This document shows positions 1 through 59,911 of a stretch of DNA of 59,911 nucleotides, piece by piece; position 1 is the stretch's first letter, and every line of letters starts with the position of its first letter. This stretch comes from a virus, in IMG/VR virus record IMGVR_UViG_3300035034_001394, positions 1 through 59,911 of that record; one strand, 5' to 3'. Both the position numbers and the translations under genes were made by a program. A model generated the notes under the pieces. That model worked only from the letters and a program-made list of their open reading frames with translations. It did not search any database and had not been told where the DNA came from.

Positions 1-123
1 CTTCTCACCAGATGGCTTTGTTCTAGGGCTAATCTCTTTATGATATTTGGGAGGCTGTTTCAGTAGATTATTCAACGCATTAGCGAAGTCATCAGGACGC
101 TTTGATTTCTCTGTTTTTCCCAT
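1..123 (-). CDS. Hypothetical protein, N-terminal part (runs off window)
   Basis: An ATG at 123 preceded by AAAGG opens a frame that stays open to base 1, giving 41 residues rich in Lys and Pro (MGKTEKSKRPDDFANALNNL...). It lies on the same strand as the next two genes. The rest is outside the window and I recognise no domain. Confidence 0.6.
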   Translation of the reverse strand, partial: MGKTEKSKRPDDFANALNNLLKQPPKYHKEISPRTKPSGEK

Positions 124-214
124 ACCTTTCAATAAGATACTTATAACCAGAGATCAAATGCTTTCTTATGTATATAATGTCCGAAATTAATATGAATGCT
201 CATTAATGGTGATT

Positions 215-547
215 TCATGATTGATGGGCCTTGTGTAATTCTTGATATAATTTACTATGCTTGGATATCACTTCTTCGGTATTCAGTAATCTATATGCTA
301 TTTTAGTAATAAATGGATGAAGTGGGTCATAATCATCAACATTTAAATAATGGACATATAAAATATTGAAATTAAAACACATTGCAGATAATCTCCTAAA
401 TTCTAATGATGCAGGAACACTATATGGTATTTTACTATGAAGCAAGTGATCTATTAACTTAACCTCTTGGCTAAGTGAACAAGAAATGTGGGACTTGAAA
501 TTTTTATGAACCTTAAAATTAATAATGTCTATGATGGGGCTGTTCAT
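215..547 (-). CDS. Small protein of the SPI-x-I paralogous family
   Basis: 110 residues, function unknown. The N terminus (MNSPIIDI) and a later LHPFITKI segment match the pattern seen in the 12.1-14.0 kb array: a start followed by SPI-x-I, and an HP-aromatic motif near the end. It overlaps the upstream gene by one base (547), so the two are probably translated together. No transmembrane helix or known catalytic motif is visible. Placement in the family rests on reading by eye. Confidence 0.7.
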   Translation of the reverse strand: MNSPIIDIINFKVHKNFKSHISCSLSQEVKLIDHLLHSKIPYSVPASLEFRRLSAMCFNFNILYVHYLNVDDYDPLHPFITKIAYRLLNTEEVISKHSKLYQELHKAHQS

Positions 548-876
548 TATTTTTGCCTCATTGTTTCTAATAGTCCAATGAACTTTTGATTATCATCGGA
601 GAAACTATTATAACTATCTCTAAAAGCCAGTAACATCATCTCTTTATATAGTGGCATAATTACATCATCGTTAATATTAAACTGACGTGTTGGTGTATAT
701 GTGGTATAATTTTGTATTATCATTCCTATGTTATTATTAGAAAAAATGGCATCGTGTGTCTTATAATAAGTCATAATGCTTACTTCGTAGTATACTGTGT
801 CATCTGTAATGGAGCGTGTTAAAATACTATAATAAATATGATTATCAATAATGTCTGTTATGGGACTGAACATCAT
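547..876 (-). CDS. Small protein of the SPI-x-I paralogous family
   Basis: 109 residues starting MMFSPITDIIDN. The open frame extends further upstream, but that part lies inside the tRNA at 889-965, so the start at 876 (or the adjacent ATG at 873) is preferred. The SPI-x-I opening links it to the next gene and to the 12.1-14.0 kb array. Unlike most members it lacks a clear HP-aromatic motif. Function unknown. Confidence 0.65.
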   Translation of the reverse strand: MMFSPITDIIDNHIYYSILTRSITDDTVYYEVSIMTYYKTHDAIFSNNNIGMIIQNYTTYTPTRQFNINDDVIMPLYKEMMLLAFRDSYNSFSDDNQKFIGLLETMRQK

Positions 877-888
877 AGTTCTTTCAAT

Positions 889-965
889 TGGGAACGGAGG
901 TGGGATTTGAACCACACGATCTCAGGCTTATGAGGCCAGCGACTTAACCACTTGTCCACTCCGCA
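889..965 (-). tRNA. tRNA-Met (CAT)
   Basis: Acceptor strands TGCGGAG/CTCCGTT, encoded CCA at 889-891, D stem GAC/GTC, anticodon stem CTGGC/GCCTG and loop CTCATAA give anticodon CAT. The T arm reads GTGTGGTTCAAATCCCAC, one base longer than the usual 17, so the T stem pairs poorly. It may be a damaged or atypical tRNA. Confidence 0.7.
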
Positions 966-1052
966 TCAACCAATTGAAATTATATTTATCATAAAATAAC
1001 CAATACGCAAGACTATAATCGAAAATAATTTTAAATGACTAAATATATTCAT

Positions 1053-1127
1053 GCGGGTGTAGCTCAGTGGTAGAGCATCACGTTGCCAACGTGAATGTCG
1101 TCAGTTCGATCCTGATCACCCGCTCCA
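1053..1127 (+). tRNA. tRNA-Gly (GCC)
   Basis: Cloverleaf with acceptor GCGGGTG/CACCCGC, D arm AGCTCAGTGGTAGAGC, anticodon stem CACGT/ACGTG with loop TGCCA (anticodon GCC), T loop TTCGATC and encoded CCA. It is nearly identical outside the anticodon arm to the Gly tRNA at 3116. Confidence 0.95.
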
Positions 1128-1135
1128 CTTTCCAC

Positions 1136-1162
1136 TTGACATTACTATTATAATCTGATAGT
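1136..1162 (+). promoter_or_regulatory. Early-type promoter with TGATAGT dyad
   Basis: TTGACA at 1136-1141, then ACTATTATAATCTGATAGT. The same TTGACA followed by a CTATTA...TGATAG half-dyad recurs at 7754, 26079 and 28253. It sits between the Gly tRNA and the gene at 1193. Confidence 0.6.
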
Positions 1163-1192
1163 GTATCTATATTGACTTATGGAGACATTATT

Positions 1193-1711
1193 ATGACAAA
1201 CATTGAAACCGCATTTCGCCCAATGATTGAAAAACTTTATGAGAATTTCCGTCAGCGGTTCATCAATAACGCTGAAGCATACATTAATAAGCGTATGGCC
1301 ATTTTTAATGAAGATGGTATTAAACTTAATCGCCCATCAAATCAGAGATTATACAAAATTTATGCATTAGGCTATCGTTATGCTCGTATGAACAAGACGA
1401 ATGATGATTTGTATATCGAGATGGACTTTCTTGAGAAAGAAGCCAAAGAGTTAGCAGATACAACATATCGTGGCTTTATCAGTAAGTTTACTTCTAAGCT
1501 TGGTGAACTTACTGATGTTGTTATCGAATGGGTAAATGGTACTGATTGTGTAATTCATGGAACACGTGATGGCCATAAGATTTCAATTAGTCAGCAAACC
1601 GTTTACAAAATAAGTTCCAAGGGTACATTTTTCTGTCAGTTTCCTGCCCGCATTTATATTGATGGTCAATTCGTAAGTGCAAAAAAGTATAAAGAAATCC
1701 TTGATAATTAG
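1193..1711 (+). CDS. Hypothetical protein
   Basis: 172 residues. The ATG at 1193 (MTNIETAFRPM) is preferred over the in-frame start at 1172 because GGAGA lies at the proper distance before it and the upstream start would sit in the promoter region. The N-terminal half is helical and charged. The C-terminal half looks like a small beta domain (VVIEWVNGTDCVIHG). No catalytic motif or membrane segment. It is the first gene after the promoter at 1136. Confidence 0.8.
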   Translation: MTNIETAFRPMIEKLYENFRQRFINNAEAYINKRMAIFNEDGIKLNRPSNQRLYKIYALGYRYARMNKTNDDLYIEMDFLEKEAKELADTTYRGFISKFTSKLGELTDVVIEWVNGTDCVIHGTRDGHKISISQQTVYKISSKGTFFCQFPARIYIDGQFVSAKKYKEILDN

Positions 1712-1724
1712 ATATTATTACAAT

Positions 1725-1753
1725 ATCACCTTATCCCATATTGATAAGGTGAT
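1725..1753 (+). promoter_or_regulatory. Hairpin covering the ribosome-binding site of the next gene
   Basis: ATCACCTTATC (1725-1735) and GATAAGGTGAT (1743-1753) form a perfect 11-bp stem with a 7-base loop. The right arm contains the AAGGTGAT ribosome-binding site of the gene starting at 1760. No run of T follows, so it looks less like a terminator than a translational control hairpin. Confidence 0.6.
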
Positions 1754-1759
1754 AATGAT

Positions 1760-1984
1760 ATGAACCCAATTGATTTGATGCATTTACATAAAAAGTTTAT
1801 AAATTATTATACAGAAGCATATGTGTTCACGTCATATGATGGTTTAAGTATGCATGGTGAGGCATTTCATTATTATTATTATAGTCCCGCGATGTTCCTT
1901 ATCATACAACCTGAAATAACGGCTCAAGATGTGTGCGCAATAAGAGCTACACAATTTCCAATCGCCAATGAAGTGATGATTTAA
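1760..1984 (+). CDS. Hypothetical small protein
   Basis: 74 residues, aromatic-rich in the middle (a run of Tyr around residues 38-42). The ribosome-binding site AAGGTGAT sits in a hairpin stem. No recognisable domain. It follows the 1193 gene in the same direction and may be co-transcribed with it. Confidence 0.65.
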   Translation: MNPIDLMHLHKKFINYYTEAYVFTSYDGLSMHGEAFHYYYYSPAMFLIIQPEITAQDVCAIRATQFPIANEVMI

Positions 1985-2019
1985 CCACCATTTCATCAGC
2001 GATTGGAAAATAAGATGAT

Positions 2020-2256
2020 TTAGAAGTATCCTTCTCCGTCATCTTCATCCATTAGAAGTTCATCTTCATCTTCTTCATTATCATCATAGGTAGCATCCTC
2101 AATGACAGTGACAGAATTATCTTCTTCTTCATCATACTCAATTGTTGTAAAGTCATATGTGCCATCATTAACAAGACCGATAGCTTCTTCAACCGTTCCT
2201 GCCTCAATATGTACAACAGCTTTTTGTGTGACCTCAATATGTACAACATATTTCAT
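2020..2256 (-). CDS. Hypothetical acidic small protein
   Basis: 78 residues. The N terminus repeats VVHIE twice (residues 4-8 and 14-18), reflecting a duplicated CCTCAATATGTACAACA in the DNA. The C-terminal half is almost all Asp/Glu, which suggests an interaction or DNA-mimic-like surface, though this is only composition. Its start is two bases downstream of the stop of the 2259 gene. Confidence 0.75.
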   Translation of the reverse strand: MKYVVHIEVTQKAVVHIEAGTVEEAIGLVNDGTYDFTTIEYDEEEDNSVTVIEDATYDDNEEDEDELLMDEDDGEGYF

Positions 2257-2258
2257 AA

Positions 2259-3095
2259 TTAATCTCCAATGTCTAATTTGCTTACAATGCTAATTATACG
2301 TGCAAGCGGTATTTCGTGTACCATTCCTGACTTAGTAACACACATTTGCATGTTTGTATCAAAGTCATTACTTATATATACTACATCATCCAGTTCAATG
2401 TGTTCAATTCTACCATTTGACATACCTGATGATAAAGTATAAAGCCGCGTCTCCTGAATATGAAGGTCACCGTTATCAATAATTTTAATAACTGCATCAA
2501 TAGTATTGTCTTCTGTAATATCCTCACCCTCTTCTGGTTCTTCTAGGACGCCTACTGTCTTAAATGTAATTTCCATATCATCAGTAAATGTTCGACCATC
2601 AATATCAACCTCGTTAACAAATACTCTTATTGTGATGGTTTCAGAGCCACCAGTGTCCTCAAATAAAAGTGTCGCATTATCACCAGAGATTTCTAAATGA
2701 ATGATTTCACCAAGTTGATTATATGCTAACCATTTCGGTTTATTGGTAATTCCGACATCATTAGACTTTCTAATATTAAAGTTTATACAATCCCATTCAT
2801 CTTCGATGTATTCTCCTTCATCATCAATTAGAAAATGATCGGCATCACCAGATAGTTCTATATAGGCTTCTAAGGGTGTATAGACAGGAATGACACCAAG
2901 GTCGATGTTGTCTTTACTAAGTTGATTAATTACTTCTGCGTTTACCTCTATGATGGATATTTTACCATTCGATGGTGAATAAATTCTTTTTTTGTCAGCA
3001 GATATAGCCATATGCCCATCAGATACATCAAAGTTGCTATACATACCAGTCTTATCTACAAAATTAATTTCGGGTTTCATTTGACTTTCTTTCAT
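2259..3095 (-). CDS. Hypothetical protein, beta-rich
   Basis: 278 residues. Alternating hydrophobic strands and acidic loops (for example EPEEGEDITEDN near residue 190) suggest a beta-sandwich or structural protein. No known motif. The alternative start MKPEIN lies five codons in. It shares an operon with the acidic protein downstream. Confidence 0.75.
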   Translation of the reverse strand: MKESQMKPEINFVDKTGMYSNFDVSDGHMAISADKKRIYSPSNGKISIIEVNAEVINQLSKDNIDLGVIPVYTPLEAYIELSGDADHFLIDDEGEYIEDEWDCINFNIRKSNDVGITNKPKWLAYNQLGEIIHLEISGDNATLLFEDTGGSETITIRVFVNEVDIDGRTFTDDMEITFKTVGVLEEPEEGEDITEDNTIDAVIKIIDNGDLHIQETRLYTLSSGMSNGRIEHIELDDVVYISNDFDTNMQMCVTKSGMVHEIPLARIISIVSKLDIGD

Positions 3096-3115
3096 AATGT
3101 ACTAAATAGATTTAT

Positions 3116-3190
3116 GCGGGTGTAGCTCAGTGGTAGAGCTTCTGCCTTCCAAGCAGATTGTCGTCAGTTCGATTCTGACCACCCGCTCCA
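3116..3190 (+). tRNA. tRNA-Gly (TCC)
   Basis: Same body as the tRNA at 1053 (acceptor GCGGGTG/CACCCGC, encoded CCA) with anticodon stem CTGCC/AGCAG and loop TTCCAA, giving anticodon TCC. Together the pair reads all GGN codons. Confidence 0.95.
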
Positions 3191-3191
3191 A

Positions 3192-3377
3192 TCACCTCTG
3201 TTCCAATTCCAAACGTTTAGCGTTTTTACGATTACGCTTTTTAACAGCAGCAATAATTTTATTTCTATCACTTTCTGGTAATTGATTGGCAATTTGGTCT
3301 TGAAGACTCTTAAGTTCACTCATATTTTCCAAACCAAGCTCATCAAGTGCCTTGCTCATTTCTTCTTCTGTTTTCAT
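3192..3377 (-). CDS. Hypothetical small basic protein
   Basis: 61 residues from MKTEEEMSKALDELG, chosen because GAGGAG stands a few bases before this ATG; a longer frame to 3458 has no ribosome-binding site. Helical N-terminal half, Lys/Arg-rich C terminus (AAVKKRNRKNAKRLELEQR). It could bind nucleic acid. Function unknown. Confidence 0.7.
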   Translation of the reverse strand: MKTEEEMSKALDELGLENMSELKSLQDQIANQLPESDRNKIIAAVKKRNRKNAKRLELEQR

Positions 3378-3430
3378 TATTAACTCCTCATTATAATGAT
3401 ATAATAAATAATGTATGACAGAAATCGCCT

Positions 3431-3894
3431 GTGAGGCTGAATTATTATCACTGCACACCTATTTCACATTATGATGATGTGGAAAAGCCTTCATCAGATA
3501 GTATATTCGATAATATACCTGTTGATATTCTTAAGCCAGTAGGCACTATAGTTGGTATACAGTTTGAGAATGGTGAAGCACCTGATACAACTTGGCGAAA
3601 AGTAGGTTCATGTGCTCATGGTAATCCTTTCTTTATGCTAAAATCGATAAATTACCAACAGTAGATAAACGTAAGATGATGCGATATCTCACTGTAGAGG
3701 GAATTGATGAGGTTATGATACCACCTGAACATCATAGGGGCGGCTTCAAAATAATGACAGCCTATGGTGGCAAAGTCGGTGATAGCTGTCTTGTGGGTAT
3801 ACCTAAACAGTCTGATGGGTCTCCTGTCCCTGTATTAGAAGGCGCTAAGGCAATACCATTATCATCAGTTTATAAAATGATTGAAGATGCATAG
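3431..3894 (+). pseudogene. Frameshifted hypothetical gene
   Basis: Two protein-like frames join end to end. Frame 2 from 3431 (GTG) encodes ...GEAPDTTWRKVGSCAHGN, and frame 1 from about 3625 continues FLYAKIDKLPTVDKRKMMRYLTVEG... to 3894. The change of frame falls near 3620-3634 in the T-rich stretch CCTTTCTTTATG. Both halves have strong codon character, so this is probably one gene of about 150 residues with a -1 type shift, caused by mutation, sequencing error or recoding. The family is not recognised. Confidence 0.6.
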
Positions 3895-3901
3895 AAGCAA
3901 A

Positions 3902-3930
3902 AAGTCATCAGTATGTTATACTGATGACTT
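3902..3930. terminator. Bidirectional hairpin terminator
   Basis: AAGTCATCAGTAT and ATACTGATGACTT form a perfect 13-bp stem with a 3-base loop between two converging genes. Confidence 0.75.
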
Positions 3931-3939
3931 AGCTGTTAT

Positions 3940-4641
3940 TCAAAATCCTAGAAGCTCTTTGCCGATTGGTTCAGAATCTGGACCAGAAATCTGATATGTT
4001 TCACCATCGCGGTTTCTAACATACATAGGACCATCCCAATTCAAATAGTATTCCCATCCTGAGCCTTCTGGAATGATGATTTTACCAGACTTAACTCGTG
4101 CGGACAATTCAAAATATGATGGCTTACGTGCTTCGTGTAGTGGTCCACGTTTTCCAAGAGCTGTAGTGTAACCGCCTTCAAAGGTTTTATGACCCTTTTT
4201 TGAGTTACACTTACGACATGATGAAACAATATTCTTCCATGTTGTCTTACCACCTAAGCACCGTGGTTTGATATGGTCGAATGTTAATTCAGTTCCTGTA
4301 AACTTCTTTCCACAATACTGACATGTGTAATCATCACGTAGGTACACGTTTGATGTTGAGAATGCAATTCTGCGGTCAGGGTTACGATATGTCTTATTCA
4401 CAACAACTGATGGTAGTTCCAATGATAGCTTTTGTGAACGAATCTTTACGCCTTCATACACACGCTCAGCATCATACTTGCCTAACCACATGTTGGTAAT
4501 AGCAGCCATCCAGTTTGTAGCACTAAGTGGTAAAACTGTGAACGGTGTGTAATCGGCATTCAAAACTAATGTTCTATAAGATTCCAATGGATACACTTTT
4601 GCAACAGCATCTAAATCCTGTCGTGAGATCATATTACTCAT
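3940..4641 (-). CDS. HNH endonuclease
   Basis: 233 residues. The central CQYCGKKF, LTFDHIKPRCLGG and CRKCNSKKG segments form a classical HNH zinc-ribbon nuclease: two CxxC pairs, with DH supplying the catalytic His. The start at 4641 (MSNMISRQD) has AAGGAG before it; the longer frame to 4737 runs into the promoter. Flanking N- and C-terminal regions are longer than in minimal HNH homing enzymes, and it resembles the free-standing HNH proteins common in large phages. Role could be homing or host DNA breakdown. Confidence 0.88.
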   Translation of the reverse strand: MSNMISRQDLDAVAKVYPLESYRTLVLNADYTPFTVLPLSATNWMAAITNMWLGKYDAERVYEGVKIRSQKLSLELPSVVVNKTYRNPDRRIAFSTSNVYLRDDYTCQYCGKKFTGTELTFDHIKPRCLGGKTTWKNIVSSCRKCNSKKGHKTFEGGYTTALGKRGPLHEARKPSYFELSARVKSGKIIIPEGSGWEYYLNWDGPMYVRNRDGETYQISGPDSEPIGKELLGF

Positions 4642-4709
4642 ATCGGTTCTCCTTGGTATATCTTTACTTAGTCTCGAAATGACCTCCGTCTTAGATTGCC
4701 TGAAAACAT

Positions 4710-4752
4710 GACATATCACAATTATACAAAGGGTCAATATAGCTTATTGACA
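4710..4752. promoter_or_regulatory. Divergent promoter pair
   Basis: On the - strand TTGACC (4732-4737) and TATGTC (4710-4715), 16 bases apart, face the HNH gene. On the + strand TTGACA (4747-4752) and TATGGT, 18 bases apart, face the 4804 gene. Confidence 0.55.
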
Positions 4753-4803
4753 ACCTACAAATATTAAGAGTATGGTATTCATTAAACATATGGAGAAATT
4801 GCC

Positions 4804-6210
4804 TTGACTAAAAATATCGAAACTCTTCTTACATCATTAACAAAAACAGCTATTTCACACTCTGTTAAATTACTATCTGAACAGGGTATGAATGAGAAAA
4901 CATTATTACAAGCATCATCAGATATTGTGGACAATTTTAGAAACGCTTTACTAAAAGTCCAGTCTGAACTTGAGCTTGTTGTAAATATGGAAACGCTTTT
5001 GAATGCTTTACAGCGTGTTCAAGGTATTGTTAATGATAAGACACGTTCCAAAGATGAACAAGAGGATGCATCCAAGTTAGTTGTCACAGCATCAATACTC
5101 TCGATGATGATTAAGTCTAAGGCAACATTTGATAAATTTGGAACAACAGATTTAAATGAGACTATTTCTAAGTATATTACATCTATGGTTAGTCCTGATG
5201 ACAACGCACATGATGTTAAGTCTGACAAATTTGATAAAATCATATCAAACATCAGTAATCTGATTGGCGGTGATTTTACCTCAAGACTTGATGAGGCATT
5301 AACTTATCTTGGTAAGAATACTAAGAAACCACCAAAGCCACGTTCAGAAGATGGCTTCCAGTCATTTTTGGATGCATTGGATATTGCACGTGACTTGATT
5401 CGTAAGGTTGATAATAACATTAAGACTAACAAAGCCACTGATAATCCAGTAGAGCCTAAAGCAGAGTCTAAAACTAAAACTGATGAAGTTGAACCAAATG
5501 TTTTTGATGATACTATTCAAGCTTCGGTTAAATCTGTTATGGAGCGCCTTAAGAATGAGCGTAATATTTCACCCATGATGAATAATGAAAACGAATCTAT
5601 TATTAATCTTCTTGGGGAAGATAATGACCTCATTCCTGATGATATCAAAACAGCACTAAATGAGATACAGGCTGAAATCCCAAATGACTTGGAAGGTGGT
5701 GAAAGTATTGACATGCTTAAAAAGCTTGTGAAGGAGCGTTTAGCTGGTCGGGTTTCTGTTATTGATGATACAACTACTATAGAAGGTATTGATGTTAGAC
5801 TTGTGCGATTTATTGTACATTCTGAAGAGTATCCGCGTAAGTCGCCAGAAGATAATGTCAGTATTGATAATTATGGGGGCATTTGGATTAACTCTGATGT
5901 GGTGGTCGTATCCGCACCAGAGAGCATTACCCTTCATTCTGCTGATACTAATGCCACACGGATGTTATTGCTTGCATATTATAACTTACAAGTTACCAAG
6001 CAGTTGGATTATGAGCAGTTTAATGCCAAGATGGATAATAGTGATGGTTATGCTTATATTATCGATAAGAGAACAAATGATGTTTATGCTATTGATATCC
6101 CAGCATTAACTTATGAAGGTGGTAAAATAAATGCTGATCATGTTATAAAGCTTGAAGGTAAATTTAAAGCTATTGCAACTGTTAGTAACACTACATCAAA
6201 GGTGAACTAG
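4804..6210 (+). CDS. Hypothetical protein, helical
   Basis: 468 residues starting at TTG, supported by GGAGAA upstream. The N-terminal 130 residues are strongly helical, residues about 205-230 form a charged Lys/Glu linker, and the C-terminal 120 residues look like a separate alpha/beta domain. No known motif. It shares a base with the following membrane-anchored protein, so they may act together. Confidence 0.8.
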   Translation: MTKNIETLLTSLTKTAISHSVKLLSEQGMNEKTLLQASSDIVDNFRNALLKVQSELELVVNMETLLNALQRVQGIVNDKTRSKDEQEDASKLVVTASILSMMIKSKATFDKFGTTDLNETISKYITSMVSPDDNAHDVKSDKFDKIISNISNLIGGDFTSRLDEALTYLGKNTKKPPKPRSEDGFQSFLDALDIARDLIRKVDNNIKTNKATDNPVEPKAESKTKTDEVEPNVFDDTIQASVKSVMERLKNERNISPMMNNENESIINLLGEDNDLIPDDIKTALNEIQAEIPNDLEGGESIDMLKKLVKERLAGRVSVIDDTTTIEGIDVRLVRFIVHSEEYPRKSPEDNVSIDNYGGIWINSDVVVVSAPESITLHSADTNATRMLLLAYYNLQVTKQLDYEQFNAKMDNSDGYAYIIDKRTNDVYAIDIPALTYEGGKINADHVIKLEGKFKAIATVSNTTSKVN

Positions 6211-6557
6211 TGGAACAATATATAATTAATGCGTTGAATATATTTTCATTTATCATGTGCATGATAGCAGTATCAATGTTTCTATGTATATGTTTTAAGA
6301 ATAATATTGATAGACTCATCACATTATATTTTCTAGGTGCTAAGAAGTATGGAGATTTTTATGATGAGTTCTTCAAAAGAGCCACAGAGGTCTGTAAGCA
6401 AGCATCATTGAGGGGGCGCAACGGTAACTATGTTGAGTGGTATATCCGCATCCCTAGTCGTCATAAAGCTATTGAGGACATGATGATACATAAAGACTGG
6501 TACAACGTGTTACCACATTTATTGAGTCATGAAATATTGGATGATATGAGAAAATAA
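6210..6557 (+). CDS. Small membrane-anchored protein
   Basis: 115 residues starting at GTG that overlaps the stop of the previous gene. Residues about 9-29 (IFSFIMCMIAVSMFLCICF) form one transmembrane helix, followed by a charged region, so it is probably an inner-membrane protein with its C-terminal part in the cytoplasm. Family not recognised. Confidence 0.75.
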   Translation: MEQYIINALNIFSFIMCMIAVSMFLCICFKNNIDRLITLYFLGAKKYGDFYDEFFKRATEVCKQASLRGRNGNYVEWYIRIPSRHKAIEDMMIHKDWYNVLPHLLSHEILDDMRK

Positions 6558-6634
6558 AATTATGATATGGGTAAAACCATGTATTTCTTATTTGACGTTT
6601 GTATTAATCTTTAGTAGTGAATAAATACAATTAC

Positions 6635-6724
6635 GGAAGAGGATCATTGCAAGGTTGCAAGCACGGTTTTGAAAACCGTTGGCACGTGAAAGCGTGTGGG
6701 GTTCGATACCTCCCTCTTCCGCCA
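6635..6724 (+). tRNA. tRNA-Ser (TGA)
   Basis: Class II tRNA: acceptor GGAAGAG/CTCTTCC, G73, encoded CCA, anticodon stem ACGGT/ACCGT with loop TTTGAAA, long variable arm with stem CACG/CGTG, T loop TTCGATA. The D arm is irregular. Confidence 0.9.
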
Positions 6725-6739
6725 TTTTAAGGTATTATT

Positions 6740-7060
6740 ATGATTATTAAATTAATTCGTGGCAAATTTCTAAAATCAAATCGAAAAGTTTCTCAGGTAT
6801 CGGCCAAGTTATCATCTTTATCGGAAGGATTACTTGGAAGAAGTATTTATAGATTTGATGTCACAGGATTATTGGGACGCTCAAGAGTATCGATTGACGA
6901 AATTGAACTTAGTACAGAAATTAAAAATGACTTATGTGTTGGTTGTACTGCTATGATTGAGATTATTCATGATGATAGCGATATGTTATTAGGATATAGG
7001 GATATTGAAGTAATAGATGCACCGTGGTCCAACCCATGGATGGTTGCACACTCAAATTAG
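6740..7060 (+). CDS. Hypothetical protein
   Basis: 106 residues, basic N terminus (MIIKLIRGKFLKSNRK) and an acidic beta-like C terminus. Starts just after the Ser tRNA with AAGG upstream. Not recognised. Confidence 0.7.
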   Translation: MIIKLIRGKFLKSNRKVSQVSAKLSSLSEGLLGRSIYRFDVTGLLGRSRVSIDEIELSTEIKNDLCVGCTAMIEIIHDDSDMLLGYRDIEVIDAPWSNPWMVAHSN

Positions 7061-7068
7061 GATTAGAT

Positions 7069-7395
7069 ATGCAAAAAACAATTATAATTGATGGCGATGT
7101 CATTATTAATACAATGCTTGTAGAGATTGCGATAGCACAAGAAGCACAGGAACATCTTAATAAGATGTTTGATATTGATACTGATGACAGCAAACTCAAC
7201 AATGGAACCTTGGAAGTTTTTTCTAAAGTTCAAAATATAGTTTGGTCAGATATTCAGGAAAAGTATAGTGATATTTATATGTTCATTAATAATGTTCGGA
7301 ATAAAAATGATATTGGTGAAACATTTCATACAGTCCACGAAAGTGTTTTAATTAGATTTAATGAGCTGGTGTCAGATGCATTATCAAATCCCTAA
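7069..7395 (+). CDS. Hypothetical protein
   Basis: 108 residues from MQKTIIIDGDV, chosen because AGGATT lies before this ATG and the longer frame to 7024 would overlap the previous gene. Mostly helical and acidic. Not recognised. Confidence 0.72.
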   Translation: MQKTIIIDGDVIINTMLVEIAIAQEAQEHLNKMFDIDTDDSKLNNGTLEVFSKVQNIVWSDIQEKYSDIYMFINNVRNKNDIGETFHTVHESVLIRFNELVSDALSNP

Positions 7396-7421
7396 ATACT
7401 CATACAAGAGGAGATACTAAA

Positions 7422-7694
7422 ATGAATTATGTGAATATGGCGTGGAATTATCTTACAGGTGTAGCCAATTTTTATGGCGGTATTTATCATTATGCTAAGT
7501 CTTTGGATTTACAATATAAGCTTGGCTTAGATGGACCAGTGAGTGGTAATGTTTCAAGTATCTGTATCATATTACTATTGCTTGTGATTTTCATTATGAT
7601 GGATACATTATGGCTAACTGTTATAATCTTTGGCTTTCATGCACTTTGTGTCTATGTGTTCAAATGGAATCCTGCTACCAAAAAAGATGAATAG
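7422..7694 (+). CDS. Small membrane protein
   Basis: 90 residues. Residues about 46-62 (SSICIILLLLVIFIMMD) and 62-82 form two adjacent hydrophobic helices, followed by a lysine-rich end. AAGAGGAG lies before the start. Probably an inner-membrane protein; function unknown. Confidence 0.75.
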   Translation: MNYVNMAWNYLTGVANFYGGIYHYAKSLDLQYKLGLDGPVSGNVSSICIILLLLVIFIMMDTLWLTVIIFGFHALCVYVFKWNPATKKDE

Positions 7695-7716
7695 ATAGTT
7701 TCAACAATTAGATTTC

Positions 7717-7752
7717 AATAAGCCCTATGTTAATAGCATGGGGCTTATTTTT
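7717..7752 (+). terminator. Rho-independent terminator
   Basis: AATAAGCCC(T)ATG / GCATGGGGCTTATT hairpin followed by TTTTG closes the 4804-7694 gene group. Confidence 0.8.
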
Positions 7753-7753
7753 G

Positions 7754-7780
7754 TTGACACTGCTATTACATTATGATACT
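7754..7780 (+). promoter_or_regulatory. Early-type promoter with TGATACT dyad
   Basis: TTGACA at 7754-7759, then CTGCTATTACATTATGATACT. Same layout as 1136, 26079 and 28253. Lies directly after a terminator and before the 7817 gene and the Thr tRNA. Confidence 0.6.
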
Positions 7781-7816
7781 TATTTGTTTCTATAAATCGA
7801 AACAGGAATATGAATA

Positions 7817-8029
7817 ATGAATAATACAATTGGTAATCTTTTGGGTGCTATTCGTGATACTGACAAAAAGAAAGGTGTAATGATCCGTATTAAAGGGGTT
7901 GGTGATTTTCCAATTAAGAAGAGCACACTACATAATCGTCTCAATTCATTAGCAAATGAGAACCGTATTGATTATTCATATACGCGTGATGAAGATGGCA
8001 ATTTGATTATTATCCAGAAATCTGTTTGA
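7817..8029 (+). CDS. Hypothetical small protein
   Basis: 70 residues, basic (KKKGVMIRIKGVG) with a helix-strand pattern (STLHNRLNSLANENRIDYSY) that could be a small winged-helix-like DNA-binding unit, though this is only suggestive. First gene after the promoter at 7754. Confidence 0.65.
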   Translation: MNNTIGNLLGAIRDTDKKKGVMIRIKGVGDFPIKKSTLHNRLNSLANENRIDYSYTRDEDGNLIIIQKSV

Positions 8030-8071
8030 CTTTTATCAGTCATAGGGATAAATATAATTCTTGAATGGATT

Positions 8072-8155
8072 GCCAGTGTGGCTGAGTGGTCGAAAGCGGC
8101 AACCTTGTAAGTTGCTATATACACGTCGGAGGTTCGAATCCTCTCGCTGGCTCCA
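8072..8155 (+). tRNA. tRNA-Thr (TGT), enlarged variable region
   Basis: Acceptor GCCAGTG/CGCTGGC, T73, encoded CCA, D stem GCT/AGC, anticodon stem GCAAC/GTTGC with loop CTTGTAA (anticodon TGT), T arm GGAGG/CCTCT. The variable region (8116-8127) is 12 bases, long for a threonine tRNA, and the D arm is of the class II type. Confidence 0.85.
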
Positions 8156-8172
8156 TCACAAGGAATAATAAA

Positions 8173-8994
8173 ATGTCTCTGATTAGAACTTTTCCACTAG
8201 ACTTATCTAAATATTCAGTCAGTGCCAAAACAAGCTATATGTCCTGCCCTGTTAATATTCTGAATTATGATGAAATTCATATAGAGCTTAGAGAATTGCT
8301 TTTAAGTAATTATCATGCGAATAATTATCATGATATGTCATATGCGTGTGATATTGACAGTGACCCTGATGCGTATCCATTTTTTGAACGAGTTATTGAT
8401 GGTGTAGAGATTCTTGTCCAATATAGCAAGAATGGTCGAGGCAACTTTCACTTAGTCATGCAGTATGACTCTGTTGGGCAGTCGCCTCATGAACAAGTTA
8501 TCAAGTTTAAGAAACTCATTAAAGACGTGTATGACACTCTTGGAAGAAGGCTACCTACCAATATTGCATGTAGTCTGTACTTTAGTTCACGCGCCATCAT
8601 TTCTTCATATGGAGAAGTCGCTAAAATAGAAGCACAGCGTGTGATACCTATTATTACAAATGCTGACAATCATCGTTTTGAAATACGATGCAATGATTAT
8701 ATTGTTGAAGTTCCTGAACAATTTGAAGTGAAATTACATGACTTGGAAAATGAAATTATTAAAAATGTCAAACTAAGATGTTATGATGACACCAATGTTA
8801 TATCATCTTTTAACATAGCAAAATTAAAAAATTCTATTTATCCATATGATGATAATACGGTATCAGCCAGAGAGGATAAACATGATGCTGAGTTTATTCA
8901 GAAACGCAACCGTCCAAAATTTGAACTATTAGTCTATGGAAGTGATGAGACCATTAACAAACGTTATTGTGTTACTGTTACTCGCAGTGAATGA
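8173..8994 (+). CDS. Hypothetical protein
   Basis: 273 residues from MSLIRTFPLDLS, preceded by AAGGA. The open frame begins at 8086, but that part is inside the Thr tRNA, so 8173 is the start. Mixed alpha/beta character with no known motif. Converges on the - strand group that starts at 9001. Confidence 0.75.
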   Translation: MSLIRTFPLDLSKYSVSAKTSYMSCPVNILNYDEIHIELRELLLSNYHANNYHDMSYACDIDSDPDAYPFFERVIDGVEILVQYSKNGRGNFHLVMQYDSVGQSPHEQVIKFKKLIKDVYDTLGRRLPTNIACSLYFSSRAIISSYGEVAKIEAQRVIPIITNADNHRFEIRCNDYIVEVPEQFEVKLHDLENEIIKNVKLRCYDDTNVISSFNIAKLKNSIYPYDDNTVSAREDKHDAEFIQKRNRPKFELLVYGSDETINKRYCVTVTRSE

Positions 8995-9000
8995 AAATAT

Positions 9001-9258
9001 TTACTCTTTGTCTTCTTTAAGTAATACCAACCTTCTATCAAATTTTCTAATATCACCAGATTTTACTGCCAATAGCCACATCTTTATAAGACCTTCAGCA
9101 TCCTCTTCATCATATTCATCTCTTATGGTTTTCATATATCTCTGTGCCGCATGAAATAAGTGATTACCACGATCTTCTACTTCGAGTGACTTACGAGTAG
9201 GTGATATGGATTGCATCTCTTCAAAGAGGCGTGATAGGGGTGATGGTGTTGTTTTCAT
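9001..9258 (-). CDS. Hypothetical protein with N-terminal LFE site
   Basis: 85 residues beginning MKTTPSPLSRLFEEM. RLFE at residues 10-13 fits the (L/I)-x-E cleavage rule of T4 prohead protease, and ATTAAATA lies just upstream of the ATG. By analogy it may be a late protein packaged in the head, but this is inference. The rest is helical and charged. Confidence 0.7.
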   Translation of the reverse strand: MKTTPSPLSRLFEEMQSISPTRKSLEVEDRGNHLFHAAQRYMKTIRDEYDEEDAEGLIKMWLLAVKSGDIRKFDRRLVLLKEDKE

Positions 9259-9266
9259 ATCTCTAT

Positions 9267-9749
9267 TTAATAGTTTAGTTGACTAATCTTCATGTAAAGT
9301 ATCATTGGATCATCTTCATCTTCACAAACGATAGATGTTATTAGAGGCTGATCACTAACATCTAATAATCTTGGTTTATTGCATAGATATATTTTTCCAC
9401 ATAAACCTAATTTCAATTCTTCAAAATTGTCACATATTGCTTTACTAAGGTTTACATGACGATCAATTCTCTTACCTGATATATCTCTAAGATCAATATA
9501 GTTATATCCTTTTGGTATTTTGTTGAGTACTATTTGTTTTAGATTATTCACAATACTTATGGACCGACTTGGGATATTTTCCTTGGCATTATAATAAATA
9601 TACTTATCATTGATAGAAGTTATAACACCAAACCATGACCAACCCCAAGAATACAACGAAAAGTCACTAATTTTAAAACTTAGATTTTCGACACCGTAGT
9701 CTTCTATTAGCAATTTAATATTACATGGTGGTGTTGCATTATTTATCAT
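9267..9749 (-). CDS. Hypothetical protein
   Basis: 160 residues, start overlapping the helicase stop by four bases, indicating coupled translation. Beta-rich with regularly spaced aromatic residues (SLYSWGWSWFGVI). Not recognised. Confidence 0.7.
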   Translation of the reverse strand: MINNATPPCNIKLLIEDYGVENLSFKISDFSLYSWGWSWFGVITSINDKYIYYNAKENIPSRSISIVNNLKQIVLNKIPKGYNYIDLRDISGKRIDRHVNLSKAICDNFEELKLGLCGKIYLCNKPRLLDVSDQPLITSIVCEDEDDPMILYMKISQLNY

Positions 9750-11116
9750 GATGGTGGTTTGCCTTTCTTACGGATTTCAGCAAGCCTATCTTTCATTGAC
9801 TGGCTACTGTTCGGTCTAGTTGACCCTCCCTTTATAGCCTCTGTTATCTTGTTAGGTCTACCCATAGTTGCTTTTTTTTCTGCGTCAGATGGACCTTCTG
9901 TATACCGAACCGTTACAGGGTTAACACTAAGGTAACAATATTTCCCTTCACCTGCTGATGAACGTGTTTTGAGAAGCTGAACCTTGATTAATCCATTCTC
10001 TTTCATATTCTTATCACACATTAGAGTAAAGATATTACCAGCCGTATTAATCTTGGAAATACCACCTGCAATATTTGCTTGTGTGTGTTCACCTGTTTCT
10101 GTTTCAGCTTCAATACCTGATCTATTAAGCTGTGATGCTGACAACCCATAAAACCCATTCTCAAGAAAGAAATTACGAAGTTCTTCACAAACGTACTTAT
10201 CTTTGAGAAACTGGTCAGATAATGAGATACCACGTGTTGATGGTGATAACAAATCGATATAGTCTACAACAACTAAATCAAAATCTTTGTTAGTTCTAAT
10301 TCGGTACTCAGCAACATAGGCTTCAATATCCATAACAGTTGATTGTGCTGATAGATATTTAATTACAAAATCACCACACCCATTTTTGATTTTTGCCATA
10401 GACACAGAATTACTGACATTATCAATCTCTGTAAAAATATCTCGTGCGTTTACACCAGAGACCATTGAGTCAATACGCTTAGCTACAAGATTTTGGGAAA
10501 GCTCTAATGTAACATAAAGAACATTCATTCCCCTGAAAACCCAATTGAGGGCCACATTTTGCATGAAGAAGGATTTACCCTTACCAGAGTTAGCAGCTAC
10601 AATATTAAGCTCACCCTTTTCAATACCTCCATAAAGGTAATCATCTAATGTCTCAAACCCTATTGGTTCAACTGACTGCTTAGATAGCATATCCTGTAAT
10701 CGTTCTTTTGGATTTTCAAAATAGTTAAGTCCAAGATCACGATTAGTACTTAACAGAACAGCTTCTTTGATAGGCTGTATAATACCATCAACATTACCCT
10801 CAGCAATCATGTCAGCAGCATCAGTAATGGCTGTAATAACTTGCTGAATGCGACAATAACTTTCTATTTCGTTGATAATCCAGTCAGTTCGGCCCGCCGT
10901 CATCACATCATCATGCTTATCAACCTCAACACCTGTTTCGGCCTTAATCATAATGGGTGTTGGTATTTCTTTATATTTTGCAGAATGATCTAATACAAAC
11001 CTTACAGCAGATTGTATCTCCATAGGGAAATGTTCTGGCTGGATAATAGTTCGACAAATAGCATAAGCATCTGAATTAGAGATCAACTGTTCAAATAATA
11101 ATTTTTCTTTTAGCAT
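9746..11116 (-). CDS. 41: Replicative DNA helicase (DnaB/gp41 family)
   Basis: 456 residues, the usual size for T4 gp41. The N-terminal helical domain is followed by a RecA-type motor: Walker A ANSGKGKS at about 175-182, catalytic Glu in YVTLELS at about 205, Walker B LVVVDYIDLL at about 290, and a C-terminal segment with arginines near KTRSSAGEG. It unwinds DNA 5' to 3' ahead of the phage polymerase and pairs with the primase encoded immediately upstream (10 bases apart). The same gene pair makes the T4 primosome. A basic tail follows the motor domain. Confidence 0.95.
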   Translation of the reverse strand: MLKEKLLFEQLISNSDAYAICRTIIQPEHFPMEIQSAVRFVLDHSAKYKEIPTPIMIKAETGVEVDKHDDVMTAGRTDWIINEIESYCRIQQVITAITDAADMIAEGNVDGIIQPIKEAVLLSTNRDLGLNYFENPKERLQDMLSKQSVEPIGFETLDDYLYGGIEKGELNIVAANSGKGKSFFMQNVALNWVFRGMNVLYVTLELSQNLVAKRIDSMVSGVNARDIFTEIDNVSNSVSMAKIKNGCGDFVIKYLSAQSTVMDIEAYVAEYRIRTNKDFDLVVVDYIDLLSPSTRGISLSDQFLKDKYVCEELRNFFLENGFYGLSASQLNRSGIEAETETGEHTQANIAGGISKINTAGNIFTLMCDKNMKENGLIKVQLLKTRSSAGEGKYCYLSVNPVTVRYTEGPSDAEKKATMGRPNKITEAIKGGSTRPNSSQSMKDRLAEIRKKGKPPS

Positions 11117-11125
11117 AATATTTCT

Positions 11126-12121
11126 CTATAATCCTGATTTACATTTAATTTTTGCTTTTAAGTAGTTTTTATGGGTATTTTTAACCACAGTATCTATTGT
11201 GTACAATAATCCATATTGTAATGCTGCTTGTGCAGTATCACTGACATCACGATCCCATCTAGGTGTAGACACATACCACCCATTCTCTTCAGCAGCATTG
11301 ACAAGATTTATACCACTAGGGTTCATATCGGGGAGTACAATTATGTCTCTTCCACTAAGGTTTAATAATAATTGTTGCTTCTTCGTTAAAGCACCGCCAC
11401 GAGCAGCCAAGCCATCAATGGCAATTGCATCATACACACCTTCCGTGATGATGGCTGCTCGACCATCTTGGTCTAATGTGTCCTGTCTGAAGACATAATC
11501 AGAATGACATTTTTGCCACATTTTGATTTGAGCATTAGGTCGAATATCACGAGCAAGGAAACCAACTATTTTATCATAATGCATATAAGGTATGAGAAGA
11601 CATGTGGGATAAGATTTGGACCACATGAATGGATGACGACATAATACTTCTTCGCCTCTTGATACGGCGTATTCTAATACTTTCACATACCGTTCATCAT
11701 TAATAGCATTGCCAGGCTCAAATAGATTAACCGTATTCGCAGGCATCTTTTCAGTTTCAAAATATCTAGTTGCCCGTTCTTCTGTATTATCATCAACCCT
11801 TGCGCCCCTATGATTAAATTTGGACGCACTCTTAAATAGAATATCAACAGGAAGCTCACTCATAGAGCCACCAAGGATGCGGAATAGTCTCTTAGGCCTA
11901 CCACCTAGTCCTGTTTCAGGTTCCCACCCTGTGGGGTTCTCATTATAGTCACAACCACCGTTAAAGCAGCGATAGCGCCATCCACCCGTATCAGTAACAA
12001 GAAAGCCTCCACGGCCTCTTGTGTCGCCGCATTCAGGACAATTGAAGCTTATCCACTTGGATGAACTTCTTCTGACCGTTGGAAGTACGTTTAAAAATGC
12101 TTCTGTAACTGTAATGTCCAT
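11126..12121 (-). CDS. 61: DNA primase (gp61 family)
   Basis: 331 residues. N-terminal zinc ribbon with CPEC at 28-31 and CFNGGC at 52-57 reads the template. A TOPRIM-type segment ITEGVYDAIA near residue 215 carries the catalytic Glu, followed by IIVLPDMNPSG, with the metal-binding Asp. It makes RNA primers for lagging-strand synthesis together with the downstream helicase. Length and layout match T4 gp61. Confidence 0.92.
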   Translation of the reverse strand: MDITVTEAFLNVLPTVRRSSSKWISFNCPECGDTRGRGGFLVTDTGGWRYRCFNGGCDYNENPTGWEPETGLGGRPKRLFRILGGSMSELPVDILFKSASKFNHRGARVDDNTEERATRYFETEKMPANTVNLFEPGNAINDERYVKVLEYAVSRGEEVLCRHPFMWSKSYPTCLLIPYMHYDKIVGFLARDIRPNAQIKMWQKCHSDYVFRQDTLDQDGRAAIITEGVYDAIAIDGLAARGGALTKKQQLLLNLSGRDIIVLPDMNPSGINLVNAAEENGWYVSTPRWDRDVSDTAQAALQYGLLYTIDTVVKNTHKNYLKAKIKCKSGL

Positions 12122-12159
12122 AATTATAAATATGGACCATATATGCAGTTAGAATCATA

Positions 12160-12606
12160 CTATCTGACAAATTTGTGTATTTTACCTTCTGCATGAAGAC
12201 CAATCAACGACGTAACAAAAGGATGAAGATGTGATATGGTATTACACCTATGGCTGGTGTGAGCATATGAGGTGAGTTCCACTATGAACATGCCCTGATA
12301 ATCATGTGATAAAGCTTTTTCTACCCAGAAAGTGCCGAGGTCATTATTGAGAACTATTCTGGATGTGAAGTTTATAGATTGATCTTTATTTAACTCCCAT
12401 ACATTATCAGGGTAAACCTTCTCAAATGTGTTGTTAGCATAACATGATACATATGTATACATAAGAACTCTTAATGATGGCAAAATAGGACTATCACAAT
12501 GGTGCAAATGTGGAACGATAACACGGGCAACGCCATGTTTACTTATGGGATTCATTAATTCCTTAACATCAAATGGGTATGGGTTCACATAATCAGACAT
12601 AATCAA
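12160..12606 (-). CDS. SPI-x-I family protein, long member
   Basis: 148 residues. CDSPILPSLRV near residue 37 and HLHPFVTSLIG near residue 127 give the two landmarks of the family. It begins with about 30 residues (MSDYVNPYPFDVKELMNPI) absent from the other members. Start overlaps the upstream gene's stop by four bases. Last gene of the array; function unknown. Confidence 0.72.
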   Translation of the reverse strand: MIMSDYVNPYPFDVKELMNPISKHGVARVIVPHLHHCDSPILPSLRVLMYTYVSCYANNTFEKVYPDNVWELNKDQSINFTSRIVLNNDLGTFWVEKALSHDYQGMFIVELTSYAHTSHRCNTISHLHPFVTSLIGLHAEGKIHKFVR

Positions 12607-13004
12607 TCCTCACTGATAGTACCATTGCAGTTTACCATCAATAATTGGTATAGAAATTCATGATAATGCTCAATATCATAACAATGCTCAATATCATAAC
12701 CCTTTATTAATGTGATAGGTGTTTGTATAAACATTCCTAATAAGATATTACTCAGCATGTCATGTCCACCATTCCCCTTATGATATACCCGTATATCATA
12801 TTTAGAAGAGGGTTTCACGATACAATCAAACCATGATTTAATAATCGGTCTATTAATTCCAATATTAACCTTAACGTCTAAGCAGTACACCAATGGCCCA
12901 GAAGGTTTATGATATGGAATAGTAATACTACCATAAAAATCACTAATGGTTATAATGGGACCAATTGCCAATCTTCCTCTACGCATTATTTGCCTTTTTT
13001 TCAT
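12603..13004 (-). CDS. SPI-x-I family protein with internal 6-residue duplication
   Basis: 133 residues, opening IGPIITISDFYG. An exact 18-bp tandem repeat (12665-12682 and 12683-12700) encodes DIEHCYDIEHYH, so this copy has recently expanded in frame. Overlaps both neighbours by four bases, typical of a coupled cluster. Confidence 0.72.
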   Translation of the reverse strand: MKKRQIMRRGRLAIGPIITISDFYGSITIPYHKPSGPLVYCLDVKVNIGINRPIIKSWFDCIVKPSSKYDIRVYHKGNGGHDMLSNILLGMFIQTPITLIKGYDIEHCYDIEHYHEFLYQLLMVNCNGTISED

Positions 13005-13273
13005 TTGCGATAATTCTTGATATTTGTGGCTAATGCATGAGGTGAGAACTGCGTGACTCTGTTAGCACGACGATATAATGCATCTGATTGCCATTCGGGC
13101 ATTTCATAGCATGTTGCAAATAATCCATTATTCATATGAACACTATACTCATATATATCGTTTATCATATAATATGTGAAAAAACTCATGGACCTATTAT
13201 GTGCGCGTTCTTTACATGACATAATATTTGCATCCCATATGGGAAGCATCGGGGATGATAATAGAATGCTCAA
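13001..13273 (-). CDS. SPI-x-I family protein
   Basis: 90 residues, opening LLSSPMLPIWDANI and ending with FSPHALATNI, a likely variant of the HP-aromatic landmark. Cys- and aromatic-rich. Overlaps the next gene by four bases. Function unknown. Confidence 0.7.
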   Translation of the reverse strand: MSILLSSPMLPIWDANIMSCKERAHNRSMSFFTYYMINDIYEYSVHMNNGLFATCYEMPEWQSDALYRRANRVTQFSPHALATNIKNYRK

Positions 13274-13275
13274 TG

Positions 13276-13539
13276 TTATCTTATTCCGCGTAGTCTATGG
13301 ATTTCCTTAATCCATGGCATATTTAAGTCAAGTTCAAGTGACTCTATATCATCAATGTTCCCATAATTTGGCATATGAATCATCATACCATAGACATTTA
13401 CCCAAGAGTAATCTACCTCGTGCTTTATTGCTAACTTATTACCAATACCATCAACACAGAAGTAACTTAAGGTTCTATAATTCTCGATATAAATATCACA
13501 AATTGATAATATTGGAGATATCACATCGGGAATGGTCAT
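13276..13539 (-). CDS. SPI-x-I family protein
   Basis: 87 residues, opening DVISPILSICDIYIE. A truncated-looking C terminus (MPWIKEIHRLRG) replaces the HP motif. Overlaps the upstream gene by four bases and lies two bases from the downstream one. Confidence 0.7.
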   Translation of the reverse strand: MTIPDVISPILSICDIYIENYRTLSYFCVDGIGNKLAIKHEVDYSWVNVYGMMIHMPNYGNIDDIESLELDLNMPWIKEIHRLRGIR

Positions 13540-13760
13540 TTTCTAATTGTATACCTTCTAAACTTTTTGATGTAGGGATGAAATGTTTTAAAATCCGTAT
13601 ATGTTTTTGTTGGAGTCTCAAAAGTATCTATGACCATATTCATGTGCAGTAATATATTACAAGAAGTACTATAATCTGGTTGCCAAAACATATATCTTGA
13701 ACCTGTAAGACAGATCAGAGTATCTGATGAGATTTCTATGATGGGACTAGTGAACATCAT
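13536..13760 (-). CDS. SPI-x-I family protein
   Basis: 74 residues, opening FTSPIIEISSDTLI and containing FHPYIKKFRRY near the end, the clearest form of the two family landmarks. Overlaps both neighbours. Confidence 0.72.
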   Translation of the reverse strand: MMFTSPIIEISSDTLICLTGSRYMFWQPDYSTSCNILLHMNMVIDTFETPTKTYTDFKTFHPYIKKFRRYTIRK

Positions 13761-13983
13761 GATAGTCTCTATTGTATATGGCGCTTGCGTATGGGTGAAA
13801 CATCATAGGGTTATCATCCGTTCTAGGAGTAACTAGTGGTGCGATGTATAAAAACATATGTTTCATATTGATACATGAAATTGAAAATGACCATACATTT
13901 AGCGCACAAAGATGACCCGAAGGATGTTTGTAAGATGTCACAGTGTCTTCTGAAATCATTATGATTGGGCTATGATGACACAT
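13747..13983 (-). CDS. SPI-x-I family protein
   Basis: 78 residues, opening MCHHSPIIMISEDTV and containing MFHPYASAIYN near the end, closely paralleling the 13536 protein. Overlaps both neighbours by 14 bases. Function unknown. Confidence 0.72.
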   Translation of the reverse strand: MCHHSPIIMISEDTVTSYKHPSGHLCALNVWSFSISCINMKHMFLYIAPLVTPRTDDNPMMFHPYASAIYNRDYHDVH

Positions 13984-14221
13984 GGGGAATGACTATCCAA
14001 CTTATGATGGCAATTACATTTATCACTGTATACACTATATTCATATAGACAAGACTTTTTTCATTCATAGCTATACCGATATAAATCCACATGATGCTTC
14101 CGACCAGATAACCGATAAATGCATATTGAGACACATCGGGTATGTTAAACGCAAGTAAAATCGCACTGCCTATGGATATCCAGCAACCCAACCATTTAAT
14201 CTGATTTAATTTTTTATTCAT
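13970..14221 (-). CDS. Small integral membrane protein
   Basis: 83 residues with three hydrophobic helices (about 10-26, 31-50 and 57-79). The spacing and conserved-looking Asn residues (AFNI, MNEK, MNIVYTVINV) recall half-size SWEET/PQ-loop transporters, which have three helices, but the match is weak. It heads the SPI-x-I gene cluster, with overlapping frames, so it may share its role. Confidence 0.7.
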   Translation of the reverse strand: MNKKLNQIKWLGCWISIGSAILLAFNIPDVSQYAFIGYLVGSIMWIYIGIAMNEKSLVYMNIVYTVINVIAIISWIVIPHVSS

Positions 14222-14249
14222 ATGTCAATTCGTTTAATCATCTAAAAAG

Positions 14250-14257
14250 TATAAATA
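14250..14257 (+). promoter_or_regulatory. T4-late-type promoter (TATAAATA)
   Basis: Exact T4 late consensus TATAAATA six bases before the ATG of the 14263 gene. The very short leader resembles the copies at 29903. Confidence 0.6.
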
Positions 14258-14262
14258 AAGGC

Positions 14263-14790
14263 ATGAACAATGGGTCATCTCTTAATACTTCACAAGCGTA
14301 TCATATAGGGTATTCTATTCCAAGACAAATTATCGGTTCTAAGAGTGGTAATGTCACATCAGGAACGGGTATTTTACAATTGCACACAGGTTCAACAAAG
14401 GTTGTTGATTTTGTAGTACAGGGAGATCAGCGTAAGCCCATCAATCTCACACCATTCAATATTAAAGTGTTATTCTGGAAAAATGCAAGATTCGACATTG
14501 AGCATCCAGTTAATCTAATCAATACAGAAGATTCATATGATATAGTACTCACTAAACATATTCAACCCGTCGAGCCTTATGAAGGTAAATTTACATTATT
14601 ATTAAATCAGGATGATGTGGAAGTAATTTATAATGCTAGTGACAACACTGGAATCAGATGGGGTGTTTATTTGATTAACGAAGACCAAAATATATTTGCT
14701 ATGCATCTTAGTAATAATGGCTCCACATTTGGGCAAGTAGCATTTGCAGCGGGTGGTACGCCGCCTGCATCAATTATTTTAGGGGCGTAA
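14263..14790 (+). CDS. Probable virion protein, beta-rich
   Basis: 175 residues, starting six bases after a TATAAATA late promoter. The sequence alternates short strands with polar loops and ends in Gly/Pro-rich GGTPPASIILGA, as seen in baseplate or fibre-associated proteins. It abuts the next gene with no gap. Assignment to the virion rests on the promoter and composition only. Confidence 0.7.
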   Translation: MNNGSSLNTSQAYHIGYSIPRQIIGSKSGNVTSGTGILQLHTGSTKVVDFVVQGDQRKPINLTPFNIKVLFWKNARFDIEHPVNLINTEDSYDIVLTKHIQPVEPYEGKFTLLLNQDDVEVIYNASDNTGIRWGVYLINEDQNIFAMHLSNNGSTFGQVAFAAGGTPPASIILGA

Positions 14791-15165
14791 ATGAACGTTT
14801 TAGAAACTGCTGACAGACTTATAAGTGAATATCCTTGGTTATCCATCATTCATAGAAACACAGAGCCTGTTGTAGGTATTATACAAAAAGTCACAGCCAC
14901 CCATGTGTGGATATATCGGTATGATAAAATATCGGGGAATGAATGGCGCGCACACTTTATAGACTTAGGAAGGCGATGGTTTTACGAGAGTGATATGGAA
15001 AAACCAATTGATTTATTCTTTGGGATGGGGTTTAGACCGTTTCAAGAATGCTTGGTTGGATACTCGAATAAAGAAATAGCTGATATAATTGGTCCACAAA
15101 TCAATCTTAATGATCAATTCAAGCGTAGAATCAAACGCAAAAACTTCACTGTTATAGAAGAATAA
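14791..15165 (+). CDS. Hypothetical protein, likely late
   Basis: 124 residues, starting directly after the stop of the 14263 gene, so likely from the same late transcript. Trp/Arg-rich middle, basic C terminus (FKRRIKRKNF). Not recognised. Confidence 0.7.
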   Translation: MNVLETADRLISEYPWLSIIHRNTEPVVGIIQKVTATHVWIYRYDKISGNEWRAHFIDLGRRWFYESDMEKPIDLFFGMGFRPFQECLVGYSNKEIADIIGPQINLNDQFKRRIKRKNFTVIEE

Positions 15166-15166
15166 C

Positions 15167-15769
15167 TTAAAATCCCTTTAATGCCAATAATTGTATAAGA
15201 ATAAGCTGTGCAAAACCGAATGCATGAGACTTTTTAAAGAAGTATTCATCTTTATTATCACGCTTCCAAATAGATTTCTCTATTATAGGCCAATGTTCAC
15301 CAATAAGATGTTTCTTGGCTGGTCTAATCATAGCAATAAGCATTGCAATATGCTCTATACAGTTGGGTTCATAAGCACTAACGACTTCATAATAGCTACC
15401 AATGTGGTGTAGGTGTCCAACTATGGTCTCATCTTGGAACCATACCCAATCAACTTTATCAAGTTTCCCAATAAGTTCATCCATATGTTCAGGAGTTTCA
15501 ACACCCAATAAAGCACCATTGGATAATATATCGAGTTTGATATATCCTAACTCTTCTGCAATATCATTAGACTTTTTGCCACTTGGGTATGATGCTAAAC
15601 CGCTAAGAGGACATTTTGGTATATCTTGAACGAATATACCAGTGGGATGTTTTTTAAGTTCACCATTTATCACCATGCTTGCTGGAACACCGTTTGATAG
15701 TATTCCTGCAAGCGCATGAGACCGTTCAGATACGTCTATATCTACATCAGGGAGACTATAAGACGTCAT
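15167..15769 (-). CDS. Miniature DnaE-like polymerase protein
   Basis: 200 residues. Segments in order resemble bacterial DNA polymerase III alpha: SLPDVDIDVSER near the start (the DxD catalytic pair of DnaE, PDxDxDF), KKHPTGIFVQDIP, GYIKLDILSNG, a fingers-like AMLIAMIRPAKK, and FFKKSHAFGFAQLI matching the FNKSHA motif near the end of the fingers. A true DnaE is over 1,000 residues, so PHP, thumb, beta-binding and OB regions are all missing. The start at 15769 overlaps the upstream gene by 14 bases. It could be an inactive regulator, a primer-end binding factor or a relic. Confidence 0.65.
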   Translation of the reverse strand: MTSYSLPDVDIDVSERSHALAGILSNGVPASMVINGELKKHPTGIFVQDIPKCPLSGLASYPSGKKSNDIAEELGYIKLDILSNGALLGVETPEHMDELIGKLDKVDWVWFQDETIVGHLHHIGSYYEVVSAYEPNCIEHIAMLIAMIRPAKKHLIGEHWPIIEKSIWKRDNKDEYFFKKSHAFGFAQLILIQLLALKGF

Positions 15770-16439
15770 CGAACTCTTTTCCAAGGATGGTGTTATACCA
15801 TGCCTTCTTATCCTCTGTGAGTGAAAACACCGTTCTATCATTAGGTGAACGGAACATTACATTCACAAATCGTACTAAGAGTGTGTGATTACCATCACCA
15901 TTCTCGTATGCAGACTGTATAAACAGCGGATAACAGAAGTCTTCAAGTATATGATCATTCACTGCGCCAACCATATGACGATAACTATTTTGTTGGAATG
16001 CTGAATCAAACGCTGTGACATATTTGATATCATCATAGCCATCATCTGCAACACCCGTGATAACACAAGTCTTATTTTCCCAATCTTCTAAGTCTGCTTG
16101 CCATATATCACAAAGCCTACTCATTGTAGGGTCAAGGTTATATGCTTGACTAAACATTGGGATGTCCATTTCCCACTTCATATAACGATAACTATAAATC
16201 TGTAGGATACGCCAGAACATATATGCTTGTGCGGATAATTGTTCTTCAGTATTCAATGCATCCTGACTAGGGGGAATGAATAATGGTATTTCAGAGAATT
16301 GTTCGGCTTTCCGCCATGCTTTTTGTTCTTTGGTGAACGCATCATGATCTTTGAAAGCACGTAATGACTTCTTAATGAAGTTGGGGTCATACGGTGTAGG
16401 TTTTTCACCCACATCCGCAGTTGTCATATACTTGAACAT
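15756..16439 (-). CDS. Hypothetical protein
   Basis: 227 residues, helical and aromatic-rich, encoded directly upstream of the DnaE-like protein with overlapping frames, which suggests the two work together. No known motif. Confidence 0.75.
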   Translation of the reverse strand: MFKYMTTADVGEKPTPYDPNFIKKSLRAFKDHDAFTKEQKAWRKAEQFSEIPLFIPPSQDALNTEEQLSAQAYMFWRILQIYSYRYMKWEMDIPMFSQAYNLDPTMSRLCDIWQADLEDWENKTCVITGVADDGYDDIKYVTAFDSAFQQNSYRHMVGAVNDHILEDFCYPLFIQSAYENGDGNHTLLVRFVNVMFRSPNDRTVFSLTEDKKAWYNTILGKEFDDVL

Positions 16440-16450
16440 ATAAGAGTTCC

Positions 16451-17149
16451 TTAGTCTATATTGAATTCTGACAAAATATCTTTGACAGTCTGAGCATCAT
16501 CAGGATTATCCTGTATTCTTTTATCCCAATATCCTAAGTCTATAATGTAGTCAAGATGTTTAATTTCATTCTTTTTAAGGCGTGACAAAAAATTGTTCGC
16601 ATTATTACTGAGAAGTAAAACCCAAGGTGAAATGTACCCATGCTCAATCATTATCATGATTTCTTCTATCTTAGATTTTTTGAAAAAGTCTACAAGTTCA
16701 ATCTCATATTCTTCACCAGATATCATCATGGCTTCAATTGTTTCAGTGGTATGTATTAACGGGTCAGCAAGTCTTGGATACTCACCCTCAAATGCTTCAA
16801 GACTATCCACAGATAACCACCGTGTCGTATTAACACCTTCTTCCTTGGCCCATAATACAAACGTATAAGGGTTCATCTTGCGAACCATTACAATCTCATA
16901 ATATACTCTACAAAACTCTGCCATATATGGTGACATAGTGAATTGTCTAAATGTCTTACCATTACCTAATCTATTAGTTTTAATGTTTAGTCTAAACCAG
17001 AAGTTAAATATATAATGAGCGTAATGTACTTTATCTTCGGAAAGGTCACCAAGTTTTTTCTTGATTTCACAACTGTGTTTATTATAACCTTTATCAGTTT
17101 TGAATTTAGCATTACAAAATATACATGTTAATTGTTCGTCAGTTTCCAA
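16451..17149 (-). CDS. C2H2-type zinc-finger protein
   Basis: 232 residues. TCIFCNAKFKTDKGYNKHSC near residues 9-28 supplies Cys, Cys, His and Cys, a C2HC/C2H2-like finger, followed by a helical domain of about 200 residues. It probably binds DNA or RNA. It lies among replication-region genes on the same strand; specific role unknown. Confidence 0.75.
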   Translation of the reverse strand: METDEQLTCIFCNAKFKTDKGYNKHSCEIKKKLGDLSEDKVHYAHYIFNFWFRLNIKTNRLGNGKTFRQFTMSPYMAEFCRVYYEIVMVRKMNPYTFVLWAKEEGVNTTRWLSVDSLEAFEGEYPRLADPLIHTTETIEAMMISGEEYEIELVDFFKKSKIEEIMIMIEHGYISPWVLLLSNNANNFLSRLKKNEIKHLDYIIDLGYWDKRIQDNPDDAQTVKDILSEFNID

Positions 17150-17375
17150 TATCTTTACTCCATAATTCTAAGTACACCATTAATGCTTCTGAATTAGTTC
17201 TAATATTACTAATCAGTATAAACTTTTGTTCTTTGTATTGATAATATCCATCTTCAGGATAATAATATATCTGCACCTCGGTGATATGTGTATCCATTTC
17301 ATAATCATCAAATAGATTATCAAATATCATATATGATAACTTATTCCACTCATGAACAGGTATCATAATATCCAT
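17139..17375 (-). CDS. Hypothetical protein, start uncertain
   Basis: About 78 residues from MDIMIPVHEWNK; the frame is open back to 17543, but that part overlaps the 17425 gene for about 120 bases out of frame. Basic residues just before (INRIRRGKRNYDIP) look protein-like, so a longer form is possible. Tyr-rich beta segment (QIYYYPEDGYYQYKEQKF). Overlaps the zinc-finger gene start by 11 bases. Confidence 0.5.
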   Translation of the reverse strand: MDIMIPVHEWNKLSYMIFDNLFDDYEMDTHITEVQIYYYPEDGYYQYKEQKFILISNIRTNSEALMVYLELWSKDIGN

Positions 17376-17424
17376 CGGAATATCATAATTTCGCTTCCCA
17401 CGTCTAATTCTATTTATGGTGCGC

Positions 17425-17934
17425 TTAACGTAGTGGGTTAGCGGAAGTTTTTTTCCATTCTCTAAATGTTTTAAGAAGGGATACAGACTTAGAGTGTTCT
17501 TTGAGTTCTTGAAGCTGAATTTCATATTGCTTAAAACGATCATCGTCTAGCTTTCCCAAGAACATTGCACAACACTCATCAGAAGCATGTACAAAAGATT
17601 TACGAACCATATCATAAAGCTTATGATAAGCCTTAGAAGATGGTGGTTTAATCCATTTATAGCGCGGTAATGAACCTGTGTCTATAGTCTCTAATAATCT
17701 AGCTTGAAATTTATGATCTTTCCAGTGTTCACCATAATGAATATTAACCCGATTAGCTAACAATAACAATAACTCGTGCTCTAAATCATTATTGGATGCA
17801 CTCATATATCGTAATGCAGGATAAGCAATAAACTTCTCAATATCCTTGATTTCTTGTTCGGAACTATTCTCAAATAGTGTGCTACTCTTTTTACGTTGAA
17901 TAGTTTTTAATACATCAAAAGGTTTCATAACCAC
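17425..17934 (-). CDS. Possible clamp-loader small subunit (gp62-like)
   Basis: 169 residues. The pattern of an early FDVLKTIQRKK, then YPALRYMSASND, a hydrophobic LLLLLANRVN helix and a later PRYKWIKPP recalls the small clamp-loader subunits of T4-like phages, and the place among replication genes fits. I see no decisive motif, and no gp44 or gp45 lies in the window. Treat as tentative. Confidence 0.5.
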   Translation of the reverse strand: MVMKPFDVLKTIQRKKSSTLFENSSEQEIKDIEKFIAYPALRYMSASNNDLEHELLLLLANRVNIHYGEHWKDHKFQARLLETIDTGSLPRYKWIKPPSSKAYHKLYDMVRKSFVHASDECCAMFLGKLDDDRFKQYEIQLQELKEHSKSVSLLKTFREWKKTSANPLR

Positions 17935-18676
17935 AATCCCTAAATATTTTATTCAATTCACTAGATGCATCATTCATCATAAATGACAATAACACCATGT
18001 TAACTTCTTCTACTGCTCCCATGCCTGTTATAGCGAACAATACAGCATTTACTTCACCGCAGTCGTCATTATACTCAGATGTAAACACTGTTCTCTGTGT
18101 ACCAAAATCGTTTACTACTATTTGTTTCTTATCCTTATGCCAGAAACTAGATTGTGGACGATGAGTGAATGTCATATGCCTGTCACCATGCGTCTCATAT
18201 ACATATTCTTGTGCTGGAATCATGAAGTTAAATTTTAAGTAACATTTAAACCCAACACATGTATTGATGCGTTCTAATAATAATCTTGTACTTTTATAAA
18301 GAATATAATACATTAAATCGCCAAGGCGATTATATTTTCTACCATCCACATAATTATTACACACGCGTAACGTCTTAAACATGTATACATTTGAATATTC
18401 ACCCTTAGATATATAGGATATTCGACTATCATGTCCTGAATAATCATGATCATGATCAGTCAACCGAGTAACACCTTCAAGGCATTTACCTGATTTGTAT
18501 GTCGTATAATAATCTAATGGAATATATAATAATTCTCGTGGATAATATCGTGATGGTTTCCAAATACTAAATTCATCTTGACGGTAATTATAAACATATT
18601 GAATTTCTGGACCACTATGGCGTTTAGAAATATCCTCCGCTGTTACCACATTATTAGGCTTTGGGATAATAGACAT
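17915..18676 (-). CDS. Hypothetical protein
   Basis: 253 residues, very rich in Tyr and His (TRLTDHDHDYSGHDSR). Overlaps the 17425 gene start by 20 bases and follows the 18683 gene closely, so it belongs to the same operon. Fold and function not recognised. Confidence 0.75.
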   Translation of the reverse strand: MSIIPKPNNVVTAEDISKRHSGPEIQYVYNYRQDEFSIWKPSRYYPRELLYIPLDYYTTYKSGKCLEGVTRLTDHDHDYSGHDSRISYISKGEYSNVYMFKTLRVCNNYVDGRKYNRLGDLMYYILYKSTRLLLERINTCVGFKCYLKFNFMIPAQEYVYETHGDRHMTFTHRPQSSFWHKDKKQIVVNDFGTQRTVFTSEYNDDCGEVNAVLFAITGMGAVEEVNMVLLSFMMNDASSELNKIFRDCGYETF

Positions 18677-18682
18677 TATGAG

Positions 18683-19237
18683 TTACCACATTATAGAAAG
18701 ATCAATGGAATCTGGAACCTTGCACGAACGTTCTCCTAAAAATATACACGTAGGATAATCACGAACTTGGTTATCCACCTTCTTTTCAAAACCAACAGGG
18801 ACGCATAAAAGGTCATTGCGGCCAAGCTTAGGATGAATAAAACTTTCTTTCTTAGTCATATTGAGAATGGTAATTGGCAATCTTGACGGCATATACCCCT
18901 TCCATGGGTTCAATGCGAATGCTTCATATGGTCTACCCATAATGTCTTCCATACTCATATATTGCATTTCATCCATATAGGACACAATCATATTCCATTT
19001 ATATGGAACCATTAGACGAAATGGGCCAACTTGCATGAGTACACCACTATCTTCATATATGTCTACACGACTACTAGATAGCTTTCTGACAAAATAATCA
19101 GGGCTACGTTGGCGACTGAAGTCTAGTACAGAATAATATATAGGGTCACCAGAAACAGTAATTGTATTCTTTTTGGTGATATTATTTCTAAGTTCATTCA
19201 TGTCAAATGGTTTATTTTCTGAATTTAGTGTCATCAT
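18683..19237 (-). CDS. Hypothetical protein
   Basis: 184 residues, ending close to the next gene and overlapping the UvsW stop by four bases (start at 19237). Contains NPWKGYMPSRLPITILNM, a conserved-looking segment near residue 108. I do not recognise the family; its operon position suggests a replication or recombination role. Confidence 0.75.
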   Translation of the reverse strand: MMTLNSENKPFDMNELRNNITKKNTITVSGDPIYYSVLDFSRQRSPDYFVRKLSSSRVDIYEDSGVLMQVGPFRLMVPYKWNMIVSYMDEMQYMSMEDIMGRPYEAFALNPWKGYMPSRLPITILNMTKKESFIHPKLGRNDLLCVPVGFEKKVDNQVRDYPTCIFLGERSCKVPDSIDLSIMW

Positions 19238-20661
19238 GATTTGTATTTTACCTTGTTAACTTTGTGAGGATATTTCGCCTCTTTATAGAATTTGCGTCTT
19301 TTTCTTGCATGTTTGGCACTATGTTTAGTATTAGAATATATATCATAGAAAACAATCTCACTCTTACCATCAGCCAGTCGTAACGATCTACCAATAGTCT
19401 GAATGATATTTGTGAAACCTTTCCCCATATCCTGCGCGGACATTACAAACATGCGTGGAATATCATTACCACGTTTGAATATTCCTGTGGTACATATTGT
19501 CAGTAGTCCATTTTTATTATCATATTCATCATACCTCTTTTGGCGTTTCGCGTTTGAAGATGCTCCATATAGAAACACAGAGCCTTCTATTTCCTGTTCA
19601 TAATATTTTCCATGCTCAACACGTTCTAATACGTGAAACATGTTATTTTCCGAAAGCTTGATTAATAAGTCTTTAATATATTTTTGACGCGCAGGGTTCT
19701 TATCTCGATATGTTTGTTCAGCAGTCCAGTCACCACCAAAGGCATCTTTCTCCAACTCTTCATCAATCTCAATCATTTCAATACGAAGCTTGGCAAGATA
19801 GCCTTCTTCTTGTAATTCATGAACAGGCTTTCTAAGAAGTACTGGTCCTAGTACAGACTTGATTAAATCTTTATCAAGGTCACTTTCTGGTAATGTACCA
19901 GTAAATCCAAATCTAAATGGAACATTGCCAGAAGTCTCTGATAAGAAGTCAAATACCTCTTGAGCTTTATACTCATGACACTCATCAGCAATAATACATT
20001 GAACGCCATCAATCATTTCTGGATATCTGATAAGAGATTGCCATGTACCAATAATGATTTGGGCATTCCCCTTCTCATTACCATGAAACTCCGCCACATC
20101 ATGTTTACACATTTTAGCAAAACTTCTGGCTGTTTGAACAGAAAGGTCAGCAGTTGGTACAATAACAAGTACTTTACCAATTTGGGCATATTTGTCAGCA
20201 ATCGCACCACAGATAAATGTTTTACCGCCGCCTGTGCCAATCTCAAATATGCCTGCATAGCTTTCTAAAGCAAGATTAACAGAATCGCGCTGATGAGGCC
20301 GAAGCTCCATTGGACTATCATTAATCTTGATATATGAGTAGCTGTTAGCATCAACAGGCTTGAACAATTCAGGGTCACGTTCAGCTTTATTATCTTGCTG
20401 ATTGACAACTTCTACATCATATCCATACTTTTGAAGTATCTCAAACATATCTTCTGATATGAGATTGGTAAAATACTTACCTCTATTGTAGAGATTTTTA
20501 TAACCGTCCCATCGTCCCATCTTATAACTGACGGTCATGAACGCACCTTTGACAAAGTGTCGTGTCATCTTATTAAATTTAGAATGAAGATTAGGTGTTA
20601 ATCCTTCAAATTTACAATTAACTTCATCTAATATTTTGATAGTACATTTCTTATTGGTCAT
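19234..20661 (-). CDS. uvsW: UvsW recombination helicase
   Basis: 475 residues from MTNKKCTIKI, preferred to the longer frame because GAAAGA precedes it. Superfamily 2 motor: an N-terminal DNA-binding region, Q-like LRPHQRDSV, Walker A GTGGGKT at 142-148, DECH box at about 226-229, FTGTLPES motif III, and C-terminal QTIGRSLRLADGK (motif VI with arginine finger). It remodels branched DNA and R-loops, moving T4-like phages from origin- to recombination-dependent replication. Neighbours uvsY and uvsX support the call. Confidence 0.93.
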   Translation of the reverse strand: MTNKKCTIKILDEVNCKFEGLTPNLHSKFNKMTRHFVKGAFMTVSYKMGRWDGYKNLYNRGKYFTNLISEDMFEILQKYGYDVEVVNQQDNKAERDPELFKPVDANSYSYIKINDSPMELRPHQRDSVNLALESYAGIFEIGTGGGKTFICGAIADKYAQIGKVLVIVPTADLSVQTARSFAKMCKHDVAEFHGNEKGNAQIIIGTWQSLIRYPEMIDGVQCIIADECHEYKAQEVFDFLSETSGNVPFRFGFTGTLPESDLDKDLIKSVLGPVLLRKPVHELQEEGYLAKLRIEMIEIDEELEKDAFGGDWTAEQTYRDKNPARQKYIKDLLIKLSENNMFHVLERVEHGKYYEQEIEGSVFLYGASSNAKRQKRYDEYDNKNGLLTICTTGIFKRGNDIPRMFVMSAQDMGKGFTNIIQTIGRSLRLADGKSEIVFYDIYSNTKHSAKHARKRRKFYKEAKYPHKVNKVKYKS

Positions 20662-20682
20662 AATTAATCTTTCAATAGAGTT

Positions 20683-20711
20683 AAGTATCACTCCTAAATA
20701 GTTAGTGTCAA
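20683..20711 (-). promoter_or_regulatory. Promoter for uvsW
   Basis: On the - strand TTGACA (rc of 20706-20711), 18 bases, then TACTTA. Lies between uvsY and uvsW. Confidence 0.5.
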
Positions 20712-20727
20712 GTGTTTATTACTATTA

Positions 20728-21213
20728 TTATAGAACGTAATCAGCTTCACCAGCAGCAACAACATTACTAACATTGTTTAGCTGATAGCCCATAGCTTCA
20801 ATAGTTTCTACAATTTGCATAAGTTGTTTAGCATGACCTTCTGCTTGATATTGTTTATCAACAGCATCAACAACTTGGGCATCGGCTTCTACAAGGTTTT
20901 TCATCGCTGTAGCAGAAGGCTTGGCGTTTGTGATAGGATTTTGATCCATAGCAAACGTTACCATTCCCCTCACTTGGTCAGAACGTTTATCAAACATTGC
21001 TGCAATTAATGAAGCATCTGCTCTGATTGATTTGAAGAAGGATAGCCATCCAGCATGATACTTGAGAATATCAGTAAGTTTACCTTCTAATGTATATGGC
21101 TCATCAATCCAGCTTTGGACAATATCACTATAATATTTCATGGCCAAGTCGAATTTAGATTCATCTTGTCTGATTATATTGCGCCATAGTTTGATTTTAT
21201 GTGGCATTTTCAT
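20728..21213 (-). CDS. uvsY: UvsY-like recombination mediator
   Basis: 161 residues, close in size to T4 UvsY (137). Helical throughout, with a basic N terminus (MKMPHKIKLWRN) and a central PSATAMKNLVEADAQVVDA segment, consistent with the known mediator that loads UvsX on gp32-coated DNA. Identification leans on its position between uvsW and uvsX as well as size and composition. Confidence 0.7.
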   Translation of the reverse strand: MKMPHKIKLWRNIIRQDESKFDLAMKYYSDIVQSWIDEPYTLEGKLTDILKYHAGWLSFFKSIRADASLIAAMFDKRSDQVRGMVTFAMDQNPITNAKPSATAMKNLVEADAQVVDAVDKQYQAEGHAKQLMQIVETIEAMGYQLNNVSNVVAAGEADYVL

Positions 21214-21214
21214 A

Positions 21215-21877
21215 TTATTCTACTTTCTCTTTTCTCCACCACATGTCCACATCGAACCCATAGTGTACTAAGCGTAATGCAAAAGCATCACGCGCATGAT
21301 CCCATGTCATAAATGATGCTTTATGCTTAGGGGGTTCTGGACACCAGTCTGTCCAATTACCAATAGGAGGATGAGATGCTAAATCTCTCATTTCCCATGC
21401 AAGTGCTGCCATATCCGCATCATGAATGATATGCCATAGCTTGCTGGTTTCTTCTGGTTGATATCCTGCCTTAGAAATTATTTCATCTCTAATATTATTC
21501 TTAAACCCACTCCAAATATTAGAGAAGTCTGGGATAATCTGTGCTAATGATTTGGCAACTGGACTAATAATATCACCAATATAGGCTTCCTCACAATCAT
21601 GAAGCAGTCCTAATAATTGAATGTTTTTATCGTGACCCTGTAACCGTAGAATTTCTTCAACATACAAAGAATGTTGAGCTACGGAATAAGGCACAGGCAT
21701 TGCGCCAGCATATCTATTGTTACATGCCAAATGATGAGCAATATCACCCCATGACACATCCTTAGCATCAGGGTTAAGAATATCCATTGCCTGCCCTGAT
21801 ACTGTTTGAAGCCAATCTGTTGTGACTGACATTTGAGGCATATCATCACGTTTCATGGGCGTTGTATTAACAGTCAT
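21215..21877 (-). CDS. HD-domain nucleotidase (YfbR-like)
   Basis: 220 residues. The HD fold is marked by SVAQHSLYV (first His), LLGLLHDCEEAYIGD (HD pair plus downstream Glu) and a later IIHDADMAALAWE Asp. YfbR enzymes remove phosphate from deoxynucleoside 5'-monophosphates, so it would adjust nucleotide pools during replication. Its ATG overlaps the uvsX stop (TAATG), so the two are coupled. Confidence 0.85.
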   Translation of the reverse strand: MTVNTTPMKRDDMPQMSVTTDWLQTVSGQAMDILNPDAKDVSWGDIAHHLACNNRYAGAMPVPYSVAQHSLYVEEILRLQGHDKNIQLLGLLHDCEEAYIGDIISPVAKSLAQIIPDFSNIWSGFKNNIRDEIISKAGYQPEETSKLWHIIHDADMAALAWEMRDLASHPPIGNWTDWCPEPPKHKASFMTWDHARDAFALRLVHYGFDVDMWWRKEKVE

Positions 21878-23055
21878 TATGCGACTACTTTCTGATCTTC
21901 GACAATCTCTTCAGTGTTTGCTGTCTCTTCATTCACCATAGACCTACTAATGTCAGCTTCATCACTATTAAGATGCTCAACAATCAGATCAGCATATTGT
22001 TTAAAGTTGCTCTTTTTGAAACTTTCGGGTACACCTTCAATAGGATTTTCAGGACCATATGATACGGCTGTGATCTTTTTGAGCTGATGATTGGACATAA
22101 GATAGTCAAACAGTCCAGAATAAGGGTCTACACCATGAGGATATATAACCTGAATATCAACTGTTTCATTAGGTTTAGTGAAGCGACTCTTATATGTCAC
22201 AGCACGGCATTTCATACCAGCAACACGGCGACCTTCATCACTAAACTCATCAGGAATAAGGTCTTTATCTTCAACCTTATCACCTTTAAGCTTAAACTTA
22301 CTAAAGATGAATTGTTGTGTTGCTAGATATTCAGCACCACGACCACCAGTAATAATCTCATCAGGAGCAAATACATTCTGTGATACCATAGAGTGTGATG
22401 CAACCAGAATAGATACAGGGAGACGCTTAATGAGGTGTGACATAGCCTTGATAAACTCTTTGTTCTGTTTAGCTTGCTGACCTTGGTCTTTATTCTGTGT
22501 ACCCTTTTCAGCTTTTTCAGCAGCAGCATCAGTCATCAGGTTATTCAAACTATCAATAACAATGATAAGAGGTGGTATTCCATGACTGCTAACGTCCATA
22601 GGATCATCAACACCTTTAAGAGCATCACGGTACATATTAACAAATGATGTAATCAGGTCTTGTACATCACTAATCCGCTTAGACTCATTAAAGATGAATG
22701 TACCAGTCTTACCACTGAGTTCATCTTCAGTATAACCAAGACGCCCAAAGAACGGCATATTATCAGAAGCAGACTCTGTATCAATCCATAAGACAGAAGC
22801 TTCAAGTTCATTCATGGCCTGCTTGGCAGCAGTTGCTAATAGTAATGACTTACCAGAACCTGATTGACCAGCAACTTGTGCCAATTTACCGAATACAAAT
22901 GCTTTTTTGTAATTACCACTAAGAATATGATTAAGTGCATAGTTACCAGATGAATACCATAACTGACTTTTAGAGAATCCAAAGAATGTATCAGAAGATT
23001 CTAATTTTCTCATTACCTTTGAGAAATCAATATTTTTCTTTTTATGTTTACCCAT
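21877..23055 (-). CDS. uvsX: UvsX recombinase (RecA/Rad51 family)
   Basis: 392 residues from MGKHKKKNIDF, matching T4 UvsX (391). Walker A GQSGSGKS at 63-70, catalytic Glu in LWIDTESA near 90, Walker B LIIVIDSLNNL near 155, and a glycine-rich ITGGRGAEYLA loop. It forms filaments on single-stranded DNA and performs strand invasion with UvsY and gp32, all encoded nearby. The acidic C-terminal tail is typical of the family. Confidence 0.96.
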   Translation of the reverse strand: MGKHKKKNIDFSKVMRKLESSDTFFGFSKSQLWYSSGNYALNHILSGNYKKAFVFGKLAQVAGQSGSGKSLLLATAAKQAMNELEASVLWIDTESASDNMPFFGRLGYTEDELSGKTGTFIFNESKRISDVQDLITSFVNMYRDALKGVDDPMDVSSHGIPPLIIVIDSLNNLMTDAAAEKAEKGTQNKDQGQQAKQNKEFIKAMSHLIKRLPVSILVASHSMVSQNVFAPDEIITGGRGAEYLATQQFIFSKFKLKGDKVEDKDLIPDEFSDEGRRVAGMKCRAVTYKSRFTKPNETVDIQVIYPHGVDPYSGLFDYLMSNHQLKKITAVSYGPENPIEGVPESFKKSNFKQYADLIVEHLNSDEADISRSMVNEETANTEEIVEDQKVVA

Positions 23056-23142
23056 TATAAATCCTATATTTAGATGTAGGTCTATTGTTGTGTGAGAAGC
23101 CGAAACTTCCCACACTTTAATAGTCATTAATTTAATGATTGA

Positions 23143-24126
23143 TTATTTAGCGCGAGCCTTAATCTTCGCTAACATATCTTGAGGTGAAGGTTTAGATGAG
23201 CTTGTTTCTTTGACAGTCTCTTCCTTACTCACCACAGGCTCTGGCACTTCATCTTTAACAGGAAGGTCTTCGGCCATCTTTGCAGCAGGTTTATCCGCAG
23301 CATTATTAGACTCATCAGCATTATTAGAACTAGATGCTTCCTTATAAGGACGGAAATGCACTTCCCATTCAGAATTCCAAGGATCACCATTCAGATATGC
23401 GGCCAACATCTGCTCTTGTACGAGCCATGCTTCTGCGTCTGGTTCTTTTGGTAATAGGTCACGAAGATTAATAAGACCTTCTTCCTCAATCGCATCCTTC
23501 TCTTCTTGTGTAAGAGCAGAAGAACGATTAACAAATCCTGATGACGTGTAATCATTATAACCACTAGTAGCTTTAGTCTTCTTAAATAAGAAGTCTACGC
23601 CATTCTCATGGTCAATAGGGTCTGGACTAGGAAGCATAGTATCTTCATTTGTATCAGAAATCTTGTTTGCTTGAATATCTTTAAGCTTACGAGACATTGT
23701 TACATATCTGATTTTCTTCTCTGGTGCAGGCTCTTCAACCAAATCAGTCTCTCTTACAAATCCTTGAGCAAGATAATTACGCTTTACCCATAGGCTGCGC
23801 GCAGTATTCTCATCTTCATCAAAGAGTGCAGAAATGGTTGCCCACACTGAACATGATGCTGGTGTATACATGTTCCGACATGGCATTCTAATAGTGATTT
23901 TTTTACCAGCATTATCTGGATCATCAAAAGTCCACTCATACATCATTTCTTCAATGTAATAATAATGAGGGTTATCCTCATTTTTATCTTCAAGGAAACG
24001 GAACTTGGAAGATTCTCCAATTTCTACATCCCAGAATTTAAAAAATTTGGAAGGGGATGACCCCTGATTAGTTTTCTCTTTATCCGCCTTAAGACGATTT
24101 CTAAGAGCATCAATACGACTTGTCAT
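23143..24126 (-). CDS. 32: Single-stranded DNA-binding protein gp32
   Basis: 327 residues starting MTSRIDALRNRL, near the size of T4 gp32 (301). Basic N terminus for cooperative self-binding. The core begins SKFFKFWDVEIGESSKFRFLEDK and has a Cys region MPCRNMYTPASC that may ligate zinc. The acidic Ser/Ala/Glu-rich C-terminal tail, used to contact other replication proteins, runs from about 275. The ATG follows a repeat-bearing leader that looks like its own operator. Confidence 0.93.
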   Translation of the reverse strand: MTSRIDALRNRLKADKEKTNQGSSPSKFFKFWDVEIGESSKFRFLEDKNEDNPHYYYIEEMMYEWTFDDPDNAGKKITIRMPCRNMYTPASCSVWATISALFDEDENTARSLWVKRNYLAQGFVRETDLVEEPAPEKKIRYVTMSRKLKDIQANKISDTNEDTMLPSPDPIDHENGVDFLFKKTKATSGYNDYTSSGFVNRSSALTQEEKDAIEEEGLINLRDLLPKEPDAEAWLVQEQMLAAYLNGDPWNSEWEVHFRPYKEASSSNNADESNNAADKPAAKMAEDLPVKDEVPEPVVSKEETVKETSSSKPSPQDMLAKIKARAK

Positions 24127-24127
24127 T

Positions 24128-24196
24128 TCACAATTCTCCACAATTAAGTCACAATTTTTTCACAATGGCGAACTCTAAGGAACGCCTTCTCACAAT
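24128..24196 (-). promoter_or_regulatory. Candidate gp32 autoregulatory operator (phased ATTGTGA repeats)
   Basis: In the gene 32 leader the mRNA carries five copies of ATTGTGA/G (rc at 24128-24134, 24138-24144, 24149-24155, 24160-24166 and 24190-24196), the first four 10-11 bases apart, ending two bases before the ATG. T4 gp32 represses its own translation by binding an unstructured leader, so this arrangement fits a repeated binding array. A small GAACAA/TTGTTC hairpin lies just upstream. Confidence 0.6.
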
Positions 24197-24279
24197 GAAC
24201 AACATTTATTGTTCGCTTGTATTTATAACTATGGACCAATTTTCTCCGATGAATCGTTTTTTGAGCATATTAAAAAAAG

Positions 24280-26034
24280 TTAATGATATGCATACTCGTC
24301 ATATTGCTCTGGATCAGCCTCTGCATCCATGATGTCAATCTTCAAAGCATCATCAAGGTCTGGTTCATATTCCTGAATAATATCAATCATATGCAACATT
24401 TGCACACATGACATAACTCTATCATCATAAGCACCTGATTTGGCTGCAAATGTTGATGCACGTTTAACAAAACTTTTTAATTCTGTGATGAGTGGTTTTG
24501 AATATGGCACAAATCTTCCACGTTCAATCAATAGCTTGAGCATCATGCAATATTCTTTCTTCGTTGTCTTAGTGGTTAGAATACCTCTGCGACGTTCTTC
24601 ATCACTATCAACTAAAGTGCCGGGTATTCTATCTTCATCCACTTCAATGATATTGAGTATACCCTTACCAACACCATTAGCCTCAACCGTATAATAACAT
24701 TCACTATAACCCGTATGATCATCCATATCATACTGCTCATCTTCAATCGTTTTTAGGAACCGTACAAGCTGTTTAGCCTGATCGAGTTGGTCATGCTCAT
24801 TAGAAGTCCATTCCGCCACCTGTCGTAACTGTGGCAGCTCCCATACCTGAATAGATGCCCTATCTTCACCAACACCCTCAGATGGGTCTAATGTAACACC
24901 ATATATCTGATTAGGCTTAATAGGACAGAACCATCTTGCACCAAACTTATCAACATATCTTGGATTACGAGCATTAAGGTTCAACATAAGCAATCTTGTC
25001 GCTTCAATTAGTGTTTCCTCTTTAGATACAAATCGACACTCATATTCACGATACCATTCTGATAATGTGATACCTTCACGTAATGTTTGTGTCTTAAACC
25101 TCTCATCTCTATTAGGATGCTCTTTCCAGTGTATAAACATTCTGTAGAAGCCGCCAAGCTCTTCATCATCTTCGGATGATTGTGGTTTATCTTCATACAT
25201 AATACGTTCAAGATCAGAATAATCTTCTTTCTCGTATATTGTTTTATATGGTTTCGGCTTCTTCTTACCATCAATACCAACTTTGGTTAAGAACTCATCT
25301 TTCCATTCTACCGCATTAGGGGCATCCTGCGCACTGAACCAAATATTAGCAAACTTATCTTCATCGGTGTTTGGCGTTGATGTGATAATAAGCTTACCAT
25401 TTGTGGCAGATAGTGTAGGCTGAATAGCTCTCCATAAATCTTTTTGAATATTAGGTTTAACATATGCAAATTCGTCTAGGTATAATAAATCAATGGTAGA
25501 ACCACGACCAGTATCAGGTGTAGTTGTTTCTGCTCTAATACGGCTACCATTATCAAACTTTAAAGTGTGAACATTATCAACTTCAAGTCCACATTTAATA
25601 TACCAAGGACATTCCATGTACATGTCTTTAATCTTGGCAATACACTCTTTAGCAGAATCACCTTTGTTAGAGGCAATAAGTATTTCAACCTTTTCATTAA
25701 ACATTGCATACCATAGAATATAGATACATGCCGACATCGTTTTTCCAGATTGTCTACCAACCATTGTAATAACACGATCATAATTATGGAAGTTATGATA
25801 CATTCGTGTCTGATAATCATAAGGAATATACTTTGTATATACTTCTTTCTTTTTCTTCTTTTGATTAGGTTTTGGCTTAGCTTTATTTGGTATCTTTATA
25901 TGATTTTCAATAAAATGCATGTAATCATCTTCACACATTTCTAAGTCAACGATTTGGTCGATACTCGTATATACCTGTTCATATTGTGGTGGCTTTATTT
26001 TACCACCATCTTCTTCAGGACGAAATAGCGCCAT
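24280..26034 (-). CDS. 17: Terminase large subunit
   Basis: 584 residues, similar to T4 gp17 (610). ATPase half: Walker A GRQSGKT at 93-99, Walker B LLYLDEFA near 183-190, coupling motif ITSTPNT. Nuclease half: VTLDPSEG near 385 with a catalytic Asp, then DDRVMSC near the end. It powers packaging and cuts the concatemer. A late-type ACTAAATA lies 27 bases upstream of the ATG. Confidence 0.95.
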   Translation of the reverse strand: MALFRPEEDGGKIKPPQYEQVYTSIDQIVDLEMCEDDYMHFIENHIKIPNKAKPKPNQKKKKKEVYTKYIPYDYQTRMYHNFHNYDRVITMVGRQSGKTMSACIYILWYAMFNEKVEILIASNKGDSAKECIAKIKDMYMECPWYIKCGLEVDNVHTLKFDNGSRIRAETTTPDTGRGSTIDLLYLDEFAYVKPNIQKDLWRAIQPTLSATNGKLIITSTPNTDEDKFANIWFSAQDAPNAVEWKDEFLTKVGIDGKKKPKPYKTIYEKEDYSDLERIMYEDKPQSSEDDEELGGFYRMFIHWKEHPNRDERFKTQTLREGITLSEWYREYECRFVSKEETLIEATRLLMLNLNARNPRYVDKFGARWFCPIKPNQIYGVTLDPSEGVGEDRASIQVWELPQLRQVAEWTSNEHDQLDQAKQLVRFLKTIEDEQYDMDDHTGYSECYYTVEANGVGKGILNIIEVDEDRIPGTLVDSDEERRRGILTTKTTKKEYCMMLKLLIERGRFVPYSKPLITELKSFVKRASTFAAKSGAYDDRVMSCVQMLHMIDIIQEYEPDLDDALKIDIMDAEADPEQYDEYAYH

Positions 26035-26060
26035 ATAAAATACTCCATATTCTCTTAGAG

Positions 26061-26068
26061 TATTTAGT
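26061..26068 (-). promoter_or_regulatory. T4-late-type promoter for terminase
   Basis: ACTAAATA on the - strand, just upstream of the terminase start; same class as those at 38843, 55708 and 59309. Confidence 0.45.
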
Positions 26069-26078
26069 CATTTTGGTG

Positions 26079-26105
26079 TTGACGCGACTATTATATTATG
26101 ATAGT
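26079..26105 (+). promoter_or_regulatory. Early-type promoter with TGATAGT dyad
   Basis: TTGACG at 26079-26084, then CGACTATTATATTATGATAGT, matching 28253 almost base for base. Drives the accessory + strand gene group that starts at 26131. Confidence 0.6.
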
Positions 26106-26130
26106 TATGTTGTGAGATAAAAAAGAAAGA

Positions 26131-26589
26131 TTGAATTATAACTGATATTATCCATAACAGCCGCAGCATCGAACGTGTATTAAAGCTTGAGCAGCACCCA
26201 TTACCATATCTTTCAGAAAATGGTGAACAACTATTTGTTGGTTATGTGTGGTTTCAAGATAAACCATCGGATTTCAAATACGTTATTTCAACTTCTAATA
26301 CAATTATGAATTACTACAATCGTATAATGCATACTCCGATAACGGCTATGATTTACAAGGTTTGATTGAAGCCTCTAAGACTGATGAACGTATCCGTCTT
26401 TTGAATAAAGATGGAATCTACTATGTCAAAGGTAACGGTGATACACTGAATGTTACAATCACGACAACCAAAGAGGTATATGAGCGCTTTTGTTATCATA
26501 ATCGTGCTGATAGTATCCCATCATGGGATCGTTTATCTACAGCATTGGAAGCAATTGGTTATGGTCATCTTTATAATGAGAAAGACTGA
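26131..26589 (+). pseudogene. Hypothetical gene broken by two frame changes
   Basis: A TTG at 26131 reads LNYN then stops. From 26144 a second frame encodes DIIHNSRSIERVLKLEQHPL... to about 26340. From about 26305 a third frame encodes YELLQSYNAYSDNGYDLQGLIEASK and runs to 26589. The three pieces fit end to end as one protein of about 150 residues, with a +1 and then a -1 change. The family is not recognised. Confidence 0.65.
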
Positions 26590-26637
26590 TAGCTGTATGA
26601 TTATGTTCTATGGGGGTTTACAACTCTGAAGTTCATA

Positions 26638-26691
26638 GATTAGTAGATGACATAATACTATTTTAAGGATTAATTATGTCATCTACTAATC
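26638..26691 (+). promoter_or_regulatory. Start-codon hairpin of the methyltransferase gene
   Basis: A perfect 19-bp inverted repeat (26638-26656 and 26673-26691) whose right arm spans the ATG at 26676 and the first codons; the 16-base loop holds AAGGAT, the ribosome-binding site. In mRNA this would bury the start codon. Confidence 0.7.
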
Positions 26692-27272
26692 GCGGTTATG
26701 ACCGCCATAAATCTGACTATTATGTCACACCAAAGAATCCTGTTCGTAAATTTTTGAATGAATTTTTAGAACATGAAGATATCAAACAGTCTAAACAAAT
26801 GCAATGGTTTGACCCATGTGCTGGTGGCTCTCTTATTGATGATGCGACATACCCATTTGTCATCAAAGAATTGATACAGCCTATCAAGCCAGTCTTTTCT
26901 ACAGATATACGTGATGATTCTAAGGCCGATGCCAAAGGTGTTGATTATCGTTATTATGAACTTGATTATCAACCTGATATTATCATTACGAACCCTCCGT
27001 TTAATATTGCGATTGAAATTATAGAGAAGGCATTAGCTGATGTAGCTCATGGCGGTTATGTCATTATGCTTTTAAGGCTAAATTTCTATGGCTCTGTAAC
27101 GCGTGAACCATTCTTTGAAGAGAATATGCCTATTAGTTGTTATATCCATTCACGTAGAATGTCATTCACGCCTGATAATAAAACTGATAGTATTGAATAT
27201 GCACACTTTGTGTGGCGAAAAGGCGAAAACCCTTCATATACCAGAACATATCATCTTAGGGGTAAAGATTAG
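26676..27272 (+). CDS. DNA N6-adenine methyltransferase
   Basis: 198 residues. DYYVTPKNPVRKFL at 14-27 opens the domain, DPCAGGSL at about 46-53 is the S-adenosylmethionine-binding motif I, and TNPPFN at 105-110 is the catalytic NPPF motif IV of adenine methylases. No target-recognition domain is visible, so it is a small orphan enzyme. It probably protects phage DNA. Translation may be controlled by the hairpin over its start. Confidence 0.9.
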   Translation: MSSTNRGYDRHKSDYYVTPKNPVRKFLNEFLEHEDIKQSKQMQWFDPCAGGSLIDDATYPFVIKELIQPIKPVFSTDIRDDSKADAKGVDYRYYELDYQPDIIITNPPFNIAIEIIEKALADVAHGGYVIMLLRLNFYGSVTREPFFEENMPISCYIHSRRMSFTPDNKTDSIEYAHFVWRKGENPSYTRTYHLRGKD

Positions 27273-27964
27273 CTAGAGGATATATATTCTTTTTGTCGTG
27301 AGAACTCCTCGTGATATTCCTCACGGGCTTCATCAGATGACATGGACTTGGTTATTTTGGCCGCATTATTACTCATTATTTTAATGCGGTCATGATACTT
27401 ACGTGCAGAAAAGTCCGTTGGACAAGCATATTTTATTGCAGCAGTATATCCTGCCTTAGAGAATAGTTTGTGAATATTAGAACCATTAACATTCGCGCCT
27501 TGCTTCATAGCAGCTTTTGCCATAAAAAATATGTCATTTCCTGAGATAAATATATTTTCATCTAGCTCTATACCAAATACCTCTTTATAAATTTTAGGGT
27601 CAAAATCTGTGTATACACCAACATCTATTATTTTATTGAATGTTATTTTACATTCATAGACATATCCAGTCTCATCAAATCGTTCTCCTGATGGTCTTCC
27701 TAATGAGTACCCTAATGCCTCTACAGGATCAGTTGTAAAGAATATGCCCTTACCATGAAAGTTATCATCACTATTGGAAGACTTTGAGGGGTCAAATACG
27801 TCTATTCCCTGTGTGGACGAACCATGATATGCCGTAATGACTGATCCATTAGGATAAGGGGTATAATCTCCTTGAATAGCAGTATGTCCAAAATCATAGT
27901 CAGTCTCAATCAAATTTGATACAAGATTTTTATAATAATTACTAGAAGAGAAATGATTTATCAT
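27269..27964 (-). CDS. Putative ADP-ribosyltransferase-like protein
   Basis: 231 residues. AYHGSSTQGIDVFDPS at about 45-60 and FHGKGIFFTTDPVEALGYS at about 69-87 follow the order of ART-fold enzymes (Y-H-G-(S/T), then G-x-(Y/F)-F-T with A..Y), as in the ART domains of phage polyvalent and toxin proteins. The catalytic third motif is not clear. It could modify host proteins after infection. It converges on the methyltransferase with a four-base overlap. Confidence 0.6.
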   Translation of the reverse strand: MINHFSSSNYYKNLVSNLIETDYDFGHTAIQGDYTPYPNGSVITAYHGSSTQGIDVFDPSKSSNSDDNFHGKGIFFTTDPVEALGYSLGRPSGERFDETGYVYECKITFNKIIDVGVYTDFDPKIYKEVFGIELDENIFISGNDIFFMAKAAMKQGANVNGSNIHKLFSKAGYTAAIKYACPTDFSARKYHDRIKIMSNNAAKITKSMSSDEAREEYHEEFSRQKEYISSS

Positions 27965-28036
27965 AAGTGTATTTACTAGACTAATTTTAATTGATAACGT
28001 AGATTTAAAAATGTATCATAGGCAAGGATTATAAAG

Positions 28037-28240
28037 ATGACAAATGATGAACAGAAAGTTTATTATAGGTTCGATGATGGTAGTTTCGTTAAGGCTAAAA
28101 CATTTGAAGAAGCTAAGAATATAAAAATTTCAGAACTAAACGCAGAAATTGAAGACCCTGAGAGTTGGCACGAGTGTACATGTCTAGGATTATCTCATAA
28201 TTATGACTGTCATGTTATGAAAGACATCATACCCTTCTAA
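28037..28240 (+). CDS. Hypothetical small protein, Cys/His-containing
   Basis: 67 residues. The C-terminal ECTCLGLSHNYDCHV may bind a metal. AAGGA lies before the start. Not recognised. Confidence 0.65.
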   Translation: MTNDEQKVYYRFDDGSFVKAKTFEEAKNIKISELNAEIEDPESWHECTCLGLSHNYDCHVMKDIIPF

Positions 28241-28252
28241 TCAAAACATTAG

Positions 28253-28279
28253 TTGACATCACTATTATATTATGATAGT
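28253..28279 (+). promoter_or_regulatory. Early-type promoter with TGATAGT dyad
   Basis: TTGACA at 28253-28258, then TCACTATTATATTATGATAGT. Best-preserved copy of the family. Confidence 0.65.
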
Positions 28280-28312
28280 AATTCTATTAAAAGATTATTA
28301 GGATTTTGAGAT

Positions 28313-28733
28313 ATGACACGTAAGCTTAGTGATTGGATTATGTCAGAATATCCAACAGATGGTTATGAACCTTGGGAAAAGTATCTTAACTCTGAGATAC
28401 TTAAAGAGTTATCGTACTGAAGAGGCTATCAATAAGCATGATAAAAAGCTCAATGCTATTATTGATCGTTTCAAAGACTGTGACCCTGATACTGAACACG
28501 TTTCTTATTCGATTTTAATGCAGGCGCGGATACTTTTGGTAAAAATGGAAAGTATGCACCAAGCTTTACGAAAAATAAGTAATATCACTGATATTGATAC
28601 ACCTATTATGTTTGATCGTGAAGATTTGACGCTCTTTACTGAAATTGATGAACTTGATGCCAGATGTAATTCCTGTGGTCACATAGAGACTATTAAATCC
28701 TATGATGAAGATGACGAAGAGTTTTCACTTTAA
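28313..28733 (+). pseudogene. Frameshifted hypothetical gene
   Basis: From ATG 28313 (ribosome-binding site TAGGA) the frame reads MTRKLSDWIMSEYPTDGYEP and on to a stop near 28420. The +1 frame then carries SYRTEEAINKHDKKLNAI... to 28733, ending in a possible zinc pair CNSCGH. Joined, it would be about 139 residues. An ATG at 28329 exists in the second frame, but its first codons are a poor match to coding sequence. Confidence 0.65.
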
Positions 28734-28744
28734 GGAGTATACCA

Positions 28745-28954
28745 ATGCCGATTATAGATTTATCAGAACAAGATGCTCGCAAGAAAGAAGCATATGATGC
28801 TATCAGTGATGCGTTAGATGCCTATCATACTTCTCTATTGAACAGAGAACATGGTGGTATAGCATCCAACAAGCTTATACAGGCCGTTGAAGATGCTATA
28901 GGTCGTGGAGGCTTCCAAGCTAATGCAGCGCGTTTACAGACTAATAATAATTGA
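28745..28954 (+). CDS. Hypothetical small protein
   Basis: 69 residues, helical (EQDARKKEAYDAISDALDAYH). AAGGAG before the start. Third gene after the promoter at 28253. Not recognised. Confidence 0.7.
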   Translation: MPIIDLSEQDARKKEAYDAISDALDAYHTSLLNREHGGIASNKLIQAVEDAIGRGGFQANAARLQTNNN

Positions 28955-29006
28955 ACCAAATAATCATTAAAAACTGTCATACATTATTATATAGGAGGCA
29001 GTTTTA

Positions 29007-29307
29007 ATGAGTAGTAAGTCCATAGCTATCAGTTGTCACAGATCATGCCGAAAATCGAATCCGTAAACGATTAGGCCTTAATCGCAAAACTGTTCAACGT
29101 CAAGCTGATGCAGCATTAAATCATGGCTATCAAAAACAAAAGTATTCTGGTGCTATGCTACGCTTCCTTAACAAGATATATAGTAACCCTCACCCATCAC
29201 AGTATGGAAGAGTTTATAATGGCTATGTGTATTATTTTCATGGGGTAACCCTTATAATTGTGGTTCAGGTTCCCAAACTTCTTAGAAAAGTTAAACCTAA
29301 GTTGTAA
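29007..29307 (+). pseudogene. Frameshifted small basic protein gene
   Basis: TAGGAGG and ATG at 29007 open MSSKSIAI. After a +1 change near 29031 the reading VVTDHAENRIRKRLGLNRK continues to the stop at 29305-29307 (about 99 residues in all). The basic HAE-x-RIRKRLGL opening recalls a widespread small phage protein with no known function. No single frame covers the gene. Confidence 0.65.
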
Positions 29308-29315
29308 TCTTATGA

Positions 29316-29897
29316 TTATTGATTATGCTCAATACTCATAATGTCTATAGGTGAATTTTTAAACAATCTCACTTCCATCTCTGAATACTGTTGTGGATTA
29401 CAATGCGATCTAAATGTTTCAAACCAATCTATAGATGAAATTGGAACATGCGCTGTTATAAGCGATATATTATGCTTTATATTATGATCAGCCCAAAAAA
29501 TATCCATATCAGAATCAGGGTCATGGGTCCAATAGATACCAGCATGTCTGCTATGGTCATATTGCTCATTTTGTTTGATACCAATAACTCTATATAATTT
29601 TATTTCATTCATCACAATTTTGCTATTTATAAGATTCCATACACCATCTATTTGATTATTAAAGAATACATGTTTAAGATAATCAACACATTCTTGTGTT
29701 TCAGAATTCCACTTATTCCCTGTGTCCCGCTCATAATATTCATCTATTGGATCAGGCTCATGATGAATGTAAGCATGACAGTGAGAAATTCCATAGCTAT
29801 CAGTATATCCATTATAGGCATCGTAGACCAACTGCTCAATTAGTTTATCTTTATCAGTAATAGGCAATCTTGTTTCAAATAGGTCAATGAGTCTCAT
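29316..29897 (-). CDS. Putative virion-delivered ADP-ribosyltransferase (Alt-like)
   Basis: 193 residues. Three parts follow the R-S-ExE pattern of arginine-specific ADP-ribosyltransferases: KLYRVIGI (Arg 103), HAGIYWTHDPD (119-128, the S/T position) and YSEMEVRLF (E173-x-E175). The N terminus MRLIDLFE fits a capsid-targeting peptide with an (L/I)-x-E prohead-protease site, as in T4 Alt, which is injected with the DNA. A TATAAATA late promoter stands seven bases before the ATG. Likely acts on host proteins at the start of infection; the target is unknown. Confidence 0.7.
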   Translation of the reverse strand: MRLIDLFETRLPITDKDKLIEQLVYDAYNGYTDSYGISHCHAYIHHEPDPIDEYYERDTGNKWNSETQECVDYLKHVFFNNQIDGVWNLINSKIVMNEIKLYRVIGIKQNEQYDHSRHAGIYWTHDPDSDMDIFWADHNIKHNISLITAHVPISSIDWFETFRSHCNPQQYSEMEVRLFKNSPIDIMSIEHNQ

Positions 29898-29902
29898 GCT
29901 CT

Positions 29903-29910
29903 TATTTATA
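29903..29910 (-). promoter_or_regulatory. T4-late-type promoter (TATAAATA)
   Basis: TATAAATA on the - strand directly before the 29897 start, the same short spacing as at 14250. Confidence 0.6.
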
Positions 29911-29949
29911 GTCGCTTAAAGCTTAGGATTATTTAAACTTATTTTTGAA

Positions 29950-30004
29950 TGTTATTCCCGTTATAATGGGTGGTTCATGTCTCGCCATTATAACGGGAAT
30001 AACA
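29950..30004. repeat. 20-bp perfect inverted repeat
   Basis: TGTTATTCCCGTTATAATGG at 29950-29969 and its exact complement at 29985-30004, with a 15-base spacer. No T run follows on either strand. It lies between two late genes. Confidence 0.85.
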
Positions 30005-30040
30005 GAGCGCCAATAGTAAACCATACTCTGTTAGTTTTTC

Positions 30041-30403
30041 TTAAATATTTTTTCTAAATATATTTAAGATATTCTCTGGTGCGCCTTTATCAGTTTCATC
30101 TGTGCATACCTCTTCACCATTAGGTGTTGATGCAGAATATTGATACATTTTATTTTTTTCAAAATTGTAATACAGGTATAATGGACTATATCGGTTAAAC
30201 ATCTCTTCATCTTCTGTAGTGATCCACTCACTCACTGCTTTGAATAATTGTGATGCCTCAAACGTTTTGAGTTGAACCAAACCCTTTTTATCAGATTTCT
30301 TTATAATTCTAATGCCAGGGTGATTAATAATTTCTTGTTCAAATTGTCCATCGTCTATAATTCTATTTATATTATCTCTTGTTTCTGTGATGCTGCGCTT
30401 CAT
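30041..30403 (-). CDS. Hypothetical late protein with ITE site
   Basis: 120 residues. MKRSITETRDN carries I-T-E at residues 5-7, matching the prohead-protease site rule. A TATAAATA late promoter lies about 30 bases upstream, and AAGGAG precedes the ATG. Could be a minor head-packaged protein. Fold not recognised. Confidence 0.7.
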   Translation of the reverse strand: MKRSITETRDNINRIIDDGQFEQEIINHPGIRIIKKSDKKGLVQLKTFEASQLFKAVSEWITTEDEEMFNRYSPLYLYYNFEKNKMYQYSASTPNGEEVCTDETDKGAPENILNIFRKNI

Positions 30404-30433
30404 GATAACTCCTTATGATATGTGTATCAATTG

Positions 30434-30441
30434 TATTTATA
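30434..30441 (-). promoter_or_regulatory. T4-late-type promoter (TATAAATA)
   Basis: TATAAATA on the - strand just downstream of the tmRNA terminator and upstream of the 30403 gene. Confidence 0.6.
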
Positions 30442-30452
30442 CTTTATTTAAA

Positions 30453-30476
30453 CACCCGCTCATTTCTGAACGGGTG
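30453..30476 (-). terminator. tmRNA terminator
   Basis: Hairpin CACCCG-TTC/GAG-CGGGTG followed by TTTAAAT on the - strand, directly after the tmRNA coding piece. Confidence 0.75.
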
Positions 30477-30489
30477 AGTATCACTATTC

Positions 30490-30790
30490 TGTTTCGAGGC
30501 TAATGACTAGCCCAGTGGATTAAGCAGCTAGTGCCAGACCCTCAAAAGAAACGTTGTTATCGTTTGCATTTGTAGTTGTTGAAGCTTCTAACGGGGCTTC
30601 ACATCGGAAATCTACTCACTCACTCTAACGTCAATCGAACCCATTTCATCCCCATCATGGACCATCGCAAGTTTAGTTATTAGAGCAACACTCTAGGTAT
30701 ATCTATCCAATAACGAACATCCGATGGCTCATGGTGGAGATGGACGGTATCGAACCGTCGTCTTGTCCGTCTTCATTCATGTATCATCAA
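30490..30790 (-). ncRNA. ssrA: Circularly permuted two-piece tmRNA
   Basis: Read on the - strand, the tRNA-like 3' half comes first: T arm GACGG-TTCGATA-CCGTC, then CATCTCC, A and CCA ending at 30732. About 80 bases later the coding piece begins with GGGGATG (30653-30647), which pairs with CATCTCC and gives the G3-U70 alanine identity pair. It is followed by GGGTTCGATTGACG, typical of the tmRNA D-loop region. The tag frame starts at GCA (30567-30565) and reads ANDNNVSFEGLALAA, then TAA (30522-30520), ending in the LAA-type degradation signal. A promoter (30801-30829) and a terminator flank it. Exact ends are estimates. tmRNA rescues stalled ribosomes and tags their products for proteolysis. 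Confidence 0.92.
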
Positions 30791-30800
30791 CTTCAAAATA

Positions 30801-30829
30801 TATTTAGTATATTTGATTTAAAATGTCAA
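30801..30829 (-). promoter_or_regulatory. tmRNA promoter
   Basis: On the - strand TTGACA (rc of 30824-30829), 17 bases, TAAATA (rc of 30801-30806), just upstream of the acceptor piece. Confidence 0.6.
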
Positions 30830-30834
30830 CATGT

Positions 30835-31107
30835 TTATACAGGATAAGGCAAAAACATCATCCAGTGTTCCGCTGTTTCAAACCTATGTCCAAATATTTC
30901 AAAAGGAGCATGATACCATTGGCTCAAACAATCGTTTTCCTTATTATTGTGATGACCATAAAAGTAAATTTCACTCCTTTTATGAGAAGGGTGTTTCCTA
31001 TTAATATAATCGATATCATATGTTTGGTCGAAATGTAATTCTTTCTTCCATTCATCTAATGCCTTAATAGTAGTGGTATTAGTTAAATCAATTTTATCCA
31101 ACAACAT
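30835..31107 (-). pseudogene. Truncated NADAR/YbiA-like domain
   Basis: 90 residues from MLLDKIDLTNTT (TTGGAG upstream). The end matches the start of NADAR domains: IYFYGHHNN, then LSQWYHAPFEIFGHRFETAEHWM (SN-F-Y--PF, G--F-T-EH). The domain normally runs about 100 residues further, but a stop falls right after HWMM, at the tmRNA promoter. NADAR enzymes cleave N-glycosidic bonds in ADP-ribose or riboflavin intermediates. Lacking its C-terminal part this copy is probably inactive. Confidence 0.65.
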
Positions 31108-31243
31108 ATGGCTCCAAATCTTCTTCTGGTTTGAGAATACTTTCACCACATATAGGACAAAAGTTCAAAGCATCTACAAGGGTGTAAAGCTCATCACACG
31201 GTGTAAGATTACCATGTCCATCTAGTGTGCATTTATCTGCCAT
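31094..31243 (-). CDS. Small zinc-ribbon-like protein
   Basis: 49 residues, MADKCTLDGHGNLTPCDEL with a later FCPICGES. The four Cys (and His) could bind zinc. It overlaps the start of the NADAR fragment by 14 bases. Not recognised. Confidence 0.65.
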   Translation of the reverse strand: MADKCTLDGHGNLTPCDELYTLVDALNFCPICGESILKPEEDLEPYVVG

Positions 31244-31246
31244 GTA

Positions 31247-31900
31247 TTAATTCTTTCTATAAACGAGTTCACAAATTCTCTCACACTTTTTGAGGTCGAG
31301 CCAATCATCGGTGCGTATATTAGATTCCATATCTATCCAGTATTTTTCTGATGGAGGATTATCAACAAATTGTTTCACATTATCAGCAGAGAAACCACCA
31401 GCATAACCAACCAGTCTACTAGGAATACATGATGGATATTCTGATGATTCAATACCTTTTCCACCAGATGGATCATAAAGTAAATCCACGCTTGACGAAT
31501 TATATTTATCATGTGGAAACTTCTTAGAATCACGTGTTTGAATAATCACATGTGTTTTTATTGACCCGATTTTGTTAATATGCCCCACATTGTAATCATT
31601 ATCTCTCAAATTTATTTGTACTCTGTTAAACTTTTTATAGAGTTGTCTAATGAACTGCTCATTGTTCTGATCTCTAGCAGCCTTACCACATAGATGTAGT
31701 GATGTGGTTGATAGAACTTTGGCAGCAGTCATAATAAGTGATGTAGATGGATAACGAGACTTTTTACCTGCTTGGGTAGGACTATATAGAATACCCCATT
31801 CGATTGGGTATCTCTTTGCTAAATCATAAGCTTCAAACAGGTCAGTCTTCTCATCAATCCCTGTGAACGTAATAAATTGTGGTTTAGTCATGCTTGTCAT
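31247..31900 (-). CDS. TrpF-like TIM-barrel protein
   Basis: 217 residues. FITFTGIDEKTDL at the start, SLHLCGKAARD in the middle, and GYAGGFSADNV followed by WIDMESNIRT near the end match the order of beta strands in phosphoribosylanthranilate isomerase (GG-x-x-x-x-NV and D-x-x-S-x). Some catalytic residues are not apparent, so the true reaction may differ. Confidence 0.6.
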   Translation of the reverse strand: MTSMTKPQFITFTGIDEKTDLFEAYDLAKRYPIEWGILYSPTQAGKKSRYPSTSLIMTAAKVLSTTSLHLCGKAARDQNNEQFIRQLYKKFNRVQINLRDNDYNVGHINKIGSIKTHVIIQTRDSKKFPHDKYNSSSVDLLYDPSGGKGIESSEYPSCIPSRLVGYAGGFSADNVKQFVDNPPSEKYWIDMESNIRTDDWLDLKKCERICELVYRKN

Positions 31901-31915
31901 CCTATAACAATGTTA

Positions 31916-31943
31916 TTGACATTTTTACATATTACTGTATGAT
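31916..31943 (+). promoter_or_regulatory. Promoter, strong -35/-10
   Basis: TTGACA (31916-31921), 16 bases, TATGAT (31938-31943), then AGT. Points away from the TrpF-like gene into the Pth2-like gene's 3' end. Confidence 0.65.
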
Positions 31944-31971
31944 AGTCAAATACAAAACATAAGGAGATCAC

Positions 31972-32013
31972 ATGAACCTGCTTACCAATGTGATGCCACT
32001 ATGGGTGAAATGA
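31972..32013 (+). CDS. Possible 13-residue peptide
   Basis: AAGGAG at 31961, ATG at 31972, reading MNLLTNVMPLWVK and a stop at 32013. Promoter and ribosome-binding site are good but the frame is tiny and overlaps the end of the Pth2-like gene on the other strand. Either a micro-peptide or the stub of a lost gene. Confidence 0.35.
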   Translation: MNLLTNVMPLWVK

Positions 32014-32661
32014 ATACCCTGCCGAAAAGTCGTTAATTAACTTTTTCAAGAAGCGAACATCACCGAATAGCCATCCACATGTGCTGAACTCAACTAAATG
32101 CGTTACTGACCCATCAGAAATAGGATATGAAGGGTCAGTGACAATTCCACCCGTGATGAATGGACTAATATCTTGGCCACGCTTCAATAAGGTTTTCATA
32201 GCATCATCAAACTTCTCGTAATCATTATCACGATTACTTTCATATTGCCATGTATAAGTCACACCAAATTGGTCAGCACTATTTTCCCATAGGTTATAAT
32301 AACATCGCAACATCCAGTCACGAGTGTCATGTGTGCAGTCTTCACCATCTATGTAGACACCCAATCTAATCTGATTGGATGTACCTAGACAAATCTTGGC
32401 CTCAACGTCATCAATAGCAAAATTGGGTTCATAATCTCTAAATCTTAGTTTAGAAGATGCTTGAGCCTGTGCATGACAAGCTTGAGCGATTGCTTTACCT
32501 GTGTTCATAGAATTGACACCAGAACGCATGATGATGAATAATGCAGGACTAAAATCATTAGCACCAGCGGCAGAGTATCCTTTAATATCCTTAATACTTG
32601 CAGTTCCAGCCATTAGTTCAGAAATGATTAGCTCTTTACTAGGCTGTTCGGTGGTAAACAT
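31999..32661 (-). CDS. Peptidyl-tRNA hydrolase (Pth2-like)
   Basis: 220 residues. LFIIMRSGVNSMNTGKAIAQACHAQAQAS near residue 41 matches the Pth2 opening (a strand, then M-x-x-GK--AQ--HA, with Lys and His lining the active site). About 70 extra residues separate it from the conserved end. It would free tRNA from prematurely released peptides, complementing the phage tmRNA and tRNAs. Confidence 0.65.
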   Translation of the reverse strand: MFTTEQPSKELIISELMAGTASIKDIKGYSAAGANDFSPALFIIMRSGVNSMNTGKAIAQACHAQAQASSKLRFRDYEPNFAIDDVEAKICLGTSNQIRLGVYIDGEDCTHDTRDWMLRCYYNLWENSADQFGVTYTWQYESNRDNDYEKFDDAMKTLLKRGQDISPFITGGIVTDPSYPISDGSVTHLVEFSTCGWLFGDVRFLKKLINDFSAGYSFHP

Positions 32662-32846
32662 TACTTACTCTCCCATTTTGGAATAGACTTGTATGGCTTA
32701 TAATTACCATTAGCATCACATACAATTTCACGTTCTCCATCCTCATAGACTGCTCCACGAAGCTTTGCAATTAAAGCTGGACGAACATTACGACCATTAA
32801 ATTGTGTGTATTCAGGTCCATTGCTTTTTTGCTTTGGTGCTGGCAT
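32661..32846 (-). CDS. Hypothetical small basic protein
   Basis: 61 residues. Its stop overlaps the Pth2-like start by one base. Not recognised. Confidence 0.65.
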   Translation of the reverse strand: MPAPKQKSNGPEYTQFNGRNVRPALIAKLRGAVYEDGEREIVCDANGNYKPYKSIPKWESK

Positions 32847-32858
32847 ATTAATATTTCC

Positions 32859-33182
32859 TTATCTATCCAGTTTACCAAGGATGTCATCACCCTTGAGGAA
32901 TAGTACCTTACGCCCGTCAAGTACATACTCAACACCAGCGCCTTGAGGGTAAAATACTGTATCACCCTTTTCAAAGTCATAAGGGATGAACTTAGACTTA
33001 TTCTTGCGGACTTTTTTGCGCGGCATACCTTCACCATGAGCAAGAACTGTTCCACGGGCTGGTATATCTTGTGATTGTTCTGGTAGGATAATACCACCTG
33101 TTGACTGTGATTCTTGTGAATCTACTTTCACAATAACATTATCAGCATAAACATTATATTTGTCAAAAAATGTATTAGACAT
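32859..33182 (-). CDS. Co-chaperonin GroES-like (gp31 counterpart)
   Basis: 107 residues. NVYADNVIVKVD, STGGIILPE (mobile loop ending in the GroEL-binding IIL) and RGTVLAHGEG, then GDTVFYPQGAG match GroES. It would cap host GroEL to fold phage head protein, as T4 gp31 does. A TTGACA promoter (33230-33235, - strand) precedes it. Confidence 0.92.
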   Translation of the reverse strand: MSNTFFDKYNVYADNVIVKVDSQESQSTGGIILPEQSQDIPARGTVLAHGEGMPRKKVRKNKSKFIPYDFEKGDTVFYPQGAGVEYVLDGRKVLFLKGDDILGKLDR

Positions 33183-33240
33183 TAAATTCTCCTTTTGATG
33201 TTCATACTTCTATGTATTATGAATGATGGTGTCAACCATC

Positions 33241-33981
33241 TTAATATCCTAATCGCTCAAGGTCAGATACAAGATGTCTGATATCTTGTATGAACTTTTC
33301 ACTGCCATAACTGTATGATGAATTATTTGCTTCAAATCTTAGTATTTTCATTTTAGGAATTGTCTCTAATTTCTCATTAGAAGGTTTCATACCAATTTCA
33401 ATAGCTTTATCGATGGCAATACTTATGTTACCATCTCTTAAACTATCAATAATAAGCAGTTTGGTCATTATACGATGAGGTAGATAATCGCGCACAGCAA
33501 TGTTAGTTAATATTTTCAGTTTCAGGCCAAAAGTTTTCACAAGAACAGAGCCTGCTAGGCATACGGTACATGCATCCTTATCAGACCATGTATCCATATC
33601 AATAGCCATTCCGTCAATTTGTTCAACTTCTTCTAAATCATTGATGGCACATAATAAAAGACCGCTAATTGTCTCTGGAAGGGTGTCTTCGATGTCAAGA
33701 TTATCATGCTTCACCTCTTTCTCAATAGGTGGCGCACCGTGAAAAAAATGTGGAATATAAACACCATCACCATGATGCTCTTTGATAAGATAAGTCTGAG
33801 CGCTATCACACCAAGGATAATCAATTAACTTTTCAGTTGCGGTAACAAGGTTAGCTGCGTGGAAACGGCAAATATAACTTATTTGGGCGCGGCTGACCCC
33901 ATTACCTGTCATTTCTGTCGCATTGAACACCATGAAGCTAATATCATTAATTTCATTGGTATTATCAGATTTATTAGTCAT
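33241..33981 (-). CDS. Hypothetical protein
   Basis: 246 residues. Contains a hydrophobic CLAGSVLVKTFGLKL segment and possible helix-turn-helix-like character. A promoter (TTGACT at 34037-34042 rc, then TATAAG 16 bases on) precedes it. Not recognised. Confidence 0.75.
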   Translation of the reverse strand: MTNKSDNTNEINDISFMVFNATEMTGNGVSRAQISYICRFHAANLVTATEKLIDYPWCDSAQTYLIKEHHGDGVYIPHFFHGAPPIEKEVKHDNLDIEDTLPETISGLLLCAINDLEEVEQIDGMAIDMDTWSDKDACTVCLAGSVLVKTFGLKLKILTNIAVRDYLPHRIMTKLLIIDSLRDGNISIAIDKAIEIGMKPSNEKLETIPKMKILRFEANNSSYSYGSEKFIQDIRHLVSDLERLGY

Positions 33982-34046
33982 ATCATATTACCCTATACGT
34001 GAGAATTTACTCAACTTATAAGATAATATGATAGTCAGTCAATAGA

Positions 34047-35093
34047 TTAAAACAGATTAAACTTCAGAACTAATCGTGAACCACCATAAAATGTGGTGGT
34101 ACTTATTTCAGGGTCATTAACAGTGATGCCATGCTTTTCAGACCGTGCTGTTCCAATCACCCGTAAGAATGATGCAAGACTTTTTAACATCACTTCACCA
34201 AACTCAAATGTTACCTCAACAGCAGAATGATCTTCTTCTACAGAGATAGCTGGAAATGGTCTGTCTCTACCTTTATCATAAATTGTGATACCTGTATCAT
34301 TAGCAGCAGAAACAATAGCTTTAATAACAAATGTTTCATACTCTGTATTTTCTAATGATTGTAACATTGATTGTGGTGTATCTTCTTTTAAAAGCGCTTT
34401 TGCATCATCTGCATTATCAATATAATCAATACCATCTGGTCTAACATCAACTCGACCTTCAATGATAGCATTACCAGATTGGTTTCTGATGATATACAAA
34501 CCCTTAAGAAAAGATTTATTGGTCATTTCTTTCAATACATTGTGTGATACACAGAAACGGTTCTCTGTAGCATTACCAAGCTCACTATCTTTCTGACGTT
34601 TCATATAATCAAATAGATTAGAAATACGGTCTTGACCAACTAAGCTACTCGCATCAGTATCTTTCATGTGCTCTTCATCAGGATGGTCACCAATATCAAA
34701 CTCCATAAATGAGACATTGCCTTCATCACATTCATCTTGACAATCTTCTTCAGCGCCTTCTTGATAGACTTGAATATTTCGATTATCTTTACTAAGCTGT
34801 GATGCGACTTCGTGTGCTAATCCATCCATACCTTGTGGTGGTAATGTTCCAAGAACAGCCTTAAGATAGTATACAGGAACCATTTGAAGATGTGGGAATA
34901 GCTCTGATACTTCTGCCATAGGCGCACGTCTATCATGCTCTAATGATCTAAGGTCATATCTCATAAGTGCTAATTCTACTTTAGCCTTAGTTTCCTCATG
35001 AAATAGATTATGTGGAGAAGCAATGAACACTTCATACTCTTCATCTTCTAACTCAAATAGTTCATGTAGCTTAGGTGCTTTATAATTCTGCAT
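34047..35093 (-). CDS. Hypothetical protein with N-terminal LFE site
   Basis: 348 residues. MQNYKAPKLHELFELED carries LFE at 12-14, like other candidate processed proteins here. The middle is acidic (EGAEEDCQDECDEGN), the C-terminal half beta-rich (EVTFEFGEVMLKSLASFLRVIG). Overlaps the probable gp16 stop by 14 bases. Likely a virion or packaging-related protein. Confidence 0.75.
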   Translation of the reverse strand: MQNYKAPKLHELFELEDEEYEVFIASPHNLFHEETKAKVELALMRYDLRSLEHDRRAPMAEVSELFPHLQMVPVYYLKAVLGTLPPQGMDGLAHEVASQLSKDNRNIQVYQEGAEEDCQDECDEGNVSFMEFDIGDHPDEEHMKDTDASSLVGQDRISNLFDYMKRQKDSELGNATENRFCVSHNVLKEMTNKSFLKGLYIIRNQSGNAIIEGRVDVRPDGIDYIDNADDAKALLKEDTPQSMLQSLENTEYETFVIKAIVSAANDTGITIYDKGRDRPFPAISVEEDHSAVEVTFEFGEVMLKSLASFLRVIGTARSEKHGITVNDPEISTTTFYGGSRLVLKFNLF

Positions 35094-35598
35094 CTATAAT
35101 GTCTCCGTTATCATCATTCTTGCTATTATTTATTCTTTCTCTAACTTCACGTAACTGTTTAAGAACTTCATTACGATCACCTACAAAGAAATTATTTTGT
35201 GTATTATTAATATTGCCCTTATTGGCAGCATTAAGAGCCTTCATTTTATCAATCGCTATTTTCTTTTCATTTTGAGCAGAAGACTGACGCTGCTTCATCG
35301 CAGAACTAGCCGTCGAAAAAAGTTGTGACACACGTTCAGCCATATCACCCTGAAACTTAGGGTCATAATCAAATAGCTTATCTTGAATTTGCATCGCCAA
35401 TGTCATAGCCGATTTGGCCACATCATTAAGGTCTAAATCAGTCTCTTGTAAAATAGAGCGTGTATCAAGTTCTATCTCAACATCAGCAGTGATATTTTCA
35501 TTATTAGTCGGAACAGTATCATGTGAAGGTGCAATTGATGCGTTCATTTCATCAATCGTGTCTTCAGACATACCTAAAGAGTTTGCAATAGCTTTCAT
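35080..35598 (-). CDS. Probable terminase small subunit (gp16-like)
   Basis: 172 residues, close to T4 gp16 (164). Acidic N terminus, central coiled coil (about 60-125, ...SAMTLAMQIQDKL to MKALNAANKG) and a C-terminal NNFFVGDRNEVLKQL segment like the N-x-FVGS-x-x-L tail of T4-like small terminases. It selects phage DNA and stimulates the large subunit. CCTAAATA lies just upstream. Confidence 0.6.
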   Translation of the reverse strand: MKAIANSLGMSEDTIDEMNASIAPSHDTVPTNNENITADVEIELDTRSILQETDLDLNDVAKSAMTLAMQIQDKLFDYDPKFQGDMAERVSQLFSTASSAMKQRQSSAQNEKKIAIDKMKALNAANKGNINNTQNNFFVGDRNEVLKQLREVRERINNSKNDDNGDIIDAEL

Positions 35599-35632
35599 AC
35601 CTATATTTAGGCGATAAGCACCATATCTTGTG

Positions 35633-36154
35633 TTATGAGCACTCAGTCAAACTCTCTGGTAATAATTTGGGTGCTTCTTTACTATACAATAACACAGTAT
35701 TACGAATACCTTTTGGAATGAGGCTAATTGTACCAAATGATAAATGTTGAACGATAATATGAAGTATCATACAAGCAAAGACACCTGAAAATGGAATAGG
35801 AGCCGCAAAGATGGCAAGAAATGCTGTACCCTCAACCGCTTCTTTAAAGATTTGAATAATAAGCCTAAATGCTTCTGTCTTCTCTTCTGGTGTTTTATCA
35901 GGTTTACTTAATAACTCATGATGAGATTTGAACCCTGTATGAATAATATCTCTAATCTTTGGTATAGCCTTAACATCACGACTGAAGAAATCTTTCATAG
36001 CCTGTGATAATGGTTTGGCCAGATTACCATAATCACTCGCTATGTCAGTATGGACTTTTGTAAAGGCTCTAAATGCGTGTGATGTGAGACTACCGATATT
36101 AGCAACCTTATTACTAATAGTCTCAACTATTATGTCATCCATATCTTTGGTCAT
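35633..36154 (-). CDS. Hypothetical protein with hydrophobic helices
   Basis: 173 residues. Helical first half; residues about 113-145 (AFLAIFAAPIPFSGVFACMIL...) form one or two membrane-like helices. Overlaps the gp4-like start region by four bases. Among virion genes; role unknown. Confidence 0.72.
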   Translation of the reverse strand: MTKDMDDIIVETISNKVANIGSLTSHAFRAFTKVHTDIASDYGNLAKPLSQAMKDFFSRDVKAIPKIRDIIHTGFKSHHELLSKPDKTPEEKTEAFRLIIQIFKEAVEGTAFLAIFAAPIPFSGVFACMILHIIVQHLSFGTISLIPKGIRNTVLLYSKEAPKLLPESLTECS

Positions 36155-36729
36155 TTTTTCCTAGCCTTTCCTTTAACACCAATCTTACTAGATGGATGAA
36201 CAGGCCTTGATGGACGTTTAGGTTTGTTACGTCGTTGGCCAAATGAGCCAAATAAGTCTTTTTCAGTTAATATTCTAAAGCCTATACCTCTACGTTTACA
36301 CCAGCTTTGTGCCATTCTCCACTTACCGTGATTTTTCTGAATGGCTTCCATGTCACGCTTGTTACGAGCTTCCGTTATATAAGTCTCATGTGATGGTTTA
36401 ATCTCAATTAGTAATGTTTCAATCACATGAATAGTACGACCATTTACACGCTTATTCTTTTTGATACGCATGAGAAAGTCAGGGACATACATAGATGGTC
36501 TTGGCCGACCATTAGCTAGTCTACGAGTTGGATCAGGATAAGGTATTTGCACAGGTTCTGATGCCCATTCTAATACATCAGGATTCAAATCACAAAACTG
36601 TGCAAATGATACTTCCCACCTTGACCTTAAAGTGATTGGATGTTCACCTTTATACTTTTGTGGATTACGACAAGTATATTTTACTTGTGGCGCTTGGTTT
36701 CGTTTTCTATTTGTATATCTACTAGCCAA
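36151..36729 (-). CDS. 4: Head-completion protein (gp4-like)
   Basis: 192 residues from a TTG at 36729, chosen because AGGAGG lies eight bases before it; no ATG fits. YTCRNPQKYKGEHPITLRS and WEVSF...WASEPVQIPYPDP, then YVPDFLMRI...IEIKPS match T4 gp4 and its nuclease-like fold (PDF and E-x-K). It finishes the head after packaging. Confidence 0.85.
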   Translation of the reverse strand: MASRYTNRKRNQAPQVKYTCRNPQKYKGEHPITLRSRWEVSFAQFCDLNPDVLEWASEPVQIPYPDPTRRLANGRPRPSMYVPDFLMRIKKNKRVNGRTIHVIETLLIEIKPSHETYITEARNKRDMEAIQKNHGKWRMAQSWCKRRGIGFRILTEKDLFGSFGQRRNKPKRPSRPVHPSSKIGVKGKARKK

Positions 36730-38131
36730 ACCATTTACCTCCTGCAATACGCTCCACAATCGGATTGTTATTGTCACCTAACCATGAGCCAGTACGTGGT
36801 GATGGTCTACTAATGTTATCTTCAGCACTAAGGCCATCATTTGTAAGACGTGATACTTCTCGTGAAACAAGATTAACACCTTCTTCAACAAGTAATGCAA
36901 CATCTATAAATCGGCCTTGCTCAATAGCCTGCTTGACTTGTTTAGCAATCTTGACCGCTTCACGTACTGATTGTATTGGTGAACCTTTTACTGCCGCATT
37001 AAATAAATTTTGTTGCAAGTCTTCAATATTAATTTTGCCACCCTGTATACTCTTCTGAAAGGCGACAACAAGGTCACGAGCAGTAACACCAATAATAGAT
37101 AGCCCATCCATAACAGTATTATTATATTGTTCTATTCTAGCATTAATTCTAGCAGTATTTTGCAATATATTATATTGTAATGTGTCCTGATCAATGACAA
37201 AATTAGGATTACCATTGCTTTGCTGTTGTTGAAGATTATCCAACCATAGGTTAATTTCTTCTGTTAACTTGCCACTATTTGACCATGTTCCAGCCTTATC
37301 CTCATGTATAAGACTACCACCAGAACTTGCACCCGTATTGGCATCAGTACTAACAGCATATAGTCTATCTTGATATAATACTGGTAAATCATTAATTAGG
37401 TCAGTATCAATAGACCAATTAACACCAATGTCTCTTATGAGGTGTTCATATTCTAATGTGAGGGTTGCCTCTTGAATGTCATCGGTCTCATTATCCATCG
37501 TCGATAATGAGAAGTCACTAACTTGTGGATTAAAAATTTTGTAGATATTTGTGCTAGATGGTTCTGTGCCAAGGTCATACAGTTCAATACTATCAATAAA
37601 TTTTCCGATTGGGATACGAAGACCTAGTGATGGTATACTATCATTATTTAGCAATTGTCTGAAGTCTGACCCATAGTTAGCATCACTACCCCTAAAGCTT
37701 AAGGGAGCATGATGATAATGTGTATGATATGCTTCTAATAGGCCTTGGATATATGATGTGCTATCATCTCTAAACGTAAGTGTAATAGGATTATATTCCA
37801 TCTTCGTTTTGATGATGTGTTTTCGATTATATGAATTTAGTTTTTCAGTTGTGTATGATATTGATGGCTTATCCATAGATTTAGTAAGAACATGTAATCT
37901 ACCGTTCGTTACAGCTTCTTGGAGATTTCCTATAAGCGCATCAGGATTAAAATTTATGACAATAAAGAACAGATGTGAGTGACGAGGCTGCGAAATTGCA
38001 ATCTCATCACCCGAATTAGCACCCATAAATTTTGAGGTGGAATTATAAAGACTAGAATGATTGGGAACCCGATTAGGTCTATCTTGAGATAACCTATCGG
38101 GTAACCGTCCACCACGAGGAATTAAAGCCAT
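36722..38131 (-). CDS. Tail-tube-like baseplate protein (gp54/gp48-like)
   Basis: 469 residues. The N-terminal third has a tail-tube fold signature (HLFFIVINFNPD, then ISYTTEKLNSYNRKHIIKTK and MEYNPITLTFRDD), seen in the baseplate proteins that start tail-tube assembly. The remainder is helical and extended (about 280-440). Next to the tail tube gene. Confidence 0.75.
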   Translation of the reverse strand: MALIPRGGRLPDRLSQDRPNRVPNHSSLYNSTSKFMGANSGDEIAISQPRHSHLFFIVINFNPDALIGNLQEAVTNGRLHVLTKSMDKPSISYTTEKLNSYNRKHIIKTKMEYNPITLTFRDDSTSYIQGLLEAYHTHYHHAPLSFRGSDANYGSDFRQLLNNDSIPSLGLRIPIGKFIDSIELYDLGTEPSSTNIYKIFNPQVSDFSLSTMDNETDDIQEATLTLEYEHLIRDIGVNWSIDTDLINDLPVLYQDRLYAVSTDANTGASSGGSLIHEDKAGTWSNSGKLTEEINLWLDNLQQQQSNGNPNFVIDQDTLQYNILQNTARINARIEQYNNTVMDGLSIIGVTARDLVVAFQKSIQGGKINIEDLQQNLFNAAVKGSPIQSVREAVKIAKQVKQAIEQGRFIDVALLVEEGVNLVSREVSRLTNDGLSAEDNISRPSPRTGSWLGDNNNPIVERIAGGKWFG

Positions 38132-38146
38132 ATGTTCCTCTTATTA

Positions 38147-38815
38147 TTATGCTGTAACAGCAGCTCCACCAACACCAAGACTTGATAGTCCGCTACGTGC
38201 ATCATGTTCTGGACCATGATCGAATGACCCCATAATACGGCCTTCACCATCATAACAAATAGCATTATTGAATTGAATGTTTACTGATGTCTCTTTTGGA
38301 TTAGAGTCATCATATGTTAGTTCGCCTGGGTCATCAGATGTTAATGAACAACCGACAACACACCATTTGCGTAGAATAACAGGATCAGCAGCAGCATTAC
38401 CAGCAGAAGCACCACCAGATAGAATATCAATATCCATCTCAAACATGTAGTTTTCACCAGCTCTCGAACCAGTCTGATCAAAGAAGTTATACTGTTTACT
38501 CAACTGCTGTTGAACACGAATACGAGCCTCATTATCAATATCATCAAATAGACGTAATGTTGTATCCTGCCATTCAGGACGTGTGATACCCTTGTGTTGA
38601 GACATGTATGCCCATGCCTGCCATGTACCAAATTGTGAACTAGGCTCACCGATTGACTTCACCGCACGAGTTAAATCATAAGGCGCAGTATCACCAGGGT
38701 TGCCAAAGTTATAAAACACAACTCTGAAACGGTCAGTAAGTATAGGTTGTAATCTTGGTGTACGAGCGCCATCAACGCCAGGGATACCAAAATTGATAAA
38801 TGAATTTACAGCCAA
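38147..38815 (-). CDS. 19: Tail tube protein
   Basis: 222 residues. RFRVVFYNFG near the start, a central WQDTTLRLFDDIDNEARIRV and a later CVVGCSLTSDDPGELTYDD are typical of contractile-tail tube subunits. About 30% longer than T4 gp19 (163). A CATAAATA late promoter precedes it. Confidence 0.88.
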   Translation of the reverse strand: MAVNSFINFGIPGVDGARTPRLQPILTDRFRVVFYNFGNPGDTAPYDLTRAVKSIGEPSSQFGTWQAWAYMSQHKGITRPEWQDTTLRLFDDIDNEARIRVQQQLSKQYNFFDQTGSRAGENYMFEMDIDILSGGASAGNAAADPVILRKWCVVGCSLTSDDPGELTYDDSNPKETSVNIQFNNAICYDGEGRIMGSFDHGPEHDARSGLSSLGVGGAAVTA

Positions 38816-38842
38816 TTTTATTTCCTCTCTAGTCTGTACTAG

Positions 38843-38850
38843 TATTTATG
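38843..38850 (-). promoter_or_regulatory. T4-late-type promoter for tail tube
   Basis: CATAAATA on the - strand 28 bases upstream of the tube gene ATG. Confidence 0.55.
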
Positions 38851-38929
38851 GTTCAGACACAAAATCAGTTCTAATAGTCATCATTAAAAGACTAAATATT
38901 CTTACACAGAATATTATAAGGATAATAAC

Positions 38930-39154
38930 ATGGACAATGATATGATTTTTACAGAAGAAGAACTCAAAACTGATTACATATTGAAATACTTTTTATTTGA
39001 TGACATAAATGAAGAGTTAAATGATATAGCATCATATTACGCATTATTGGCTGATATGATTATTAAATCAGTACCAAGAACACCAGAACGCACAGTTGCC
39101 TTAAGAAAGCTGCTCGAATCAAAAGATGCAGCCTTTCGCGCTTGCGATAAATAA
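38930..39154 (+). CDS. Hypothetical small protein
   Basis: 74 residues, acidic helical. ATAAGGA before the start and ACTAAATA at 38891-38898. Followed by the Val tRNA on the same strand. Not recognised. Confidence 0.7.
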   Translation: MDNDMIFTEEELKTDYILKYFLFDDINEELNDIASYYALLADMIIKSVPRTPERTVALRKLLESKDAAFRACDK

Positions 39155-39167
39155 AAGTTAATATAAT

Positions 39168-39243
39168 GGTTCGTTAGCTTAGTGGTCAAAGCATCTCCTC
39201 GACATGGAGAAGATTTTAGGTTCAATTCCTATACGAACTACCA
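39168..39243 (+). tRNA. tRNA-Val (GAC) with C33
   Basis: Acceptor GGTTCGT/ACGAACT, encoded CCA, anticodon stem TCTCC/GGAGA and loop TCGACAT, so the anticodon is GAC. Position 33 is C instead of the near-universal U. Confidence 0.85.
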
Positions 39244-39248
39244 AATAA

Positions 39249-39281
39249 AAAAGAGCTTGATAATAATTATCAAGCTCTTTT
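39249..39281. terminator. Bidirectional terminator
   Basis: AAAAGAGCTTGATAAT / ATTATCAAGCTCTTTT, flanked by A and T runs; serves the tRNA on one side and the ParB-like gene on the other. Confidence 0.85.
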
Positions 39282-39305
39282 AATTTTATGCATCAGTTAT
39301 AGAGA

Positions 39306-40166
39306 CTACCGTGGAGAAGCAAAGAATACTTCTGGGTCAGCTTGGTATAATGGGTCGGTTGCCAAGATAACTTCAGGACGCTTATAAGAATTGTTATCAG
39401 AGCGTTTAGCATGAATACGCTTTGTAGGAGAACAACCGATATAAGCATTCCATGCTTGGGCAATCACTGAAAATGTATACTCTTGGGTCCATTGCTCGCG
39501 TTGCTTACGCTTCATAGAAAGACTACGGAGCGCCAAACGAGGGTCACCAGACTGAATACCAACACCAGTGGCAATCTTAGCACAGAACTCTGCAAACCGC
39601 TCTGTAGAGCCATTACGTGATGCTAAGAACCCAATGGTTGAAAGCATTGATGGTGATAGACCAGTTTCCTTTGATGCAGCATTAGTAATTGTACCAAGTT
39701 CTGACATCATTGGGTGCTTTTCGGCAAGATCAAATACGGCGAAACTATCAGCCTTACGTGAGAAACTATGATTTTTATCATATGCGATAACAGCGCGCGC
39801 TGTAGCAGCAACAATATTGGCGTTCTTAGTACCAACCATTCCAAGATTTTGACCGACAGTTCGCTTAACACCACTGTCAAGAACCTTGAACACATTCTTT
39901 TCAACACCTCTAATGACAAGCATATCAGCAGGAATAGATGTTTCAACAATAGCCATTAGGCGATGTTGACCATCACGGAGTTGTGATTCATTATCAAAAA
40001 TGATACCTTGACCAGTATTTAAAAAATGGCCCTCTTTTAGAGCATCCACAAAATATAGAACATTGCTCTTAACAACTCTACGATTTTTGACATTGGTCTC
40101 TAGGTACTGTTTAGCCATTTCTGGTGTGACAGTCTCAACTTCGGCAGTGATAATTGGTTTTGACAT
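39306..40166 (-). CDS. ParB/sulfiredoxin-like protein
   Basis: 286 residues. YLETNVKNRRVVKSNVLYFVDALKEG, GQGIIFDNESQLRDGQHRLMAIV is the typical order of phage ParB-like proteins (the DGQHRL motif). The C-terminal half is helical. It could bind or nick DNA; the exact function in phages is unknown. Confidence 0.8.
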   Translation of the reverse strand: MSKPIITAEVETVTPEMAKQYLETNVKNRRVVKSNVLYFVDALKEGHFLNTGQGIIFDNESQLRDGQHRLMAIVETSIPADMLVIRGVEKNVFKVLDSGVKRTVGQNLGMVGTKNANIVAATARAVIAYDKNHSFSRKADSFAVFDLAEKHPMMSELGTITNAASKETGLSPSMLSTIGFLASRNGSTERFAEFCAKIATGVGIQSGDPRLALRSLSMKRKQREQWTQEYTFSVIAQAWNAYIGCSPTKRIHAKRSDNNSYKRPEVILATDPLYQADPEVFFASPR

Positions 40167-40235
40167 AACGTTTCCTTTTTTAAGTCAAATTACGGATATT
40201 ATATATTGAAAGCGCTGTAAAGTGTTTTATCATAA

Positions 40236-40580
40236 TCAATTATCATATGAAGCAGGTATCCAATCTAATGGAGACTCCGACATCATATCTTCTGTCTCTT
40301 TAACACATGATGAGCATAGAGTAGCTAAATGGGGTTCTTTACGGTCTAATGAATATGGGACAAGCATCATATAAAGATGTTGACCACAAAAGTATTTGTC
40401 ACAGGATAACGATTCTCCCATAGGGTGGTCAGTATTAGTAGAAAAGTCATGGTCTCCTCCACAAGCATAACTTAGACCTCTATCAATGACCTCATCACAG
40501 CCTTCATGGTCACATACTGCTTCTACAGTATATCCAATTGGCCTATCTTGACTGTCTTTGCCACAGTTAGCATATCCCAT
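40236..40580 (-). CDS. Cys-rich hypothetical protein
   Basis: 114 residues with CDHEGC, SLSCDKYFCGQH and CSSCVKE, likely two zinc sites. AAGGAG precedes the ATG, which lies inside the 3' end of the upstream gene (58-base overlap). Confidence 0.72.
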   Translation of the reverse strand: MGYANCGKDSQDRPIGYTVEAVCDHEGCDEVIDRGLSYACGGDHDFSTNTDHPMGESLSCDKYFCGQHLYMMLVPYSLDRKEPHLATLCSSCVKETEDMMSESPLDWIPASYDN

Positions 40581-41038
40581 TCCGATTTCTCCTTATAATA
40601 AAAGTCGTCACAACTTTTGCATAATCCAATTGCCGACTTAGTTCTATTCAAAGCATCTATAATAGTACCACAAACATCACAACCATTTCCACCAACCATC
40701 ACAACCCTATAAGGATCAACCTCATTTGAAAGTTCATGGTCATTGAATATCCGACTTAGCATCGTGGCCATTTCATGATAATCCTTATCATCATGAAGGG
40801 AGTTTATGGTTGCTATACTTGCTTGCATTGATGACAACATCGCAACCATAAACGGATTTTTAGACCTGAATAGTTTATGCCTTTCATTTGCGGTGAAGAA
40901 AGAACTGTCATCAAAGTCATACTTCTGATTGAGAGCGGTTCTATGATGATTTAATACTAACTGAATATTACTATCTCTTGCAAACAATGCCTCAATAGTA
41001 AGATCAATGGTTCCATCTATATCTTCGACCATGGCCAA
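40523..41038 (-). CDS. Hypothetical protein with zinc pair
   Basis: 171 residues; helical first two thirds, then CDVCGT and CKSCDDF, a four-Cys zinc ribbon. Overlaps both neighbours. Not recognised. Confidence 0.72.
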   Translation of the reverse strand: MAMVEDIDGTIDLTIEALFARDSNIQLVLNHHRTALNQKYDFDDSSFFTANERHKLFRSKNPFMVAMLSSMQASIATINSLHDDKDYHEMATMLSRIFNDHELSNEVDPYRVVMVGGNGCDVCGTIIDALNRTKSAIGLCKSCDDFYYKEKSEWDMLTVAKTVKIGQLDIL

Positions 41039-41802
41039 ATCTTTCTCATAAGCCTTGTAAATGATAACTTATGTTTTCGTACCATTAATTTAGGTGTCAT
41101 GGATATTGTTTCTGGATAAAGTGTCCCTGTGGGGTTTGTATTAATCTTTTTGATTGTGGTGAAGTGTTTAATCATATCATTAAACTTCAAATTGCATGTT
41201 TCATCTTCCCAATCAGCGATGAGATATAGTCTCTCATATTGTTCAGAAGTTTCATCTTCTTTGAATATTCCAAACACAATAGGATCAGTATTATTACGAA
41301 CAAATTCTAATTCTTCTTTTGTTCTATATGTATTATCAGTAAGGTCAGTGAACACCACAATATAATCATCAAACAATTCCAATGATTTAATGGTCTCAAG
41401 ACGCTCAATGATGTTATCAGGAATAACTCTAGGATAACGTGCCAATTCAATAATCTTAACTGAACCCTTTGGTTCAACATACTTAATGAGTTTCACAAGT
41501 GCATCACGGTGAACATATTGACTAATCCCCAATGACATAAGCATACTCTCGCGCAGTAATGAGCGTTTGACAAAGGTAAGCCAATTCACAAAATTCTTCT
41601 GGCCAACTCGTTTGGCATTTGTAATCTGTTTAGCAATATAATCCAATTGTGTATCAAATATCTCATGATCCATATTGGCGCTTGTAGATTTAATAGCCTG
41701 AAAATACTCATGAGGCTCAAGCGCGTCATCATGGACAACCACTGTCACATCTTTGCTGATGACAATTTCTGTAACATTTCCATTTTTGTCTGGTTTACTC
41801 AT
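41017..41802 (-). CDS. Hypothetical protein
   Basis: 261 residues. The N-terminal portion is strand-rich, the middle has a possible nucleotide- or metal-binding DYIVVFTDLTDNTY, and the C terminus is basic (KHKLSFTRLMRKIW). Not recognised. Confidence 0.75.
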   Translation of the reverse strand: MSKPDKNGNVTEIVISKDVTVVVHDDALEPHEYFQAIKSTSANMDHEIFDTQLDYIAKQITNAKRVGQKNFVNWLTFVKRSLLRESMLMSLGISQYVHRDALVKLIKYVEPKGSVKIIELARYPRVIPDNIIERLETIKSLELFDDYIVVFTDLTDNTYRTKEELEFVRNNTDPIVFGIFKEDETSEQYERLYLIADWEDETCNLKFNDMIKHFTTIKKINTNPTGTLYPETISMTPKLMVRKHKLSFTRLMRKIWPWSKI

Positions 41803-41854
41803 ACTATAATGCCTTCACGTTAACGTTTTGTTAGCTTGCTATTACTATCTCATA

Positions 41855-41862
41855 TATAAATA
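41855..41862 (+). promoter_or_regulatory. T4-late-type promoter (TATAAATA)
   Basis: TATAAATA on the + strand 28 bases before the 41891 start. Confidence 0.6.
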
Positions 41863-41890
41863 CAATTAGCAAATAGATAAGGCAAAAAGT

Positions 41891-42205
41891 ATGAAAACTC
41901 CTCACATGAGTACCCTTCGTAAAGATTTAAAAAGAATCACAGAAAATGAAACAATGGATGACCATATGGTGGTTCTACCTGTCATATCTAAGGTCACCAT
42001 ATACAGTAATGATGAGAAGAATGAACACGGTATTGAAATTAGTTTGTTCGACTCTGATAAACTTACACAAACTTTGCCATGTAAGACACGTGAAGCGGCA
42101 GAAACGATGTATCAACAGATTTTCGCTTTAAGTACAGATGAGTATAATGATAATCAAAAAATTAGTATGGTTAAACGTTTATTCAATCGTATGAAGCTCA
42201 TTTAG
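41891..42205 (+). CDS. Hypothetical late protein with ITE site
   Basis: 104 residues. MKTPHMSTLRKDLKRITENE carries I-T-E at 16-18. Together with the TATAAATA promoter this suggests a head-packaged, protease-trimmed protein (inference). Overlaps the converging T5orf172 gene by four bases. Confidence 0.7.
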   Translation: MKTPHMSTLRKDLKRITENETMDDHMVVLPVISKVTIYSNDEKNEHGIEISLFDSDKLTQTLPCKTREAAETMYQQIFALSTDEYNDNQKISMVKRLFNRMKLI

Positions 42206-42510
42206 ATATATTTCGCCATATGGTCTGGTTCTTCTGAATATCTGATAGCGTACCATTCCAAATGTCTAACAGCATCAGAAGGTGATACATTTATCCATTC
42301 ACCTTCTGCTTTTTGATAGTTCATCTCGCGCAAAAACTTACGTTCTACAGCTTTACCCATTTTAGTTGTGAATCCCTCTTTAGCATGTATCATTAAGGGT
42401 TCAGGGTGACCTGTTTGAAGCTGCCTAAGCCTAGCTTCCACATTCTTACTATAACCAATTTTAACTGGCCCATGATCTTGAGGACCAATCACATACACAT
42501 AAACATCCAT
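42202..42510 (-). CDS. T5orf172-type GIY-YIG-like nuclease
   Basis: 102 residues. VYVIG at 5-9, then PVKIGYSKNVEARLRQLQTG, then AVERKFLREM match the T5orf172 domain (V-Y-V, K-I-G, R, L-Q-x-G, E). Likely a small endonuclease. A hairpin covers its start. Confidence 0.8.
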   Translation of the reverse strand: MDVYVYVIGPQDHGPVKIGYSKNVEARLRQLQTGHPEPLMIHAKEGFTTKMGKAVERKFLREMNYQKAEGEWINVSPSDAVRHLEWYAIRYSEEPDHMAKYI

Positions 42511-42535
42511 ATTCTCGTATTCCTAACGAGAATAT
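42509..42535 (-). promoter_or_regulatory. Hairpin at nuclease start codon
   Basis: ATATTCTCGT and ACGAGAATAT form a 10-bp stem with a 7-base loop whose 3' arm touches the ATG at 42510; AGGAGT lies upstream of the hairpin. Confidence 0.5.
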
Positions 42536-42578
42536 TTACTCCTTTTATCATACCATCATGATACCAATGCTGTTATTC

Positions 42579-43007
42579 TTACTCGCTATCTAGGAAAGCA
42601 AGCAATTTGGAAACTACTTCTTTCGCATCAGCTTCTTTAATACCATATTTCACTTCATATGATGCATCAGTATTTTGGGTCTCATAAACATCAATCTTTT
42701 TCTCAAAAGGTTCTGATTTATGAAGTTTTTTCATGGGTCTACTGAGTATCGCAATATTATCTTCCGTAATATCTGATGATACGAATTTACAATGATTAAC
42801 AAATACAACGGTTGCTGCTCTATACGCCACTTGATTTGTATCATTACACCAGTGTGTTTGACCTGGAACTTTGAAAGCTATCCAATCATTACCATAATCA
42901 ATCAATAATACTTTTATAGTCTGGCGCTCATTACCATCATAGAACATGACTGTTCCGTTTTCAAAAATAGTCGCCATAAGCTTATGACGTGTGATATCAG
43001 CAGTCAT
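42579..43007 (-). CDS. Hypothetical protein
   Basis: 142 residues, beta-rich first half (IFENGTVMFYDGNERQTIKV), Lys/Glu-rich second half. Not recognised. Confidence 0.72.
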   Translation of the reverse strand: MTADITRHKLMATIFENGTVMFYDGNERQTIKVLLIDYGNDWIAFKVPGQTHWCNDTNQVAYRAATVVFVNHCKFVSSDITEDNIAILSRPMKKLHKSEPFEKKIDVYETQNTDASYEVKYGIKEADAKEVVSKLLAFLDSE

Positions 43008-43150
43008 GATATTTTTACCTTATGTTACAATATGATATGTAGAGCAGATTAATAGCATAGTCAATTCCCCTATCACTGCTATTTTGATAGATTCGTTCTC
43101 ACTGATTGTCATACATTTATCATTATAATCATATATAAGGAAAATTGTTT

Positions 43151-43534
43151 ATGTCAGTCAGTGAAAAAGAAATGAAAGAAGGCCTTCAGGGAACAGTGGA
43201 TAAATGTCATAATGCATCGGTAAAAGGTGGATGGTGGACAAACCTAGAGACAGGCGAACCACTAGAACGCAACAAAGGTGAAATGATTGCTCTCATCCAC
43301 ACAGAAGTATCAGAAGCCATGGAAGGTGTTCGTAAAGGAATTATGGATGATAAGCTTCCACACCGTAATATGGAGGAAGTTGAAATGGCTGATGCAGTCA
43401 TTCGTATTTTTGATTATTGTGCTGGTCACGGTCATGACCTTGTTGGTGCACTTTTTGAAAAACTAGAATATAATGCAAACCGCGCGGATCATAAAATTGA
43501 AAATCGTAAGAAAGATGGTGGAAAGAAAATCTAA
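43151..43534 (+). CDS. MazG-like nucleoside triphosphate pyrophosphohydrolase
   Basis: 127 residues from ATG 43151 (AAGGA upstream; an earlier TTG is less likely). HTEVSEAMEGVRKG and MEEVEMADAVIRIFDY carry the E-x-x-E and E-x-x-D metal-binding pairs of MazG. It hydrolyses NTPs or alarmones and is common in phages. Confidence 0.88.
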   Translation: MSVSEKEMKEGLQGTVDKCHNASVKGGWWTNLETGEPLERNKGEMIALIHTEVSEAMEGVRKGIMDDKLPHRNMEEVEMADAVIRIFDYCAGHGHDLVGALFEKLEYNANRADHKIENRKKDGGKKI

Positions 43535-43842
43535 TGTCAGATATTACCGATAAAAATGCCCACAAACATATTATCATCCCAGATAGTCAGCCCGAATTTG
43601 TTTGTAATAGTGCATTTGTCACACATGAAGAAACATTCACCAACAAGTTTAATGTTGGTGAACTTATAACAGTCACTATGTACAAGGGATTTCCTGATGA
43701 TGATGATGATAAATCTGGTGATAATTATAAAATGAGAATTACAAGTGCTCATAAAATGATTTGCACATTTGCACAAATGTGGAATAGTATCGCCTTAGAG
43801 ACTTTCATTCAAGTTCGTCCTTGTCAGGTGGTAGCGCTATAA
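43534..43842 (+). CDS. Hypothetical protein
   Basis: 102 residues; start and stop overlap both neighbours (TAATG junctions), so mazG, this gene and the methyltransferase are translationally coupled. Not recognised. Confidence 0.72.
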   Translation: MSDITDKNAHKHIIIPDSQPEFVCNSAFVTHEETFTNKFNVGELITVTMYKGFPDDDDDKSGDNYKMRITSAHKMICTFAQMWNSIALETFIQVRPCQVVAL

Positions 43843-45467
43843 TGGACTTTAAAGAAAATCAGACCCTTCAAAAGCTCCGTGGAGGTTATTACACTCCTAG
43901 TGATATAGCATCCTATATTGCCAAATGGGTCTCTAAGAAAAATCCATCCAAAATTCTTGAGCCAAGTTGTGGCGATGGTGCTTTTATAAAGGCCATCGCA
44001 CCGTACTCTGATGGTGTTTCTCTATCGGCTTTTGAAATCGATCCGCTAGAAGCCTCTAAAGCACTAGATAAGTCTAAGCTTGGTTCGTTTAAAAAAACCG
44101 AAGTGAAGGACATAGATTTCTTAGAGTGGAGTCTTTCTAAAGTTTTATCGCGTCAAGAGTCATTTGATGCAGTGATAGGAAACCCACCATTTATTCGCTA
44201 TCAATTTCTTCCAGAAAACTTTCAGGAGCATTCTGAGAGAATATTTAATGCGCTTGGCTGTAGATTTACAAAGCATACTAATGCTTGGGTTCCGTTCATA
44301 CTCGCATCTATTGCTCTTTTAAAGCCGGGCGGAAGGCTTGGCATGGTTGTGCCATCGGAAATCATTCACGTCATGCATGCCCAATCTTTGAGAACCTTCC
44401 TTGGCTCTGAATGCAAAAGATTAGTTATAATTGACCCGCAAGAACTTTGGTTTGAAGATACCCTCCAAGGTGCTGTAATTCTCATGGCTGAAAAAGCTCA
44501 TGAAGGTGAATACAGAGAAGGCCTCGCCATACGCTCCGTAGTTGGTCGCCAGTTTCTTAATGAAGACCCAGAGACGATGTTCCAATCTGGTGCAGCTATT
44601 AATGGTAAGACCATTTCTGGCAAATGGACAAATGCACTTCTTGGAAAAAGTGCAATGGGGCTACTAGATGCACTAGATGATGACCCTAATTTTTGTCGAT
44701 TTAATGATGCAGCTGAGGTTGCAGTTGGCATTGTCACAGGAGCGAATAAATTTTTCTTAGTTTCAGATGAAACTGTCGAAAAATATGAACTTTCAAATTG
44801 GGCACACCCAATGTTTGGTAGAAGTGATCATTGCCCAGGCATTTTATATAACGAAAAACAACATCTTCATAATGCCCAGCATGGCAAGCCGACTAACTTT
44901 ATTTGGTTTGAAGATGACGCAGTAGAGACGCATCCTGTAGCGAAGAAATATATAGAGCTAGGTGAGAGCGATGATTTGCATAAGCGCTACAAATGTCGCA
45001 TTAGAGAAAATTGGTATACAGTTCCATCAGTCTATTCTGCTCCTATCGGTATGCTTAAACGTGCGCACAATACGCCGCGTCTTATTTATAATGAGATGAA
45101 GGCGTACACAACCGACACAGCATACAGAGTTAAGCCACGAAGCATTAGTAGCGATAAACTCGTCTATGGGTTTCATAATCCATTGACGGCCCTTAGCGCC
45201 GAATTGGAGGGCCGACATTATGGCGGTGGTGTCCTAGAGCTGGTTCCCTCTGAAATACGAAAGTTAAGACTGCCCGATATGGCTAAACTCAATCCTGATC
45301 TAGTGAAACTCGATTCAGATATTAGGGTTCTAGACACAGAGGTAATGCTGGAAATGCAGGGCGACAAAGTTCTTGAACCACTAGGAGTTAGTGTTTCGGA
45401 TAGATTAGAGCTTCTTACTGCTTGGGACCGTTTGAGAAAACGCAGACAACGAGTTGATGCGCCTTAG
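43842..45467 (+). CDS. Class I N6-adenine DNA methyltransferase
   Basis: 541 residues from ATG 43842, overlapping the previous stop (TAATG). GGYYTPSDIA at 14-23, EPSCGDGAF (motif I) near 40-48 and GNPPFIRY (motif IV) near 113-120; the long C-terminal half would be the target-recognition domain. It resembles Eco57I/type II fused-specificity methylases. Its composition is less AT-rich than the neighbours, suggesting recent transfer. No partner nuclease is visible, so it probably serves protection. Confidence 0.9.
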   Translation: MDFKENQTLQKLRGGYYTPSDIASYIAKWVSKKNPSKILEPSCGDGAFIKAIAPYSDGVSLSAFEIDPLEASKALDKSKLGSFKKTEVKDIDFLEWSLSKVLSRQESFDAVIGNPPFIRYQFLPENFQEHSERIFNALGCRFTKHTNAWVPFILASIALLKPGGRLGMVVPSEIIHVMHAQSLRTFLGSECKRLVIIDPQELWFEDTLQGAVILMAEKAHEGEYREGLAIRSVVGRQFLNEDPETMFQSGAAINGKTISGKWTNALLGKSAMGLLDALDDDPNFCRFNDAAEVAVGIVTGANKFFLVSDETVEKYELSNWAHPMFGRSDHCPGILYNEKQHLHNAQHGKPTNFIWFEDDAVETHPVAKKYIELGESDDLHKRYKCRIRENWYTVPSVYSAPIGMLKRAHNTPRLIYNEMKAYTTDTAYRVKPRSISSDKLVYGFHNPLTALSAELEGRHYGGGVLELVPSEIRKLRLPDMAKLNPDLVKLDSDIRVLDTEVMLEMQGDKVLEPLGVSVSDRLELLTAWDRLRKRRQRVDAP

Positions 45468-45908
45468 TTGATGGCAAGGATGAAGACACTAGGCTCATCA
45501 GGGTCTTTGTATAAGCGCATAGTCTTATTCAAGTAGTCTTCTTTGGCAACCAACGCCCTTGATTCCCCCCCACCTTATGGCACTCATCGGCTGCTTTTGC
45601 TTATAGCTCGCAGTATGTGTGCGGGTATCGTGCGTAACGGTAAGTTGTTTAACCCCATAGTCCAAACCATCAATCACTAGTTGGAATGGAACAGTTGTAA
45701 GCTCTTTTCCTAAAGTGCGTTCATCCGCAATCCAATCGAAGTCATTGAACACCATTTGACGAAAGTACGTTTGCTGATCAATTTCGCTGTCCCCTTTTTT
45801 AAGAGCATTGACCCTGTTACGGCAGTGTTCTTTGCGGGCAGCTAAATCATTGTAATAATTAGGTTCTCAGGACGATGGGCACCCCGTGTTAGGGATTATA
45901 TTACTCAT
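45464..45908 (-). pseudogene. Broken phage gene (in-frame stop and G-run frameshift)
   Basis: ATG 45908 reads MSNIIPNTGCPSS, meets TGA, and continues in frame as EPNYYNDLAARKEHCRNRV to ...TASYKQKQPMSAIRWGG. A run of seven G near 45570 then changes the frame, after which AKEDYLNKTMRLYKDPDE continues to a stop at 45464. About 147 residues if repaired. Its end overlaps the methyltransferase stop. Family not recognised. Confidence 0.65.
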
Positions 45909-45965
45909 GTTAGTTCACCTTTTTTTACAATCTATAACTGTTTATGTTGAATTGTCAATGGTGAG

Positions 45966-46043
45966 TGGTGGAGCATGAGAGAATCGAACTCTTCATTTCA
46001 CAACAATCGTGCAAGGATCGTCGGCTGCCCACAGCTATGCCCC
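45966..46043 (-). tRNA. tRNA-Ala (TGC)
   Basis: Acceptor GGGGCAT/ATGCTCC with the G3-U70 alanine signature, A73, encoded CCA; anticodon stem CGATC/GATTG, loop CTTGCAC (TGC), T loop TTCGATT. The D arm is short. Confidence 0.8.
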
Positions 46044-46093
46044 CATGGTTCAGTGATTCTATTTACTCTTAAGTCACATAAATACAAGAGTAA

Positions 46094-46273
46094 AAAGGAA
46101 ATAAAATGGATATCATAAGAGAAAGTATCAATAAAATCATTTATGAGAATGAAATAATTTACTTGACAATCACAACTATATTATTATAACTAAATAAAGT
46201 TAATGCAAAGGAAATAAAATGGATATCATAAGAGAAAGTATCAATAAAATCATTTATGAGAATGAAATAATTT
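46094..46273 (+). repeat. 67-bp direct repeat of a gene start
   Basis: 46094-46160 recurs exactly at 46207-46273 (offset 113), covering AAAGGAAATAAAATGG and the first 18 codons of the 46219 gene. The first copy reads MDIIRESINKIIYENEII, then enters the promoter and stops. Confidence 0.9.
46163..46192 (+). promoter_or_regulatory. Duplicated promoter, copy 1
   Basis: TTGACA (46163-46168), 16 bases, TATAAC. The surrounding 47 bases recur at 46699-46744 with TTGGCA and TATGAC. Copy 1 drives the 46219 gene, copy 2 the tRNA at 46745. Confidence 0.6.
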
Positions 46274-46695
46274 CTGATGATGATATAGAATATTATTCTG
46301 AAGGTGAATGTGGAGCATTTGCAGAAGCCCTCCATAGAATGTTTAATTCATTTGGTATTCACACAACATTATGTGTAATTTCTGATCCTGATGATGTAGA
46401 GGAATGGGAAGGGTTTGACTTTGCAGTAACTCATGTTGCCGTTTGTATGCCTAATGATACATATATTGATATTAGAGGTATACAAACATTAAAACAAATG
46501 GGAGAAAACTTCGATATTTATGATTACCCATCAGAGTATGAAATTTCATCAATATGGGACATTATGGGAGATAATGATGACAAACCAATTTACGGTAATG
46601 AGCAAGACATTCAGAAAGCAATAAATTACATTAAGGCTAATTGGCTACCTGTTATGAAGCCACACCTACTAAATGCGGGATATGATATCAAATAA
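46219..46695 (+). CDS. Putative papain-like cysteine-protease-fold protein
   Basis: 158 residues. GECGAFAEALHRMF (Cys 31), THVAVCMPND (His 72) and TYIDIRGIQ (Asp 84) give a C-H-D order seen in papain-like and related domains of phage polyvalent proteins. The N terminus MDIIRESINKIIYENE also fits the short processed leaders seen in other late genes. The catalytic role is inferred from the motif alone. Confidence 0.6.
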   Translation: MDIIRESINKIIYENEIISDDDIEYYSEGECGAFAEALHRMFNSFGIHTTLCVISDPDDVEEWEGFDFAVTHVAVCMPNDTYIDIRGIQTLKQMGENFDIYDYPSEYEISSIWDIMGDNDDKPIYGNEQDIQKAINYIKANWLPVMKPHLLNAGYDIK

Positions 46696-46744
46696 TTTAC
46701 TTGGCAATCACAACTATATTATTATGACTAAATAAAGTTAATGC

Positions 46745-46832
46745 ACGGGTGTGGCAGAGTGGTCGATTGCAATGGTCTCCAAAACCATGTCTGAAATAGA
46801 CACCGTGGGTTCGAATCCTACCACCCGTGCCA
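46745..46832 (+). tRNA. Serine-type tRNA with CCA (Trp) anticodon
   Basis: Acceptor ACGGGTG/CACCCGT, G73, encoded CCA, D arm GCAGAGTGGTCGATTGC, anticodon stem ATGGT/ACCAT with loop CTCCAAA (anticodon CCA), and a long variable arm with stem GTCT/AGAC. Body features are those of tRNA-Ser, but the anticodon reads UGG. Confidence 0.88.
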
Positions 46833-47022
46833 ATTCTTTACAATTTAATGTTTGACTTTTTGTACTAGATAAAGCCTCTGGCATTATTTTGACTCCCATC
46901 CAGACATGGGGCGAAATGAAAATACTTCCATAATGATGTGGAGGCCGATGGCTGACCTCGGTGGGCATCTGAATAGTCCTAATTGGGTGTATCACGATAT
47001 ACTCTTCAATTTATATTTATGC
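46833..47022. other. No gene recognised
   Basis: Between the tRNA and the next promoter there is no convincing reading frame. A small hairpin CCCAT/ATGGG occurs near 46900, and GAGG/CCTC near 46942-46960. It could hold a second small RNA, but I cannot support one. Confidence 0.5.
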
Positions 47023-47052
47023 TTGACAAATATTTTTATAACATTATTTAAG
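47023..47052 (+). promoter_or_regulatory. Promoter of the candidate RNA
   Basis: TTGACA (47023-47028), 17-18 bases, (A)TTTAAG (47046-47052). The expected start, about 47058-47060, coincides with the first base of the closing stem of the RNA. Confidence 0.6.
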
Positions 47053-47058
47053 ATTTTA

Positions 47059-47188
47059 GGAGCGCCTGTCGCCAGAGGTGGAACCGAAGAGACAAAGCCT
47101 AGTTCATATGCGAATGATCATAGCGATGAAAAAGGGTTTAAGAAATAGTATTCCCACATGTACAGGGGAATACTATTTGGGGCGCTCC
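47059..47188 (+). ncRNA. Candidate structured small RNA, about 130 bases
   Basis: GGAGCGCC (47059-47066) pairs exactly with GGCGCTCC (47181-47188), closing a 130-base element. Inside, a second hairpin (AAATAGTATTCCC / GGGGAATACTATTT, about 47144-47178) sits next to the 3' arm. A promoter points exactly at the 5' arm and no reading frame is convincing. It does not match a known RNA that I can recall. Confidence 0.6.
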
Positions 47189-47199
47189 ATTTTATATAC

Positions 47200-47227
47200 T
47201 TGACAGCATACAACCAAGGCGTATAGT
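47200..47227 (+). promoter_or_regulatory. Promoter for CCA-adding enzyme
   Basis: TTGACA (47200-47205), 16 bases, TATAGT (47222-47227), followed by the dyad CTATCA-AATTA-TGATAG. Confidence 0.65.
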
Positions 47228-47254
47228 TACTATCAAATTATGATAGGCAAAGTT

Positions 47255-48436
47255 ATGAAGATTTCACCTAGTTGGTTACATACTCCTGAAGTTCAAACAA
47301 TCATGAAAGCATTGAACACACGTAAGCGTGATGATGCCAGATTTGTTGGTGGATGTGTTCGTGATGCTATTCTTGATATTGAATGCCATGATATTGACAT
47401 TGCCACTAAACTCACACCGAACATAGTCAAGAAGCGTCTTGAACGTATTGGTGTTTCCATTCATCCAACTGGTATTGGGCATGGTACAGTAACTGCTGTA
47501 TTCCATGGATGTGAATTTGAGATTACAACATTACGTTGTGATACTGAAACAGATGGCCGTAGGGCTAAGGTAAAGTTCACAACAAAATGGATTAAGGATG
47601 CTAAACGTCGTGATTTTACGATGAACGCACTATATGCATCAGCGGACGGAACCGTGCATGATCCATTAAAAATAGGTGTTGAGCATTGCCGCAAGAGACT
47701 AGTAAAATTTGTCGGTAATCCTGATGAACGTATCAAAGAGGATTATCTTAGAATATTACGCTTCTATAGATTTAGTGCCAAATATTCAATATATATTAGC
47801 AATCATATGGCAGACTCTGCATGTAGACGACATAAGAATAATATTAAACTTTTGTCCGTCGAGCGCGTGTGGGATGAAATGAAGAAGATACTTGTCATAT
47901 CTCCAAGCATGTTTGAATATATGATAAGGTTAGATATAATTCCACCTGCTTATGGGGAATTGGGTTTTGGTGTAAGTCTTTTTACAGATATGAAGGTTAT
48001 GTATGATGACTATATGTTGATGTTTTTATGCTTTGTACCAAAAGGTGACAAATATAATATCAATAAACTTGTGCGAAATTTTAAAATGTCGAATGCGGAG
48101 AAGAACCGCATGTTGGCATGGGCATAAAATGATACAAAGTGTGATACCAATCAGAAAGATTTTGTTAAGTCTTTATATTATCATGGTGTTCAATCAACAA
48201 TTGATTCAATGGTAATTGATTATTCTCAGAACATTGATGCAGATAAGGATAAATTACAAAACTCTATATCATTTTGTAATGATTGGACCAAGCCCAAGTT
48301 TCCAATTGATGGCCATGATGCATTAGAGGCAGGTTACTCTGGTGAGGGTATTCGCGTCGTTCTAAAACTATTAGAACATCAATGGGTAGAAAGCGATTTC
48401 AAACTCACACGAGAAGAATTGCTTACTAATATGTAG
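47255..48436 (+). pseudogene. cca: CCA tRNA nucleotidyltransferase interrupted by a TAA
   Basis: From MKISPSWLHTPE (ATG 47255) the frame shows FVGGCVRDAILD and HDIDIATKL (the class II nucleotidyltransferase G-G--RD and D-x-D), RRAKVKF, RRDFTMNALY and EDYLRILRFYRFSA. TAA at 48125-48127 stops it, but the same frame goes on as NDTKCDTNQKDFVKSLYYHG to WTKPKFPIDGHDALEAGYSG and KLTREELLTNM, the expected C-terminal region, ending at 48436. One nonsense codon thus splits a complete gene; the truncated protein would keep the catalytic head. It repairs or builds the 3' CCA of tRNAs. Confidence 0.85.
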
Positions 48437-48481
48437 CAAATTCTAGTAATTTAATTTTTGAAATCGCCATATGTGTTTTTG

Positions 48482-48814
48482 CTACTCGCAACCGATACCG
48501 TCATTATCACGGTCTAGGTGTCTGCCATATCCAGCTTCACCTCTATAAACAGGCGCAGCACCAGCCGCACGTGCCGCATCACAATTTCTGAATGCCGTTG
48601 TTCTAGCTTTTGTACGATCATCAGCATTCAGAGAATTTCGCTGAACGGTAGTATTTCTAAGAGGCGTAACCTTCTTGGTTTGAGGCCTATGGCAATGATA
48701 ACCGCCTGTTTTCCTGTTATTATGACAACCATCTGATTTTAAACCGCCACCATGAGCAAGTGCTGGTAAGGCTAAGCTGCTCGCAAGAATTACTGCTGCT
48801 ACGATCTTAATCAT
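48482..48814 (-). CDS. Secreted Excalibur/YHYH-like protein
   Basis: 110 residues with a signal peptide (MIKIVAAVILASSLALPALA). HGGGLKSDGCHNNRK and GGYHCHR follow, and the end FRNCDAARAAGAAPVYRGEA and HLDRDNDGIGCE is a complete Excalibur calcium-binding domain. Unusual in a phage; composition is less AT-rich than the core, suggesting a host-derived cargo gene acting outside the membrane. Confidence 0.85.
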   Translation of the reverse strand: MIKIVAAVILASSLALPALAHGGGLKSDGCHNNRKTGGYHCHRPQTKKVTPLRNTTVQRNSLNADDRTKARTTAFRNCDAARAAGAAPVYRGEAGYGRHLDRDNDGIGCE

Positions 48815-48994
48815 GATGTCCCCCTGAAGATGCTAACAACCATATTAGGCACAAAGAGACGAGAAAGTCGTTAACCTTTATAGGAAAATTTTCACATTTT
48901 TATAGTTTTTCAATCAATAAACTATGACAAGCAATCCACATGGCGATATCTGAATTTAAAGCCAACTCAAATCGTTATCTTCCGTAGAGAGCAA

Positions 48995-49222
48995 TTAAGT
49001 ATGATCACCTGTGTTAATGAGCATGAGTAATTTCCTTCGGCTCTCACGATACTCTATATATTCCTTTGATGTCTGGACATCCATTTCTCTAAATATCCTG
49101 TGCCAGCCATCATTAAAGTATGGATAGTACTTGTGTGACGTTTCTGGTGGATATTTCCCTGTAGGCCAAGTTTTTTCTGTTAACCAATGCCATAGCCAAT
49201 TTGTCCAAGTCATATATTTCAA
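48995..49222 (-). CDS. Hypothetical small Trp-rich protein
   Basis: 75 residues, start TTG (or ATG three codons later) after GAAGGAG. MTWTNWLWHWLTEKTW is strikingly rich in Trp. Not recognised. Confidence 0.65.
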   Translation of the reverse strand: MKYMTWTNWLWHWLTEKTWPTGKYPPETSHKYYPYFNDGWHRIFREMDVQTSKEYIEYRESRRKLLMLINTGDHT

Positions 49223-49273
49223 TTTATTTCTCCTTCATATTATTTAGTAGAGAAATAGATTTTACATATATCT

Positions 49274-49531
49274 TCAGCATCCCAGTTCGTTAGCCTGAAA
49301 GAATGTCTGTGTCTTAGGGTCACGTAGCACCCTGCATCCAAGCACGTAGGGATCACCTTCACAGGGTAGCGGTATATACTCATCAACACGTGTAAAGCCG
49401 TCATAAGCTGCCATATGACCCGGCTTAGGAGCGTGAATGCAAAAGAGTTGTTCGCCTCTACAATACTCACCAACTTGCTTTCTGGACGATGCCTGTGTTG
49501 GATTACCAAGCTTATCGGCACAAGCCATCAT
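49274..49531 (-). CDS. Hypothetical protein, possibly truncated
   Basis: 85 residues starting at MMACADKLG, but the frame stays open upstream to about 49616 with protein-like sequence (SNAIRSSPVSALTNQVTLG), so the original start may be lost. Cys-containing; weak likeness to a phage structural or secreted protein. Not recognised. Confidence 0.5.
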   Translation of the reverse strand: MMACADKLGNPTQASSRKQVGEYCRGEQLFCIHAPKPGHMAAYDGFTRVDEYIPLPCEGDPYVLGCRVLRDPKTQTFFQANELGC

Positions 49532-49603
49532 GGCTGTAGCAGCACCTAATGTAACCTGATTTGTTAATGCTGATACTGGTGATGATCTAATTGCATTGCT
49601 GAC

Positions 49604-49738
49604 ATGAGGGTAGGCCTAAGCCTGATAATTGGAGGCGACGATTTTAGATTAGGTCAGGTGAATTTCGTCTATTTGCACGAATGTAACGAAACACTACTTT
49701 TTGCCTTAAATGGAACAAAAGAAGCACCTATACATTAA
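49604..49738 (+). CDS. Small open frame
   Basis: 44 residues, MRVGLSLIIGGDDFRLGQV... No ribosome-binding site is obvious. It may be a remnant of a longer gene. Confidence 0.35.
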   Translation: MRVGLSLIIGGDDFRLGQVNFVYLHECNETLLFALNGTKEAPIH

Positions 49739-49772
49739 TTTTTGACAAAAGGAGAAAAAGGTTAACGTTGAT

Positions 49773-49904
49773 ATGTCAATGTTTACAACACATCGGGTTA
49801 ATATCCCATATAAATCAGTAATATGTGTTGATGCATTCCCCTATTTGGTTAACTTCATAGCAACACAGGGAGAACATGTTGACTCAATGCGATGCACACT
49901 GTAA
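49773..49904 (+). CDS. Small open frame
   Basis: 43 residues, MSMFTTHRVNIPYKSVI...; AAGGAG and AAAAAGG precede it. Overlaps the next start by 13 bases. Possibly a real small gene. Confidence 0.45.
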   Translation: MSMFTTHRVNIPYKSVICVDAFPYLVNFIATQGEHVDSMRCTL

Positions 49905-50152
49905 GCGCCGAGCTAGCGAGTCGGATTAAAGATATGATTAAGAATATATTAACTTTTATAAATTGGTGGAACGTCAGCGATTACGATGCTGCGAACAAGA
50001 AAGCTGAACTTGATATCCTAAAACGTCAAGTACGCGGGAATGTTAGATTAAAAAATGGCCATATTATGAGCCGTAATGATCTTGACCTTCATTCCAAGCG
50101 GGCCGACAAGGATATGAAATCTCTATCAAAGAAGATGATTAGATTTCAATAG
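49892..50152 (+). CDS. Hypothetical basic protein
   Basis: 86 residues, Lys-rich and helical (MIKNILTFINWWNVSDYDAANKK). Not recognised. Confidence 0.6.
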   Translation: MHTVSAELASRIKDMIKNILTFINWWNVSDYDAANKKAELDILKRQVRGNVRLKNGHIMSRNDLDLHSKRADKDMKSLSKKMIRFQ

Positions 50153-50169
50153 CCTATTAGGAGAATAAG

Positions 50170-50421
50170 TTGGCAAACGAAAGCGACTACAATGTCGCCT
50201 ACAATAAAGTTTGCGGTCAGTGGAATAAAGCAGAAAAAACAATTAAGTTAGCTGAGCAGGTCAATGCGACTGTGGTCTTAACTTCCATTTCTGAATTACG
50301 CTATGCTGGTCGCAAGCTAATTGAGGCACATGCGAAAAAGCATGAAGGCGATTTTTCTAAAGCTGTAGAGCTATTGAGTGACGCTTATTACGACTGTTGT
50401 CGTCTGCGGAAGTGGCCATGA
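50170..50421 (+). CDS. Hypothetical helical protein
   Basis: 83 residues starting at TTG with AGGAGA before it. Helical, possible tetratricopeptide-like helices (KAEKTIKLAEQVNAT, EGDFSKAVELLSDAYYDC). Paired with the previous gene. Confidence 0.65.
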   Translation: MANESDYNVAYNKVCGQWNKAEKTIKLAEQVNATVVLTSISELRYAGRKLIEAHAKKHEGDFSKAVELLSDAYYDCCRLRKWP

Positions 50422-50686
50422 AGGTTTCGCTCTGGGCCAAGTGATCCCAGCTCATCACTATACGGCATATGCAATATTTTTGAAGCCATCCTAAAGAGGC
50501 GATATCGAATTGGGTACGTCTTTCGCAGAATGCCCAGTGAGAACGGTTTGTCTTGTTTCTTCATAATTGTATTTAGTCAGATACACTACGGAACACGAGG
50601 TATGGTGATACTAAATTATATTGCTCTCAATAAAAATTATTCATTTCAGAATTTGCCCTTTGTTGTGGGAATCAGTAGAAAGTTAC

Positions 50687-50836
50687 ATGATGGATGTTTT
50701 TAAAATAGACCCTGTGACACAGGTGGCATTTTCAATTGAAGAGAATAAAGGTACTTATGCATTATTGTTAGGGTCTGGTATCTCCAGATCATCTGGCATA
50801 CCGACGATTGTATCAAATCGAAGGGGCGATTTGTGA
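50687..50836 (+). pseudogene. N-terminal fragment of a SIR2-domain protein
   Basis: 49 residues from MMDVFKIDPVTQVAFSIEEN, leading to KGTYALLLGSGISRSSGIPT, the NAD-binding start of SIR2-family defence proteins (the L-L-G-S-G-x-S-x-x-x-G-I-P motif). The frame then diverges (IVSNRRGDL) and stops; the remaining SIR2 domain is absent. Likely a remnant of a bacterial anti-phage or inter-phage gene. Confidence 0.65.
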
Positions 50837-50904
50837 AAAATCTTTAGTGGAATTTGCTACATAATTCCGAACAAATCTCATGTTCAGTACTTCCTAACTA
50901 AATG

Positions 50905-50933
50905 TTGACATCACCATTTCTTCATATTATCAA
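50905..50933 (+). promoter_or_regulatory. Promoter
   Basis: TTGACA (50905-50910), 17 bases, TATCAA. Faces the 50997 gene. Confidence 0.5.
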
Positions 50934-50996
50934 TTTCATACATTAATATGTCAATACGTCAATCATGATTAGCAACTTTGGTATATATTTTATTAT

Positions 50997-51623
50997 ATGA
51001 CACAACAACTCATTCTGCCTCACCCATATGATTTTTCATTCGATGAATTAGAAGGTGCTATCCATAACGCCATGATGATAACAATTATCAATATGGGGCT
51101 AGTGCCTGATCGTAAGCTGGAACTTGCGTTTGAAAAATTAAATAAATATTATTCTGGTTCACGTACTATATTAGATCATGTAGTACTCAAGGATATGTAT
51201 AAAAAGAAACCAAAATATTTCTTACATAGCTATGACTATTGCAAAGGTCTTATTGAGCTTCTAACTAATAACTATAATACCATTTATTCAAAGGTTGTTT
51301 TAATTAATAATGATAGTGACCACGAGTGGATTGAAGAAAATCATAATGATGATACAAAACTACATGTTTCTACACTACCGTTAAACAAAGTTGGTTCTAC
51401 ACATCACGAAACATACTATGTCATTTCATATGATTATGATAAAACCGCTAGAGGTAGTCTTGTCTATGTTATCACCCTGCCTACTGTTGATGATGAGCAT
51501 AATCATATTATGGCAGTCCTTGTTAGCACGTTAGACGGTGCTCATACTATTCAAAGTTCTGTGCGAAATCTGGACGATATGAGAGAGATGGCGAGGGTAT
51601 TAAGGCATATTGAAGAAGAATGA
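50997..51623 (+). CDS. Hypothetical protein
   Basis: 208 residues. No strong ribosome-binding site. Helical N-terminal half, beta-rich second half (SLVYVITLPTVDDEHNHIMAV). Stops one base before the homing endonuclease stop on the other strand. Not recognised. Confidence 0.7.
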   Translation: MTQQLILPHPYDFSFDELEGAIHNAMMITIINMGLVPDRKLELAFEKLNKYYSGSRTILDHVVLKDMYKKKPKYFLHSYDYCKGLIELLTNNYNTIYSKVVLINNDSDHEWIEENHNDDTKLHVSTLPLNKVGSTHHETYYVISYDYDKTARGSLVYVITLPTVDDEHNHIMAVLVSTLDGAHTIQSSVRNLDDMREMARVLRHIEEE

Positions 51624-53240
51624 TTAGGCACACCATTCCCATTTTGCATTACCACAATCCCATATTCTATTCCATCCTTGTAATTGTCTATTCTCCCACT
51701 CTGTCATATTAGGATCATCATCACTGTTTTTACGCAGTGTATAACGATGATGGCGCTTGAGAGGATAACAATTAATAGGATAATACCAATAATTTGGCAC
51801 AGTGTCATCAAGACGAGTGAAACCCAAATGTGAATAAACATTCCCCTCCCCCCATCTAAGGTCAGCATACGAAATAACATGTGCAGGTTTCTCATCCTTA
51901 ATGAAAGCGTTAAATAATTTTGATGCGCCACCTTGAACGTTCCATCCCTGCTTAGTAGCAAAACGGGATATTTCCCATGTGTCTGTATTTTTACGTGACA
52001 CCTCACCCTTACTAAACGTCATCACACTAATTAAGTTATCACCATAGAATAATCCATATTTTAATTTTGAGCGACTATATCCCCCAATATGATTATTCTC
52101 CATAAAAGGTTTTGCGTCTTCGGCGCTAATAATGCGAATTGAACATTTACGAGCGCCAATCTTAATAGCTGTGCCCTTACCGATACGATTCTTAATCATA
52201 GACAACACAAGTTGCTTTTTATTGACCCATTCATCCTCAAATATAGTAATCAGAGATTTATTTTGCTCCTTTAAACGGAGATATTTATCACGGTGATAAG
52301 TTCGGTCCTTGCCCTTACCATATTTTCCATGATTTTCACCGTGCCAATACAGTCCACACATTTCTATACCCATACCCTGTTCTGGTATATATATGTCAAT
52401 CTCCAAAGGTGAAATGAGAGACCTGTTACCAATCTCATTAGGCACACCAAGGTTGGTAATATATTCAGCTAAATTGATCTCATGACTAGAACGGGTATGC
52501 GAAATACATAAACCAAAGCATGAAATTTCAGTCTTTTGTCTATAAGGATCAAACATCTGACTATGACGTGAAGCCTTGATACCACAATTAATACACTTGA
52601 TGCGCCATGTGCCTTTACCAGCAACAGGATAAAAGTCATCATCCAGCTCAAGCCCAAGCGATTTCAGGCCATCTATTTTTGCCAGCATCGCATTATGAGA
52701 TTTTGTTTTGTTTGATTTTATTGCACCTGCAACATATGATTCAGGAGTACGCTTTTCACAAGCTTCCTGATAAAGTGGCTTATGACCATTATTAACACGT
52801 GTGATTAAAGCACGACGACCCCTATCAGACATTTGTTCAGGATTGGTAGTAGCATATTCAGTCTGAGCATCCGATAACTTCTTTTTAGATGCTTCTGTGT
52901 GGCTCTTACCGTACATGGGGTGAGATGTTTTATCTTTTAGGCGTTCCAGAGCCTTCTGAGAGATAATGGCCTTTGTAGCCGCTGTGTGTGTTGAACCCTT
53001 GTTCTTGGCTGGTTTGCCTTTTTTCGCCTTAGAGATTTTTCTCTTGGTTGCATCAGATAGCTTACGGCCAGTATTTTGGGAAATGGTTTTCTTACTAATC
53101 TTTTCACGAAGCGCTTCTGAATGAGTATGGCCATATTTAATTCTGTAATCAGATGGTAGTATATCATGCTTTTTCAGATGCTGGTATGTGAGTTGTGAAA
53201 ACTCCTCACCACAGATTAAACATTTGATTTTATTTTTCAT
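51624..53240 (-). CDS. Homing endonuclease (NUMOD3 plus Vsr/EDxHD-like)
   Basis: 538 residues. N-terminal zinc-finger-like CLICGEEFSQLTYQHLKKH. Then three NUMOD3-type repeats (about 45-135: S-x-x-T-K-x-K-I-S-x-A-K-K-G and similar) that bind DNA. Residues about 280-345 carry LEIDIYIPEQGMGIEMCGLYWHGE and TIFEDEW, the D...E-x-x... pattern of Vsr-like (EDxHD) nucleases. A C-terminal domain of about 190 residues follows. A free-standing mobile gene next to the tail sheath gene. Confidence 0.85.
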   Translation of the reverse strand: MKNKIKCLICGEEFSQLTYQHLKKHDILPSDYRIKYGHTHSEALREKISKKTISQNTGRKLSDATKRKISKAKKGKPAKNKGSTHTAATKAIISQKALERLKDKTSHPMYGKSHTEASKKKLSDAQTEYATTNPEQMSDRGRRALITRVNNGHKPLYQEACEKRTPESYVAGAIKSNKTKSHNAMLAKIDGLKSLGLELDDDFYPVAGKGTWRIKCINCGIKASRHSQMFDPYRQKTEISCFGLCISHTRSSHEINLAEYITNLGVPNEIGNRSLISPLEIDIYIPEQGMGIEMCGLYWHGENHGKYGKGKDRTYHRDKYLRLKEQNKSLITIFEDEWVNKKQLVLSMIKNRIGKGTAIKIGARKCSIRIISAEDAKPFMENNHIGGYSRSKLKYGLFYGDNLISVMTFSKGEVSRKNTDTWEISRFATKQGWNVQGGASKLFNAFIKDEKPAHVISYADLRWGEGNVYSHLGFTRLDDTVPNYWYYPINCYPLKRHHRYTLRKNSDDDPNMTEWENRQLQGWNRIWDCGNAKWEWCA

Positions 53241-53313
53241 AACGAATGTATAAACGGGCCATAAACAATGTCAATGGCCCGCTTTATATATTATAACCTA
53301 CTGAAATGATTGA

Positions 53314-55674
53314 TTAAAAATCAGCATCAGGACTATATACTGTAATCGGAACAAAGATAAATTCTACCGCCCCAATTGGTTTAATACCAATCTCTGCCCA
53401 TAATTCATTACGTGTAATACGTTCCGCAGTATTTGTATTCTCATCACAACGAGAAACAGAATCATAAAGTGCTCTTTGTGTAATAAGTCCAGCAAGGTAT
53501 CTATCGATTATGTTACGAACCTGACCCCATGTCTTGGCATCATTTTGAGCACCAAGGAATGGACGTAGATTCACCTTGATGTCATACTTGATCTTACTAA
53601 CAAGACGTGCAACATTAATACGTGATAGCATTGTGTTGCCACCATACATAGTTTTGTTACCCATGCTTCTAAGACCAACACGATACTGATTAACAACAGG
53701 GTTGATATTATTATCATAAAGAATAGCCGATTGACCTTTGTTAAGGTTAACAGCTTTGAATTCATTATTATAATCAAGATAACCAACAGATGTTAGTCCT
53801 GATACTAAACCTCTTTGGTCACCCATTGGCGCAAACCATGGCGCAGCTACTTGGTCATTATATGCCAATAGTCTTAGAGCATTAGCTGAGGCTGGTACAA
53901 ATATTGTTTGACCATCAATGTTGGTTGACAGACCATTCATGTAGAACCATGAACCATAAGGTGTTGTTGAGGATGTAAATCCATCTACACCATTTTCTGA
54001 TGCCAGATTTGCATTTGTTTTCCACTCTGTAGCAGTAATTTCACGGCCTTTAGTAATACCTGAAGGTTTCATGTGGAATGGAATATCAGAACTGATATGA
54101 GCGCGTTCTTCGATGGCTGTATTAAGTGATACCATTTCATCAATGAGTTCAGGATAGCCAGGCGCTGCAATATGCGTATAGAAAATAGCTTCAGCATCAA
54201 GATTGTTCGTATCAGAAATTGCTGCCTGTAATGCGCGACTAACAGCAAACCTTTGAGCACGTCTAAGGAATCTTGCACCAACAAATGGCTTCCAATGCCC
54301 ATGCAATGCTTCATCATATGTTGCTTTTTCACCCGTAGAATCATCAATAACTTCGGGTTGATATTCAGAATCATACACTTTAACAGTACATGTAGTGCGA
54401 GGGTCATCAAGGTTTAGCCAGAATGAGCCATCAGCAACAGCAGATGGTGCAATATATGTTGCGCTAATATCTACTGATGATGTGATGTTTTCCCATCCTG
54501 AACCATTATATCTTTTGATCACTGGATACTGATCAAAATTATCTACTGCAACGTCTACCCAAATTGCACCAGTGCTAGGTGTAATAGGAGGTGATGCAGA
54601 AATAACTTTTTGATCGGCAGTAGGATTAGCCACAGTAGTTGTTTCAACTTCAGACCATTCATTATTAACTTCACGATAAAGTGCAAAATCAGTAAAAGTA
54701 TCATCATACCACATTTGGCCATCAATAGCAGCACGTGTAGGTGCACTGGTATCAAGAATAAATGTTAATGGTCCATAAGTCTCACCATTAGAAACGTTAA
54801 GTACTCTAACACCATTAGTAACAGTAGTACTAACATCTTCCCAAACAGTTGATGCTGTTTTGGTAATTGGCTCTGTAAGAGAACGTAATGGTGTAACTTT
54901 AACCCATGTATCATCAGATGCACGATATCTTGACAGTTTGAGGTCATAACCACCATTAGCAGCAGATGTCTTCCACCAATAATCATTAGCACTAGCACCC
55001 AATGGGGCAGTATCAGAAATCCATAGGTCTTCCGACGTTGCAGTACGACCATCAATAGTGGTTGATGATAAATCAATAGAACCAATATCAGTCCAACCAC
55101 CAGTATCACGTTTAATCATTACCGTACCGTCAGTATTAGAATAATCAAAAGCAATGTCACCATCATCACCAGTTTCGAGCGTTGGTGTCACAGTGTACAT
55201 ATTAAAGGTAACATCTTCCCATGCAGTATTGGCAGAATTACGACGATAGAAACCACCAATAGTCGCATCAGTATCAATCCAATAAGTTCCATCAGCAGCA
55301 GCACGTGTCGGCTCATCAGAAGAAGGCTGAAGCTGTTTCATATCAATATCAGCTCTTGTGTAATAAGCTAATGATGAACCACCCTTCAGATAATGCCATA
55401 ATGCCCATGCACCATATTCATTCGCCTCATCACCATGCACAGGGACACCAGCGCTTTCAGTGAACATAGGCTTACCTAACAGTGCAATCGCGTCTGATGC
55501 GCCTGTGACAGCTCTTAAAGTGTGACTCTCAGTTGTACCAAGAGCAATGCCCGTTCCATCATATGATGGTTTATTAGACTCTGTAGCAAGAATGAACAAA
55601 GGTACATTACTTGGAAAGTTTTCATTGAATACTGATTGATCTACAACCGATACGCTTACATTTGGTGCTGCCAT
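53314..55674 (-). CDS. 18: Tail sheath protein with inserted tandem repeats
   Basis: 786 residues. The start (APNVSVSVVDQSVFNENFP) and C-terminal half (from WKPFVGARFLRRAQRF to RITRNELWAEIGIKPIG and VPITVYSPDADF) are those of T4-type contractile sheath. Between about 115 and 440 lie five repeats of the form DG-x-x-W-x-D...W-x-x-V, absent from T4 gp18 (659). They would project from the sheath surface. CCTAAATA stands upstream. Confidence 0.92.
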   Translation of the reverse strand: MAAPNVSVSVVDQSVFNENFPSNVPLFILATESNKPSYDGTGIALGTTESHTLRAVTGASDAIALLGKPMFTESAGVPVHGDEANEYGAWALWHYLKGGSSLAYYTRADIDMKQLQPSSDEPTRAAADGTYWIDTDATIGGFYRRNSANTAWEDVTFNMYTVTPTLETGDDGDIAFDYSNTDGTVMIKRDTGGWTDIGSIDLSSTTIDGRTATSEDLWISDTAPLGASANDYWWKTSAANGGYDLKLSRYRASDDTWVKVTPLRSLTEPITKTASTVWEDVSTTVTNGVRVLNVSNGETYGPLTFILDTSAPTRAAIDGQMWYDDTFTDFALYREVNNEWSEVETTTVANPTADQKVISASPPITPSTGAIWVDVAVDNFDQYPVIKRYNGSGWENITSSVDISATYIAPSAVADGSFWLNLDDPRTTCTVKVYDSEYQPEVIDDSTGEKATYDEALHGHWKPFVGARFLRRAQRFAVSRALQAAISDTNNLDAEAIFYTHIAAPGYPELIDEMVSLNTAIEERAHISSDIPFHMKPSGITKGREITATEWKTNANLASENGVDGFTSSTTPYGSWFYMNGLSTNIDGQTIFVPASANALRLLAYNDQVAAPWFAPMGDQRGLVSGLTSVGYLDYNNEFKAVNLNKGQSAILYDNNINPVVNQYRVGLRSMGNKTMYGGNTMLSRINVARLVSKIKYDIKVNLRPFLGAQNDAKTWGQVRNIIDRYLAGLITQRALYDSVSRCDENTNTAERITRNELWAEIGIKPIGAVEFIFVPITVYSPDADF

Positions 55675-55707
55675 TAATTTTTTGCTCCTAAAATATTGTC
55701 ATTTGTA

Positions 55708-55715
55708 TTTAGGGG
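55708..55715 (-). promoter_or_regulatory. T4-late-type promoter for tail sheath
   Basis: CCTAAATA on the - strand 34 bases upstream of the sheath ATG; GTTAAATA on the + strand at 55748-55755 faces the opposite gene. Confidence 0.5.
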
Positions 55716-55760
55716 TATGGCTCTAGTGACATGCACCAGCATTAAGGGTTAAATAGAGAG

Positions 55761-56315
55761 ATGATAAAATTCTATTACGGAACTAAGCGACATATCGATG
55801 ATAATGTCCTCAAGACGCCAGCACTGGATCAGTTTGATTTAGAGTATGGTGCTATAAGAATGAGCACACTTCGCGGTGAAGCTACCAACAAAGCTCTTGG
55901 TAATGGTTACATTAGAACATATGAGTTCAATGGGCTAAGAAGAGTCAATACATTTGTTAAGAAAAAAGAAGCTAATGAAGAGATAGTTCGCAAAGTGGTC
56001 AGAGCCTCACCTAATCTTGAAAAAGTGTTACAAGAGTATGCGAGCTTTGATATGCTCATCAATATCATAATGTCTCGAAAGCTTAATGAAGGTGTGTTTA
56101 ATCAGGTATTTGATATTCTCTTTGATAATAGTGAGCAGTCACAACAAAAGTTTTTAGAAGCAATGACACAAGTCGGCTATCATGGTTATCTTCGTAAGAT
56201 CAATCAGCCTGCAATGAGAAACGAAGATGAACACCTAATTAAGTATGTATTGCATTTGTATACACCTGCACAATTAGTATATCTTGGACAAGAAGAAGTT
56301 AATTCTATATTTTAA
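55761..56315 (+). CDS. Hypothetical late protein
   Basis: 184 residues. FYYGTKRHIDDNVLKT and YGAIRMSTLRGEATNKAL have a distant look of DUF3990/ART-like proteins, but key residues are not evident. GTTAAATA sits just before it. Not recognised with confidence. Confidence 0.7.
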   Translation: MIKFYYGTKRHIDDNVLKTPALDQFDLEYGAIRMSTLRGEATNKALGNGYIRTYEFNGLRRVNTFVKKKEANEEIVRKVVRASPNLEKVLQEYASFDMLINIIMSRKLNEGVFNQVFDILFDNSEQSQQKFLEAMTQVGYHGYLRKINQPAMRNEDEHLIKYVLHLYTPAQLVYLGQEEVNSIF

Positions 56316-56323
56316 TAAAGTTG

Positions 56324-56362
56324 CCGACACATATCACTTGATATAGAAATGATATGTGTCGG
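56324..56362 (+). terminator. Hairpin after the 55761 gene
   Basis: CCGACACATATCA / TGATATGTGTCGG, perfect 13-bp stem with a 13-base loop, followed by only a short T run. Confidence 0.6.
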
Positions 56363-56445
56363 ACTTTGGCTAAATAGGTGTTACAAGGGGAGGGGCTTCA
56401 CCTATCTAGTTGTCTTCCAATTGGAGTGGGAAGACCTTCTTATAA

Positions 56446-56955
56446 TCACCAATCACGACCAACGTCAACAGGTAATTCATCAAGAGCTGTAGATAATCCC
56501 TTTGACATGGTTACAACGCCATCCTTCATTCTAATCACAGAAGGGCTACCTCTTTTAAATTCTGGTAATGCACTCTTTGCACGTTGTGTCATGTTACCAA
56601 TGATGCCAATTAGCTTGTGATGCCCAAGGCCAACAGCTTGACTTAATGATTCAGAAGTCATCTGACCACCTGTCGTATATAATGCCTTAATGACTGGCCT
56701 ATATGCATCTGGTAGAACATCATGCTGAATCCATTTTTTAGCCTCTGGTGCTGTCAATTCTGATGTCTTGTGTTTAGGTTTAGTCTTTTTGTACGATTTA
56801 TCAGACTTTTTGATAATCTTGGCCTTCATTTTGAGAGCCTTTGGATTAAGTGTCTCAATAATTGGAACAACATCAGGATAAGCTCCCCTAAGTGCCTTAC
56901 TAATAGAAACAATCTCGTCATTGTTTTCAGATGTGATAGTGATAGTGATACTCAT
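56446..56955 (-). CDS. Hypothetical DNA-binding-like protein
   Basis: 169 residues. A lysine-rich linker (KIIKKSDKSYKKTKPKHK) precedes a helical domain with MTSESLSQAVGLGHHKLIGIIGN, a helix-turn-helix-like stretch. Not recognised. Confidence 0.7.
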   Translation of the reverse strand: MSITITITSENNDEIVSISKALRGAYPDVVPIIETLNPKALKMKAKIIKKSDKSYKKTKPKHKTSELTAPEAKKWIQHDVLPDAYRPVIKALYTTGGQMTSESLSQAVGLGHHKLIGIIGNMTQRAKSALPEFKRGSPSVIRMKDGVVTMSKGLSTALDELPVDVGRDW

Positions 56956-57057
56956 ATTGTAATTTCCTTAAAAATAATTGCATAAGAGGGTTGATTTAGT
57001 TTCTCCTATATGTATAAATATATTACAGATTAAGAAATTAATCATGTTTTTGAGTTA

Positions 57058-57133
57058 TCCTAGTGACCAAGCTGGTGAATGGGCCTGCCTGTTAAGCAGA
57101 GATTGCGAAGTTCGATCCTTCGACTAGGAGCCA
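57058..57133 (+). tRNA. tRNA-Asn (GTT)
   Basis: Acceptor TCCTAGT/ACTAGGA, G73, encoded CCA; anticodon stem CTGC/GCAG with loop CTGTTAA (GTT); T loop TTCGATC. Confidence 0.92.
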
Positions 57134-57154
57134 AAAACGTTCTGAAGGGCAATT

Positions 57155-57364
57155 ATGACTTACGTTGACATTCCTGTGAAAATACCACTTATGGCAATTA
57201 TAGAAGATACTGAGGATGATCTTATTCAAGCAAGACTATTAAGATTACTTGATAAAATTGTTTCAATACCTTTTAGTGATTATGAAATTAGTGATGAGCC
57301 AATGATATATGAAAAATATATCGACCCTGAAAACAAAATAGCATTTAGAAAAGTAAAACCATGA
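57155..57364 (+). CDS. Hypothetical small protein
   Basis: 69 residues; stop overlaps the next start by four bases. Opening V-x-I-P-V-K-I-P resembles the opening of the 57589 protein (VKIPINIDLP), suggesting a duplicated or related pair. Confidence 0.65.
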   Translation: MTYVDIPVKIPLMAIIEDTEDDLIQARLLRLLDKIVSIPFSDYEISDEPMIYEKYIDPENKIAFRKVKP

Positions 57365-57582
57365 AAAGATATTATGATCCTAGATATATTACAAGTGTTC
57401 CTTGTAACATGAACTTAACATTCAAACCATTATCAGATTATAGTGGTAGTCATTATCTTATAATTGGCTTTCATAATAGCGGAATGAGAGTTAACCCTTT
57501 ACCTGATGGCGGAATTAGTATTGATGATGAATGGATTGAATTAAGGGCCTGGGATGTTGATCTTAGTACTCTGCCAGAATAA
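57361..57582 (+). CDS. Hypothetical small protein
   Basis: 73 residues, beta-rich with GMRVNPLPDGGISIDDEWIE. Middle gene of a three-gene group. Not recognised. Confidence 0.65.
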   Translation: MKRYYDPRYITSVPCNMNLTFKPLSDYSGSHYLIIGFHNSGMRVNPLPDGGISIDDEWIELRAWDVDLSTLPE

Positions 57583-57588
57583 TATAAA

Positions 57589-57759
57589 ATGAAATTTTCA
57601 TTCACAGAAGTAAAAATACCAATAAATATAGATTTGCCATATGATAATATTCATAGCATTCTGAAAAATGGTAATAGCAATATATTAATTCATACACTCA
57701 AGGGTAAATTAAAATTTACTGACGTGTACAAAATCAAAGAACTTTCTAATAATAAATGA
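57589..57759 (+). CDS. Hypothetical small protein
   Basis: 56 residues, MKFSFTEVKIPINIDLPYDN..., ending before the Tyr tRNA. The opening parallels the 57155 protein. No strong ribosome-binding site; probably translated by coupling. Confidence 0.55.
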   Translation: MKFSFTEVKIPINIDLPYDNIHSILKNGNSNILIHTLKGKLKFTDVYKIKELSNNK

Positions 57760-57772
57760 GATTATTACAATA

Positions 57773-57856
57773 TGGTGGGGAAGTGCGGAATCGAACCACT
57801 CCAATGAAGAGCTGATTTACAGTCAGCCTGCTAGAAGCCACTAGCTTTACTTCCCC
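57773..57856 (-). tRNA. tRNA-Tyr (GTA)
   Basis: Class II: acceptor GGGGAAG/CTTCCCC, A73, encoded CCA; anticodon stem GCTGA/TCAGC with loop CTGTAAA (GTA); long variable arm. Confidence 0.93.
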
Positions 57857-57893
57857 ATATTGTATTTTTATTTAGTCTTTTAAGACCAATAAC

Positions 57894-58151
57894 TCAAACT
57901 GTACCAACATCTGCTCTGCACATAGGTAGACTTATCTGATAATCTCTATTCGCTGTCAAGTCGTAAACTTCCATCACACGTAACATTTTTTCATCATCCG
58001 CGTTATCTCGACTTTCAATCATATCATCACGTGTCTTGAAATATGATGGATAATTCTCATAACTAAATGTATCAGCAATGACAATCATCCATTTGTCATT
58101 ATCCTGAACACCAGCATCAAACCATTTCATAATATCATTCTTGGTTGTCAT
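57894..58151 (-). CDS. Hypothetical protein
   Basis: 85 residues; start overlaps the gp15-like stop by 17 bases. Not recognised. Confidence 0.65.
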   Translation of the reverse strand: MTTKNDIMKWFDAGVQDNDKWMIVIADTFSYENYPSYFKTRDDMIESRDNADDEKMLRVMEVYDLTANRDYQISLPMCRADVGTV

Positions 58152-58959
58152 CCGAACTTCCCCTAATTACAATATGCTCAAGATTAGTCATTTTATCAAA
58201 ATTAGCAACATCTTCATCCCATTGCTTCATAGTAACATTAATTTGATTAACATATTCTGCCGATCTCACTCGTGATGGGGGGGCTATGAGTACAGGTGAC
58301 ACTGTAAAGTCTAAACGGTATGTATGGTTTTGTGTCTCACCAGTACCACCACCTATATCAATAGCACCACGCGTTTTATTTAAGTCACCATCAAACTTAA
58401 CAACACATTGTCCCATCCAGTCCAAAGGACTATTGGATAATTGTAAATCTAATGATGGATTAAATTGTTGTAATATTTGTTCATATATTTGCATAGCTTG
58501 ATCTTCATTGCTTGCCCATAAATGTAATGATATACCCATTTCATAGGGTGTAGGCTGAAAGCTATCAACAGCTATTTTTTTAGTTTCATCTTCTGTCGTT
58601 AGGTTTTCAGGATTACGCTCATGCATGTTCACATTTCTATCAGAATAATGATAGGTTTTAGTATTATGGGCATATCTACGTTGTGATCCATCCTGCCTAA
58701 GACTGTTCATCTCTATACTGATAAGTGGAAGTCCACCAACCTTATTAAGATTTTGGCCATTAATTATCTCTGATACCATTCGGTCATATGTTGAATTAAG
58801 AACACCAACATCTAGTACACGGGTTTTTCCATCTCGCTGAATCCCTGTCTCTACAGTGTATCCACTAAACATTGACATTATTTGAACGAGATATCGCTTA
58901 ATTTGCTCATCATAAAAATATGGCTTGCGACGAATACTGATGGTGCGATAATCAGTCAT
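58135..58959 (-). CDS. Tail sheath stabiliser-like protein (gp15-like)
   Basis: 274 residues, same size as T4 gp15 (272). RKPYFYDEQIKRYLVQIMSMFSG at the start, YEMGISLHLWASNEDQAMQI and YEQILQQFNPSLDLQ in the middle follow the T4 gp15 order (YF-R-Y, P-Y-x-I-x-F, QILP-F-P). It would cap the tail at the neck end. Confidence 0.7.
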   Translation of the reverse strand: MTDYRTISIRRKPYFYDEQIKRYLVQIMSMFSGYTVETGIQRDGKTRVLDVGVLNSTYDRMVSEIINGQNLNKVGGLPLISIEMNSLRQDGSQRRYAHNTKTYHYSDRNVNMHERNPENLTTEDETKKIAVDSFQPTPYEMGISLHLWASNEDQAMQIYEQILQQFNPSLDLQLSNSPLDWMGQCVVKFDGDLNKTRGAIDIGGGTGETQNHTYRLDFTVSPVLIAPPSRVRSAEYVNQINVTMKQWDEDVANFDKMTNLEHIVIRGSSDDNQE

Positions 58960-59288
58960 TAAAACCTCTTACCAATAGAATATGTAAATGATGCGTTATC
59001 AGTACCGTTCAGCGTATATAATAACTCACGCTTCCCAAACGTATGCTGGACCTGTAGATTAAAATCAATCTGTGCTGTTGAACCAATAATGCTAAACTCA
59101 TGATCCATTTCAACATGAGTTCCATTATCATTTATAAAAACCTCACCTGTCTGTTGTGCCGAACCACGCCTAATAGTATAGTAAAACACAAATACAGACC
59201 ATGCACCACTTGATGAATTAAGGTTAGGACTTACACGTAACGGAACACTTGTCACCTCTAGTGTAATTGTAACTGGTGATGCACTCAT
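58959..59288 (-). CDS. Probable structural protein
   Basis: 109 residues, beta-rich without motifs; stop overlaps the gp15-like start by one base and an ACTAAATA (59309-59316, - strand) lies upstream. Likely a tail or neck component. Confidence 0.65.
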   Translation of the reverse strand: MSASPVTITLEVTSVPLRVSPNLNSSSGAWSVFVFYYTIRRGSAQQTGEVFINDNGTHVEMDHEFSIIGSTAQIDFNLQVQHTFGKRELLYTLNGTDNASFTYSIGKRF

Positions 59289-59322
59289 AGATAGCTCCTT
59301 ATGCTACCTATTTAGTCAAGCC

Positions 59323-59598
59323 CTATAAAAACTGTTTTGATGCAATTTGAATTTCTCTACCAAGCTGTCTAAGAACATCACCACCACCATTGCTTGTCAT
59401 TTCTCGATTCTTATTAAGGGCAACAGCTCTTTCATGTATGTTACTCATTTCTAATTTATTAAGCGCATCACGCTCACATTGCATCCGACGCTCTTTGATG
59501 TTAACATCAGAGTTAGACATTTCATACATTCCTGTAAGGCCTACCGTATTATACAACATAGTGGAGCCATATGTCTCAAATAACTCTGTGAGTCTCAT
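59323..59598 (-). CDS. Hypothetical late protein with LFE site
   Basis: 91 residues. MRLTELFETYG is nearly the same leader as MRLIDLFET of the 29316 ADP-ribosyltransferase-like protein. The rest is helical and charged. Candidate processed head protein (inference). Confidence 0.7.
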   Translation of the reverse strand: MRLTELFETYGSTMLYNTVGLTGMYEMSNSDVNIKERRMQCERDALNKLEMSNIHERAVALNKNREMTSNGGGDVLRQLGREIQIASKQFL

Positions 59599-59599
59599 A

Positions 59600-59911
59600 T
59601 TACCACTTACCTTGTAATTTTACTTTTTCTGATGGATTATCAATAAACTTAATAGCAGAACCATTTCGTTTAACAGCAGCTAATTTTACTTCTTCTGATG
59701 GTTTATCAATAAATCTAATAGCATAACCATTATTTGTTACAGCAGCTAATTTTACTTCTTCTGATGGTTTATCAATATACTCAATAGCATAAACATTTTG
59801 TTTAACAGCAGCCAATTTTACTTCTTCTGATGGATTATCAATATACTTAATAGCAGAACCATTTTGTTGAACAGCAGCCAATTTTAATTCTTCTGATGGA
59901 TTATCAATAAA
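59600..59911 (-). CDS. DUF4116-like tandem-repeat protein (C-terminal part)
   Basis: About 103 residues of a longer protein that continues beyond the window. Four 24-residue repeats of the form FIDNPSEEVKLAAVxxNGxAI, matching the DUF4116 repeat found in bacterial and viral effectors. The 72-bp DNA repeats are well conserved. The function of such repeats is unknown. Confidence 0.8.
   Translation of the reverse strand, partial: FIDNPSEELKLAAVQQNGSAIKYIDNPSEEVKLAAVKQNVYAIEYIDKPSEEVKLAAVTNNGYAIRFIDKPSEEVKLAAVKRNGSAIKFIDNPSEKVKLQGKW

Follow-up and report, generated by a model that had tools for sequence, protein, structure and literature searches.

Here, we describe a permuted tmRNA gene (ssrA) on the minus strand of a 59,911-nucleotide stretch of viral DNA, referred to as the window, which judging from its sequence is very likely complete and probably functional, and which resides in a large T4-like phage probably infecting an alphaproteobacterium. 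ARAGORN called a permuted tmRNA at 30429-30824 (minus strand). Rfam covariance models matched the same locus, RF04321 (tmRNA_permuted) at 115.1 bits against a cut-off of 47 (E 9e-22) and, as the best-scoring of the lineage-specific tmRNA families, RF01849 (alpha_tmRNA) at 81 bits against a cut-off of 50. Given this E value and the absence of any ARAGORN tmRNA from 200 dinucleotide-preserving shuffles of the window, the call lies far beyond chance. Most alphaproteobacterial genomes score 127-166 bits with RF04321, above the 115 bits found here, and the gene therefore reads as a diverged copy of permuted tmRNA; the match forms the small hairpin of the RF04321 model only in part. Together with the T4-like genes on both sides, these matches bear out the original prediction of a phage-encoded, circularly permuted tmRNA, for which a covariance search with a high-scoring permuted match had been proposed as a check.

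The gene runs from approximately 30796 to 30453 and comprises, with its flanks, the following features:

30801..30829, minus strand: candidate promoter read from the sequence, TTGACA at 30829-30824, 17-nt spacer, TAAATA at 30806-30801
30732..30796, minus strand: acceptor piece (P2 5' strand, T arm, acceptor 3' strand, ACCA), 5' end approximate
30759-30743, minus strand: T arm, loop TTCGATA
30742-30736, minus strand: acceptor 3' strand CATCTCC
30735-30732, minus strand: ACCA end with encoded CCA
30654..30731, minus strand: intervening spacer of 78 nt from CCA to G1, predicted hairpin
30453..30653, minus strand: coding piece (acceptor 5' strand, D-loop analogue, P2 3' strand, tag region, downstream stem-loop), 3' end approximate
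30653-30647, minus strand: acceptor 5' strand GGGGATG
30520..30567, minus strand: tag reading frame from the resume codon GCA to TAA, ANDNNVSFEGLALAA
30453..30476, minus strand: terminator-like hairpin with 10 pairs, a GAAA loop, -17.2 kcal/mol and a weak U tract

As predicted, the acceptor half lies upstream of the coding half, with the CCA end at 30732 and G1 at 30653, and GGGGATG pairs with CATCTCC at 7/7 positions, including G3-U70. With its A discriminator and CCA, this acceptor stem is of the alanine type, and the T stem is paired at 5/5 positions. The predicted tag was likewise found at 30567-30520, where the GCA resume codon at 30567 precedes a tag of 15 amino acids, ANDNNVSFEGLALAA, followed by TAA, with the usual AND... 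start and an LAA end of the degradation type. The spacer folds on its own at -25.2 kcal/mol and extends the acceptor stem in the predicted precursor; by analogy with known two-piece tmRNAs, it is expected to be cut out by processing, and we infer a two-piece form for this tmRNA.

The proposal that a promoter and a terminator flank the gene stood in part. TTGACA with its 17-nt spacer and the strong hairpin are in its favor, whereas TAAATA matches the consensus at 3/6 positions, the U tract is weak, and neither element appeared in the output of the consensus promoter and terminator scans. Because TAAATA is a poor second hexamer, we rate the promoter as plausible at most. A reading frame at 30835-31149 (minus strand), which opens a NADAR domain (positions 1-46 of 163), ends right before this candidate promoter. 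The window holds no second NADAR piece, and the NADAR-like gene looks as if it had been truncated by the arrival of the tmRNA unit.

Folding of the single sequence did not cleanly recover the P2 helix, and relatives were therefore used for the helix test. A scan of IMG/VR with a resume-codon motif returned at least 120 stretches; among the matches listed, ARAGORN called permuted tmRNAs in at least 51 other viral contigs, a figure that may include ssrA genes of hosts, since some of these contigs could derive from prophage edges, and so cannot be read as a strict number of phage genes. From the matches listed, 48 distinct viral sequences were parsed, the window included. The parser demanded at least 6/7 acceptor pairs, so full acceptor pairing in this set is partly selected, but compensating changes are unaffected. 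G1-C72, G2-C71, and G3-U70 were present in 48/48 of these sequences, and the variable acceptor and T-stem pairs stay paired across them. When the window was aligned to 11 viral relatives chosen from the more similar ones (12 sequences), 98.3% of the cells were paired over 25 proposed pairs of the acceptor, T stem, and P2, a value that leans upward, the P2 pairs being those of the Rfam match minus three mismatched or doubtful positions. Double-sided changes, the count of which is independent of this choice, occurred at 15/25 pairs, among them all five inner P2 pairs. None of 500 shuffles reached the real values, slid versions were 42-47% paired, and an independent RNAalifold consensus recovered the acceptor, the T stem, and most of P2. 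Covariation across the 12 sequences thus supports a P2 helix that joins both tmRNA pieces, and pairing preserved through changes indicates selection. Both helices whose absence the original prediction had named as speaking against it, acceptor and P2, were hence found.

Several genes of the window place the tmRNA within a T4-like phage, which also encodes a primase and a DnaB-like helicase:

21877-23127: UvsX
23143-24141: ssDNA-binding protein
24280-26034: terminase large subunit (TerL)
32859-33182: GroES
36722-38815: tail tube proteins
53314-55674: tail sheath

T4-like genes flank the tmRNA on both sides, with TerL lying approximately 4.6 kb away in one direction and GroES, tail tubes, and sheath in the other. 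The T4-type late promoter motif TATAAATA also occurs on both sides, at 14250, 41855, and 57013 (plus strand) and at 30441, 29910, and 24227 (minus strand), mostly ahead of reading frames; the copy at 30441 lies about a dozen bases beyond the terminator hairpin, ahead of the next gene, and one copy precedes a tRNA-Asn gene. Base composition is even throughout the window. TerL and sheath are nearest to those of jumbo phages of approximately 285-366 kb (PA5oct-like Pseudomonas phages, GAP32, and RaK2; 31-38% identity), and the 60-kb window is therefore probably a fragment of a jumbo phage. It had no DNA-level match to named phages. The closest phage relatives, the contigs L004 and L005, have TerL proteins 52-58% identical, and both end before the tmRNA locus; no empty site without tmRNA was found. 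In these two contigs, the TerL matches (L004 1-2233, L005 2278-5709) are split by gaps of approximately 0.5-1.3 kb; their terminase gene appears to be interrupted by inserted DNA, possibly introns or inteins. No relatives of the genes flanking the tmRNA (NADAR remnant, PTH2-like gene, downstream ORF) were found among viral contigs.

Other RNA-related features are spread over the window. Several tRNA genes are scattered in this phage, which encodes a protein resembling CCA-adding enzyme or poly(A) polymerase (47240-48127, plus strand; PF01743, 102.7 bits). An Rfam tRNA-Sec match at 6635-6720 (plus strand; 50.3 bits), without ARAGORN call, was rejected as a selenocysteine tRNA: its anticodon loop is UUUGAAA and, its anticodon being UGA, it is most likely a tRNA-Ser. 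An ARAGORN tRNA-Ala call at 45966-46043 (minus strand) places the anticodon unusually, is matched by no Rfam tRNA family, and is probably false.

An alphaproteobacterial host is likely for several reasons. The permuted form scored over the cut-off in 174/190 sampled genomes of Alphaproteobacteria, taken as the class to which a Novosphingobium genome belongs, so that nearly all members have it. RF01849 is the best-scoring lineage-specific family and, among phages, the PTH2-like protein matched only Rhizobium and Caulobacter phages. A further protein (51624-53240, minus strand) combines an N-terminal domain of the ROS/MucR type, a mainly alphaproteobacterial family, with NUMOD3 motifs as in homing endonucleases. 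A pattern search in bacteria for the origin of the tmRNA was uninformative, the tmRNAs called in its matches being one-piece throughout.

The likeliest function of the gene is ordinary trans-translation with host SmpB, alanyl-tRNA synthetase (AlaRS), and proteases. A single precursor would be transcribed and cut by host tRNA-processing enzymes at the CCA end and at G1, removing the 78-nt spacer, and the acceptor and P2 helices would keep the two pieces together. Host AlaRS would charge the CCA end via G3-U70, and the tmRNA, with host SmpB and EF-Tu, would enter stalled ribosomes and add (A)ANDNNVSFEGLALAA, the LAA end of which would deliver the tagged product to proteases of the host, e.g., ClpXP. 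A benefit for the phage might lie in the recycling of ribosomes while mRNAs are being cut or broken in infected cells. Whereas anatomy, homology, and helix conservation are established here, these steps from transcription to benefit, like the host, are deduced. No smpB was found in the window, and the tmRNA would therefore depend on host SmpB; likewise, smpB was absent from 47 other viral records with permuted tmRNA among the matches listed, which are mostly fragments. A Pth2-like gene close by had been put forward as a functional partner. This idea found no backing, considering that the PTH2-like match, 1.3 kb from the tmRNA, is below threshold (20.6 bits against a Pfam cut-off of 23) and that such a match recurred in 0/47 of the same other records. 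Replacement or retuning of host trans-translation is possible, and we found no experimental test of the role of phage permuted tmRNA in infection in the publications consulted.

Might the gene have been captured from a host, for instance by imprecise excision from an ssrA integration site, and persist as a passenger or a degrading relic that does nothing for the phage? Phages are known to integrate at host ssrA and can carry parts of that locus (PMC9004378); moreover, the gene is diverged, at 115 bits, and its position directly after the 3'-truncated NADAR-like frame suggests a gain of DNA at this spot. However, it is whole rather than a 3' fragment, with acceptor, T, and P2 helices, G3-U70, CCA, tag frame, and stop intact, its pair changes relative to other copies keep pairing, no integrase was found among the searched part of the window proteins, and the neighbors are T4-like, all of which makes a passenger unlikely. 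It is extremely improbable that the gene is foreign to the phage and stems from an assembly chimera or from host DNA at a prophage edge. The window is a metagenomic virus record and possibly a fragment, but the flanking T4-like genes, the even base composition, and the late motifs on both sides, including that just past the terminator, speak against such an origin.

A retuned tmRNA, which would use the trans-translation machinery chiefly for tagging host proteins for degradation, or for competing with the tmRNA of the host, and less for routine ribosome rescue, also seems doubtful to us. The tag of the window is unlike the few alphaproteobacterial tags read (e.g., ANDNEMALAA and ANDNFAPVALAA), degradation of host proteins was proposed for the Melnitz tmRNA (PMC9004378), and phage DS6A has an inhibitory tmRNA that lacks a tag (PMC11915505). 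Yet the tag is not missing as in DS6A and retains its usual start and LAA end, the viral copies in the matches listed differ freely in their tag middles, and no sequence feature favors retuning over ordinary rescue. More speculative still, and quite unlikely, is a mobile promoter-tmRNA-terminator unit that inserted into the end of the NADAR gene, or displaced that end, and was kept since the phage tag alters which nascent proteins are marked, or the speed of their degradation, in infection. Ordinary rescue by a functional phage-borne gene remains our preferred reading.

Phage permuted tmRNA has been published before, and the window adds a diverged copy in a different phage lineage. By 2021, 53 two-piece tmRNAs were counted among 133 unique tmRNA structures from 18,146 phage genomes, 50 of the 53 from marine or aquatic samples (PMC9004378), a 2025 database lists 79 unique tmRNA sequences from bacteriophages, all forms included (PMC11915505), and tmRNA genes were reported in virulent Bradyrhizobium phages (PMC12656738). 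The 53 published cases and the at least 51 IMG/VR contigs contradict the original view of phage copies as rare; permuted tmRNA is common in environmental viruses.

Melnitz and related marine myophages (PMC9004378) resemble the window in carrying a complete permuted tmRNA of alphaproteobacterial type in a T4-like myophage. Melnitz infects OM43, and its tmRNA gene comes with a predicted glutamine riboswitch (PMC9004378), whereas the window has no Rfam riboswitch match and belongs to a different, jumbo-type lineage; its tmRNA showed no DNA similarity to phage collection records. One-piece or tag-less phage tmRNAs, such as that of DS6A (PMC11915505), are phage-encoded as well, but are not permuted or lack the tag frame. 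The alphaproteobacterial permuted tmRNA (RF01849, Caulobacter type) shares the order of the halves, acceptor, T arm, P2, and AND...LAA tag with the window copy, which differs in its phage location, its lower score, and its T loop, TTCGATA as opposed to GGCGGTA in the small sample of six alphaproteobacterial copies parsed. Among the matches listed, the IMG/VR permuted tmRNAs (L022, L068, L096, L123, and others) are at most 76-78% identical to it over the tRNA-like domain and tag region; they share the same P2 by covariation, but vary in tag middle, T loop, and spacer length (18-247 nt) and have other neighbors. The window thus provides a well-supported example of permuted tmRNA in a jumbo-type T4-like lineage and, with the 48 distinct viral sequences among the matches listed and their clear covariation, presents this RNA as a recurrent accessory gene of phages.
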